Source: Branchiostoma floridae
Lineage: Eukaryota > Chordata > Leptocardii > Amphioxiformes > Branchiostomatidae
Direction: 5' to 3'
DNA: 64,000 nt
Assembly (NCBI RefSeq): GCF_000003815.2
Contig: NC_049986.1
Coordinates: forward strand, 10,809,900-10,873,899
Shown: positions 1 through 64,000 of the stretch, piece after piece
Numbering within the stretch: the stretch's first letter is position 1
Layout: each line of letters begins with the position of its first letter
Notes under the pieces: model-generated
The model's database searches: none
Told to the model about the DNA's origin: nothing
The model's input: only the letters and a program-made list of their open reading frames with translations
Program-made: the position numbers and the translations under genes

Positions 1-3000
1 TTATTCGATTAATCAAAATTTCGCTTCGTACTTTTGGACCATTTTGGTAAGGATATGTATTTCTTTTACATTTACGATCAGATTCCTTCGCTTGTAGATG
101 AGCTGTACATGTGTGCCTGATGCACCATAAGTGCTTGTCATTGATTATGCAAACAATATTATGATTTACATAATTGCCATCTAATTAAGTATTCGGTGAT
201 GGCTTAAGCAAAGATCAATGTTATCCGACATCCTTTTCTTTTGTAAAGAAATCCTACAACCAGAAACCAATACACTACCAATGCAAAAAGAGCTATTTAC
301 CAGTTAATCATCATGACCAGAGCATGACTACTACTCGATATAGCAATGCCAGCATTACGTCACAGAACTGTAACAAAGAATTTCAAGACAATCCATTCAG
401 GCAATCCAACATGGCCTTCAGTTTTGCTGGTCAAACTGCATACATGCATAGAAAAATACAAACAAGCGCTACCAAACAAATTGCCTTCTGGGCAAGGGTA
501 ACAGTCTCGAGGTGCCTTGGTCACATGCGTAACAAAAGAGCCAAGGCGGTAAGCAGAAAAAATGATTAGTAAGACCTGAGAAAATCCCCTGTGCTTCATC
601 TTCTTCTGACGATTTTGCCTTGAAGAAACAACTTCTTTACACGCAGTCGCCTCAGGGTATTTATAAACCTCTGCGGCTAAGGTGCATAATGAATATTCAT
701 CGATTTCCGATGTGTCCACCAACGTTTCTGGAAATAACCTATCTGTATTTGCGATAATATGAACTTGACATTGTCACAAATAAGGTGCGAGAAGACGACG
801 TTCGAATTGAATAGTACACCATTGTACTTGTAATTCATTACAAACCAGCTCAATTTTCTGATATTGATAAGTAGTAAATAGTAAATTGTAACCCTAATAT
901 GGTTTCTTTAACTTGGAAATGCGATTTCCAACCACTGTTCCGACACACAAAAATGGGCCTAAGTGTTCGACTACATTCTAGTGTGGGGTGCATGCTTCTT
1001 CTTTGCAAAGACTTCTTCTTCTTCCCGTTGATGCTCACAATCTTGATGAAGATTATACTGGCATGTTCTTGAGTATAGATTTATCAACAATTTGGTTAAG
1101 TCTATTTTCGTTAATTAATTTCTGTTCAGCTTTAATGCAGAGTTTTTTTATCAATAACATAAATGACCTCTACATAGGAACAGACTTGTTAGCATTTGTT
1201 AAAATGGTTTACAAATATTCAATGATTTTTTTTACAAGGGCTCAAAACCTTTGGTTTTATGTTACAAGAATAGTTGCCAGCGTAGCTCTCTGCCTAGTAT
1301 GTATATCACAAATTTCGTGTAGCTGTCAAGGGCACAGAAAAAAGCTAATTACGGTGCAATCGATGACTCAAGGCTGGCGAGGGATTAGTGTACCATGTTC
1401 AATCTTGTATAAGAGAAGCCTTGAGTATTGCCTGGTGCAATCAATAAAATATCTAATGGTCTGCAGTAAATATCCCTTATGTACCTACCCCAGAAATGGA
1501 ATATTGCAATTGCTGCCCTCATTTCCACGTATTTTTGTCAATTTTAACTTTTTTTTTTAATTTTCGCATTAAAATCAAATCCGGGACCCAGCAACAGAGA
1601 GACGACGTGCCAAAATCGGAGAATTACCGAGAGGAACCCCAAAGGGGGTGATGGGGGGAGGATGGGGGAGGGTCGTCTTAACTTGGACAAATTTCTACAT
1701 CCGCTTCCGTTTATGCACTTGATGTTATGCGTTGAGGCATAAATGGGGGGGGGGGGGTGTTCGTCCATAGTCATTTCAAAAGTGTAGATTAACAAAATGT
1801 AAAGGGGAGGATGGTGTAATCGGAGACTAGCAGAATTGGAATGCTTGCTTTGCTTGTGTCTTAATTTATTACCATAGTTAGGGAGGATGGGAAAGGAAAT
1901 TTGGCCCGGTTCCAAAGTTGGTCCTATTTATTTACCGCATGAAACTGGTCATCAAACATAATTTTAAGTGAAGTGTTTTGGAACAGACAAAATGGTTTTA
2001 TACATCAAGAGTAGAAGGATACTTTATGCCGATATTGACTTACACGTCACGAGATTAGTATGTTATTAGTAAAATCAAGTTTTTGAATATTATAACATGA
2101 TGGCCAAGGTATATAGCAGACGCTGTAATGTCACGTAAAATAATGAATTACAGAAATTTTTTCGGCTCTTAAAGATACTGGAAAACGTACGGTTTCAAAG
2201 TCGCTAAATGTTTGACGTGCGCTTTGCGGACACATAAGAATACCGAAAACTTTTGATGCACGCATGATTGATGGAAAAAATACAGAAAGAGTGAAAAGCC
2301 GGAACTTTAGATATACTTTATGAGTGCTTAAAGAGTGGTCTTCATGTGGTGTCACCAGCTGGTCTATATTACTTCCTTCTATAAATAGGACAAGGGTTAA
2401 TTGATTGATGGTTGACAGATGGCTCGAAGACACGACCCACTGGTTTAATTGGAGCGTTCATTACCGTATGGATAATGACGCTTAAAATCCCTTTCCGCTT
2501 TACGTGCGTGCTTATTCCGTTGGGGTTTTGCAGTCTTATTTAAGATCAATAGTCAAAATGCAAAAAACACCGCAGTACATTAGTTTCGTGTCGAAGCAGT
2601 CTTTGAAGAACAAGCAACTTTAAAGTTTTTACCATCTGCATTGCCCAAAAGTGTTGGCGAAAGCACCACATCAACAATGCCGCCACCCCGCACCCCCCGA
2701 CAGAAAATACAGCTAAAATAATTCATATTTTTATTGCTTGTTGTCACTGTTCTGTGCATGCATGCAATACAAGGTTTTCGATAGATTTCCAATGTAATAT
2801 TATTGTATGATTATTTACGTTACAAAACTAAAAAAGGAGCTCAAGGATAAAGATGTAACCTTTGACCCAAAATTGAAGAAGCGAATTAGCAAGAAATTGC
2901 AAGCAAGAAATTAGTATCATGAAAGGTATCTTTAAGACCAATGTTAGTAAAATATGATTTGACGAGTTATAGTGTTCAAATGAATAGTCACTGCAGTCTT

Positions 3001-5958
3001 TTGTCATAACCACAAATTACTTAAGTTTAATTGTAACACTTTTTGATCGATTTTTTTGCTATTTTTTAATTGTGCATCTTTTCGATGGTGATAGTTTGCT
3101 AGTGTCTACGTGATAGTGTCTACGTGGAAATGTGCTTTTTCAAAAGCAGCAGAGAATGCTTCGCCGTGCTATGGGTAAAAAACGCACTCGACTGCTAATA
3201 TTTTATTTTTGTAACAAATTCTTCTCCGAAAGGTCTTGGGAATCAATTGTATATCAAAGCTAATATAACTATAAATAATGTATTGTTGGGATAAGTAATT
3301 CCCATATCTTTATCATTATTATCTAAGTTTTACATTGCAAAAAAAAAATTCGGACTTATTTATCAAATCATTGCCCTCAGAATTATGAATTCAGAATTAT
3401 GATTAATTAGGAATTTGAACCAAAAAAAGCTAGCGCCGTAATTCTGATTTTTATGTGTTAACGTCAAGAAAAATTGAATTACTTAGCCGCACTACGGCAT
3501 GGCATTGGGCCATTACCATTTTATGACCTGCCCTAAGACGGGCAGAGTTTATATGAGCAGAATCCAAAATTATGCCTCATGCCGATTCCCGTACAGATAT
3601 ACTACAAATCACACGGTACTGGTCACCTATCTATGCATAATTTGCCATAAAAAAACGACGTGTAATGCCCGGCAAAATCTGATTTGCGAGTCTTTAGAAC
3701 CTTTCAGACGTCCATAACACATCTTATCGGGAAGATTTCATACTAAGGAGCAAGCCACATATGTGCTTCCTCCGTCCGTCTTGAGAAAGGTGGAATATTT
3801 AAGACGACGTGGGTAGAGATTTATCCAGTAGTTTGGCTTTTATTTCCCCTTGAATCATACATAAGCTGGCTCATGTTGGCAAATCACCAACACGTGAGCA
3901 TTACGGAAGATGAAAGGATGCCCCAAGCATAGCAATACGTGGAGATCGGAAAAAAAGGTATTTCAGAGCATTTGTGTGCGCTGTTATTATTCTTCATATA
4001 AATCCACCAGTCCGAGTGTTTTTTCTAAATAGATACATTGTCATAAATATTCATCCCGCCGTAAATATTTGGACTTTTTACCTGACTTTTGATTGTTTGA
4101 ATTCATGTTGTCACGTAGCAAAGACGTTTTAAGAGGTACATACTGCTTTTTCTGCCCATTAGCCAGTATTGGAAAGTGTTTGTCGCTAGAGCACGCATGA
4201 CTGCAAGAGAACGATCACCCCTTCTGTATGTGCTTTGACAACAGTGTGGTGCGATGGATATAGAAGTGGATATGGTCATTGTCAAACATGTGCGAGTATA
4301 CACAAAAGGGTATGGAGAGGATCATTTATAAGATGGCGTGGATATTTCTGTAGACTGCACCAGATTGCCCTCGATCCTTAGGATGTCGCTCCAACTTTGC
4401 GACTCTGTGTTTTTTTTTTTTTTTTGTGGTTAGGTCATGTTGATTTGATAATATGGATGACAACCTTGCGCTCGTCAATTTTGGGTCGTTTGAAAAGAGA
4501 AAAAAATTGAACTTGGCAATCCAGGACAGAAGATGAAAAATCAGGAAGTTCTTATGCAGTGCCTTTCAACGATCTTGGCCTTGGTCTTTAGAATTTATAC
4601 CCACATATCAATCCCTCCAAAGTGTACTTATCATAGATAAATATCAGGAAACACAAATCAACACACAATCACACAGGCAGCCCCAAACCTATACCACCAT
4701 TTGTCATAAAGATAATAACTTAAAGTATACGCATAAGTACCTTTCATCAAAACAACAGACAGTTTGTCTAAGCTGTCATTGAGGATACGTGCCGACGCTA
4801 CGCAAACCCAAGTCAAGATGATTGTATGGAAGACATCCAACATTAAGAGTGGTGATATAGTTCACTGCGGATCTCACTGACAGCTCACATTATTGGCTGG
4901 GCTGTTATTACCCAGAAAATTACCGGCTAGACGCACGAATAGACGTGTGGAGAAATGGACAGAATATATCAGGGATCTCTCTAGCTCTGTGTACAGACCA
5001 TTCCACTCCGCTGGACATGTGAGGCAAATCTACGTGTTTTCATACATAGAACACCAGACAAGAATGGAGACTGGGACACGGCAACTGGAGCCAAGGGTTT
5101 GCATACTAATCTTTTTGACGCGCTTTCGGAAAGCATGTCTGAGACTCTTTGACAGGCACTTAAATAGCATGTCTGAGGTTTTGATATGCAGTGTAAGATG
5201 AAGAATATATATAGGAATCTATCCGATAACAGCGGTGCGCTATGAGATCAGAAAATAAATAGCTATAGTATTGTAACAACAAACAGAATTCATAGCGTTT
5301 TGATCTGCTGATTTTATCACTAAAGTACGGCGTGCCCAAGGGATCAGCTTTAGGACCTGTTTCATCCATTTGTTCGAATACATTTTTTACTATCGCTCCG
5401 GCTAGGAGTAACTTAAAGAGTAACAGCTTCGTCCTGGTCAGTATGTTTTAGTGTCTCCATCACGTAAAATCACTAAGTTTTGTAGACATCCTGAGACAAA
5501 GCTTGAGACTTACACTCTAAAATAATAAACATCGCAAATGCCCGTAGTATTTCTGTAAATTTATTCTACTCTACGTTCCCGATAATACCAGTATAATAGA
5601 CGTACCAATATGGTAAATCATTTCCTTTACCTGACACATCTATCGAATGATTTAAAACCGGAGGCTTACACTTTCACAGAATAACTTTTGCCTCCCTGAA
5701 ATGTGTAGAGTTTGCTTCATAGGGATTATAACATACATTAAAAAAAACTACCCACAATGTACGATCATTAAAACCTATTAATCGTACAAAGACATACCAG
5801 CATCTAAGACGTTATAACACCAGTTTTTTTAAAGACGCTCAAAATAGCGATAAAAAGCATTGCGTTTTTTATATAATATTGCTTCTGAAGCTGCTGCGAG
5901 GACTTATTTGTATCCACGTTGTAGAAGGTGCTTACATGGGCCTCAACCTGACGGCTAG
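1..5958. other. AT-rich sequence with no recognisable gene
   Basis: No frame here shows a domain I recognise, and no set of splice-compatible exons could be chained. Visible structure is limited to a run of 13 G at 1,745-1,757, a T-run near 4,413 and short local duplications (for example GTGTCTACGTG twice near 3,110). One frame with Cys residues and a hydrophobic stretch (360-722, minus) is listed separately. Confidence 0.5.
360..722 (-). CDS. Unidentified 120-codon open frame, possible secreted-protein exon
   Basis: I do not recognise this product. The frame has an internal Met followed by a hydrophobic stretch (QVLLIIFSAYRLG) that could be a signal peptide, then a short Cys-containing part (DCYPCPEG). 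A real gene would probably begin at that internal Met and splice out before the frame ends. There is no supporting neighbour, and the composition is close to the surrounding non-coding DNA. An accidental open frame is at least as likely. Confidence 0.15.
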   Translation of the reverse strand: MVDTSEIDEYSLCTLAAEVYKYPEATACKEVVSSRQNRQKKMKHRGFSQVLLIIFSAYRLGSFVTHVTKAPRDCYPCPEGNLFGSACLYFSMHVCSLTSKTEGHVGLPEWIVLKFFVTVL

Positions 5959-5988
5959 AAGTGTGTTTGCTTTTAAGCAAACACACTT
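5959..5988. repeat. Perfect 14-bp hairpin
   Basis: AAGTGTGTTTGCTT is followed after TT by its exact reverse complement, giving a 30-base near-perfect palindrome. No flanking T-run, gene or larger repeat explains it. It may be a transposon remnant or a chance cruciform. Confidence 0.6.
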
Positions 5989-6366
5989 AAAAGTATACGT
6001 TTTAGAGTGCATGTCTGGGCGCAAACTAGAGGAGAGGTCAGTAGGTGGTATCTTGCTCTTGGCTTGACCAAATTTGCTGTTAGGTAATATGGCAAAGTAT
6101 TACGTATGAATGACAATGAAGCAAGCTTTCGAAACCCTTACAAATACGACAGAAATAATATGGGGGAAGAAGATGGCGAAAATCTGGGATACTCGTTTGA
6201 AAGCCATTTCTTTGCGATAGGTGAACTGCTTTTGGCGTATTTTATTACATGGATGTCTAACCTTTATCGACAGCTCAAAAATACATCAGTCTTAACGGTT
6301 AAAACTGTTTGGCGAAAGTATGTTGTCGTGGAACTCGGATGCCAAACTAATTCCATTTTAAATTGA

Positions 6367-6711
6367 TATGCATCAGGAAAAACATTTTTGACAGCTATGA
6401 CCCTCCTGGACTGTTTTTCTACCCTTTGAATTGCCACGGAGCCCGTCAAACTTCACGTATCCCATTATGCTGTACTACAAGTATACAACCATTGGTTTCC
6501 TGTGGATATGTAGTGCACTGCCACAAATAGTTTACAATGGGTATGCATAAGAAAAAACCACGTTTGACAGCTATAACCCTTCTTGACAAGTTGTTTTGCC
6601 GCCCTTTGACCGACTGCTATAGGAGCCCGTCAAACTTGAAGCATCCCATTATGCTGTGTTAAAGCCATTGGTTTCCAGTGGATATGTATTGTACTGTCAC
6701 AAGTAGTTTAT
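6367..6711. repeat. Two-copy tandem repeat, period about 175 bp
   Basis: Two units, from 6,367 and 6,542, share ordered blocks: TATGCAT, GACAGCTAT, GGAGCCCGTCAAACTT, CCCATTATGCTGT and CATTGGTTTCC. They have diverged by SNPs and small indels. The repeat is non-coding and looks like an old local duplication. Confidence 0.7.
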
Positions 6712-8625
6712 CTCCCTCTATCGTACCACTTCAGCAACAAACAGCAGGCAAGACTGTCAATGTAAGCTCCTCTGACGTGTTAGATTAAGATGAATTACGC
6801 TCTTGGAAAACAGCAACAAGAGCTTACATAAGAACTTTTTTCCATAGATTTCGACAGCCACTTGCAAAACGCTAGTCCTGGCCTGTAATTTCAAGTCTTG
6901 GTGCAATAAAAAGCGACTTTTTTGCAATATAGAGCCTGTAGAGAGTTACTGTGATGTGGTCAAAGTAAATGACCTCTTCATAAAAATGGAGAATTACTAA
7001 GCTGCAACATCTCAAACATTTAAGATGTATGTTCAAATTGTAATTTACCGTGAACAAATAAATTTTAAAAAAATCTGCAGTCATTGATAAACTTTTTTGT
7101 TATGTAGTGGTAAATGTGTAGTGCAGAACAATACAAGTGGATATTGCTACATTGACGACGTCTTTACTTGTATTGATATTAACCTACCAAATCCTATCAC
7201 TGCCACAGACACACACACACACACACTACAACTATGACCAGACAATAAAGAAGACAATATGACTATCAATCATTGAATATGCCTGAAATTTGACACTGTG
7301 TGAAAAGAAACAAAACATATAGCAATCACTGCCACATTGACCATAAGTATGCACCATGCAGTATCACGATCGCTAATTTTAAGGACGACGCTATAAAGTT
7401 GCATGTGTCCATAATAGTGCACCTATACCACATATATTTCACACTGGAACAATATGTCAAGTATTCGATAAAAGAATATAATTAGCCAATTCATGGATTT
7501 ATATGTGATGGTTTGTCCAAAGCTTTTAAAATTGTGCCTGTTCAATAACCTTGTAGTTTTTATTTTTCATTTCATTTTACTTTCTGCCAAAATGCATTCT
7601 GATAGATAAACGTTCAAACGTTCTGATAGTTAGTTCAAACGTTCCACCAATGTATTTTTGGTTTCTTCATTTACATTAGTTCCTCTACTCTATAAAAAGT
7701 CCTGCCGATGCCAAAATCCATACACGTATTTTTATTCATGAACTCATTTCACAAAGTTCACATTCTTGTTTGAGAACTTGGCAGAATTTTTAGCCAAGCG
7801 CAATACACCACAAAGGATGTCCTTCTCACCGTAGTGCAGCAAGTGTCCTTTCTGACATTGCCGCGAGAAAGGTAAGTGCTACCGGCCAAGCAGTAAAAGT
7901 AGCAGTATTCCATCTTGCCGTTATGTCATATCACGGGATCCCACGGTTGCCTAACGGTATAAACACTTTAAAAACATAACATCTTTATGACGGTCGAGGC
8001 CAAAGCGGATTCTGACTGCCGATACATGTTCACCAAGAATGGCTACCAATATGGTGAGAAAGTACATGGATCATGTTATTTACTGCAAAATTATTTAACA
8101 AAAAAATTGTAAGAAAGCACAATAGCATCTGTTTATTTGTCATGTTATGCTGTTTAAACCTAACAATATAAGACAGAGACAAACGCTATAGAATGAAATG
8201 AAATTCTGTCTCCTCGTTCAAAATCAAGTGAATACATGGGACAACTAAGTAAAGCGAACTATTCAAAATGTATTTGGTAAAAAAAAGTACAACAGTTCTC
8301 TGGAAAGTTCTTATGATGCCACAGTAACTGGGCAATATATATGGCTGAATTAGAAAAACAACATAAGTGACATGACAGTTCAAAGAAGATTTTTAACAAG
8401 TAGATTCATTTGATCATTGAAAATTGTGACGACTTAGAAAGCCGAGGCAATGACAGACTGTCGCAGCCTTACAGTCTACGGCATCAGCGTTCACTCCCAC
8501 TTTTATAAATTCCAACTCATCATTACCCGTACAAGAAAGAAGAATAGATGCCACTTCGGTGATATTTTTAGCTGAGAACCTCTCTAAGATAAGTCATTCA
8601 GCCCAAATGCATACGGCTTACATAG
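6712..8625. other. No gene seen; (CA)n microsatellite
   Basis: AT-rich sequence without a supportable coding region. A CA dinucleotide run lies at 7,206-7,226. Confidence 0.5.
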
Positions 8626-8902
8626 TTAGAACTGCACTTTACGCCCGCAGACATTTATAAGGTCACAAATGTCCCTGTGGATAGAAAATTGCTCGCGGAA
8701 GGACTTTGCAGCTTTTACTTTGCCCTCGTGTTCGACAGATGTGTGGAGCGATACAAACTTGGCTTTGGCGGTGATAAGCCGGGTGGGAGCCAGTTCACAC
8801 AAGATTGCATTGAGGTCCACGCCCCTTGCGGTTACGATCAATGCTGTACTTCTTTCTACATGTGTGTTTAAGTGAATATCAGAACGATCCATTATGTTGC
8901 CT
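8626..8902 (-). CDS. Unidentified possible terminal coding exon
   Basis: A frame of about 92 codons on the minus strand starts after a possible acceptor (AACCAG, exon from 8,902) and ends in a TAA at 8,626. Its G+C content and codon mix are higher than in the flanks. The peptide alternates beta-like stretches (ALIVTARGVDL, KAKFVSLHTSV) and ends CDLINVCGRKVQF. I do not recognise a family; a beta-sandwich repeat is only a guess. No partner exon was found, so it could also be a pseudogene or a repeat fragment. Confidence 0.25.
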
Positions 8903-8949
8903 CTGGTTTGTAAAGCTTTGCCATGCAGAGACCTACAAGCATGGGCCAC

Positions 8950-11900
8950 TAAATAATAAATCCGTGACTAAATAAAATTGATTCTGAAGAATAAAGACTT
9001 CTCGGAAATTCTCGGAATTGAAATCTCACAAAAAACTTTATCATACTTTATTTCGAAACAAAATGCGTGCGAGATCCTCGCAATTCCACGCATTAGTTAC
9101 TTTTGCGCACAGGAATACATACAGTATTACATGTAAGGTTTGGAATTCTAAACTGTCTTTTACTGAATAGACTTCATATAGTCTATGGAGAAAACTGCCA
9201 TTTTTATGTATACAATTACAAACGAAATAGTATGGTACTTTTTTTCGGTATTTTTTCCTTATGTGAATCAAGCGATCCAATGTTTTAGAAGGGGTATGGC
9301 AGCAAATTAAGATGGATTTTCTTAACATATAAAGCATGTTATTTTAAATTTATGGCTGTTCTAAAAGAAACCAATGTACTGCTTGTCACTAAACATTATC
9401 TGGTGAATCACCAAACGATAGTGGTCTACTAGGTGGGGGCTACCATCTACAACACAAATAATTGATTATAATACATTACATTGGGGTGACAATCTTGTGC
9501 GCTCCTATCTAAATTAGTTCCAATTTACGTCCCCCTTTGACGCCATAACCGACGTGAATACAGCAATTTCCAAGGAAAATGGGAAGATAGCTTCCGTCGT
9601 CTCGACGTGGGTGTCGTAAAAAGGTGAAACGTGGGTTGAGAAGATTACAGGGTAAGCCCACGCACCCAAATGCTCAAAGGCTAAGTGATCCCTTCCACTA
9701 ATCCTACGCTGCATCATCCGAATGAAGAGAGAAACCCCATTGATCCGTGCACGATAGTATGCTATCGGCTACCGCTTTGATATTAAAAATAGAAATATTC
9801 TTTTAGTCGTAAGTTATATGATAGGAGAGTTCCCTAACTTGAAATATTTGTCTGGTGTCTAGAATCTTTTTTTTCTTTCGTTTTGATCACACTACATTGT
9901 ACAAACACATCACAAGCTACATATTTAATATCACTAACTTAAAGAAATAAGAAGAAGTCGGAAATTACTAGTCGTAAGTAGTTATAGAACCCATGTTTTA
10001 GATTAGTCTTGAAAAGCATCTCAATGGCATCATGTGTATTTTGTATTTATATTCCTGTACTTATCCCGATAGGACATGAATGTGCAATAAAGACTATTAT
10101 CTATTATCAATATTTTTTTTCATTGCAGCATTTTCTTGAACCATAAAGTGTAACAAAAATTGAAACAAATAATATTACTAGTATACAGAAAATCAAACAG
10201 GACGATTTGTTTCTCACCCGTTGGTCTAGACGTTTAGATGTATATTAGGGCACGTCCGTGCGTGGCGATACTTACGTACATTACACAGTATGAATATCGC
10301 TGGCACCTTCATAGATGACGAAAATCCAAGTTGGCTTAAGAAAGTAGGATACAAGTACGGAATATACAAATATCCAGAACATTTGGGAGTACCCTTCTTT
10401 ATGATTTTGAACAAGTACTCACCTTTTTTTATAATTTATTTATAAAAATACTTCTTTTAGCAAGCACATCGCCTGTCAAATTAATAGATGTGTTTTCCTA
10501 AAAGTATATTTAGCAATATTTTTAAATTGCGTCGGCACACGTACTATTGCCTTCGCCAAAAAAGGCTAATACGTTTCTGTAATTCGTGTTGGTTCTGGCA
10601 ACTTAGTCACCCTATACTATATGTTTGTGTACACTTGGAAATCCGAATCTGGCTGACGTAATAAACACATGACAAGGACGATGCCTTAAGACATGGTCGT
10701 CTTGCTTTAACCTCCACTTTAAGTTTCAGCAAGTCTGATGATGTGTTAGATCTAGGTGACCTGTTTTTCCTCAATCGATGGACTGCAATTAGCTGCAATT
10801 ATCTAAAGTACATGATTATAGCGTGTGACTTCACTATGGATCTATCACGCTAGGGACATGCGCCTTGAGCAAAGTAAAGATAAATTTTGCCATACGAAAG
10901 CGTACCATCGACCTATATACATATATACTTCTGCTGCTTTCGTAAAGAAGAGTATAGGTGACAAACATTTAAAAAAAATAGATATTTTCTGTTATCTGTC
11001 GTTCGTTGTCCTGTAATCTTGCAATTTCGGGGTAAAAAAAAGAGCCTAAAACTTTGAAATAAGTGGCTTACTTTAACATCATTACTACAACAACAACAGC
11101 ATGAAGGGCATGATGTTAGTACAAAATAATCATTTTTGTCATTTTATTAATACCATAATTAGTCTGTCATATTATATCATAACTTGTGTCTGGCTTAAAT
11201 CCCAATGGGCCTTATTTCAGTATTTTGGGGCGCCTCTGCCCAAAGATTGAGGTAAGAAATGGTAGACATATGTCTAATGCTGTCACATCTCTGCCATTAA
11301 AACGACTCTTGCCGCCATGAAGTCTTTTTGTTGCTTTTCCCTAAGGTCCATATGTCTTCATAACAACAATTATATGACTCTATTAGCGCTATGAAACATT
11401 TCCTAACCAGCAGTAACACTGTATCAACATTGTTGTTAATTTGTTGACTTTGCTTTCTAAGGGCAACCGGTATATTGCACGCTCTTCTATCTAGATTTAA
11501 ATGTGATGGTTATACGATAAGTAGTTTGCGAGTGGGTGTCAAAAGTTTGTTTTGACCTCTAGTGTTTAAAGGTTAAAAGAAAACGGGACAGGTTTTCTAA
11601 GAAACAGTCTGCAACTGTATCTAGTAGTCCAACCAACTAGGTCAACTGCCAATATATAGCCCCCTCCCCCATCGAACACACACAAAAGTTACTCTTTCTT
11701 GTAGCAGTAAACTCAAGTCTCGTAGACGATCCGTCATTGTCCCTGTCTACGAATCCAATTTATCGATGACCTCTTCACTTGGAGATGTCAGAGGAAGCTT
11801 AAAGGTTGCTCCCAGCGTTTGCGCACATGTATTGATGAGGGTTGTACTCCAGTGCTCAGACCTGCACGATGATGTGTGACCTTGGCACAGCCTCTGAGAA

Positions 11901-12811
11901 AAGGTTACTGTACTCCCGGGGCTTTGGACAGTTGGATCTGACAGCGCTTTCACAGACCTCTAACACTTCCACCCACAGGGATACGTGGTGAATTGTTATC
12001 AATACCTTACCCTACACCTTTTCAGCATGCCAAAAGACGAGTACATGTAAGTTAGATATGAAATAGAAAGGACCGCAGGACCATTTGCCTAAAGAAGTCA
12101 TTCACCCTAACATCATTGCCACCTACAAGCTGGGCAACCTGTAGAAGACGAAGTCAATTTGAGGAGCAAAGACAAGAATCGACTGTTTTGTATACCATGC
12201 ATTGTGTTTTTTTTTGTGTGTTTTTTTGTGCTTCTTGACCACGAATATCTTATGCCCTCTCTATTTGCACGTCGCATCAGCTCTGGAATTCGTTGAGGAT
12301 GAAAATAATCGAATCAACATGGACCACGAAGGGCAAGACATTGTTTTTGAAATTTTATTTCCAGCAATGGCACAGTCTAAGAGAAACTTCAAGGGGTGAT
12401 GGCGTTGTTTATGAAACAATAATTGCAGTGAGAGATACATTGACATCGAAAAGCGAAGACAAAAAAGATGAACGTGTGTCTTTTAATCGTGAACAAAACA
12501 TTGATATTTATATTTAAAAGATGCTGCATACTTATTAGAGCCATACATTGCTCATGTACGGGATAAAGGTGGTGTTTTGGAATTCATGATTGACGTCTAA
12601 CAAAGTTGTAACAAAAAAGAGACAAGACCTGTGCCAAGTGACTTCAAAAAGTTTTAGTCTGCTTTGATCTGACATAGACAGGACTTCCTTTGGGATATGT
12701 AAAGCCCCTTAGCTTTTTCGGGGGTGTAAAGACGTCATCATTCTGTACAGGCGCCCTCATGTAACCCGTGCTTAGTGACCCAGATCTGTTACGGGGTTTG
12801 AATGGTGAGCT
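8950..12811. other. No recognisable gene
   Basis: AT-rich. The open frames here (for example minus 11,747-11,953) show no recognisable motif and only weak splice sites. I see no repeat of known type. Confidence 0.45.
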
Positions 12812-13168
12812 TTAACCCTATTCAGACCAGGAGAGGGCTTTTGAGGCCTGCGCCAACTTCGATGTCCTATAACGCCAGAACGCCTTACGCTAAAGCCACC
12901 AAATTTAGTGACTTTTCCTAAAATATTGTTGGCAACAATATAACGAAGTTTGGCAAATTTTCCATTTTTTCGTGTTGCCATGGCAACCGTTTGCTGACAG
13001 GCAGTTTTGTCAAAAATCACTATCTTTGGTTCTAACAATGTATTTTTCACATTTATTTGCTATATTACAGCTATTTTGTTACATGAATAAAATCTTATAT
13101 TATTTAGCATATCTTTCATAATTATCCGTCCAGGGATGACCAAAAAAGCCCGGTCTGAATAGGGTTAA
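12812..13168. mobile_element. MITE with TTAA flanks (piggyBac-type), 349 bp
   Basis: The element runs 12,816-13,164. Its ends are CCCTATTCAGACC and the inverted GGTCTGAATAGGG, and it is flanked by TTAA at 12,812-12,815 and 13,165-13,168. TTAA targets and CCC-starting ends are known for the piggyBac superfamily. No transposase is present. The interior matches, in reverse orientation, the right half of the larger copy at 16,489-17,367. Confidence 0.8.
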
Positions 13169-14510
13169 ACAAGAGGATCTTTTCATTTCGTTATTACAAT
13201 TCAACCTAAAAGATTTGAGTGGCTCTTAGGGACAACTTGAACATTTTTTGGTAACTTTCAAGTTATATAACTTGTTTCTTTCCTTTTTGAGATCTCCCGA
13301 TCTCCCTGTCAGAGGTATCCGCACGGTAGCGTCTAACATGACAGGCTCCTAGACCTTTCACCTTAACCTATGCAAAATATTTCCTTCTGCTCGACAAGCG
13401 ATATCCCAACAGAGCCGCGAGCGTGTCATTAGAATTACATGCGGGTCAGTGGAGGTCATGTGTCAATACCACTCAGCACTTAAAGTTCCTGGGCCTTAGG
13501 CATACTGTGTTACAGTTTTCTTAAGATTAGACGGATAAGTAAGTTCTACTCTGTTAGTGGCGTGCAAGACGTCTTGAGGCTTGGAATAGAAAGGAAACAC
13601 TTATGAATTATATTACACAAGAGGTCATGACCTCATAAGGTCACAGAATAAAGCCACCCAGCCACCATCTTGTTGCTATTCAGTTGTTTTGCAAGTGCAC
13701 GCATCTATGTAAGTCCTATATGATCGTACGTTGACTAGAGTCGTCGATTGTGCCCGCTAACTTGCGCTGACATATAAGTACAAGACGCTTAATGTAATAT
13801 GACATAATCTTTGGCCTAGCAAGCAAGTAGCCATATTTGCAAGTCCGTTCAATGCTTATAAAGATCTTACAGTTAAAGCCCAGATACCGAAATGTCCCAG
13901 CCCAGATACCGAAATGTCCTAAGCCAAGAAAGCTGTACTTTCTATAGCGTGTGTGTGCTTAAACAATAATGTAAGAGCCCATAGATTGATTCTTTTGATA
14001 TTGATTATTTCATTAGGGCTAAAAACATCTCAAAAGCATTACAATGTGTTGCCCCTAGCGGCTTGTTAGGGAAAAACAGCGGGACTTCTTTAAGTGCATC
14101 GCATTCTGGACAACAATTTATTTGGCTCCTGTTGTCGAGATGAAGTTTAGGCTCTCTGGTAGCTTTTTCTGGAACTGCAGGGCACGTTTCCGTTGCATAC
14201 ATCATAACTGAATATTATACAATTAATGTAATATTAATTATATTGCTGGAATCTTTTGCAGATTTCATATCTAATGCGATAAAGCAAAACTGTCAAAACT
14301 GTGATTCAGTTAGTAAGTATCTGATTTGCATAATAAATAAAGAAATATTATATTTTTTTAAATGGCAGGGACTTTGCTTCTAATGACCTTATTGGTATCA
14401 TTACTACAGAACTTTTTTTACGTTAAGAATCATAGATCAGACTTATTCTAATTTTAGATCTTTAATTGCCTATAAAAGGTTGTGGACTGCACTAAAAATG
14501 ATAGAGTTTC
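13169..14510. other. No recognisable gene; short local repeat
   Basis: Contains a two-copy tandem repeat around 13,878-13,920 built on AGCCCAGATACCGAAATGTCC. A Cys-containing frame at 14,005-14,205 (minus) shows no known domain. Nothing else could be supported. Confidence 0.4.
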
Positions 14511-14714
14511 TTATATGTTGGTATAGTTACATAATTGACTTTGAAGCATTTCTCTAAGATCATTTATCAGACCTTTGTCCTGTGAAATTGCAATGACAGT
14601 ATCTAACTCCTGTCGTTTTTCACCACCGCCAAACGTATGCTCATGTCTAGACAGTATTGATGGCACATCTGTCTCCTGCTCATCTTCAGCAGATAACCTT
14701 TGTAAACGGATCAT
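14511..14714 (-). CDS. Unidentified possible terminal exon, acidic and hydrophilic
   Basis: The minus-strand frame ends at 14,511 and encodes a hydrophilic peptide (SAEDEQETDVPSIL, then GGGEKRQELDTVIAI and LINDLREMLQSQL). It looks more protein-like than most frames in this AT-rich stretch. A plausible acceptor (GTGATAG|CAG) lies just upstream on the minus strand. I recognise no family and found no partner exon. Confidence 0.25.
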   Translation of the reverse strand: MIRLQRLSAEDEQETDVPSILSRHEHTFGGGEKRQELDTVIAISQDKGLINDLREMLQSQLCNYTNI

Positions 14715-15044
14715 CTGCTATCACCACGGGGGCATCTGACGACAAATGGTTCCCTTTGTTAAGCTATCCCCCGAAGGTCTACCTTTTTAGACATGGTTTA
14801 CTTCTCATGTTGTACTCGGTGCCAGAGATGTATATTGACGCCGTAGAACCTGTCTGAGTTCGACCGTTTGCTTTCAACATTTGCCAAATTCTGGAAGTTG
14901 GATTCACCATGAAGAGAAAATCAAATGGATAGGCTTAACATAAAAATGGAAGTAATAGTTATCTGATCAGTAACTTTGACAAAACAGATTCCTTAAGTAT
15001 TACTTTGCAGTTAGCTAGAGGTCCAGGGTTATTTAACTTTAATC

Positions 15045-15420
15045 TAGATGGGTGAGGGAGGTCTAAATGCGCCTGCGCCAACTTTGACGTCTTATAACTA
15101 CCAAACGACGTGTGCTGGGAAAACATAACTTGGTGAGTTTTCCGAAGCTTTTGTTAGAATCATTTCTAAAATAAAACTGTATGTCTGTGATTTATCGTAT
15201 CGCCATGGCATTGGTTATATTTTACCACATTTACTAATTTTGGTTTAAACAATCAGGTTTCATGGTTCTTGCTGAAAGACATTTGTCTTCATATATCATA
15301 AACATCTTATGTAAATTTCTGTGACATTTATGATTGGATATTTATAATTTATGCTAATTAGATTGCGTCAATGTTTAAAATTAAAGCATGCCATATCTAC
15401 GCAACGGTAAAATCAAGTTA
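15045..15420. repeat. Diverged relative of the TTAA MITE family
   Basis: From about 15,068 the sequence follows the same order as the MITE at 12,816: GCCTGCGCCAACTTTGACGT, then a TATAAC block, then GGTGAGTTTTCC, then CGCCATGGCA. No clean terminal repeats remain, so this is an old or truncated copy. Confidence 0.5.
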
Positions 15421-16484
15421 TTTTCATAAAAATTTCGACGATACCTCTCTTTATTTCTCTTGTACAGAAATGTTCATATGAACATCATTTGTCAATTTTC
15501 ATTGGGTTTTATCTTTTTCAACGTGTAGAAAAAATGTATTTAAAACAATTCAAGATGGCGGACATGTCAAGTCGTTATCTGGCGGTATTTGCCAACGTCA
15601 ATGTGGCAACGTCATTGGCAACAGATATCTTTGCATACTTTAATATCAATAAAACATTCTTATTAGTCAACGTTTTTTATAGTACATTTGAGTATCACGG
15701 AAATTACCTACATAGACTGTCTAGATATGGTTAATTTTAACTCACGACTTTTAATCAAGACCACATTACATCAAAACGGCGTGTACGCATTAAGAATTGT
15801 GAACTGGCCTGTACTCACCAAAATGCAAACTAGAAAAATGGCACTCTTTCAAAAAATGTTGCCCTCTGAAAAACAGAAGTATATCAGCATATTTGACTGA
15901 ATCGAGCAGTATTGTGCACCAAAATTAGTTCCGTAGTGCTTATCAGGTGGAGACACTCCTTGATTTAGCTTGAATGAATTCCATCAAGACTCTGACATCA
16001 TAAGAGACTGATAGAATGCTTTTAAAAGAGATGGTATTGATGGAGACGCGCACAGATAAACCCTCGATTAACCTTATCTATTCCGAAGAAATGTGCTCCA
16101 AATCAGTCAGTTCCTTTTAATTCATACACAACAGGCAATGTATGGTTACAGTCACGCATCAGTTGGTTCGTTGTTCGACATATTGATTTCAAATTTCAAC
16201 CCACATCTACATCTGCTGTACTTTTGACAATTTGAGTTCTAATTTACATAGGTTTGAAATATCTCGTACGTTATGAAAACTGTAGGTTTTGAAATGGCGG
16301 AATTTGATTTTGTGGTAGAGAAAAGGTGGAGTGTACGCATTTGTTCGTGTACACGATACAGCTATAGCCTAAAGTTATTCACTGCGCATTAATGGAAACC
16401 CCGGTGCCTTAAGTCAGAACCACTCGACGACCACCTACAAGGGACTGGACAAGAATGTAGCAACTCAGACAAATAAATCTCTTT

Positions 16485-17371
16485 TTAACCCTATTCAGAC
16501 TGGGCTTTTTTGGTCATCCCTGGACCGGGGGGGGGGGGGGTTCTTTTGAGGCCCTCCACTTCTAAGTCCTATAACTCTTGAACGACGTACCGTAAGGCCA
16601 CCAAATTTTTAGGACATAATGTCGACGTAATATCTAACAGATAAGTGACGTTTGACGTTACGTTGACGTAAGATGACGTAATTGTGACGTCATCAATTTG
16701 ATTATATTGGCCAAACCCATGGGAAAATGGTATTCTCAGAAAACTTCAAGTTATGCTACAAAAATGTAACAACAAGTGCAGATAGCATAATAATAATGTT
16801 TGTTACGCCTTGCTCCGCCATATTATATCCACCACCTTGAATTTTTTGAAATACTTTTTTTGCAACAAATAATCACAAAGGGCAATGGAAATAGACTAAA
16901 TTCATTCATTTAGATGGTTTTTGATGAAAAAATACCAGGTAGTTACAAATTTTAAGGGATAATTAGCGTGTTATTGTTGATCTGGCCATTCGGTCCGCCA
17001 TCTTGGATTTGGGGCTGATGACGTCATCAAATTAGCATAATTTATGCATATATAATTATGAAAGATATGCTAAATAATATAAGATTTTATTTATGTAATA
17101 AAATCACAGCAATATAGCAAATAAATGTGAAAAATACATTCTTAGAACCAAAAATAGTGATTTTTGGCAAAACTGCCTGTCAACAAACGATTGCCATGGC
17201 AACAAGAAAAATGGAAAATTTGTCAAACTTCCTAAAATTGTTGCTAACATTCTTTTAGCAAAACTCATCAAATTTGGTGGCTCTAGCGTAAGCCGTTCTG
17301 GCGTTATAGGATATCGAAGTTAGCGCGGGCCTCAAAAGCCCCCCCCCCCCCCCCCGTCTGAATAGGGTTAA
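16485..17371. mobile_element. Larger MITE of the same TTAA family, 879 bp
   Basis: The ends CCCTATTCAGAC at 16,489 and GTCTGAATAGGG up to 17,367 are flanked by TTAA at 16,485-16,488 and 17,368-17,371. Both inner ends carry homopolymer runs, G near 16,528 and C near 17,340. The interior has several TGACGT steps near 16,620-16,690. Its right half matches the copy at 12,816-13,164 in reverse orientation. No coding capacity was seen. Confidence 0.8.
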
Positions 17372-19211
17372 GTAGAATTACTGTAAGCTACCAATATATA
17401 CCCTATGGATACATAGTTGTTCTTGAAATAAGTATGCATTTAATGTTAAAAGATCGGGTCTATTGCGCAATGGATGGTACATGGACTTAGCACTTACACA
17501 GGAAGATAGGTGAGGAAAATGTATATTCTTAAAACATAAAACCGATTGATTCTACATTTAGAGGAGCATTAAAGATACACCTCTTGTCAGGTTAAAACCT
17601 TGACTTTCAGAGATTGTTGCGATATCATGAAAACATCTTTTGATATATTTCAGAGCAAATTCATGCTGGCGTCCGGACGTAGAATAGATCTATTTTTTGT
17701 CCAGTAAAATCTCAAAGTACGAACTTAATCTTGTGCTGAATAATAAAACATTTCACGAATTCGGCTGCATATATATGCACAGTTCCAAGGTGCAGGCCTC
17801 TGACTCTTGAACGTTTCTTGTCTTTACCATACTTGTACAAAAATGTCCAGGCATATGTACATTAAATTAATATGGTTGTAGTCAGTAGTTGTATGACAAT
17901 GTCCAGACGTCTTTTGTTTTATATCAAAGGCCTGAGCAACAGGATCCTTTACAACGGCAGCGAGTATAGACATGCTGAACGAACGTCTGACTAGAGAGAG
18001 AATTAAGTCTCTGCACCTTCAACGAGATACTCGTTCATGGTGATTGATAATCTCATTTTTTTTTTTCTGGCAGGAAGTCCAACGGTAAAATTACATAACT
18101 AATTCGAAACGGAAATTGGAGGGGAAATGGGAACGCTTGGAAGGATCGGTATCTAAAATACCTATACCTTTCATGGTTTCGAATAAGGTCGGGCCGAAAT
18201 AAATTGAAAGGAGTCTAGTGGAATTCATCAAAGAGCCTTGGTAATGCTTTCGTCTTATTAGCACTGGTACCTGTGGGGAATGTAACCATGGCCGAGCTTT
18301 GAAGTCACAAATTTCACCGGTTGTATGCCGGATACCTGTGGTGTCTTTCTTTTGACGGGAAGGTGACTGTGTCTGCTTGTCTCCAGTCCCGGGGGGATTT
18401 TAAGTCCAGCTTTAAAAACAAATAACAGGATCCCGACTGTGCCCCAAAATAGCCCGGTAGCCACATGTTGTACTCGGGGCCGTGTAAGATTCAGGGGTTA
18501 TGACTTAGGTTTATGAGTTTATGAAGTGGAATTGTGAAAAACTGGGTATCAGTGTAAAGGTTAATACATAAACACATAATACTAAGCAGTTGAAAATCGA
18601 CATACTATTAGAGATATGGCTGACACAAATTTATGATATGACAATGGTCGAAAAGAAAACTGTTAGCGAATCAAGTAACAAGCCTGCCTTCAACTTTACG
18701 GACTATGAACACTGAGCTTCTTGCACCACTATATATTTTGTACCATGTATGTGTAGTGATATAGGTTGATGGGTTTATTAGTACTCAATGTAATCTATAT
18801 CTGTATTATATTTTATCTGACCCTGACCTCCCTCATGACCTCAATGAAAAGTAGCCTGGTGTGGTGGCCGATTTGAGCTTCTCATGAATAAATAGAGGTT
18901 CAAACAAACAAACAAACAAAATTTAATCTTGCCCATGCACAGCTGGAGTGGTGAACAAGCTTATTCACGATTGATTCAACCCATCAGATACGACGTCATG
19001 CCGACCGCGACGCTCATCAATGATATCGCTGATAGGTAGCCGGGCGAATAGCTGAATTTTCGAACACCAATAATCTCCGTGCACCCTTGGGGTTGCCAAT
19101 CTTCAGCACACCACTACATTTAATAAATCCTTGAAATTGAACTTCGATTTCTATTTGGCCTAGAAATGAATCCTCTGGTTTAATGACATGCTATTCTGAG
19201 TAAGAAGGTAA
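17372..19211. other. No recognisable gene; contains a LINE 3' tail
   Basis: Mostly unremarkable AT-rich sequence up to the assembly gap. The stretch 18,800-18,921 is listed separately as a LINE 3' end. Confidence 0.4.
18800..18921 (+). mobile_element. LINE-like 3' end with (CAAA)n tail
   Basis: The block runs CTGACCCTGACCTCCCTCATG, GACCTCAATG, GATTTGAGCTTCTCA, then AGGTTCAAACAAACAAAC. A clearly related block occurs at 29,349-29,481. A shared 3' untranslated segment ending in a short tandem tail is typical of CR1/L2-type non-LTR retrotransposons. The class is inferred, since no coding part is attached. Confidence 0.5.
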
Positions 19212-19311
19212 NNNNNNNNNNNNNNNNNNNNNNNNNNNNNNNNNNNNNNNNNNNNNNNNNNNNNNNNNNNNNNNNNNNNNNNNNNNNNNNNNNNNNNNNN
19301 NNNNNNNNNNN
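19212..19311. other. Assembly gap, 100 N
   Basis: Exactly 100 N, the usual placeholder for a gap of unknown size. Confidence 0.99.
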
Positions 19312-19662
19312 CTGTAAGAGAGTGTATTACTGTTCCAATCAAACATCGTGTTACACATGTAATAAAGGTGACTCCTAGCACGAAATAATTGATTGTCCAA
19401 TAGCGGGAAGCTATTACCACCTTCTGCTTCGCGACATGCAACGAATTACAGAAAATGTCAGCTTGCGTTAGGGCGCCGTCAAGTTAATATTCTGGCTCCT
19501 GGCTGCATCTTATTCTAATTTGGAAAAAAAACTGTTATTATCTAATGAAATCATTAAGCCTAAAATGGACATATTCTGCAGTTGTATATTTCATTGCCAC
19601 CTTGACTTTAATTCTTTTCTTAATTCTCTATGTTTTAGAATCCAAAATGATTAAGAGTTAAA

Positions 19663-19860
19663 ATGACAGTCATCATGCTATGCATGGTATCATATAATTT
19701 ATTTTTCATAATTGTTTTGTCTTTTACTGCAAGTTACTCCGACAGAGGTAGAACCAACTTTAGGATAAACATGCAATGGCGAGAGAACGAATATAAATAT
19801 CTAGGACAACGACGTTATTCTGGATTTAGGCAACCCAGGAGACGCAAGATAAAAAAGTAA
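19663..19860 (+). CDS. Small ORF with signal-peptide-like start and basic tail
   Basis: This is a 65-codon frame. The N-terminus is strongly hydrophobic (MTVIMLCMVSYNLFFIIVLS) and ends in a plausible signal-peptidase region (SFTASYS). The mature part would be about 40 residues and very basic, with RR and a final RRRKIKK. That layout would suit a small secreted or amidated-peptide precursor. There is no homology I recognise, no splice support and no Cys pattern, so chance is a serious alternative. Confidence 0.2.
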   Translation: MTVIMLCMVSYNLFFIIVLSFTASYSDRGRTNFRINMQWRENEYKYLGQRRYSGFRQPRRRKIKK

Positions 19861-21022
19861 AGAGATCTATGAAACGGTGTGGCTATTTCAGTTAAGACGC
19901 CGAAAAATATTGAAGCATGTTTAAACAGAAAATAACATGCTAGTATACTGCAATATTTTTAAATTGCACAGTTTCATATACCTACAACTATCTATAGTTT
20001 GAGAATGGTCCCAAGGGTTTTTCCCTGACAACTGTATTCTACGCACGGAATATCACATATGAAGCGCAGACTGCACACCTTTACAAGCTGATTTTCAGAA
20101 GAGGGCAACCTTCCAAAACAGACAAATTTTAACTTCAAGCTGTTTTTGATGTTTCTTGATCTTGTAATAGCGATTTCAATAAAGACAAAATACCTTTGTA
20201 GCTGCTATAGAATGATGTGAATTTTGCTTGTCATATCTTCAGACTTTGCCCGTTTCCTATCTTCGTCATTATCGACATTCTTTTTGTAAAAATCCAACAT
20301 AATAAAAGAACAAAAATAAAGATGTGTCGCCTATTGCTACGTTCCAAATATTGCAGTCTGATACAGTGAAGAATCCTGTACAACATTCCAATTTACAATC
20401 ATAATTTAATTGACTTAACGAATCACAAAAACAGGGATTTGTTTCGAAACACGTCTTTATACTTTCTTATTTCATGAAAACAAATTCTCTGCTAAGTACA
20501 TGTAATGGGAATGACATTGTACCGTTCAATTCATAACAGCGTAACATATTTGCTTCTCATCAGTTGCGCATGTAGTGATTATCCTAAAAACGGAGAATTA
20601 TTGCATTTCACATCTTCTCAACTACAAAAATATGAAGATCTATATCGCAAGATAGTGAACACAAATTGTGCGTGTTCTTAGTCAGATTGCACAAACATTA
20701 CGTAACAAGACCAATAGAAGATATCATTTTCTTTTGCTTTAGCTTGCTAATAAACATATTTCAATATAACTAATATATATTTTTACTGTTTTGCGAAGGG
20801 TTTATTCCATGACCATAAGCCCCTTCATCGTCTCGAGTGCGCATGTGCAAAGACGTGGATTGTGGGTAAAAATCCCTGACTAAAATATTTCTCGTCTGGA
20901 CGATTTACACGATGATATCCAGACGTGTTGTTTAAGTCTCAGGGGCATTCACCTTTGATATATTACCCATAACTCATGTAACTGTACAAACGTACTCCAA
21001 AGGGTGCTTCTTGTTGTCAATA

Positions 21023-21224
21023 CTAGTTCTGGCGCCCAGAGATGGACTTAAATACTTTATCAAACATGCTTGGCATGCCGAAAATGTCTTGAAGTGCGTC
21101 ACTCGATTCCACCTGCATCTTTCTAAGCATTGATTTACGGCTAGAGTTACTGTGTACGGGCAATCTATCCGATACGGGGCTCTCCCTGAGAACTGAATGA
21201 TGGCCTAAAAAAGAAAGGCTGAGT
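21023..21224 (-). CDS. Unidentified possible terminal exon
   Basis: On the minus strand a good acceptor (pyrimidine run then TTTTTTAG|GCC, exon from about 21,213) leads into a frame that stops at 21,023. The peptide contains NSSRKSMLRKMQ, then DALQDIFGMPSMFDKVFKS and ends ISGRQN. An AATAAA on the minus strand lies about 220 bp further on, near 20,800. The Arg/Lys steps are compatible with a peptide precursor, but I recognise no family and no upstream exon was found. Confidence 0.25.
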
Positions 21225-22250
21225 TCCACTATCAGCGCTGAGTTCGACAAAGTGTCACATTCGATGTATGAATGGCAACACCGCCTACATTAACCGACAC
21301 AAACTTGATTAAAATGCCCGCACCGCGACAATTTCCCAGTAAATTTACCGACCGATCAATATCTTTAAATAAGGTAAGAGGGGGAAGTCCACTACGGTGC
21401 ATAAACCACGGTTTCCGTCTTTGTGTAAAGTCCTTTATTTATGCAACGGATAAAGGCCAACGTTTTTTACGAGATGGAGTGTTGTATTTTAGTAGATTTC
21501 CTCCCTTTAGCTATATCACTGATGACCTTCGTAGATGACTTTAGTGACTCTTTATACCATATATCGTGCGGGTGATATAGTGAGTAGGCTTTTGATATGG
21601 TGCCAATGTGAGGACCACCAAGGCGAAGCAACCAAGAGCCAGGCAAAAATTGAAAGTGGAGAAAGAAGGTAACAACACGACAATCTCCTACCTTATGTGC
21701 TAACTGTTTTTTTTTTGTCAATTAAACTTGCATGTACATATATTCATTTTATTAACAAAACGTTGCTTTATACTGTGTTTTAGAATTTTGTGGAATACAA
21801 TACATAACAACATGTATCATACATTAGGGTTTTTTCTTACTCAACACCTTTGAGTTAGGCTTTCAAGTATAGTGTGAAGCCATATCTATAAATTTTCCTA
21901 AAATGACTGCAAAAGAAAAAGAAAGACAGATTGAAAGATAGGGAAAGCAATAGTGTTGCGATCCATACATCTAAAGTAACATAACATAAAAAATATTACT
22001 TGTAGCATTTATTGCATTGAGTAGATAAGAACAGTCTAAGTAGTCAATATTATGTAGCCAATCAAGTAATAACGCGGTACAATGTACAATATATAATAAG
22101 TTTTTGTTGATGAACTAATATTTTTGCTTCTATCGTTTTTGATAAGATCCTCATAAAGTTGCCGAGACTAAGTTTCCACTAGCAAATATCTAATCTAAAA
22201 AATCCAGACAATGCACTTTCTAAAATCTTATCATTAGCACATAATAAATG

Positions 22251-22512
22251 GCATCGAGTGGCGTAATGATAAGGAATTGGGGTAAGATGGGTTTGAGCGC
22301 CTAATATGCTCCGAAGCGACTTTGTGCCCCTGTAAACCTTCTTACTTCACTCAGATGAATTTGAGTAACTAACTTTGGTTAGGGACGTCCCTCCTATAGG
22401 GCTTAACATGGAGGCCTGGTATTAAAGGGAGGCACACCTCGAGCACGTAAAAGAACCCACCACATTTATGAAACATATTAGGGGTCTGTATCATGTAGAC
22501 GGCATAACCACC
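22251..22512 (+). mobile_element. tRNA-derived SINE
   Basis: A tRNA-like head has an A-box-like GTGGCGTAATGATAAGG and a B-box-like GGGTTTGAGCGCC. The body shares the motifs seen in the other copies: the Ser-type CTTCTTACTTCACTCAG block, GGTTAGGGACGTCC, GGAGGC and CACGTAAAAGAACCCACC. Related copies are at 26,083, 36,588, 35,690, 42,030 and 43,005. Confidence 0.6.
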
Positions 22513-22617
22513 ATTCGGCGTAACGCACCAGCTTCGCAGGCACGCGGCGCGGTAACAGCTGGTTATCTTACAATGAACGACGTCCTGTCATAAATTTTTG
22601 CACATCTATCTGCAATT
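22500..22617. repeat. Hairpin-forming dispersed repeat, copy 1
   Basis: TTCGGCGTAACGCACCAGCT, a GC-rich centre, then AGCTGGTTATcTTACA and GAACGA can fold back. The same block followed by TTTGCACATCTATCTGCAA occurs at 58,281-58,395. Two copies with matching flanks show it is a repeat family, probably a small MITE or part of a SINE. Confidence 0.6.
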
Positions 22618-25283
22618 GTTCTTTAAAACTGTCTAGCAAAGATGCCCTCCTGCGCTTGGTGATATCAAATTGAATTTTACATTAGGGTTCTTCTCTAAGT
22701 GGATGTATCGATTTAAATGAAGCGTGTACTCTTCCGTGAGTTTTTTAAGTTTTTTTTTTAATGGCTTACTTAATCGTAGTTTATTATTTATGCGAAGCAT
22801 ACAATTATGTGCACACGACCACACACGTTTAAAAATATTACCTTCGTGCTATAGTCTTCTGGTAGCAAAGCCCATGTGCAAATAAGCAACAGCGTTATTC
22901 TAATCTTATAACCTCTCATTCCTTGCCGTAATCTTTATATGACCTTGATGGCCAGGTAAAAGTTGGCCTACGTGTACAGATGGGTTTGTTCAAGGACAAC
23001 TTTGACATAAACTCGCTCTCGTAGTGAAAGGTTTTACATGCCTTTGGGAATTCTACGGTGCGTATGGTCTTAAAACGGAATAACAAGCATTTGGAAGCTG
23101 CAACATGCTGCCCCTCAGGAAGCATCGGAGTCTTATTTTATGCAAAGAAACATCAATCATTCTCACGATGTCTGGTTAGATACTCGCAGTTAACGTATTC
23201 TTGTCAGAAATATACAATAAAACAATCAATCTTCTTCATTTTAGAGTAGGATAAATTTACTCTATTTTGTAGGGCATTGACAAGCAGAAGTTATGAAGAT
23301 ATTTATTTTAACAGTAAGAATTTTGTGAACATGATGTTTAACAGAAACTATGGTGAAATCACTGTGCTGTAAGGCTGAGAAAAAGAGCACAACGGGTGGT
23401 CGCTAGTCAGCCATGTTTACAAGGTGTTGGTTGGGATATCAGAGATTTTCGCATGTAAACATTATCTTTGTTTGGTGCAATAGTATTGCAATTTTGAATT
23501 CCGTCCATGAATATTGGTAAAATTTGTCTTACTATGTGAAGTATTGGTTGAAAATATAATTCTTTATTGATAGCTGGACTGTAAAGGAGTCTTCCACTCC
23601 AGAAGCAAGTGTTATTTTCTGATAGATGATATTTCTGGCGATACAAATGCACCAAAACTTTTACACAGTAATATCTTTTGACAATATCCTTTTCTAAATC
23701 CAGGTACCCCTATAGAGATCGCTTCTAAATGCACTGCGATATACAATTTTGCCAGAAAATTTTACTTCCTTTACACTTTCTTGCTAACGGTAGTCGGGAT
23801 TAGCTTGATAAGGCAGTCAATAGCTAGAACAAATTTCGAGAGATGCAAATAAAAATTTTAAAGATTATCTCATCCTGGAATAAAAATATTTGGAGAAGTT
23901 GATAGTAGGTCAACGTAAAATGGCGGTACCAAAACTGGTTGAGTGACTGACGTCTGACGTTCTCGCTAACAGTTAGAGCGCTAAGCTAACGACAGCAGTT
24001 GAGTGACTGCCAGACACTTAGGAAGGTACACGAAAAAGTTAAAGACTAGCGACCTTGAAATACAGGAATTTGGCCCCTATTTATTGACCATTTTTCCATC
24101 TAATAAGGCTGCTTTATACAGGGACAACTTTCTACACAAATAACAACTGCAGCATGTTGGCTGATGACTCTTTTGCACACATACTTAATCTACACAAAAT
24201 TTAATCCTAAAATATCATACTCATGCCAGTATCAACCGGTACGTGTTAACATGGTCGACCCCCCCCCTCACCAGTGCACAATTGGAAAGATCCTCAAGGG
24301 AATTCAAGAACTCATTCGCTGAGAATATTAATCCTGCGTTTATGCTTCAACATATGGCAGATTGGATCAAACTTGATCCAAGCATAACTATTTATTTCTG
24401 AGGAATTATGATACCCGTTTTGGAGTGGAATACTCCTTTAAACGTACCGGCAATTCAAACGCTAAGATAGATCTGTAATATCTTTCACATGCCACTTGTG
24501 GTTTACTTCCCATTTTTACTTTGATGATGGTTTCTAGGTCAATTTTCTACACAAACAAGCTTTCTAATTATAGGGAAACTCTGAATATGAAATACTCTTA
24601 AAAAAAGGCTTTCAGCTGAAAACGTTGACCCCAAAACGTCTGTAGTGGTTTCATCCTCTATACCTGTAAATGCCGGTTATCACAGAAGATCAAAAGGCCA
24701 ATAACCTCTTCTAAAAGACGCCACTAGACTGTGATATCGTGGGTCAGACATTGTCAGATACGAGGTCGTGAATTTTCGAACCAAAGATTTACAACATGGT
24801 ATCCGTTTCTGCAAGAAAGAACAAACAATAACGGTGTCACTGTTTCGAAACGAAGCCGACATTGCACGTTATTAGATGACAGCGATGAACTTGATTCTTA
24901 CTATTAACCAGGCTTATTGCAGTTCCCCCCTTTAAGCTTGCTCATGATCATTTTAAATGAATGTGGACAAACTCATATCCCACTCTAAGCTCAGCTTTGA
25001 TGTCAAAGTTTGTTTAATACTTTGAAAGGACATGGATACACTGAGTGTCATTTATTTCATCTCCAAGCAGATGCATCGGTTGTAAAAGCACTATCAAAAG
25101 GTCTAAACAGTGTGCAATTGACCTTCGTGATCTGCATCCACTCAAAGAGACGGTCATTAAATTTCAATACAGGCGTCGCTGCCCTCCCTATTGCCGTATT
25201 GACAGCAATACAAATAGTAGTGTTACTTATGTTCTCACGAGGAGCTCTTATCTTTAGTTTTTGCTTTAAGGGAGACGGGGACA
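22618..25283. other. No recognisable gene
   Basis: Several frames of 60-80 codons exist (for example minus 22,916-23,125 and 23,407-23,655), but none shows a known domain or a convincing splice context. A C-run lies near 24,260. Confidence 0.4.
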
Positions 25284-25331
25284 ATGTGGCACTGCACACC
25301 AGTTAACAACTTATTCTAACAGTGCCACATG
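25284..25331. repeat. Short inverted repeat
   Basis: ATGTGGCACTG and CAGTGCCACAT form an 11-bp perfect stem around an unpaired loop. No gene context. Confidence 0.5.
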
Positions 25332-25384
25332 CAAAGAACAGACAGAAGGTAAAGGTAATTCCAATGCATTTTTGAGGCTGCAAG

Positions 25385-25605
25385 GGCAGTGGCTCACAGA
25401 GTCCCGGGAAAGTCATTGCCGGAAGGCACAACCAACTCCTTCCACCGCATTTTACTTCCCCAAACGAAGTCAGGTACCCATTTATACACCTGGGTGGAGT
25501 GAGGCAGGTCGTGTAAAGTTAATGAATCAAGGGCACAGTATTGGTAAATGACAGAACATGATTCGAATCCGGGACCAGCTATTTCTGAGTCGAACACTCA
25601 GAACA
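25385..25605 (-). mobile_element. tRNA-derived SINE, minus strand
   Basis: Read on the minus strand, a B-box-like GGATTCGAATC is followed by a body with CTGCCTCACTCCACCCAGGTG, then AAATGGGTACCTGACTTCG. This follows the order of the other SINEs in the window, but the sequence is distinct enough to be another subfamily. Confidence 0.5.
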
Positions 25606-26082
25606 AAAATAAATAAATCACATGCTAGATATAGATAGCAATTAACACCTACACGGCAAGCTTACCGAGTACATGAAAATCTCGTGGGCCAGTTGGATAG
25701 CATTTAGCCATTGAATACTGCCTTTGTCTACAGCAATAGATCTGATTGGAGATTTTCACTTATTGCATCTGGCCCCTATTGACTTCTTGATGAGATAGAT
25801 TACCCGTATGGTCTCTTGGAAACCAATACACAATAAAGAAGACTAATAAGCAGCTATTTCAAGTTCAGTGACACTCACCACTAACGCTATTACGCTTCTC
25901 GTGTGGAGTACATCCAAGGTTATTACAGTTTTATTACTTTTCCTGGTTTTACACACGGTTGGGTGACGTTGCCATTACAGTTAGCTGAAGATGAGCCGAT
26001 CTTCATTGTCCAGTACCTAGGGTCAAACAACTCCGGCCTCATCCGGTCAAGGACCTCCTCAATAATGGTCAGTAACCCAACA

Positions 26083-26300
26083 GCACGTGAGATCGCGTGG
26101 CACAGTGGCAGCGTGTTTGGCTTGGGACCGAGAACCCTGCCGTGTCACCGATCTTATGCCTTTGGGAAAGGCACTCTACACGGCTTTTCTCACTTTACTC
26201 AGTTCAAAATGAGTACCTAGCTTCGGCTAGGTCCGTCCCTCGGATAGGACGTTAAATTGAGGTACCGTGTACGGCGAGAGCCACCCCCCAACCCCCACAG
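26083..26300 (+). mobile_element. tRNA-derived SINE
   Basis: The head has GTGGCACAGTGGCAGCGTG (A-box-like). The body follows with TTTGGGAAAGGCACTCTACACG, CTCACTTTACTCAG, GAGTACCTAGCTTCGGCTAG, GTCCGTCCCTCGGATAGGACG and GGCGAGAGCCACC. The order is the same as in the other copies. Confidence 0.6.
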
Positions 26301-28941
26301 CATACATTCAAAAGCTGTACCACAATGTGTGTATATATAGATTGATATGATTACATATATACATATATGGTATAAAACTTATCCCTTTAGGCGTTTTCCT
26401 TACACTTTTCGGAAGCTTCCACGAATTCCAAAATTATTATTTAGGACACTTCAATAACACGATTCTTTTATTTTAAACATAACGAGTAGTCGTAGTGAGT
26501 ACATTTAATTCAATTGTTTACATATACAAAAACTTTAATACACATAAAACATTTACGCTTGCTATGTTATGTTGACATGTAAAATATTCAAAGAAATTTC
26601 TAAGGCAACACTTTGTAGATAATAAATGCCGAAGGGTGGCCTTCATGCTAAAGTTGGTCAGACGTCACCATGATGTCCCCATAGCTTGATATGTCAAGGA
26701 CAACGAATTAGATGATACGTTTACAAGGACACTACAAAAGTAGTAGTAATTGGTTTATTGATAAAAAGACACGATGTGTCAAATCGGCTTTGCAGTAAAA
26801 GAAAACTGAATTGCCCGACTTGCAACCTACTTATAAAGTGAAACTAGCGCAACATTATCATACGACATGAAACTGTTTACGGAATTCATTTGTTTATTTA
26901 TTTATTTATTGTACTTCCCATAACAATGGTGGGGAGACAAAACAGGTGATACCACCTCTGCAAGTTGTCTCCCCTAAACAAAATACACATTCAAGTGAAT
27001 AATAATAATCAACAAAGGTATGTACAAACATAATCGGAAGCAAAAGATAACTTATATAGAAGTACATATGCAAGGAATTACAATATATACAAATAACATC
27101 TGCTCATTAAACATTTATAATCTATATAGATATTATTTCGAGATATCTATATAGATAAGTTTCGGACTATCACAATTACAAGTGGATCTCTGTTTGAATT
27201 TGCAAGTTTACTGTCCAGTACGTATTGCATTTCAGTTCTATAGGCCGTCACTGAGGAGTTTAGCCAGTGAAGGTTTGGCGCCTAGTACCCCTGGCAAGGT
27301 GTACTGGAGTGAGTTCCTAAGTTGTCTACCGCGCTGTTCTACTCGAGTTTGAGGCAGCCAGGAACAGACGCGTGGCGATTTTTGCACTTTCTTTGCAAAG
27401 TTCAAGCAAGATCATGTCAGTAATACTTATATCTGTAAAAGATTTCCCATCACGCACAATGAATGATACTTCGGTAGATATCAGGACCCAGGGAATCCAA
27501 ATAATATTTTATGGACAATACACAATTATCAATATCGTCTATAAAAGATATATGGCTTTTGTATTTATAGCCATTGAAATAGAATGCATTCATAAGTACA
27601 TAAGAAAAAAAAAGGATGTTGCTGACTGAATCACCTTTAAGCTCACATTTTTTACTCAAAGCTCATATTTGTACCAATATTCTTACTGCATTTTATACAA
27701 GCTTTACCGAACCTTATTATAGAGTTTGGATTGTTAAATTGGGCAAAATGGGAACTTTTGGCCAGAAAAGTGGAAAGGCCTGTTGAAGGCTATTAGGAAA
27801 TATACTATGAATGTTAGAGCAAAACATGCGAGCTTAAAAGGTCATTTAATCAGTGAATACCCTACATTTAATGCCCCGATGGCAGCCGAACCTTCCTGGT
27901 AAACTATTCTCCCAGCGTAGTTTGTCTGGTAGCTATAGGAGACTGATATTCTATAGCGTTGCTTGTAAGGCTATGATGATTTGATTGGATAACATCCTCT
28001 GGGAATCAAAAAACAGTTACGAGCGTGCGCATAAAAAGTTCGACCTTCATTATGAAATCTAAGTGGTCAGGAAGGTTGAATAAGTGACTAAACACAAATA
28101 ATATTGTTTCCTGAACAATGGATTCTTCATTTATGTTCTTGCAAATTTTCTTCGTCCTTGGAAGTTTCTGTGAAATTAGAATACATTTTCCGAGATATAT
28201 TGTTGCAATAGATGGTATATATTTGCCTGATTTGAAGCCGCGATTTCGAGTATGTTGAAAACATTTTTTTTTTAATTTAATTTTGGAAATTGCCGAAAAC
28301 TGATGCACTTATGCCATCCATATAATCTAATGGTCTAAAACTTTTTGCTGTACCAAACACTCGTTACATGGATACCGTACAGTTCAATTTATCAGGTAAG
28401 ACATGGGCAGTTGATTGATCACCAGCAAGTCACCCCCATTTGGCCCCGGATCGGTCTGAGTTATTGTGTAACCGCAGAATTAATCACAGTCGGAAAATGA
28501 ATTTCTCCAGGGTCGTAATTTCACCCCAGCAATCACGTACACTCGTTCATAGTTCATCCCTTGTAACTAGTAAACTACTTATAATAAGAAGAACATAACT
28601 GAAGGTTGTTGGAAAGTAAACAAAACATTATTGCAAGTAAAGCACTAGAATGAATATGACGTAATTGTAGGCATTTAGTTTTAAGGCTGGAATGAATGCC
28701 ACTTACTTGTTTTTTGGTGGATATTAGTACAAATGCAATGATGTATGAACAATAGCGGCGTTTTGTTTCTTTATTTATTTCACACAAGTAAACCTACATG
28801 GGCAGGCAGCTGTAGCCTTCCTGAATTGACTGAGGTTTTGGGCATTTGGCATAAAAACACATAAACATAAGAATGCAGGTAAAATTACAAACGATTGGCA
28901 AATGAAAAAAAAAGAGATCCGGAAGGCCAGCAAGAGACCTA
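26301..28941. other. No recognisable gene
   Basis: AT-rich with TTTA repeats near 26,890 and palindromic AT sequence near 27,110-27,170. TTTATTTATTTCACACAAGTAAACC near 28,770 looks like the tail of the minus-strand LINE listed next. Confidence 0.4.
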
Positions 28942-29340
28942 TCAACATTGCTGAGCAATGGAGTCATTGTACAGTCTAACAGATGCGTGCACGAAAGACC
29001 TTCTCAGTCGTTTGGTTCTGGTCTTTGGCACAGAACAATACCTTACCAGCTTTGATCTGAAATACGACAAGGCTACGGCACTTTCGTGTTTTACAAATGA
29101 TGATTTAAAACTTTTTAGGTGAAATATTAATATATGCCCTATCTGATTTAATACGGTATATGATGTGGCACTGTGCTTTCTAAGTTGCATTTGGACCAGA
29201 GAAACACAGCAAGATATATGACCCGACTGGACGAGCTGTCTGCACCACAGGTGGTACAGGTTATCACTACCCAGCCCAGCAAGATAACGTTGGTCTCTTG
29301 AACAGATAAGACTTTGGGGAACTTCGAAAATCGGTTCCAC
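28942..29340 (-). pseudogene. LINE reverse-transcriptase C-terminal remnant
   Basis: A 137-codon minus-strand frame ends with VRYCSVPKTRTKRLRRSF, then ASVRLYNDSI. That is the usual closing pattern of non-LTR reverse-transcriptase ORFs (basic Leu/Arg-rich stretch, then SF...A.RLYN). The 3' flank down to about 28,770 looks like its untranslated tail. Only the end of the ORF is present. Subfamily not assigned. Confidence 0.45.
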
Positions 29341-29348
29341 ATGAGTGA

Positions 29349-29481
29349 TTCTCATACTTCTGTATCTTTGGTATATCTTGTCTGACCCTTATCTCTCCCT
29401 TACGACCTCAATGGAAAGCGGTCGGCAATCTGATTTGAGCTTCTCACCGCTAAACAAAGGTATGGGCAAACAAAATAAAGT
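29349..29481 (+). mobile_element. LINE-like 3' end
   Basis: Related to 18,800-18,921: CTGACCCTTATCTCTCCCTTA, GACCTCAATGGAAAG, GATTTGAGCTTCTCA, AAAGG, ending CAAACAAAATAAAG. It abuts the opposite-strand LINE remnant, suggesting nested or adjacent insertions. Confidence 0.5.
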
Positions 29482-29892
29482 CTTTCTTTCATCTCTGATT
29501 CTTTGGAATGAACAACTCCGTTCTTCCATATGACCACACCTGAAGCGATCTTGACATTGAAGTATAGAGCAGCTGTAGATGAAATGTTTGCTGAGAAAGC
29601 GGCGGTAACGGTTCTGTGGAATCATGCATCACCCAAGAAAATACAGCGCCAATGTAATCCTGAAAATCCATCACATCAATGCTGTTAAGATGCAAGCAGT
29701 GAACCTCTATACGTCGAAAGAAAGCATAGACATAAAAGTCTTTACCTTTACCTTAACAATGATTAAAGTAGTAAGCTTTGTAAATTACTTGAGCATAGAA
29801 TGTATTTCTTGACCTTTTGATATTGTTGTTCACAGTGTTTTGGTGCGTTCCGATGGGATTAGATAGTACATTGTGCAAATGCCGTATGGCAT

Positions 29893-30417
29893 CCTTTCAG
29901 CCACCCTCACACTCAGGGTTGACATCGCGGCAAAGCCTAACGATATCACCCCTGACAAATCAGCCAGGGTATTTGGGTATTTGGGGCGCCCTGCTTATGA
30001 ATATTAATGAGCTTGCCTGATTTGTCGCGTGCCAATCAGCGACCGGATTGCAAGTTTCGAACAAACAGCGCACGGCGCGACGTGAACAAAGATCTGTATT
30101 TCTTTGCGTGATGCTATTGTTTTTTTTTATCGTAGGCTAGGTCGGTACATATATACGGTGATGCCGTGGTTACCCTATACCCACAGAACCGACAAATGTT
30201 AAATTTGGTACCTGATAAAGACGTCTGGACGCTGAAAGAACGTTGCGCCGGTACTGTTATCTTGCTCTTGAATATTAATGAGTCGCCTTATATGGCGCCT
30301 TTCCGAGCTTCCGACAACAAGAAGCCAAATACCCAAATACCCTGGCTGATTTGTCAGGGGTGATATCGTTAGGCTTTGCCGCGATGTCAACGCCTGAGTG
30401 TGAGGGTGCCTTTCAGC
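29893..30417. mobile_element. MITE with 9-bp target duplication (Mutator-like signature), 507 bp
   Basis: The element runs 29,902-30,408. The ends CACCCTCACACTCAGG and its inverted copy extend into about 80 bp of near-perfect terminal inverted repeat that includes GACATCGCGGCAAAGCC and CCCCTGACAAATCAGCC. CCTTTCAGC is duplicated at 29,893-29,901 and 30,409-30,417. A 9-bp duplication and long terminal repeats fit the Mutator-like superfamily. No coding capacity. The arms look young. Confidence 0.85.
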
Positions 30418-32905
30418 CTGAGATTCCAGATGCCGTAAACAGCGCTACTCTTTTGTAAATTCTCTTTTAAAACTCCTCTAACACCCTTGTACCTAAGTCG
30501 AATTTGTTCTACCACAACACAAAATTTAAAAAGGAAATCATTCTGGAAATGCTTTTTTTATGTCTGTGTTGTTATGTGGTATGAAAATATCATTATTCTA
30601 TTTTTGGGCAGCTATTGCCTGCAATAAGTAACAAATAAACAACCCGGCGACTTTTTAAAAACGCGTTGGTCAGGTTTAAACCCAAAGATATACATCATTA
30701 ATGGTGACGTAATCTTACACACTTTTCAACATTAACATGACATGGATGCATACATGAGAGTAGTTCCAAGTGCGATGTACGATTAAAGCATTCTGGTGAA
30801 AGTCAGGATCCCTTGGCTACTAATACTCAGCGATTTTCCCAAGACTTTCGAAACACAACAGCGGTTTAAAAACAATTCACAGAAAACGATATAGTCCACG
30901 ACAAGACCAGAAAAAAAATCGCCAGTAAAATAATCTTAAACTTTTACCTAGACCACAATGCATCAATTGCACATGCGCACTTGGACCTGTGAGATATCTT
31001 ATAAGGCTCAAGTAACCAGGCTGGACCTTATGTTCCCCCTGCTTCTTAACGATTGACATCCCTAAGACGTTACATAAAGTGTACTATTAACATGTAAGAA
31101 GGCGTTCGTACTTACAGCTATCACGTAGTATTGACGTATGGATTTTATGGCTTTCATTTTCAAGAAACACCCACGCAGGCTTAAGCTGACCAAACTCCCC
31201 TGTCAGAATTCACGCCGCCTGCCTGTTCGGTGAGATTTAAGGCCGCTACAGCCCCATACATCTACACTATCAAATGGACGTTTGCACTCTATAAATCTTT
31301 CCTGGGAGTTTGCTTGGGCATATAGTGTGAAAACTGGGGTAAGGGTGGGCGGTGGATAGGGGGCATTATGTGAAGAAACCTATATTCTCTTTCACCTAAA
31401 AGACATGCAGGAACGCTGTAGCTTCATGCACGTATTTTGGAGTTGAACAAACTTACTAATCTTAAAGTGGAGTCGGGGCATGAATGCATTACTGCAGGGT
31501 TCGTTCACTGCGGCACTGTTATATTACCTTATATTATTTTCACCATTTTTTAATAATCTAGATATTGTGAGGTGAAGTGAGATATTGTGCAATACGTAAA
31601 ATTCTCAGAAGACAACTTAGAAGACAACAAAATACACAAAGTAAGAAAATTTGTTCTTTATCTGTGAAAGTCTTTGAGTAATTTTCGAATCCCGTAGTGT
31701 CGGTGCCGCAAGTGCATTGAGATACCACCTTTAGCCAGCGAAGACATCCCAAGGAATATTGACATATTAACTTAAACGGTTTCATTGAACAGCCTGATGA
31801 AAATATGTATCTGAATTATGTCTCATACTTCAAACATAACGTCGATAAAGGTTAGGTATCCCAGTAGTAAGATACCGAAGATCACTGACTAAAAACAACT
31901 TGTTGGATTCTGGAAACGATAAGATGTTTCAGGCAGTATCCATTAGCTTTATCTATCGGTGAAATCAAACACACTGACACCAACAAAGAGTAAGTACAGC
32001 CTTAAACATCAGATCGTTTCCAAAATCTATTCAGTTAATTGATTAACCGTTTCCTTGTGCATTTCAAGCAAAATGTTTCCTCGAACATGCACGATTCAGT
32101 AGCGTGTACGCAGGTAATTCATTAGATAGTCGTTTACAACCGGCAGCTATATGTGGCCTTGAACTTCAATAATGGCCCATAACTAAGAACGTAATCTGGT
32201 CATTGGTACCTGTCATAGATACATATCTAGCATAGCAACTAAGCACTGGCTCACATCTATCAATGAATTGAAGCTTTGTAGTTACGTCAATAATTCAGTA
32301 CCATTCATTTCGGCAACAAATAGGTAAACGTTGTTTGTTTCATACATAGTGTAAATGCATTTAAGTTCGCGGGGATTTAATTTCGCTCTAGAGGGAAATA
32401 TTACTTTTCGCGGTGGGGGGGGGGGGGGGTATGAGAGGGCTTATGCCATGAAACCCCTGCACGGAAAAGAACCCAACACACGTATGGATAAGAGTATGGG
32501 TCACCCGGTGTTCTTGACCAAATACGAGAGCCATACCGCATTTCATTTCTATTCTTGCTAGCGGAAAAGCTGTGGTCCACTTTATATTTTACTTTGGCCA
32601 TAAAAACTCAATATTCTCTAAATGGATTTTCACGATGTTTTGGTATGCAAGATAGGCCTTCACAAGATGAAAGTCAAGGTCGATTTTTGGCATCTTTGCG
32701 TACCCTATATCTTTGTACTGCGGCGGAATTACTGGATTTCATTGCTGTTATGTACGTTAGGGGGAAGATTTGGCAAAGCTTTAGATCATTTTCAGTCCAC
32801 CGTTGGTTTAGATAACAAATTTACTAAGAAGACGCAGGCGCCCCGCTGAAAGATAGCTTTACACCAGCAAACATACAACCGTTGAAATATTGCAGTACCA
32901 ACAAA
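30418..32905. other. No recognisable gene
   Basis: No supportable coding region. A run of 14 G lies near 32,415. A candidate first exon begins at 32,906. Confidence 0.4.
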
Positions 32906-32965
32906 ATGGCCGCCGATAGGCAAACCAAAGAAAGTGAGCCAGCGCCCCTAGTCGAAGCAGACAAG
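32906..32965 (+). CDS. Candidate first coding exon of an unidentified gene
   Basis: ATG in a strong initiation context (ACAAAATGG) opens 20 codons (MAADRQTKESEPAPL, then VEADK). They end exactly at AAG|GTAAAA, a good donor. The sequence is richer in G+C than its flanks and polar, like many cytosolic N-termini. I found no matching downstream exon on the plus strand in this window. Confidence 0.3.
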
Positions 32966-33339
32966 GTAAAACCCTTAATTTAGACATAATGACAGTGCAA
33001 GATTACTGGCATCAAGTAGGAGAAAGAACCTCGAGTAGCTATATATAGAGAGTACTTGATCGATTGTGGCTTTTAGGGAACATCCTTGGCATTATACGAT
33101 GGTGAAATGTTAATGTAAGGCAGAGCTGCAGGAATCTGTTTCTTTTGGAGGAGCAATTTCTCACTCTCGAAATGAGATATTTTTCATCTCAATCATTTTC
33201 TTTATTTTTTATGAACTTTTTAACAAATAAATATACAAACTAGATATTTACATATTGCACAATCACATCACTAAGGGGATTAACTCTAGCCTTAGTTTCT
33301 GATAATTTACTTTCTATAATTGTATTTACGTTATAAATT

Positions 33340-33670
33340 TTAGGTTTCCGCTTGACAAAAAGTATTGATGATACGAAAACGTGCTTTGTCTTTGTATAAC
33401 ACATATGAATCAAATGCAAGATATACTAGTAAGGCTATTGGTAATATGTAATTTCCTGCTTTAGACTTGTATACATTTCTCAAAATACCAATAACACATA
33501 GATACAATTCTAGCCCGTTCAATCATCAGAGTAATATATAGTTGGAATCCTACATCTGTCAGATTTATGCCTAGTAGATTCCGAAGCAAAATATCACTGG
33601 CGGGCTTCGCAAGACAACAGTCAACGCTATATAAGAGATAAAAGATATGCCCAAAAATGCCATTTGTCAA
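33340..33670 (-). pseudogene. Decayed LINE reverse-transcriptase fragment
   Basis: Two overlapping minus-strand frames appear to be one broken ORF. The first has ILLRNLLGINLTD, then RARIVSMCYWYFEKC. The second continues with GNYILPIALLVYLAFDS. This layout (LLG.., then a short helix ending YWY, then a hydrophobic helix) resembles the region after the reverse-transcriptase domain in CR1/L2-like elements. Identification is by pattern only. Confidence 0.35.
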
Positions 33671-34593
33671 AGATTTTAGTCGAGATACTGCTTGTTTTGT
33701 TTTTTTTCATTCCAGAGACTGTCATGAATGTAAAAATCTAAAAGAAAGCTCGAAACTCAAATAAAAAGATATTGTAGACATCGTCAGGGAGATAAGGCCG
33801 GAGCTTTTTTTGTCTAAATTACCTAAAAGAAGAAAACGAAGATTATAAATGTTAAGTTTGAGGTATCCACATGGCATACAACAGTCGAGTGGGACAAATT
33901 TGTAGTTTTAAAGCGCGGTCGGGGATACACGTATGTATATGGGCACCGCTGCGTATGCGACCGTGGCATTGTCGTGGCTACCATACGCTAGGTACGCTAG
34001 GGAGCGAGTACAGATTGACAAGATGCGATGGCGCCCAGTTAGTTCATGGCTTAACCTATGATATGAAGACTGGCAGTTCCTAATGGATCCATCACGTAGG
34101 GATCCGATCCTTTCAGCGGGACAATGTACCCGTGTAAGTGCTCTGATCGAGCAAGGTCAACCACTACTACATGATGTTGTTTTCCCATGGTGTAGACAAT
34201 GAACTTCAGAACACAAAATGAAGATTGGCAGGTCTTTTTCTGCCATTTTTACGGCTCTAAGTGGCAGATTTGCAGATGTTGGCAACTAAATCCATGTTTT
34301 GATAGCCACGGGACTTGTTGGTATCACTCTACCTGCAGGAAAAGTGATGTAATACCACAACATGTAAATTTTAAGGATGTCATCCTCTTCAGACTGCAAA
34401 AATAGTGGGATAGGGCGAAAAAACAAGATTGTTCGAATAAACAACATGATGGCAATATTTTCAAAATAGACACCATAAACGTCGTAACAGGAATTAAATG
34501 AACTAAACATCGTATCTCAGCCAACAACACATTCATTTCTGTATTCAAAGCATGTAGTACTGGTGTAGTAACCAGTGCGGAAGACTGGTATCA

Positions 34594-35153
34594 ATGACAA
34601 AGTTGGTGACTCGACTACGTTCATGGGTTCAATGTTGGCGCAACGTTTACAACTATCCAACTAACATTGAAGAAGAATCAATCTTTACTTCTGGATACTT
34701 AATTTTTATACAGACGTTTAAAAAGGCATCCACCTTTCTTCGTCATTTAAAGAAAAATTTCAAACCCTACTCAACGTTGAAACAGAGACTGGTGCACTCA
34801 ATGGACAAAATTAACAACAACATTAAGTCTAATGTCATTTACAGACTGAAATGCGTTGACCCAAATTGCTTGGAGACATACATAGGTGAAACTAGTCAAC
34901 CCTTGAAGAAAAGGTACAAGCAGCATTGTAGGGCGAGTACTAGCAAGTTTTCTTCGGCCATTTGGCATCATCTGAACATTCCCAGCGGTCATTCATTCTC
35001 TTTAGATACAACAGACATTTTAGACAAAGAACCTCACTGGTTGAGAGGGGGGTAAGAGAAGCCATTTACGAACGCATTCATCGTCCTTCGCTAAACCGTA
35101 GGGGTGGGTTGAGAACTGAGCTTTCTTGTGCTTGGGATAATGTATTGAAGTAA
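34594..35153 (+). pseudogene. Penelope-like element GIY-YIG endonuclease remnant
   Basis: The first frame (to 35,055) contains SNVIYRLKC, then TYIGETSQPLKKRYKQH, then HSFSLDTTDILDKEPHW. After a frameshift in a G-run near 35,045-35,054 the second frame continues VREAIYERIHRPSLNRR and ends WDNVLK at 35,153. The order (VIY..KC, YIGET...R..EH, ILD.E..W, REAI.I, LNR, WD..L) is that of the GIY-YIG domain of Penelope-like retroelements. The reverse-transcriptase part is absent. It sits between inverted repeats. Confidence 0.8.
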
Positions 35154-35478
35154 TTGATGGTTTTACATATACACTTAATTATATTTTTAATATCTTATTC
35201 CTTGTTAGTTTATTTTTACTTTGCTTGGATGTACTATAGAACCTTGTTAGTTATCTTTTTTGTTTATTTAGAACATTATTTAGAACACCTCAATAGTTAC
35301 CTGAGTGTGTTGTTTATTTTAGAACACCTTTGCCGTATTTAGAACATAGAATCATTCTTTGCTCCGAGAAATTATTTATCTTCATTTTTTTTCACTGAGG
35401 AAGAAAGGTGGATGCCTTTTGAAACGTCTGTATAAAAATAAAGTATCCAGAAGTAAAGATTGACTCCTCTTCAATGTT
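34663..35478. repeat. Inverted repeats flanking the Penelope-like remnant
   Basis: 34,663-34,743 and 35,398-35,478 are 81-bp inverted copies, colinear without indels and about 90% alike by eye. Penelope-like elements often carry partial terminal repeats in direct or inverted orientation, so this fits an inverted terminal-repeat arrangement. A further shared block AACTATCCAACTA occurs in direct orientation at about 34,653 and 35,512. Confidence 0.75.
35395..35428 (+). ncRNA. Hammerhead-ribozyme-like core in Penelope-like repeat
   Basis: CTGAGGA (35,395-35,401) matches the hammerhead core CUGANGA. A hairpin AAAGG-TGGATG-CCTTT follows as stem II, then GAAAC (35,421-35,425) and GTC (35,426-35,428). 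Hammerhead motifs with very short stem III are known from Penelope-like element repeats. Stem I is not convincing here and the inverted copy at 34,72x has lost the core, so activity is doubtful. Confidence 0.5.
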
Positions 35479-35689
35479 AACGATACCTGGATGTCTAATC
35501 TTCACAAACGTAACTATCCAACTAGTTTAATTTCTACAGCGACAGTCCTGGGTACCTTTGAAGTGTCACTTCTACAAGTACATGTACAATCATTAGGCTA
35601 CAACACAACACATTTTCTCATTATTTTTGCAATATTTCGTCATGTTGACCATCGAAAAGAAGGAAAACATTTCGAAAATGTATGAGCAC

Positions 35690-35825
35690 GTGGATGTCAT
35701 CCATAAAATCTACTTGCGGTGGCCTTAGGTGCCTTTCCCAACGGCACAAGATCGGCGCATTTGGCTAGTATCGGATCCAGTACCAATTGAATCCAAAGCT
35801 CTAACGGTTACCGCCACTTTTTACC
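35690..35825 (-). mobile_element. SINE fragment, minus strand
   Basis: On the minus strand: GTGGCGGTAACCGTTAGAGC (A-box-like), GGATTCAATTGG (B-box-like), then CTTGTGCCGTTGGGAAAGGC. This is the head half of the tRNA-derived SINE family seen elsewhere in the window. Confidence 0.55.
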
Positions 35826-36587
35826 TTAAGCTTTTAATTTGCTGAAAGAAGGATATCACAAATTTCTGAAGTGGTCCTTATAATAGAAATAAAAATTTTC
35901 TAAATGTTTTTGAAATAAGTGAAAAATAGGTAAACCTTTGTATGTAAGACAGTTGGTTTTTATTTTGTCTGCTTGTGTAGTTGTCTACAGCACATCTTAA
36001 GAATTTTTTTATGGAAAGTTATAATGATAATAATATGAATGATAAATTTGTGTGCAGATGCAAAAAGATTGAAATTCCTCGTAGACAACCTGGCAGCTTT
36101 CTCCAGTATTGCAGCAAAAATTCCCGTTTTAATACCATATTTTGTTGAAGTCATATAAAGAATTCTATTTTTCCCGAAATAAAGTAAAACAACTCTACAG
36201 CCAACTTCGGCTGACAGGTTGAAATATAGCCAGGCTCATGCTTGGCGCCAATACTTTGCTATCAGATAGATAGGAAGGGCCTTTTCAAGCATCATGCAAG
36301 TCACTAATAGACAAGTTGGACAAGCTACTATGTACACTTTCCTTTATCCTCATCCCGTAAGAGTAACCGCCGTTTCCATTACCAAAAGCCACTCTAAAGA
36401 CGACCTCTTTGTGGTCAGCCATTAAATGAATCGCTTCCAACCCCTTATCCCGTGATTCACATCTTAGAATGGAAAGTATTAATGAGATGCTGGTGATGTT
36501 TACTTAGGTATTGTGGATGTTAACCGAAACCATCTAAGACTGATGTAGAAGCATATGGCGATTTTCGTTAGCTAGAGGTGCAATGGT

Positions 36588-36785
36588 TGTGGTGGCATTG
36601 CACGGCTCAATTGGTAATGTCTTTGGTCAAAACCGCTGATGCGCTACGATGTTGCACGCTTTGGGAAAGGCACTTTGCACGATTTTTCTCACTTCGCTCA
36701 TGTGTAAATTACCTTGGGCATATTGAAGAACTCACCATACGTATCATAAAGAGTAGGGGTCCTTCCCGGTGCGAGTGGATCAAAC
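36588..36785 (+). mobile_element. tRNA-derived SINE
   Basis: Head GTGGCATTGCACGGCTCAATTGG, then TTTGGGAAAGGCACTTTGCACG, TTCTCACTTCGCTCATGTG, TACCTTGGGC and a tail with GTAGGGGTCCTTCCCGGTGCG. It follows the same order of blocks as the other SINEs. Confidence 0.55.
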
Positions 36786-37514
36786 CTTAGAGTTTGTCTC
36801 CATGCTCGGGTAGATCCTAAGATCGAACTCCGGCCCATTGATCCACGGAATTTCATTATGCGGTAGAGCTGTGTTTATTTAGACTCGACGAAGCGTTGGA
36901 CCACGACCCTACAGTTATAGTCAATGACTCTCGACTTTTCTTTAACTGACTTAACTGCTGTTTAAAGTAAGTGAAAAGTGGTAAAATACATTGCTTTTCT
37001 CACAGAACTTGCAGTTCCACTTTTTCCAACACGTTATCTCTTTAGAAGTTTAACTCTAGAAGCTATAAACGGATTGTTGTAGAATATGTTATGTTGTCAC
37101 ATCCTGCATTTATTAATAAAAATATGTTGAGAATATGGCACATTTTGTCTTCACTTGGTACTGCAGCAAAACGACCTATCTGAGTATCTTGTTGAGCAAA
37201 CATGTTCAAACTCAACAATGGGAACTTGGAAATTGATTCCACGACCTCCTGTGTCCGTATTCTATATGGAAACCCCGCGGTAGATCTCGTCTTCAGAGGG
37301 GATGAAATAGTCCCGACAGAAAGGCTCCTCTCCAATCCCCTAGTGACAACGTCTGTGATCGTGGGTCAGCGGGCGACTCGGTCGGGCAGAATCCCATTTT
37401 TCTTGCCAACCTGAGTCTACATAGTCCTTAGTCACACATCCGCTCATGCGCGACTTCCGCTGATTCAAACGATTTGCTACAAGGTCAATGGCATTAATGG
37501 CCTACGTCACATTG

Positions 37515-37820
37515 GAAAACCGGGGCCCGTTCGAGCAGCTTTCGGGAACAAAACTACGCAAGTCGAATTGTAATTACTTGTGTATGTTTTTACGTATAAA
37601 TTTCTATGTTTCGGCTGGGATCCGGTTTGCAAATGTGACATATGACTCACATTTTCAAACCGCACCCGGGCAGCTTTCGGGAACGAAAAGTTTAATATAT
37701 GAGACACCAAACTACTCTTAACTCTTACGTAAAGATAATTATTTGTGTACATTATTACGTATACATTTCTGTTTTTCATTTCCACAAACAGCCCGGCCGG
37801 GCCCGGTTTGAAAATGTAAG
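37515..37820. repeat. Two-copy diverged tandem repeat, about 150 bp
   Basis: AGCAGCTTTCGGGAACAAAA and GGCAGCTTTCGGGAACGAAA start two units. Both continue with TACTTGTGTA or TATTTGTGTA, TTACGTATA, ATTTCT, and end in a GGGATCCGGTTTG or GGGCCCGGTTTG block followed by AAATGT. Confidence 0.6.
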
Positions 37821-37965
37821 GTATATGTGACTACGTAAACGAGATACGAAAACTAGACGTTCTATTGCAGAGTTGAAAAATGAAGGGTTTGGAGCAAAAT
37901 CTAATCAAAGCCAAGAGTTTTATCAGACAAATAAGGTAGTTCCTTGTACTAAGAATGTTTTCAAG

Positions 37966-38574
37966 TACCGTATATTCTCGAATAAAGTACGCACCCCAAT
38001 TAAAGTACGCACCCCTGATTTTGGACAAGTCTTAGACAGATCTTTGGGACTGAAAGGTAAAATGGAAAAACTCAAATAAAGTACGCACCCCTTCTCCACC
38101 AGTTTTGAACAGACCTTTAACTAAATAAATTCGAATTTATGATGTTTTCCCCAGGTCATTTTGCATAAAATAACCTGGGTTTACACTGTCATTGTCTCTA
38201 TAAACTTGTGAATTGCCTGCTGCAAATTATAAAAATCACTGAGAACTGGTAGAAGAAATCAGGCAAAACCAGTTGTACAAGTCAAAGTCACTAACTCAAA
38301 AGGATTGTATGCAAATGCCACTGTTAATATGTAAATGATGTTAAGACAATTTCTTTGTTTCATGTTTAGACAACTTCAAGACAACAACAATGTGTATGTT
38401 TTGAAACATTACTAGAAGTGTAGCTCCACCTTGCTTTATTTTAGGCTTTTCTTACCATTTATCTGTGCAGTAACCTCAAATAAAGGACGCACCCCAACTT
38501 TGGCAACAACTTGTAGCACCTTTTCAATTTTGAAAAGTTAAAAAAGTACGTACTTTATTCGAGAATATACGGTA
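37966..38574. mobile_element. MITE with TA flanks, 605 bp
   Basis: The element runs 37,968-38,572. Ends CCGTATATTCTCGAATAAAG and the inverted CTTTATTCGAGAATATACGG are flanked by TA at 37,966 and 38,573. Several AAATAAAGTACGCACCCC repeats lie inside. TA targets suggest a Tc1/mariner-type MITE. Its right flank TA is exactly where the 6,946-bp duplication begins. Confidence 0.8.
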
Positions 38575-39101
38575 GCTAACGATTTGATGACCGCCTGTCT
38601 GTCACCTTCCTCATGGCATTTTGAATTTTGCCTCATGCGTCATTGCTATTATTATCATAACAAGCATTATACAAACTTTGTCAAATGCTGTCATGACGAC
38701 CTCTACCGGGTTTTCCTATATCTGCAGTTTTCTAATGTCTTAGGGCGGTCCATGTACCAGATCAAAGATCTAAGAAAAATCTATGATTGAAACACATTAA
38801 TTTTAAATTCCTTTGGTAAAACACTTTCGAGATGGCGATATCGAGAAATGACATGGCATGTTTTTGAACGCAGAAACGACGTTGTGATGAATTTGGACAT
38901 GAATTAAAAGCTTCATACCCTTGGCAATTATTTTTCAACGTCTTGTTGTAATGTTGGCCTTTGACCACTGCTCATGCGCATTCGGAACTAACTGTTTACC
39001 CTTTTGTTGTAATAAATATACAGCCTGGGGATATAAACTCGCCTGTGAAGTGCCATGAATTTTGCATTTTATATGCATTTTTTCATAATTCGGTCTTAAA
39101 T

Positions 39102-39116
39102 TTTATTTTATTTATT
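39102..39116 (-). promoter_or_regulatory. Candidate polyadenylation signals
   Basis: The minus strand reads AATAAATAAAATAAAA about 470 bases after the stop codon of the hydrolase. The same sequence occurs at 46,048-46,062 in the other copy. Two overlapping AATAAA hexamers; no nearer canonical signal was seen. Confidence 0.35.
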
Positions 39117-39585
39117 TTCATTTAGACAAACTGCGTTAACTAATGAGAAGACTCAATTTTGGCATTAACACCGATAACTTTTACTCCGCATTTACCATTT
39201 ATATGAGCTCTCCACATAAATATGACATTTTTAGGCTAGACCTTTCGAATTATCCTACTAGTTGACAAACGCTTCAAAGTGTGCGTGTAATCGCTAACTT
39301 AAATATCGACATGTAATACAATCATTTATAAGTTTAATATACGATGCAAAGTATTGGCTCTATATTAATAACGTAAATGAAACACTTAATGATCGGTCGG
39401 TTACTATAACTGTTGCATAAGCTACAACTGGGCGAGGCGTTGGCGGTTATGGACTCATAATGCTGAAATGGCCATTTTTCTTCAATGTACACTATGTCAT
39501 TTATAAGACATAGTCGGTGTCAGAAACAACCCAATAAACCACTGAGTGAGCGAAGCGATGGTTGACCATTACCCGTTAAATTGGC

Positions 39586-42500
39586 TCACAGTGCTGGTAT
39601 AGCATGTTTCTCCAGGGCTTCCAGAATATGTGGATAAACGTCACGAGCTGCGCTACTGCCGAAGATGCAGTCAATGTGTCCGTAGTTTGGGATGATGACG
39701 TGCGTGTACCTGAAGAAAAGCAAGGTAAGCTATTATTTCGGACATATTTTGCGATAATTTAGCGTCTAAGTACATGTTCTTGCAGCGTTTCGAAATCCCT
39801 ACAGTTGATTAGGCCTAGGAAAAATGTGTTTCCGCTTACCCATCCGACTCTAGCAATAACGTACTGAGTAACAATTTTAGGGGCAGATCGCTGGCAAGTG
39901 ATGTATACTTTTCCATTAAACATCAGTGCCAAGAAATTGTTGTAAAATTGTTTTCGAACATCTTTTTCTCACTTCTGTTGTAATAGAAAAATATATACAG
40001 TTGGACAAACCAAACCTAGGAAAAACTTACATACCAACGTATTTTTACTATGAACATAAAGTGGATGAATATGGGCTAACTACAACTGAAAAATCTTGAA
40101 TTCTAACATACTAAGAGGAAGAGGTAGTGATTAAATGTTCATACATCATACAGACTAAGGGTCTATATCTCTATTATGGGGTTTGACGTATTTGCAAACA
40201 GTTAAATAATTCATGATTATTTTCTGCAACGTTAATGTCAATTTTTGATTCTCCTGTCGATTGGACAGATGAGGAGGCAGACATGCTATTTACCTGTTTG
40301 CCTGACCTGCACATGACTTTTTATGGTGAAGGAGGGGTGTGCAATTCCTTCTCCACCCTCTCGTCTATTGGAGCACTAAGTCTCACAGGGGCAACTGTAT
40401 GCAACGTGTGAGCCGCCTCAGTGTCAATTGAAGTGGCTACGTATACGTACTCTTGATTGGGGTTAGCAGTGCAGCATTGCTCGAATGTTGTAAAGGTCGC
40501 CTTTGGTAGGAAGGTCATGTTCTTTTGGCCCACGATAAAACACATGGGGATGTCCAGCAGCTTCATCTTCTCCATGTAGGCATCGGATGTCTCTGGTTTA
40601 GCAAGTCTGTGGTCTGGTAGGTACGTGTCTCCTCCGTTAGCATCCAAAAGACATTCTTCACTGTTGGAAGATGTACATAATTCAGTGCATCTTAAAGATA
40701 TACGTTTGGAACTGCAGGGTGGGTTAAAAGCTCATTCAGCATTCCAAGTACAGGAATTGTGGATGATATCTCAAAGGTGATGGCCCCAAACCTGTGAACA
40801 GTTCTCGTCCCAAACGTTGCAAAACAATGCTTCAACGTGTCTTCACTTTGACATATTACCCCAAGATCATCAGTCGATGTGCATACTTATTTAGTCAAAA
40901 CGATGAAATAACTTATTGGCCAATGATTGTGATAGAAAATGCTATGTCGAGTGTCGATTAATTAAGCAAAGCAAAATATTTTTTAGCCAAAACTGTGTTT
41001 AAATGCTGTTTAGGTACTTCACCAGCTTTGAAAAAAAAATAGAACAACCACATGCACTTACTTCAAAATCTTGGTCAGGTGCATAAAAGCCGAAATATTT
41101 CCATAGCCGAAGAACTCGTGTAGAGTATCGTGTGTGGCCACGTTGAGGTTCTCGTGTTGATACAAAAGTCCGTACAGGAAAGAGATCCTAAAATTGTTCA
41201 GGACAAAAAGGGCTGAAAAAGTGGCTTTATGGTATGCTGATTCATATAGTGCATTTGCATAACTGCATGATGTACAAAATAACAGACAAACTCTTTGACA
41301 TAACAGTGTTGTGTCGTTCTCAGCTTCCAGCGGCTATGCCTAATTACAATAAAAAATATATCATATTATTTTTTTCTGAATCAAACTTAAACTGTAACTT
41401 CATGCACAATTTTTGACTGTTCAACTCCATTCATCGTAAATGAATGAGCAATCTACTACTTCTATGACGTCACATTTTACAAATAAAACACGTCACTCGA
41501 TGAGTAGTTGATATGTCTCTACAGAGGATGATTGTAAAGCCGTGATGTAGATGGCTTTTGTAGGTTCCATTCGCATAACGCGAGTGACGTCACAGAAGCT
41601 TTTCATTCCTTTAAAAAACATTAAAAAATAGGGGAACGTTCAGTTCTTGTTCTAAATTCAGTCATAATAACTTCCACTGACATATATGTAAATATAGATT
41701 TACTTTCTTGTTAAGTTTTCCTATTCTCCAGAACAGTTTACGTACCTCCTGCAAACTTTACTGTCACATCTCTCTGCTGACTTTAACTCCATCAGGTTGA
41801 AGACCTTACATCCAAACGTCGTCATGGCGTCCTTACATCCACCGTTAGGATCCAGTCGTGCATTTACGCCTTCCACACCAAACGCCTTCAGCATTCTGGG
41901 GAGCTTGGCCTTGGCTGCAATCCTTCGTATGCGTTTGGTCACAATGGGGTGAACAGCAACCTGAATATTGTCATTGAAAAACTTATTTAGTTAAATGTTA
42001 TATGTTAAATCTTAAACATATTTCATTAAACGCCCTCCATTAAACGTCATATCCGAGGGACGGCCCTAGCCGAAGCTAAGTGCTCATTTTTCACCTGAGA
42101 CTGAGTGAAGTGAAGAAAGCCCTTTAAAGTGCTTTTGGGCATGAGCCAAAAGCACTACAGATTACGCCACACGATCTCAATTTTGATTTATCTAACATAC
42201 CTGTGATGAGACAAGACTGCGAATCTTTCCCTGAAGCTTCCCCATCAGCAGTGAAGCAAAGAATGTAACGGAGCCGACACAGTGGACAACGGCCTGTATG
42301 TCTGGGCTGCCCGTCACCTTTAAACAGAAATGTACGATAGCGGGTAAGCCTAGATTAAAAAAGACATGACTTAGATACATATTCAGTCGAATTCTAATAT
42401 TATTAACATTATGACTTTGTATGCTATCTTTCTTAACGTGATCGATATACATATAAAGCCATTTAGATATAAATGCCATGGTGTTGAAAATCAGAAGCTA

Positions 42501-45089
42501 AAATATGATATGCATTATGTATTCATGAAAATGAGTGATGCAAGATATAGCTGTAAAACTAGGTTTACGATAAAAAAATCTTTACCGTAATGATTTTGTC
42601 CACGGCAGCGGGGACGTCATACCTGAAAGAATAAATGTAAATGTATTTACTGTGTGAGAAACAGAAAGTGATAGCATGATTATGTCTACAATATCTTATA
42701 TATGCAACCTAACCCTCTAGCACTAACCTAAGCAAAACATTTGAATTATGAATAATATAATTGAATGGAGATTTCTCGTATTTAAAGTATTGAATTCCTT
42801 TTTGACTGAATTTGTTGGAAGGCTCCTGCCTGAAAGTTCTAAAATTACCCTGACAATGCCAGAGACTGCGTTAGCAGGGGATCCGGAATTTCAGTATGAG
42901 TAGAGATTGCAAAAATCTGTAAATCGTAGGGCGACATTTCTTAGCATATTCACACAAAAAAAGAACGTCAAACTTTTAAACTTTGATTTGTGCTACCCCA
43001 TGGGACCTCCATTCAACGTGCTATCTGAGGGACGGCCCTAACAGAAGCTAGGTACTAGTACTCATTTACACACAAGTGGACGTTAAATGGAGGTCCCGTG
43101 TATGGGGAGAGCCATACCCTATGCACGTTAAAGAACCCGCCACATGTGCGAACATCCACCCGAGCGGATCAAACCATTCCGGCCAAAATAGGGGAAGGGA
43201 ATCTCCCGAGCAGCCCTCGTAACCCCTGCTTCGCCTTTTGGGTCAGTTAGTCCTCACTCATAGTGAGCAATTGGGCTGGTCTCAATCATGATGTTTCTGA
43301 CCTAGGGCGAAGAGTTGCTGTTACAGTTCCAATCATGTAACCCGTAACCTTTAAGTGGCCTTCAGGCCTTGTTACGTGGTGACCATTGAGTAAAAAAAAA
43401 AAAGTGATGAAAGCCGTGTACATGTGGAGTGCATTTCCCAATGGCACAACATCGGAGCACATCAGCGGTTGTGAACCCGGGACCTCTCGGGTTTGGGCCA
43501 AATACCTTACTGATTGCGCCACAAATGTAAATGCCATGAAACATATACATATGTCCCACCTGGCGGCATCGTCCAAGGTGAACTGTGTGAAGCAAGTCGC
43601 CGGAAGATCACATGACGCCCGCCAGTCCAGCAGCCACACGTCGTACTCCCTGGCAACCAGGTACTCCAGAAGGTTGGTATCCACGGTGTCAAGCGTGTAG
43701 ATACCTTATCGGGTTTTTAAAGAATTAGAAAAAAAAGTAAAATGTATGGCAAAAGACTGCTGCATTTCTGTCAATTTATTAATATAATTAATACAAAACA
43801 TTTATCTTCAACCAACGAGAAATAGCGGAAATGAAAATATGAAAAAAAGTACATTGAGATAGGTAACACAAAGCCTACAAACTCGGTGGTAACAACCATT
43901 CAACCTACCACTGGATACTCCCATTCCGTGCGACAGCATCACTGGGCCCTTGGAACCTGCTCTGTAACGGGTGAGCCGCAACTCCAGCTAAAACGGTAAA
44001 AAACGGTCAGCGTGAAATCCTTACAGAGGAAAAGATTTGAAAATTTAAAAAGTCGACAGCCTCAGAACAGCTTAAAAGTTCACTTGTGTAGAAGTCAATC
44101 TGGATTAAAGTTGAAAAGCAATTTCGAACACAAAATGGGCTTACATATGTTTAGACTATCTAATTTTGTCTCTGTGAAATAACGAACAATGAACTGCTTC
44201 TGTGACATCGCAGATATAACACGCAACTTGGTGACAGCACACGGAGATGTGGAAGACATCCTGCAACTTTTGATCCACTGCTCAGAGACACGTGTTTTAC
44301 ATTCATAACGTGACGTTACAAAAGCAGTGGAATATTCATGCCTTGTCAAAGACTTAAGTTGGACAGTCAAAAAAGTCATATGCTCGTATTTGAATTTACG
44401 GTCAACTCTGTTTCAGGCACATGAAGTAAAACACTGTTGCCAGTCATCAAATATATTTTTATACATTGAAAGGTCATTCAATGTAAGATACACGAATTCT
44501 CATTATAAACGTTTATCCGAATTTCGGAAACTTAGATTTTCTCCACATCTTTTATATAATATTTTCTTTTGTCAATTTACCATTAGCAATGCATCGTATA
44601 TGGATAATAATCAGACATTGTAAAATATGATCGTTCATTTATTGAGACGGGCAGCTGGGACAATTTGTAAGTGGGTCGCAAAAATACGATTATTTCTGAT
44701 TTTTAGAGATGATTGACTGAGATGGTAACTCAGGATCAAACAAGAATACCTAACTTGCCACTATCGAAGTCTTCTAGGCTATATCATAACTGCTTGAATG
44801 TCTTAGTATAGTATAGCATAGCATATGTAACATCAACTTACGTTGTCTTCCGTAAGGAATGGATACATTTCTTGTTTGGCTCCTCTGAGACGCAAGGGTC
44901 GTTTTCCTTGAGGGTCTCTGAAGACCCGATCTTGAGTGTCATCTCCCATCGTCGGTCCATAGATGTTCCAGAGACTCTTAGCGAAGAATCCGAAAAACCT
45001 GGACATCCATTTGAGTCTCTCCAGTTTCCCATCGACGTTGAGAACCTCCATGGTAGACAACTGGTCCATGAAGTCGCCGACCTTGATTT
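39586..45089 (-). CDS. Headless second copy of the C-terminal hydrolase half
   Basis: Nine exons on the minus strand: 45,089-44,842; 43,987-43,909; 43,704-43,560; 42,622-42,586; 42,317-42,201; 41,960-41,746; 41,187-41,062; 40,660-40,451; 39,709-39,586. The stop TGA is at 39,586-39,588. Exon lengths (248, 79, 145, 37, 117, 215, 126, 210, 124) and phases equal those of the full gene's last nine exons. Differences are a few conservative substitutions, such as GSPD for GNPD and RRIAAK for RRVAAK. There is no flavoprotein part and no start upstream, because the preceding exons belong to the other copy. If this is a haplotype artefact, it is simply the second allele and not a gene. Confidence 0.8.
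42030..42180 (-). mobile_element. SINE fragment in intron, minus strand
   Basis: Read on the minus strand: GATCGTGTGGCGTAATCTG (A-box-like), AGTGCTTTTGGCTCATGCCC, CTTCACTTCACTCAG, GCTTCGGCTAGGGCCGTCC, CGTTTAATGGAGG. The allelic copy is at 51,921-52,071. Confidence 0.6.
43005..43530 (-). mobile_element. SINE in intron, minus strand, interrupted by a second SINE
   Basis: On the minus strand a tRNA-like head (GTGGCGCAATCAGTAAGG, then GGTCCCGGGTTCACAACC as B box) is followed by CCATTGGGAAA. The body resumes below 43,079 with CTTCTGTTAGGGCCGTCCCTC. The uninterrupted allele is at 52,905-53,100. Confidence 0.65.
43079..43401 (+). mobile_element. 5'-truncated SINE insertion, unit 1 only
   Basis: This 323-bp insert is absent from the matching site in unit 2 (near 52,973). 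It starts mid-family at GACGTTAAATGGAGGTCCCG and ends in an A-run at 43,392-43,403. AAGTG occurs on both sides (43,074-43,078 and 43,402-43,406). A poly-A end and target duplication show LINE-driven retroposition. Confidence 0.75.
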
Positions 45090-46531
45090 CTGGAAAGACG
45101 AAAAGTGATATCGATATATTCAACGTTAGCGTCTGAAATACCCGGTGCAAACGCGGTGAAGTGACCAGGCAAGTGGGAAAATTGTTCAATACCCCGTAGA
45201 GTCATGTCAAAGTTTTTGAAATCGGCACATGTTGCTTCATTAGCTAATCACTCAGCATTTCAGAGAAAAGGGATGGTAGTTGATCACACAGAAGCAGTGA
45301 AGTAGGCCCCACACCCATCCCCTCGCACTAGTAATTGCACACCATATATAAATATGTTACTTATATTAATTTTACATTCGCGGATCCCACTGCGCAAGGT
45401 GAAGCCCACCTAGACTTTACGAAAACACCCCTGGGTATTGTAGAATTATCGTAAATGACTTTCGTGAGTAAGCTGAGTTTCGTTTGGGAATCTGGCCGGG
45501 AATCGAACTCGTGACCTTTAGCTAACGATTTGATGACCGCCTGTCTGTCACCTTCCTCATGGCATTTTGAATTTTGCCTCATGCGTCATTGCTATTATTA
45601 TCATAACAAGCATTATACAAACTTTGTCAAATGCTGTCATGACGACCTCTACCGGGTTTTCCTATATCTGCAGTTTTCTAATGTCTTAGGGCGGTCCATG
45701 TACCAGATCAAAGATCTAAGAAAAATCTATGATTGAAACACATTAATTTTAAATTCCTTTGGTAAAACACTTTCGAGATGGCGATATCGAGAAATGACAT
45801 GGCATGTTTTTGAACGCAGAAACGACGTTGTGATGAATTTGGACATGAATTAAAAGCTTCATACCCTTGGCAATTATTTTTCAACGTCTTGTTGTAATGT
45901 TGGCCTTTGACCACTGCTCATGCGCATTCGGAACTAACTGTTTACCCTTTTGTTGTAATAAATATACAGCCTGGGGATATAAACTCGCCTGTGAAGTGCC
46001 ATGAATTTTGCATTTTATATGCATTTTTTCATAATTCGGTCTTAAATTTTATTTTATTTATTTTCATTTAGACAAACTGCGTTAACTAATGAGAAGACTC
46101 AATTTTGGCATTAACACCGATAACTTTTACTCCGCATTTACCATTTATATGAGCTCTCCACATAAATATGACATTTTTAGGCTAGACCTTTCGAATTATC
46201 CTACTAGTTGACAAACGCTTCAAAGTGTGCGTGTAATCGCTAACTTAAATATCGACATGTAATACAATCATTTATAAGTTTAATATACGATGCAAAGTAT
46301 TGGCTCTATATTAATAACGTAAATGAAACACTTAATGATCGGTCGGTTACTATAACTGTTGCATAAGCTACAACTGGGCGAGGCGTTGGCGGTTATGGAC
46401 TCATAATGCTGAAATGGCCATTTTTCTTCAATGTACACTATGTCATTTATAAGACATAGTCGGTGTCAGAAACAACCCAATAAACCACTGAGTGAGCGAA
46501 GCGATGGTTGACCATTACCCGTTAAATTGGC

Positions 46532-46655
46532 TCACAGTGCTGGTATAGCATGTTTCTCCAGGGCTTCCAGAATATGTGGATAAACGTCACGAGCTGCGCT
46601 ACTGCCGAAGATGCAGTCAATGTGTCCGTAGTTTGGGATGATGACGTGCGTGTAC
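46532..46655 (-). CDS. Terminal exon: catalytic His and stop
   Basis: Acceptor CTTCAG|GTACAC. Encodes YTHVIIPNYGHIDCIFGSSA and ends EKHAIPAL with TGA at 46,532-46,534. NYGHID holds the catalytic His of the hydrolase. Identical to 39,586-39,709. Confidence 0.88.
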
Positions 46656-49600
46656 CTGAAGAAAAGCAAGGTAAGCTATTATTTCGGACATATTTTGCGA
46701 TAATTTAGCGTCTAAGTACATGTTCTTGCAGCGTTTCGAAATCCCTACAGTTGATTAGGCCTAGGAAAAATGTGTTTCCGCTTACCCATCCGACTCTAGC
46801 AATAACGTACTGAGTAACAATTTTAGGGGCAGATCGCTGGCAAGTGATGTATACTTTTCCATTAAACATCAGTGCCAAGAAATTGTTGTAAAATTGTTTT
46901 CGAACATCTTTTTCTCACTTCTGTTGTAATAGAAAAATATATACAGTTGGACAAACCAAACCTAGGAAAAACTTACATACCAACGTATTTTTACTATGAA
47001 CATAAAGTGGATGAATATGGGCTAACTACAACTGAAAAATCTTGAATTCTAACATACTAAGAGGAAGAGGTAGTGATTAAATGTTCATACATCATACAGA
47101 CTAAGGGTCTATATCTCTATTATGGGGTTTGACGTATTTGCAAACAGTTAAATAATTCATGATTATTTTCTGCAACGTTAATGTCAATTTTTGATTCTCC
47201 TGTCGATTGGACAGATGAGGAGGCAGACATGCTATTTACCTGTTTGCCTGACCTGCACATGACTTTTTATGGTGAAGGAGGGGTGTGCAATTCCTTCTCC
47301 ACCCTCTCGTCTATTGGAGCACTAAGTCTCACAGGGGCAACTGTATGCAACGTGTGAGCCGCCTCAGTGTCAATTGAAGTGGCTACGTATACGTACTCTT
47401 GATTGGGGTTAGCAGTGCAGCATTGCTCGAATGTTGTAAAGGTCGCCTTTGGTAGGAAGGTCATGTTCTTTTGGCCCACGATAAAACACATGGGGATGTC
47501 CAGCAGCTTCATCTTCTCCATGTAGGCATCGGATGTCTCTGGTTTAGCAAGTCTGTGGTCTGGTAGGTACGTGTCTCCTCCGTTAGCATCCAAAAGACAT
47601 TCTTCACTGTTGGAAGATGTACATAATTCAGTGCATCTTAAAGATATACGTTTGGAACTGCAGGGTGGGTTAAAAGCTCATTCAGCATTCCAAGTACAGG
47701 AATTGTGGATCATATCTCAAAGGTGATGGCCCCAAACCTGTGAGCAGTTCTCGTCCCAAACGTTGCAAAACAATGCTAGTAGTATATAGTCAGCACGCTG
47801 ACTATCATTATTCAGGTGGAGCAAGGTGGAGCAGGTCAGAGGTCAGAAACTAGTTATTCAGGCGCAGCAGGTCAGGGGTCAGATATTATGTATTCAGGAG
47901 CAGGTCAGAGGTCATAAGTCACATCATTATTCAGGTGGAGCAGGTCAGGGGTCAGATATCTTATATTCAGGCGGAGCAAGGTAACGACGACAACCCCACC
48001 TCACCCCAAATGAACCTCCCCCTCCCCAATCGTGAAAGGCATGTCCTTATTTGGCCTGGTCAAGTCTCTAAGTCACAAAATAAAAACAAAGAAAACATGA
48101 CAACATGTGATTTTCCCGTTCAACTGCTCCGGAGTAAAATAAACTGCTCCGGAGTAAAATAAAACTGCTCCGGAGTATGCTCCGGAGTAAGTGAGTAAGT
48201 ATATTTGTTGTAAGTATGTATATTTGTCATGTACGTACGAACATATACCATCTATATCTACATGCAGTGAAACATTGCTTTGGAGTAACTATACGTGTTG
48301 CTCCGGAGTAAAAACACTGCTCCGGAGTAAAAGAAAACTGCTCCGGAGTAAAAACACTGCTCCGGAGTAAAAGAAAACTGCTCCGGAGTAAAAGAAACTG
48401 CTCCGGAGTATGCTCCGGAGTAAGTGAGTAAGTATATTTGTTGTAAGTATGTATATTTGTCATGTACGTACGAACATATACCATCTATATGTACATGCAG
48501 TGAAACATTGCTTTGGAGTAGCTATACGTTTTGCTCCGGAGTAAGTATATTCGTGTTAAGTAACGCATACGTATTTGCCATGTACGTGCCTGTTATGTAC
48601 TAGGCATANNNNNNNNNNNNNNNNNNNNNNNNNNNNNNNNNNNNNNNNNNNNNNNNNNNNNNNNNNNNNNNNNNNNNNNNNNNNNNNNNNNNNNNNNNNN
48701 NNNNNNNNGTAATTGCAAAATTCCCGATCACAAATTTCGCAGACGTGAGGCATACTTTTTGTTCGGCGGACAGAAGGGAAATGATAAGGTATTGATGTGC
48801 ACACATATATTTGTCGCGCATGAAAGTTTTTAAGGGATCGGTCGTTTATCTTGTATGCATCATGCATCTACGTATGCCGTTACTGCATACGTGGTATTGA
48901 AATATTGTTGTCATGAATGAAACGTAGATGCATCCAGGGTGCATACAAGATAAACGACCGATCCCTTAAAAACTTTCATGCGCGACAAATATATGTGTGC
49001 ACATCAATACCTTATCATTTCCCTTCTGTCCGCCGAACAAAAAGTATGCCTCACGTCTGCGAAATTTGTGATCGGGAATTTGATCGTGCGTTCAACCTCG
49101 AGCGTCATCTGGAAAGAAAACACCGAGACGAGTCAGGTGTTGCCTCGGGAGAAGTCGTCGTTGATGCCGAGACGGGCTCTTACCGGGAGCGCGATGTTTT
49201 CGACGACTCCGACGTGTCGTCTGAACACGATACGGACACGGTTGGTTCCGAAGGTTCGACGGTGTCACAGGATGAAGGAAGCGTATCAGATGCCGAATCT
49301 GTGATGGGCTCCGAGCAGGGAGACTCCACAGAAGAAACCGACAGCGAACAAAGTGGTTCCGAGAGTGATACCGGGACAGATGTGTCCTCAGGGACGGTTT
49401 CGTCTGATGAAAGTGAACGCACTGGCTACGACAGCGGCTACCACAGCGGTGACGAGGAGGAGTGGACACTCTATCGAGACTTGACCATCGCACTACCTCA
49501 CCAGCCAGGCGATGTTCCTCAAAGTGTCATCAAACAGACGAAGCGCGCTGGCAAAAAGTTTTATCTAATAGAGTTCGCTGCGTTGCCTCGTTACAGTAAT

Positions 49601-52600
49601 GAGATTGTACACAGCAAGAACTGGGTCTCAGAACAGACATTGATGAAAAAATATGGTTACCTCGTCCTGAAGTAATGTGAGGTCGCCATATCGCCTGCAG
49701 TACAGCTTTTCTTTCCTAATGTCATACCATGTTTGACATACAGGATCGGACGAGATGTACATTGGTTATGAATTCCTTGATACATTTTTTATGGACGTCA
49801 AGTGATAGTAAAGTCTTAAGAAACAGGATCACCGTACACTCCTGTCTTTTGTATTGTTGTGTTGATATATGCCTAGTACATAACAGGCACGTACATGGCA
49901 AATACGTATGCGTTACTTAACACGAATATACTTACTCCGGAGCAAAACGTATAGCTACTCCAAAGCAATGTTTCACTGCATGTACATATAGATGGTATAT
50001 GTTCGTACGTACATGACAAATATACATACTTACAACAAATATACTTACTCACTTACTCCGGAGCATACTCCGGAGCAGTTTCTTTTACTCCGGAGCAGTT
50101 TTCTTTTACTCCGGAGCAGTGTTTTTACTCCGGAGCAGTTTTCTTTTACTCCGGAGCAGTGTTTTTACTCCGGAGCAACACGTATAGTTACTCCAAAGCA
50201 ATGTTTCACTGCATGTAGATATAGATGGTATATGTTCGTACGTACATGACAAATATACATACTTACAACAAATATACTTACTCACTTACTCCGGAGCATA
50301 CTCCGGAGCAGTTTTATTTTACTCCGGAGCAGTTTATTTTACTCCGGAGCAGTTGAACGGGAAAATCACATGTTGTCATGTTTTCTTTGTTTTTATTTTG
50401 TGACTTAGAGACTTGACCAGGCCAAATAAGGACATGCCTTTCACGATTGGGGAGGGGGAGGTTCATTTGGGGTGAGGTGGGGTTGTCGTCGTTACCTTGC
50501 TCCGCCTGAATATAAGATATCTGACCCCTGACCTGCTCCACCTGAATAATGATGTGACTTATGACCTCTGACCTGCTCCTGAATACATAATATCTGACCC
50601 CTGACCTGCTGCGCCTGAATAACTAGTTTCTGACCTCTGACCTGCTCCACCTTGCTCCACCTGAATAATGATAGTCAGCGTGCTGACTATATACTACTAA
50701 TGCTTCAACGTGTCTTCACTTTGACATATTACCCCAAGATCATCAGTCGCTGTGCATAGTTATTTACTCAAAACAATGAAATAACTTATTGGCCGAAGAA
50801 TTTTGCTTGTGATAAAAAATGCTATGTCGAGTGTCGATTAAGTAAGCAAAGCAAAATATTTTTAGCCAAAACTGTGTTTAAATGCTATTTAGGTACTTCA
50901 CCAGCTTTGAAAAAACATGAACCACCACATGCACTTACTTTAAAATCTTGGTCAGGTGCATAAAAGCCGAAATATTTCCATAGCCGAAGAACTCGTGTAG
51001 AGTATCGTGTGTGGCCACGTTGAGGTTCTCGTGTTGATACAAAAGTCCGTACAGGAAAGAGATCCTATAATTGTTCAGGACAAAAAGGGCTGAAAAAGTG
51101 GCTTTATGGTATGCTAATTCATATAGTGCATTTGCATAACTGCATGATGTACAAAATAACAGACAAAGTCTTTGACATAACAGTGTCATGTCGTTCTCAG
51201 CTTCCAACGGCTATGCCTAATTACAACAATAAAAATATCATAATATTTTTTTCTGAATCAAACTTTAACTGTAACTTCATGCACAGTTTTCGACTGTTCA
51301 ACTCCATTCATCGTAAATGAATGAGCAATCTACTACTTCTATGACGTCACATTTTACAAATAAAACACGTCACTCGATGAGTAGTTGATCATATGTCTCT
51401 GCAGAGGATGATTGTAAAGCCGTGATGTAGATGACTTTTGTAGGTTCCATTTGCATAATGCGACGTCACAGAAGCTTTTCATTCCTTTAAAAAACATTAA
51501 AAAATAGGGGAACGTTCAGTTCTTGTGTTGGAGATTACAGTTTAAATTTCGGTCATAATAACTTCCACTGACATATATGTAAATTTAGATTTACTTTCTT
51601 GTTAAGTTTTCCTATTCTCCAGAACAGTTTACGTACCTCCTGCAAACCTTACTGTCACATCTTTCCGCTGACTTTAACTCCATCAGGTTGAAGACCTTAC
51701 ATCCAAACGTCGTCATGGCATCCTTACATCCACCGTTAGGATCCAGTCGTGCATTTACGCCTTCCACACCAAACGCCTTCAGCATTCTGGGGAGCTTGGC
51801 CTTGGCTGCAACCCTTCGTATGCGTTTGGTCACAATAGGGTGGGCAGCGACCTAAATGTTGTCATTGAAAACTCATTTAGTTAAATGTTATATGTTAAAT
51901 GTTATACATATTTCATAATACGCCCTCCATTAAACGTCATATCCGAGGGACGGCCCTAGCCGAAGCTAGGTGCTCATTTTTCACCTGAGACTGAGTGAAG
52001 TGAAGAAAGCCCTTTAAAGTGCTTTTGGGCATGAGCCAAAAGCACTACAGATTACGCCACACGATCTCAATTTTGATTTATCTAACATACCTGTGATGAG
52101 ACAAGGCTGCGAATCTTTCCCTGAAGCTTCCCCATCAGCAGTGAAGCAAAGAATGTCACGGAGCCGACACAGTGGACAACGGCCTGTATGTCTGGGTTGC
52201 CCGTCACCTTTAAACAGAAATGTGCGATAGGCGGTAAGCCTAGATTAACAAAGACATGACTTAGATATATATTCAGTTGAATTCTAATAATAACATTGTG
52301 ACTTTATATGCTATCTTTCTTAACGTGATCGATATACATATAAAGCAATTTAGATATAAATGCCACGGTGTTGAAAATCAGAAGGCTTAGCTAAAATGAT
52401 ATGCATTATGTATTCATGAAAATGAGTGATGCAAGATATAGCTGTAAAACTAGGTTTACGATAAAAAAATCTTTACCGTAATGATTTTGTCCACGGCAGC
52501 GGGGATGTCATACCTGAAAGAATAAATGTAAATGTATTTGCTGTGTGAGAAACAGAAAGTGATAGCATGATTATGTCTATGATATCTTATATATGCAACC

Positions 52601-55600
52601 TAACCCTCTAGCTCTAACCTAAGCAAAACATTTGAATTCTGAATAATATAATTGAATGTAGGTTTCTCGGATTTAAAGTATTGAATTCCTTTTTGACTGA
52701 ATTTGTTGGAAGACTCCTGTGTAAAAGTTCTAAAATTCCCCTGACAATGCCAGAGACTGCGTTAGCAGGGGATCCGGAATTTCAGTATGAGTAGAGATTG
52801 CAACGTGGAAAAAATCTGTAAATCGTAGGACGACATTTCTTAGCATATTCACACAAAAAAAGAACGTCAAACTTTTAAACTTTGATTTGTGCTACCCCAT
52901 GGGACCTCCATTCAACGTGCTATCTGAGGGACGGCCCTAACAGAAGCTAGCTAGGTACTCATTTACACGCAAGTGAGGAAAGCCGTGTGGAGTGCCTTTC
53001 CCAATGGCACAACATCGGAGCACATCAGCGGTTGTGAACCCGGGACCTCTCGGGTTTGGGCCAAATACCTTACTGATTGCGCCACAAATGTAAATGCCAT
53101 GAAACATATAGATTACATATGTCTCACCTGGCGGCATCGTCCAGGGTGAACTGTGTGAAGCAAGTCGCCGGAAGGTCACATGACGCCCGCCAGTCCAGCA
53201 GCCACACATCGTACTCCCTGGCAACCAGGTACTCCAGAAGGTTTGTATCCACGGTGTCGAGCGTGTAGATACCTTATCGTGTTTTTGATAAGAAGTGACA
53301 ACAAAACAAAAATGTATGACAAAATATATGGCCTCCTTCATACCTGTCCGTTGATCATTTTTAACCCACTGAAGCAAAACACTAATCTTCAACCAACGAA
53401 ATATTACCGAGATGGAAAAAATTAAAAAAAAACACATTCAAATCCGTAAAATGTTATGGATTACATGTACTAATTGTTTATGAAACAAAGCCTCCAAATA
53501 ATTGTTTATGAAACAAAGCCTCCAAATACTGAGATAACAATCATCTATCTTACCACTGGACACTCCCATTCCGTGCGACAGCATCACTGGGCCCTTGGAA
53601 CCTGCTCTGTAACGGGTGAGCCGCAACTCCAGCTAAAACGGTTAAAAACGGACATCGTGAAATCCTTACATAAGAAAAGATTTAAAATTTAAAAAATCGA
53701 CAGTCTCAGAACAGCTTAAAAGTTAACTTGTGTAGACGTCAATCTGGATTAAAGTTGAAAAGCAATTTCGAACACAAAAATGGGCTTACATATGTTTAGA
53801 CTATCTAATTTTCGTCTCTGTGAAGTAACGAACAATGTACTGCTTCTGTGACACCGCAGATATAACACGCAACTTGGTGACAGCACACGGGAATGTGGAA
53901 GACATTCTGCAACTTTTGATCCACTGCTCACCGAGACACGTGTTTTACATTCATAACGTGACGTCACAAAAGCAGTGGAATATTCATGCCTTGTCTCAAA
54001 GACTTAAGTTGGACAGTCAAAAAAGTCATATGCTCGTATTTGAATTTACGTTCAACTCTGTTTTAGGCACATGAAGTAAAACAATGTTGCCAGTCATCAA
54101 ATATATTTTTATACGATGAAAGGTCATTCAATGTAAGATACATGAATTCTCATTGTAAACGTAAATCAGAAATTCGAAAACTTAGATCTTTTATCTCTCG
54201 CATATCTTTATTTGCAAATCTATCATTAGCACTGCATTGTATATAGATAATAATCAGAAACCTTATTCTTTGCCATTTAAAATTATACATTGTAAAATAT
54301 GATCGTTCATTTATTGAGACGGGCAGCTTGGAAAACTTTGTAAGTGGGTCGCCAAAAATATGATTATTTCCAATCTGTAAAGGAATGGTCCGTGAGATCA
54401 TACGTATATAGCATGACACTATCAAAGTCTTCTCAAATATGTCATAATTGTTTAAATGTCTGAGCATAGCAATTAGCATAGCATCAACTTACGTTGTCTT
54501 CCGTAAGGAATGGATACATTTCTCGTTTGGCTCCTCTGAGACGCAAGGGTCGTTTTCCTTGAGGGTCTCTGAAGACCCGATCTTGAGTGCCATCCCCCAT
54601 CGTCGGTCCATAGATGTTCCAGAGACTCTTAGCGAAGAATCCGAAAAACCTGGACATCCATTTGAGTCTCTCCAGTTTCCCATCGACGTTGAGAACCTCC
54701 ATGGTAGACAACTGGTCCATGAAGTCGCCGACCTTGATTTCTGGAAAGACGAAAAGTGATATATTCAACGTTAGCGTCTGAAATACCCGGTGCAAACGCG
54801 GTGAAGTGACCAGGCAAGTGGGAAAATTGTTCAATACCCCGTAGAGTCATGTCAAAATTTTTGAAATCGGCACATGTTGCTTCATTAGCTAATCACTCAG
54901 CATTTCAGAGAAAAGGGATGGTAGTTGATCACACAGAAGCAGTGAAGTAGGCCCCACACCCATCCCCTCGCACTAGTAATTGCACACCATATATAAAGAT
55001 GTAATATATATTAATTTTACATTCGCGGATCCCACTGCGCAAGATGAAGCCCCCNNNNNNNNNNNNNNNNNNNNNNNNNNNNNNNNNNNNNNNNNNNNNN
55101 NNNNNNNNNNNNNNNNNNNNNNNNNNNNNNNNNNNNNNNNNNNNNNNNNNNNNNTGGAATCCATTTAGAGCCTGTAGAATTATCGTAAATGACTTTTGTG
55201 AGTAAGCTGAGTTTCCTTTGGGAATCTGGCCGAGAATCGAACTCGTGACCTTGTAATCCCCTTTCCAAATCACTAGGGCATCGACCTTACTCCTCCATAA
55301 CACTTACCCCAGAGAAGGCAAAATATGCTAAAATTCCACAAAGTATCAAGAAATGGCATTATCTAATACATACAGGGCAATTGTAATGTTGTTGCCTGTT
55401 TTAACATCTAGCCATCACAGTTAGTTAGAACATCAGAACTTACTAAGAACACCCTCTGCAAACGCTTCCCCCTTGTCGCTAGCTCCACGGTATATCTTGA
55501 TAAACAGCGTAGTCGTGTCCCCCAGGCCGATCTCCCCCGCATGGTCCCTGTGGACTTCCTTGCGGCCATGGAAGTAAAACTGCTGACCGTCTTTAGCGTT

Positions 55601-58600
55601 CAACACCATCTTGTAGAGCATCTCCTTCGTGTCAACCATGTTCTACAATCCAAGGAAAGAAGCTTTTAATAAAATAACGTGATAAAGATGATTTGGAATG
55701 CACACGTAAACATGGTATACGTATTGCCCAAGAGCTTAAGCATGCTTCCAGGTGGTTAATTTATGAACACAAAATTGGACTTCCTAGCAAGAAGATGAAA
55801 AGAAGCCATCTGCATCAGGGCTTTACAACCATACTTTAACAGAGGCAGGGGACGATATAGACTTTCTTTAACGTACGATACACTAATTACCGAGGCACGT
55901 GTTTTACCTTCAAATTCGTAAATTAAAGTTATGTAAGTAGTAGAGTGTGTATTCCTTTTTGAATAGAGGAGTGGGGAAGTCAAACATTTAACGTGTCATT
56001 GTGGGGGTGTTGGCGATTATTATGTCCAACGTGGAGTCTTAATGACATTTAGCAATACAGATAAATGTTCAATTGAAGCTTTTAGACGGATCGAGAAAAC
56101 GTACAATTCGTTACTTTATGCTTTGGCGTCCATGTGTTTGTAGAATTCACTTTGATAAACTAAAACTACTAGGGAAAAGAACAAGGCCTAACTTTAGACT
56201 GTCTTGTAAGACGACAATCTTCATTTCAGAATCTTGACTAATATTAATGACGACAAGTAGTAAATTAAAGTCTAATGCTCATGCTTGGAGCAATGATATA
56301 ATCACCTGGTCATTACTGAAAAGCTGAAAAACACCATCTGACACGGTTAGCGGATCCTTATGCAGAGCTGTGCAGGTGACCGTGCCGAAGATCTCCGCTG
56401 AATGAGCCTCTTCATTCAGCATCCCCTGGAGATCGTCTGACTGGATGGTGAGGATGAACTCACACGGTGCGACGGCCTTGGCGCCTTTGTTGCTGTAGTT
56501 CACACTTCCCACCATTCTCTCGGTAAAGCGGAAACCAGGTTTTAACTCCGTGATTTCTGTGACATCTGAAGGAATAATACAAGTCAAGATACACATTACA
56601 AACCGAAACTATAACACTTCCATCTTTTCCTAAAAGTTATAATCTGTGTTAAACCCTTGTCACATTTGGCGAAAATCGATTGGGTGACGAGTCTGCAAGC
56701 TCTAGATGACATTTTCGGCAGTAAGACGTCCGGTGTTCTCTCGATCAACGCGCGATTTTTAGGGATCGCCGAATGTTTGCAGAAACGGAAAAATGTATAC
56801 CTAAAATATACACAAAATCAAATCCATGACCAGTCTTGCGTATTTTGTGTCTTTTATTTATACTTTCGAAAGCTGCCTGACCAGGGCACTNNNNNNNNNN
56901 NNNNNNNNNNNNNNNNNNNNNNNNNNNNNNNNNNNNNNNNNNNNNNNNNNNNNNNNNNNNNNNNNNNNNNNNNNNNNNNNNNNNNNNNNNNNNNNNNNNN
57001 NNNNNNNNNNNNNNNNNNNNNNTAGCTCCGTGGAGCCAGCTCTATGGGGCTATAAGAACAGTCCCTATGGCATTACTTGCATTTGCCATAAATGTTATGT
57101 GTTTTCGTCAGCGCACGTGTGTGTGTGTGTGTGTGTCTGTGTATCTGTGTACACAATAACTCGAGAATGTTTGATTGGATTGTCTCAATACTTGTTGTGC
57201 TAGTAGGTGTAGCTGAGACCTCGAAATTATACAATGTTTGGTCCCCTAGTAATATTTTTTGGTACTGCAGCGGATATTCTGGTTTTGATATGTCCTTTTG
57301 AGTGGTAGGTAGCTTTATGAAGTGAGAGAAAGTCGCCTTATTTGAAACTGCTGGAGGCGGTGTTATTTTCAATATTTCAAAGTTCATCACACTGCACATT
57401 TGCTCATTTATATATAGATTTGTTACGTCTATCCTTTCGGCAGAATAACCCTACCAATAGGCTTACTTATATTCACACCAGTATATGCGGTTAATACCTA
57501 GAACAAGAGGACTTTCAAACACTAAGTTTCTACATGGCCAATCTCTTTAAGAGACCATCGTAAGAACTGAGAAAAATTATACCTTTTCAGGGCACCTTAC
57601 ATACGAATAATTTCAGGATTCTATTCTTTTTTAAATACTAGTATATATCTCTGAAGTTAAACATCACCTGTCCTTTGTGGTTGACCACCCCAGTTTTGCT
57701 TGTCTCTCCCATAGCACAGCCTCCTAGCGGATGTACAGTGATGAGAGACTTGACATCCCTGGACCTGGCCATGATCCCTCCCCACACAGGATTTGGTATG
57801 AACGTACTTTCCAGACTCTTAGCCGCCACCTGATGTCCCTCATTGACCAAATCAAAGTTTTTCTCCTCCCCAATGTTAGGATACTCCATGACGATTGACC
57901 CCTTTTTGTCTAAGACCAGTCGTCCTTTGGCTTTATCCTGGCTCATGGTTAACATGCTGAGGGTACGTGACATTTTGTCAGGCTGCAGATCCTTGGCAAT
58001 GCCGTCCCAAAGGCTTTTCTCCGGGAAGTTGTCGACGCCACTAAGGCTGCTCTCAACCGCCATCAGGATAGAGTACCCCAACTTGGTGACGTGAGGGGGA
58101 GTACCATCTTCAATGACGTAACCCTGGCTTAGGTCTCTTTCTGGAAGCCGTAGGTCTATGATGCCGCTGATGCTGGGTCCTGAAGATGATAGAGCAGTCA
58201 GTAGTTACTTTCGCCACGAAGGTTATGTTTTTGGTAGCGTTTGCGCATGTGTGTGTGGATCTGTATCTGTATCTATATAGCCGGTATAACCGCCGTTCGG
58301 CGTAACGCACCAGCTTCGCATGCGCGGTGCGGCAGCAGCTGGTTATATTACACCGAACGACCTGTCAGGCTAACCTTTGCACATCTATCTGCAAGCGTTA
58401 TGGGTGAACAGTATACTAGTAACTCGAATAGGCCTTGGTTTGTATTGATATTTGGTACGTGGTTAGGACTTCATGAGACCATGGAATGATTGGATTTGGG
58501 GCCACCTCGCGGCTTGTTTCGGAACGGGAGAGGAACTTTCGGTTTTGATATCTCGAGTTCTGGACATGCTGTTGTTGTGATTTTTTAATGGCAGTTACCT

Positions 58601-61600
58601 CTTTGGACAGAGAGTTTTGGTCCCAGGCGGCTTTTTTTGGAGCTGCATGAGCCGATTTACTTTCAGGCTTTGTCGAATAGTGACCATAAGCCACCAGGTG
58701 CCTGGAGACTACAATATCACGCAGGTTCTCGTCCTGCTTTGCTCTCCCGGGAACACATGTCAAAATGGCCGCCGTTAGATATATTGGTCTTATTTAGACT
58801 GTGTTTGAATTTGAAAAGCCATGAAAACATTTTCACGTACAATTTCAACACAGTTACAAAGAACGATGAAACTACTTACCAGCAGACTTGAGTTTATCGA
58901 AGTCCGGCGGCAGTCCGACACCACGAGCCTCCTCCCGTCCGTTATAACTGAAACTGATGGTGTCACCATTCGTGCTGAAGTGTTCTCCTAACTGGTCCGA
59001 CAGGTCCAGGCCCCTGGGGACAGAATAAGGAAGAAATTAATACAAAATACACATTAAAGTCAATCTCATAGTATCGTGTGCGCAGGTGGTATCGTAATGC
59101 ATTGTGGTCTTAGGTCAAATTTGAAATTTACCTTACTTGCAAACACATGTTTGCAGTTTTTTTGCTATATGGAGCTTTCAGTGTTTGTGAGGAGAATTAA
59201 CCCTTGACCTGACCCATAATCCCCTGTGGAGTTTGAATTATTGGCCGATTGCCTCATACTCATACATCTGTTAGCTTACACCAAGCTGTCTGGAAATATG
59301 GTAAAAAGAAGAAAGTTGATTGGCTAAAAATGGATTTGTACCAAACAAGTGATTTAGAAAAACATGGAACAGTGTGATTTATAAGATTTACAAAGGAGTG
59401 TCTTAGTCTTGCTGTTTTACTATAGCAAAGTTAGTTTAAACAAGAAATCTTTTAAGAAAAGCTGTGCATTGCCGCGTATTTTATGACTGAACTGCTGAGA
59501 GCGACACCTAGCAACTGCAGTAGGAACTGCAGCAAAAGGGGATATTGGAAATTTACCTCATTATCATAATTTATGTCACATGAATTATTGGCACTTTAAA
59601 CAGGTTTTGTAAAACTTTTTGACCCACAATGAATATGCATTATTTTTCATTACAAAATAAGTTCCTTCTGATGCAATTTGTGATATATCTTTATATAAAC
59701 ATGGTGAGTTAAAGCGTAGATGTTAAAGCGTAGATTTATTACGCTGGACCACATACAGTAACATGCGTCTAGAAGAGAGTTTTAATACTCGCCTGGAATG
59801 TACCATTGTCTAACTAAGCAATGAAACTCGGCAAGGAAAGAAGGGCCTTTGGAAGGGGCTTTGGAAGGGCTGGGTTAAAAGGTCCGTCCATTGATCCATG
59901 GAAGAAAGCTGGCATAAGGCATTGCCGCTGGCGCGGCAATGCAAAAACCAGTAGATGTTGCTATGTACAACGTCTTATATCTCTACTACGTATTATCACA
60001 CATTTACCTTTTCCTTGAATTGTGCAAAATCTTCGTGGAGCCCAGAGCGCCTGCGCCGAGAATGACGATATCGGCGTGAATGAACCTTTCTTGTTCCTGG
60101 AATCCGTTCTGTATGTGGGAGACGTACACGACACGCCATCCTTCTTTACATTTCTCCACGGCTTTCACTTCCACCTGCAAATCGTGTGCATAATAACAAA
60201 TACTTCGGTACAAACAATTAATGCACCAACACGAACCTCACACCTCGTAAGTAAAAGTATTAACGTTTCGGTAAAGCACATGTTAACCAATTCAGATTGT
60301 CCTGTGCCATGATGCGCAAAACAGTGGGCTTCAAGAGAAACCATCGTGCGATTAAATGAATAAATAAATAAATAAATCGCACAGTTCCGATTGCGCGAAA
60401 TTCAATATTCCTTTCCGTGTTTGAAACGTTCGGTTCATCATAGAGGGCTACGCCAATTGTTAAAACTGACGTCCATCATGTCTTGTTGACAAGTGGGAGG
60501 ATTATAAGCAAGGGATCTTGAACTTTGACCTAGACCACAATGCTCCACGGCTACACATTCATACTTGTAGATTTTAGAAGACGTATTGACAGAAAATTTT
60601 AGCGAAACTTACAAGAGTGAAGATCTCTGCTCCGTGGTTCCTCGCATCAGGCAGATAGTTCATGATGAGCGTGTTCTTGGCGCCGTAGTTACATCCGGAG
60701 CAGCAGTTCCCGCAGCCGTTACACGCCGCCTGTGGCACTCCCACATGGTTCGAGTCCGTTTCTATGTCGTCATACAAAACAAGAAATGTTACACAACACA
60801 TCAGACGTTTCAGACAGCTTCAACTACCTTCCCACTATCTTGGCGTTGTGTTGGCTCAGAACATAGCCTCGAATCCCCTGACAGTGACATGCTACTAACC
60901 ACTGACACTAGATTTAGTCATCTTGAGTATTTTGTAATAAGTTTCCGTGATGTTGTTGAAGAAGAGAGAAAACACAAACAGCCATTTGGGATTATGGTAT
61001 GAAGAAGCTATAAAAGGTCACCTACTTGAAGTTAAGTCCACGAACAACTAACGCTAACAGTGTTTTAAAAAATATCAGACGAATCCTAATGGCACAACAT
61101 GTGACACACAACATTCAAACAAATACTAGTAATCTTTGACAACATTGCCTACAAGTGACAACATCCAAACAACCTATTTCTTGCGCGTTCCGGACAGGTC
61201 AAACATGCCTTACAGTCTGGTTTTCCCAGATTATACCGAGCCAACGACTCTTACCTGTTAATTTTAGCTCCAAAATTCCAGCCTTGCCACGGAGATGTCT
61301 TTTCACTTTGTTTTAAAAAGGATAGACTCAAAATTGACCTTTTGTGAGTAAGTGACCTTTATCCTAAAGTAACCTCACTTACCTTCAAAGTTGACGTACA
61401 ATGGCGGCCTGTAGAAAACCTTATCCAGGTCCTCGATGTCATACACTTCCTTCGCTATTGCCTTGGCGGCCTTCTCCAGCTGACCCATCTTAGGGAGTTG
61501 AGGGTAGTTATGGGGGTAAGGAGTAGGCTTGAGCATCTGCCAAGCATGTTCCCTGTCAACGCCATTGAGAGCCTCCAGGTCGTCACGAAATGCCTTTGGC

Positions 61601-62760
61601 CAGGTCTACATGACAAACATACGATTTCATTGAAACACAAGATTCTTTGTGGAAAACTGTTTCATTCTAATAACGTTTCGATGACCGCTTTAACCTTCCT
61701 CTGATTGCACATTGCACTGCAGTATAGGTGTCGCTTATTACAGATGCGGTCCTAAACGTAAATTTTACAAACTTTTATTTACATAGATAAATTAATGTTT
61801 TTATTCAAAGAGTGTATTACATACAAAGTGAAGTTACAACGATAACAATACATAAAGTATCATCTACTTAAAAATGCGGTTCCCCACGTGACTGAGTCCA
61901 TACCCCAACCCCATCACCGTTCATGACTGAAGAGACATATTTAAAGAACTCATTGAAAACGTTACTCACGTATATTTTCTTTATTGCCTTAATATAAAAT
62001 TCTTAACATGTGATGTTTCAAATGCTCTAGAAACTAATAATGTCAAAGAAAGATCTAAAAAAATAAGAACAAACCTTGTCCTCAAAGACTCTGGGGTCAC
62101 AATCCAAGCCCACATTGGCGTTGATGAGAGAACCGCCGCCTAGTCCACAACCTTGCACAACTGATACTTCCTTGTTTATGATTACCTAAAAAACGGTATT
62201 AATCAGGGCTTTTTATACAAACCTTGATCACAAACCTGGTGAACTGGCGATACTCGAAAGTACTGTACATGTTTATTTTTATTCATAAAAATGCCATTGT
62301 ATGACGGGGCTTTCTATAACAGGACGTCTGTTTGAAAATAACTAATACGGTGGTGAAACTAAGACATACTAAGCATCTTCAAGCGTTAAGACCGCGCATG
62401 ACCAGTGAGCTGCATTAAGGATAAATAAATCAAAGGTGAAAGCAATATTGTCGTGACCATACTTTATGCATGATCAGATTTGCCTTGTTTTTATCTCAGG
62501 GGCACTCAACTTTGACATATAATCCGCACTTAAGGAGCAGAACAGGCTTATTTTCAAGCATTCATCGCTCAGAATTTCATTCATTCCTCTGTTTACGTAC
62601 ATCTACAAGGTCAGTTGGATCGCCGTGCTTGCCGTCCAGAGCTGAGTTCCCTGTGTTGATCTCGACTTGCGTCTCCTTGGAGGCCTCTGATAGAGTATCC
62701 GGGTACTCTCCTGGCTGAAGCTCCTTACCCCGCTCCAGAACGCAGACGGACACGCCAGCC
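46532..62760 (-). CDS. GMC flavoprotein (cholesterol-oxidase-like) fused to alpha/beta hydrolase
   Basis: Eighteen exons are visible, about 1,070 codons; the first exon(s) lie beyond 64,000 and one exon is missing in the gap at 56,891-57,022. The N-terminal half is a GMC oxidoreductase. It shows the end of the FAD Rossmann unit (CVLERG), GCGLGGGSL, a Cys cluster plus GAKNT, GAGALGSTK, LGEHFSTNGD and the active-site HPLGGC. The C-terminal half is an alpha/beta hydrolase with LSHGMG (oxyanion loop), DVWLLDWRAS, the nucleophile elbow HCVGS and the catalytic-His motif NYGHID. Large bacterial GMC proteins with the same hydrolase tail are known to me from annotation. Likely chemistry is oxidation of a hydroxyl on a sterol or other hydrophobic alcohol, with a coupled acyl hydrolysis; the substrate is an inference. 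Exons are given separately. The intron between 50,939 and 47,606 contains the palindromic transposon. Confidence 0.88.
47397..47606 (-). CDS. Exon: penultimate, acid-residue region
   Basis: Acceptor CCAACAG|TGAAG; donor CAAGA|GTACGT. Encodes CLLDANGGDTYLPDHRLA, then LLDIPMCFIVGQKNMTFLP, where the strand and turn usually carry the catalytic acid. Identical to 40,451-40,660. Reading past the donor gives an open frame to 47,267 that lacks the catalytic His. Confidence 0.85.
47833..47954 (+). promoter_or_regulatory. Four DR1-type nuclear-receptor sites, left arm
   Basis: AGGTCA-G-AGGTCA at 47,833-47,845 and 47,902-47,914, and AGGTCA-G-GGGTCA at 47,869-47,881 and 47,942-47,954. Each lies in a tandem unit starting TATTCAGG. 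AGGTCA repeats spaced by one base are the known DR1 sites for RXR heterodimers and HNF4-type receptors. The match is seen; function is inferred. Confidence 0.6.
48125..48543. repeat. Array of twelve TACTCCGGAGCA motifs, left arm
   Basis: Twelve copies of TGCTCCGGAGTA (either strand reading is near-palindromic, core CTCCGGAG) plus two TGCTTTGGAGTA variants. They are separated mostly by 8-12 bp of A/T-rich spacer inside a duplicated unit of about 223 bp. Looks like a clustered protein-binding site. Confidence 0.85.
48609..48708. other. Assembly gap, 100 N, inside the palindromic element
   Basis: It begins exactly where the left arm stops matching available sequence. If the left half mirrored the right half fully, about 780 bp would be needed here, so the gap may be under-sized. 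The ten bases after the gap do not match the element gene. Confidence 0.95.
48719..48882 (-). pseudogene. Inverted truncated 5' end of the element gene
   Basis: This is the reverse complement of about 48,925-49,079. It covers the leader and the first codons (MPHVCEICDREF), then diverges to unrelated bases (CNY) just before the gap. The two start regions face away from each other across a spacer of about 40 bp, so the leader regions alone could fold into a long hairpin. Confidence 0.8.
49046..49675 (+). CDS. Element-encoded C2H2 finger / acidic tract protein, 209 aa
   Basis: I choose the Met at 49,046 (context AAAAGTATGCC) because the inverted copy conserves it and the finger follows at once; an in-frame ATG at 48,917 would add 43 residues of leader-like sequence. 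Residues 5-26 form one C2H2 finger (CEIC, 12 residues, H-x4-H, ending ERHLERKH). Residues about 30-140 are a disordered Asp/Glu/Ser/Thr-rich tract. The last 60 residues are folded-looking: TLYRDLTIALPHQPGD, then KKFYLIEFAAL, HSKNWVSEQTL and YGYLVLK. The F-Y-L-I-E-F and W-V spacing faintly recalls chromo/Tudor-like barrels. No catalytic motif is seen. A DNA-binding or recruiting role is inferred. No intron. Confidence 0.8.
   Translation: MPHVCEICDREFDRAFNLERHLERKHRDESGVASGEVVVDAETGSYRERDVFDDSDVSSEHDTDTVGSEGSTVSQDEGSVSDAESVMGSEQGDSTEETDSEQSGSESDTGTDVSSGTVSSDESERTGYDSGYHSGDEEEWTLYRDLTIALPHQPGDVPQSVIKQTKRAGKKFYLIEFAALPRYSNEIVHSKNWVSEQTLMKKYGYLVLK
49933..50351. repeat. Array of twelve TACTCCGGAGCA motifs, right arm
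   Basis: Mirror image of the left-arm array with the same twelve exact and two variant copies. The innermost copy lies about 260 bp after the element gene's stop codon. Confidence 0.85.
50522..50643 (-). promoter_or_regulatory. Four DR1-type nuclear-receptor sites, right arm
   Basis: Mirror copies of the left-arm sites: 50,631-50,643, 50,595-50,607, 50,562-50,574 and 50,522-50,534. Confidence 0.6.
50939..51064 (-). CDS. Exon: hydrolase cap, HENLNVATH segment
   Basis: Encodes ISFLYGLLYQHENLNVATHD, then EFFGYGNISAFMHLTKIL. Donor AAA|GTAAGT. The palindromic element lies downstream in the intron that follows. The matching exon is 41,062-41,187. Confidence 0.88.
51637..51851 (-). CDS. Exon: hydrolase cap region
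   Basis: Encodes AHPIVTKRIRRVAAKAKLPR, then GVNARLDPNGGCKDAM and ends with a Cys-containing stretch (ERCDSKVCR). Likely the lid above the active site. The matching exon is 41,746-41,960. Confidence 0.88.
52091..52207 (-). CDS. Exon: nucleophile elbow HCVGS
   Basis: 39 codons. Encodes QAVVHCVGSVTFFASLLMG. In the x-Nuc-x-G frame of an alpha/beta hydrolase elbow the nucleophile position is Cys, not Ser. The matching exon is 42,201-42,317 and keeps the Cys. Confidence 0.88.
52477..52513 (-). CDS. Micro-exon of 37 bp
   Basis: Acceptor CTTTCAG|GTA, donor ACG|GTAAAG. It encodes only (R)YDIPAAVDKIIT, and phases on both sides fit. It is present with the same length at 42,586-42,622. Confidence 0.85.
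53128..53272 (-). CDS. Exon: hydrolase strand DVWLLDWRAS
   Basis: Encodes DTNLLEYLVAREYDVWLLDW, then TQFTLDDAA. The Asp-x-Arg-Ala-Ser turn and the LDD helix precede the nucleophile elbow. The matching exon is 43,560-43,704. Confidence 0.88.
53472..53527. repeat. Two-copy 28-bp tandem repeat in intron, unit 2 only
   Basis: AATTGTTTATGAAACAAAGC plus CTCCAAAT occurs twice in a row; the other copy of the locus has only a single partial version near 43,865. Confidence 0.8.
53554..53632 (-). CDS. Exon: hydrolase oxyanion loop
   Basis: LRLTRYRAGSKGPVMLSHGM is the first core strand and HG-type oxyanion loop of the alpha/beta hydrolase. Ends phase 1. The matching exon in the other copy is 43,909-43,987. 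Confidence 0.88.
54493..54740 (-). CDS. Exon: pre-hydrolase helical segment
   Basis: Encodes IKVGDFMDQLSTMEV, then WMSRFFGFFAKSLWNIYGP and RDPQGKRPLRLRGAKREM. Same length as 44,842-45,089 in the other copy, with two amino-acid differences (GDG for GDD, AKRE for AKQE). Confidence 0.88.
55055..55154. other. Assembly gap, 100 N, in intron
   Basis: It lies in the intron between the exons at 55,444 and 54,740, where the two copies of the locus start to differ. Another sign that the assembler struggled with this heterozygous region. Confidence 0.95.
55155..55300 (-). mobile_element. tRNA-headed SINE fragment, minus strand
   Basis: On the minus strand GGTCACGAGTTCGATTCTCG carries a good B box (GTTCGATTC), preceded by TAGTGATTTGG as an A-box remnant. 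The truncated equivalent in unit 1 ends at 45,518, exactly at the duplication junction. Confidence 0.55.
55444..55642 (-). CDS. Exon: linker domain, part 2
   Basis: Acceptor TTGTAG|AAC, donor CTTA|GTAAGT. Encodes LYKMVLNAKDGQQFYFHG and GLGDTTTLFIKIYRG, continuing the beta domain that joins oxidase and hydrolase. Confidence 0.85.
56306..56565 (-). CDS. Exon: linker domain after GMC, part 1
   Basis: Encodes GFRFTERMVGSVN, then CEFILTIQSDDLQGML and GTVTCTALHKDPLTV. Beta-rich, with no separate name known to me. The same order (GF.E.M.G, LTI..DD, G.V.C..L) follows the GMC domain in the bacterial fusions I remember. Confidence 0.85.
56891..57022. other. Assembly gap of 132 N, probably hiding one exon
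   Basis: The exon before ends in phase 0 and the exon after needs one extra base, so at least one exon is missing. The missing part of the fold is the short C-terminal GMC segment (about 40 residues). No candidate is seen in the sequenced part of this intron. Confidence 0.75.
57115..57136. repeat. (GT)n microsatellite
   Basis: About eleven GT units in an intron. Confidence 0.9.
57668..58179 (-). CDS. Exon: catalytic HPLGGC segment
   Basis: A long exon of 171 codons. It contains TVHPLGGCAMG near its end, with the conserved active-site His of GMC oxidases, and stops at HKGQ|GTGATG in phase 0. The expected next segment, with the final FAD-contact and NP motif, is not visible. Confidence 0.92.
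58281..58395. repeat. Hairpin-forming dispersed repeat, copy 2
   Basis: Matches 22,500-22,617 in order: CGTTCGGCGTAACGCACCAG, a GC-rich loop, CAGCTGGTTATATTACACCG, then TTTGCACATCTATCTGCAA. It sits in the intron upstream of the exon ending at 58,179. Confidence 0.65.
58880..59013 (-). CDS. Exon: LGEHFSTNGD segment
   Basis: Acceptor CCCCAG|GGG, donor GCTG|GTAAGT. LSDQLGEHFSTNGD is the conserved stretch after the second FAD strand. Confidence 0.9.
60008..60174 (-). CDS. Exon: second FAD-site strand GAGALGST
   Basis: Encodes VEVKAVEKCKEGWRV, then ADIVILGAGALGSTKIL. The GAGALGST loop closes the FAD-binding domain. Ends in phase 2. Confidence 0.9.
60613..60761 (-). CDS. Exon: Cys cluster and GAKNT motif
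   Basis: Encodes CNGCGNCCSGCNYGAKNT followed by NYLPDARNHGAEI. The spacing of four Cys is C-x2-C-x2-C-x3-C, with a fifth Cys inside. GAKNT..NYLP is conserved in this flavoprotein group. Confidence 0.9.
61383..61605 (-). CDS. Exon: GMC substrate-domain segment
   Basis: Acceptor GTAG|ACC, donor GAAG|GTAAGT. Encodes TWPKAFRDDL through LYVNFE, with Trp-Pro and helix-rich sequence as in the family. Ends in phase 1. Confidence 0.88.
62075..62185 (-). CDS. Exon: GMC signature GCGLGGGSL
   Basis: 37 codons, phase 0 at both ends. VVQGCGLGGGSLINANVGL is the flavin-contacting Gly-rich segment of cholesterol-oxidase-type GMC proteins. Confidence 0.9.
62601..62760 (-). CDS. Exon: FAD-binding start region (first visible exon)
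   Basis: Acceptor CGCACAG|GGCTGG and donor GAT|GTACGT. It encodes AGVSVCVLERGKEL, whose Glu is the usual FAD-ribose contact after the Rossmann glycines. The GxGxxG itself must be in an upstream exon outside the window, since nothing suitable is seen at 62,761-64,000. Confidence 0.85.
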
Positions 62761-64000
62761 CTGTGCGAAGATTTCAAGAAAATGTTAGTGAACGGTCACA
62801 TCCGTATACTCAACAATTCTGTTTTTTTTTTTTTGCTTGTTTGTTTTCGGAACTCCATTAGTGATATCATCATCAACAATAGTGATATATTCAACCACTT
62901 TTCTTTCTGGAGTCCGTAACATACAATAAAATGAAACATAAGGAACAAAACAAATACAATGTGTGAACAGAAAAAGTAATAAAATCAACTTTTGTTACTT
63001 AAAATTATTAAGTTTACGAAAACACTTAATCTCTGGCGCAGAAAAAAAACGAATCTTTTGGGCTGACTCCATTATCATCACTCTTTACTTCTTTTACTCA
63101 TTCTTCTAGTTTCAGATATAGCGCGCGGAAAGATACATATTATTTAGGTGTGATACAAGCAACCTAGGTCAGAAGCGTTGTGCCTGATGATAAGATACAA
63201 GAAGCTCAGCTGGCGATGAACGCGCCTGTTGAGAAACGTAGTGCTTGCAATTGAACATATAACATATGGATCCACCATTGCGATGTCTTCTATATAGAAC
63301 AAGAGTTCGGAGACCTCATACCTCCATGAAATATTCTAATTATGCAAATGACTTTCACATTTGCAAAATTTATGCTTGCTAATGTACACCTTTCACTAAT
63401 GTACACAGGTCACAGTGTTGACAGCCCAATCATTTACTACACGTACTAAGAAAAATTAGGACACTTTCAAATTAATTATGCAAATTAGGGACTTATTTAC
63501 ATAATTAGTATCTGCTTAACTTCCGCCTGCCACAAACTACATATGTAACATGTAGCTGAGTCCTATATTGGAAAACACTGTAAATATAGAATTTCCTCAT
63601 GAAGTATGCAAATTAAGTCCAAATTTGCATAATTTTGATTTCATTATGTACATCTCTGCCACAGGTACCTGCATACCAAATATCATGGAAATCCATCATT
63701 CCTATGTTCCGTTATGCTTCTTGGAAGATTTTGACAAAAATGCTCATGCAGTTCCAGAGCAAGCCGCTAGGGGGCCCAAACATACACCATTTATTCCTTA
63801 CGTCAAAAGCTGTCTGCCACCAAGAAAGCAAGACCATAGCATGTCCAGGTAAAAAGATACAAAAAATGCTGTTCTGCTGTAGTACCAAGGTCACACACCA
63901 GGGGGCCCAAAATTGACCTTGACCTTCGTCTTCCTAACCCCTACCCACATACTAAATATCATTGTAGTCCATCAAGAGGTTCTCAAATTATGATGTCCAC
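62761..64000. other. No exon seen; dispersed repeat at the edge
   Basis: This should be intron and upstream sequence of the flavoprotein gene. From about 63,570 two related segments share AAATATCAT..A..TCCATC and AGGGGGCCCAAA. They look like a degenerate dispersed repeat that continues past the window. No GxGxxG exon on the minus strand was found. Confidence 0.5.

Follow-up and report, generated by a model that had tools for sequence, protein, structure and literature searches.

A palindromic, probably non-autonomous element with Maverick-like ends in the genome of the lancelet Branchiostoma floridae

Symmetric defective adenovirus genomes are short palindromes in which both termini derive from one and the same genome end, and foldback (FB-type) transposons have long inverted arms that consist largely of short tandem repeats. 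Inverted repeats have been reported to cause replication-induced rearrangement of adenovirus vectors (Steinwaerder 1999, as cited in PMC2518115). For vertebrate Mavericks, PMC8097293 describes the end motifs (AG)3//(CT)3 and (AGT)2//(ACT)2, perfect 6-bp target duplications and terminal repeats of 46-1,447 bp. The duplication length is given as 6 bp for Polinton, 4 bp for Ginger1 and 4 or 5 bp for Ginger2 (PMC10045372). Ginger elements are described from the lancelet, with 4-bp duplications, TGTNR ends and CCGG/CCGT or RTATAY targets (PMC2836005). Judging from the few wordings that we searched, non-autonomous Maverick/Polinton derivatives seem hardly described in the literature, and a deposited lancelet family with the tips reported here may exist.

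The element studied here lies in a 64,000-nucleotide stretch of B. floridae DNA (the window, meaning the whole stretch that was analyzed), within a host unit that is tandemly duplicated. The second host unit carries a vacant site at positions 40826-40831, and after excision of the element in silico both units align without gaps over the junction. The insertion is therefore real, as a first-pass annotation of this DNA had claimed on finding a vacant site with a single ATGC (40827-40830). This site belongs to a tandem paralog and not to an allele, with 99.9% identity in the left flank and 94.1% in the right flank.

The sequence AATGCT is found on either side of the element (47772-47777 and 50699-50704), and only once in the vacant site. 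ATGC is preceded by A and followed by T at both flanks and in the vacant site, so that duplications of 4 (ATGC), 5 or 6 bp (AATGCT) are equally compatible with the window site alone, and the earlier view that the boundaries are fixed to the base has to be given up. Additional evidence comes from the tip of a further copy in this genome, named L004 (...GACAA|AGTAGTAT, in full ...TTCAAGACAA|AGTAGTATAG). Since the base preceding AGTAGTAT is A in L004 and T in the window, the leading T of TAGTAGTAT is taken as target and not as part of the element. Based on one complete insertion and this one further tip, the target duplication is best read as AATGCT, 6 bp and not 4. The better reading of the element would then be 47778-50698 with tips AGTAGTAT...ATACTACT, in place of the 4-bp duplication (left copy at 47773-47776) and the TAGTAGTAT tips of the first-pass annotation.

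Positions 47777-48608 and 49868-50699 are reverse complements in 832 of 832 bases, without any indel. The outermost of these pairs is the flanking T/A, which leaves a left arm at 47778-48608 (plus strand, starting with AGTAGTAT) and a right arm at 49868-50698 (minus strand, ending with ATACTACT), and a terminal inverted repeat of at least 831 bp. With the duplicated target and the vacant site, these arms bear out the palindromic transposon insertion proposed earlier. At its inner end, the left arm terminates exactly at an assembly gap of 100 N (48609-48708), and for this reason neither the 832 bp of the arm, a lower bound, nor the total of 2,923 bp is a measurement. The arms had been described as 832 bp long and free of indels, in an element of 2,923 bp; the complete complementarity stands, and the lengths are limited by the gap.

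On the far side of the gap, an unpaired mirror center of 64 bases (48868-48931) is enclosed by an inner inverted repeat (48718-48867 and 48932-49081, both given on the plus strand). The two sides of this repeat are 98% complementary, the three mismatches lying beside the center, and the repeat reproduces, on the minus strand, the opening twelve codons of the element's finger protein gene. This start of a second gene copy runs from 48753 downwards to 48709, with 12 matching codons and 3 unmatched ones before the gap is reached, and the two mirrored gene starts are 292 bp apart. A complete mirror would mean that about 777 bp are concealed in the gap, and the true arm may include the entire finger gene. 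Eight of the nine bases adjoining the gap mismatch the mirror, which reflects either poor contig-end sequence or a genuine junction.

Beside the tip lies a small near-perfect palindrome, ATAGTCAGC-AC-GCTGACTAT (47786-47805), the inner half of which, ACGCTGACTAT, is retained in L004. Further inward on the plus strand, a 21-nt repeat that includes GGTCAGRGGTCA is present in four diverged copies (47828-47957), and is followed by an array of 12 TGCTCCGGAGTA units (48125-48543).

The ends resemble those of Polintons/Mavericks. The 6-bp duplication is shared (with one complete insertion here, and six favored over four by the L004 tip), the tips AGTAGTAT...ATACTACT fit the (AGT)2//(ACT)2 motif, and the arm of at least 831 bp is, as assembled, inside the published range of repeat lengths (PMC8097293). 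Based on chance alone, with two 6-mers in three registers and equal base frequencies, a motif match would be expected in about 6 of 4,096 cases. As this duplication length and these tips are published for Mavericks/Polintons (PMC8097293), the earlier statement that the element fits no family that can be named no longer applies to its ends. In contrast to the 12.7-24.6 kb of intact Mavericks described in PMC8097293, the element has only 2.9 kb as assembled; it is mirrored, and its finger/chromo protein is absent from the genes named in a figure legend of that source.

Core genes were searched with Pfam in six of the seven element ORFs of at least 60 aa, some of them in part, within the assembled bases flanking the gap. 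Polymerase, integrase, capsid, ATPase and protease were not found in these ORFs, which yielded only a C2H2 finger and one chance-level match (E-value 0.11); the absence of a recognizable transposase, reported previously, was thus confirmed among the ORFs scanned. As no core gene was found in them, we label the element as non-autonomous with Maverick-type ends, and not as a proven Maverick member. We lean slightly towards the interpretation that the ends are indeed of Maverick type and that mobilization occurs in trans.

Alternatively, the element could be a foldback transposon of some other superfamily that moves by ordinary cut-and-paste; Ginger-type and IS3EU-type ends were considered. Tandem-repeat arms of the foldback kind occur in other transposons as well, and the FB-type elements share with the lancelet element the long inverted arms of short tandem repeats, but differ from it in tips, in target duplication and with regard to its conserved finger/chromo gene. 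Ginger1 and Ginger2 are known from the same host genus, belong to an integrase-type superfamily and make, according to PMC2836005, 4-bp duplications in the lancelet. However, the TGTNR tips and CCGG/CCGT or RTATAY targets described there do not agree with AGTAGT at AATGCT, and the 4-bp reading is disfavored by the L004 tip. We consider an origin of this kind unlikely.

The finger protein has many relatives in the host genome (513 Mb), with at least 103 matches that correspond to at least 89 gene copies, at least 68 of which cover no fewer than 150 residues. Among the matches listed, 19 neighboring pairs are found within 5 kb, and 16 of these are oriented head-to-head. The other three are two same-strand pairs, which resemble split fragments of one gene, and one convergent pair. 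Of the 16 head-to-head pairs, 8 consist of two copies that each cover 150 residues or more, and one partner is a fragment in the rest. In seven complete pairs, the genes are 113, 289, 294, 336, 391, 636 and 2,702 bp apart, and two of these values (289 and 294 bp) nearly equal the 292 bp of the window. Bit scores of the main matches are equal in four of the seven pairs in which both copies cover residues 1-209.

Mirroring was followed beyond the gene in further copies, designated L004 to L010. In L007, inverted arms of 973 bp are 99.79% identical and include the gene from residue 57 on; these arms end where the examined stretch ends. L008 is also mirrored, and has an assembly gap at its center. 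L004, L006 and L010 are not mirrored within the 1.2-1.4 kb examined beyond the gene, and their flanks are mutually unrelated (by blastn, and for L006 by tblastx among the matches listed). L005 and L009 were left out of this judgment due to runs of N. Assembly gaps are also present inside L004, L005, L007 and L008.

The 64-base mirror center is shared between copies. It is present in four of the seven other copies compared (L004 to L010), with identities of 63/64 in L005, 58/62 in L007, 49/59 in L009 and 46/56 in L004, each exceeding all of 50 shuffles. The match in L010 is doubtful, and the center was found neither in L006 nor in L008, whose own center is a gap. With respect to the gene, the center has the orientation of the window copy in L004, and the reversed orientation in L005, L007 and L009. 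An unmirrored parent would give one orientation only, whereas both are supplied by the two halves of a palindrome. The copies sharing the center, at least, therefore descend from one palindromic founder, and copies without a mirror, such as L004, are more readily explained as remnants.

Near-identity of the arms is found within elements, whereas elements differ among themselves (synonymous divergence dS up to 0.14), and the mirror must therefore be renewed. Renewal could take place by fold-back copying, in which one half would template the other at every cycle, or by gene conversion within the palindrome. Either route is equally compatible with the data.

Many independent snap-backs, with every palindrome arising anew from a Maverick parent that had no mirror, would agree with the variation of gene distances over the seven complete pairs (from 113 to 2,702 bp) and with the three copies that are not mirrored where examined. 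Against such a history stand the recurrence of the 64-base center in four of the seven other copies, where it faces either way with respect to the gene, and the two gene distances near that of the window, which together make it quite improbable. That the mirror as a whole is an artefact of misassembly at the gap is very unlikely, even though the left arm stops at the 100 N, four other copies also contain gaps and the left flank is more similar to the paralog than the right flank, because each tip is attached to flanking DNA of its own and both flanks show identical target bases, present once in the vacant site, and because head-to-head pairs recur and the center is common to other copies. Misassembly may still affect the mirror length in the window copy, which contains the gap.

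The element is best read as belonging to a family of non-autonomous palindromes in the lancelet genome, with ends of the Polinton/Maverick type. We infer that a Maverick-type integrase supplied in trans would join the tips to the target, and that copying by a protein-primed polymerase would begin at either tip. A snap-back during strand-displacement replication, with one end copied twice, could have produced the founder, as a short linear genome whose two ends carry identical origins and integrase sites. The rearrangement of adenovirus vectors through inverted repeats (PMC2518115) is a precedent for such an origin. Our analysis makes such a snap-back a plausible origin of the founder, with a probability somewhat short of even. 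The symmetric adenovirus forms have in common with the element one end at both termini, a short palindrome and protein-primed replication (the latter presumed for the element), but they are extrachromosomal, whereas the mirrored lancelet forms are integrated at many places.

More tentatively, the element may be a self-mirrored satellite of a Maverick-like virus, with one snap-back founder, halves re-equalized in each cycle from one template half, a finger/chromo protein kept by selection, and captured host-like genes (ribonucleotide reductase small subunit and a Bcl-2 relative) in the arms of longer forms; taken as a whole, this scenario is rather doubtful. Should palindromes with Maverick-type ends prove to spread as a family, this would mean that these virus-like elements are accompanied by satellites, and the similarity of the two halves would preserve a record of the copying mode.

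Viral contigs were scanned with a 17-base tip pattern, which was found in two contigs with no further blastn similarity to the element, and with an alignment of the finger protein, the pattern of which was fitted by four stretches, none of them confirmed. Integration of a malacoherpesvirus was considered as a source and set aside, as PMC12373286 reports the provirus to be absent from 41 B. floridae samples and nothing in our analysis connects it with these tips. The same source also mentions earlier unvalidated malacoherpesvirus reports in both species.

The finger protein gene (49046-49675, plus strand) encodes 209 amino acids, with a C2H2 finger at residues 3-26, an acidic serine-rich linker and a weakly chromodomain-like C-terminus (residues 152-209, approximately), for which Pfam gave no match above cut-off. 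All 60 matches listed in a PDB sequence search run through the finger region. The N-terminal extension of a B. belcheri gene model (P0027) had no Pfam match above cut-off, and a protein search with it found only itself. The gene is conserved as a coding sequence, with a pooled pN/pS of 0.19 over 28 pairs from eight copies, open reading frames in all eight, and no stop codon in the 36 best of the at least 103 host genome matches. It had been described as encoding a lone finger protein, a view that is superseded by its mirrored second start, its weakly chromodomain-like end and its large family in the host genome.

The finger/chromo protein probably binds element DNA and chromatin, and CTCCGGAG arrays would be a candidate site. 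The core of the 12 TGCTCCGGAGTA units in each arm, CTCCGGAG, is absent from the 61,077 bases of the window that lie outside the element, and these units are an obvious candidate for the site of the finger. Together, protein and arrays would make a testable DNA-binding pair.

Additional genes are found in other copies, and neither reductase nor Bcl-2 sequence is present in the assembled part of the window copy. L005 and L008 each contain a segment of a ribonucleotide reductase small subunit gene (PF00268, E-value 4.6e-17 each), with an identical inner junction and broken frames. The segment lies in the arm, flanked by the repeat array on one side and by the tip-side portion on the other. A further part of the ribonucleotide reductase small subunit (E-value 4.4e-35) adjoins the repeat array of L006 and is presumably also placed within the arm, the examined stretch ending inside the gene. 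In L004, an ORF of the Bcl-2 family was detected (PF00452, E-value 2.5e-9), which has two relatives among 22 candidates (E-values up to 0.001), both on short contigs.

The flanks of the element differ in their similarity to the paralogue, the tandem copy of the host unit in which the insertion site is empty. On the left (window 45519-47777 versus 38573-40831 in the paralogue), identity is 99.9% across 2,259 bp, with eight 250-bp bins in succession at 100%, whereas the right flank is only 94.1% identical. The near-identity of the left flank may be due to recent gene conversion, or to an assembly duplication adjoining the gap.

Two other copies of the element family have long runs of N on their inner side (L005:1-1304 and L009:1-1330), which differ from the usual 100-N gaps and may represent either gaps or withheld sequence. 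Host-like sequences were also observed in related copies. Ribonucleotide reductase small-subunit sequence is located in or adjoining the element arm at L006:3326-3625, L008:2938-3259 and L005:3123-3308; in L005 and L008 this sequence is incomplete and its reading frame is disrupted. The arm of the related element in L004 contains a Bcl-2 family ORF (L004:538-1041) with two relatives (82-87%), both located on short contigs. A repeat found in the window at 12846-13100 and 15071-15309 is also present in the outer flank of the L010 copy, at approximately 70% identity.

In public records, several Branchiostoma belcheri relatives of the element protein (P0008, P0010, P0012, P0013 and others) carry the name 'Crystallin, lambda 1' or 'ATP-dependent RNA helicase', apparently by mis-annotation.
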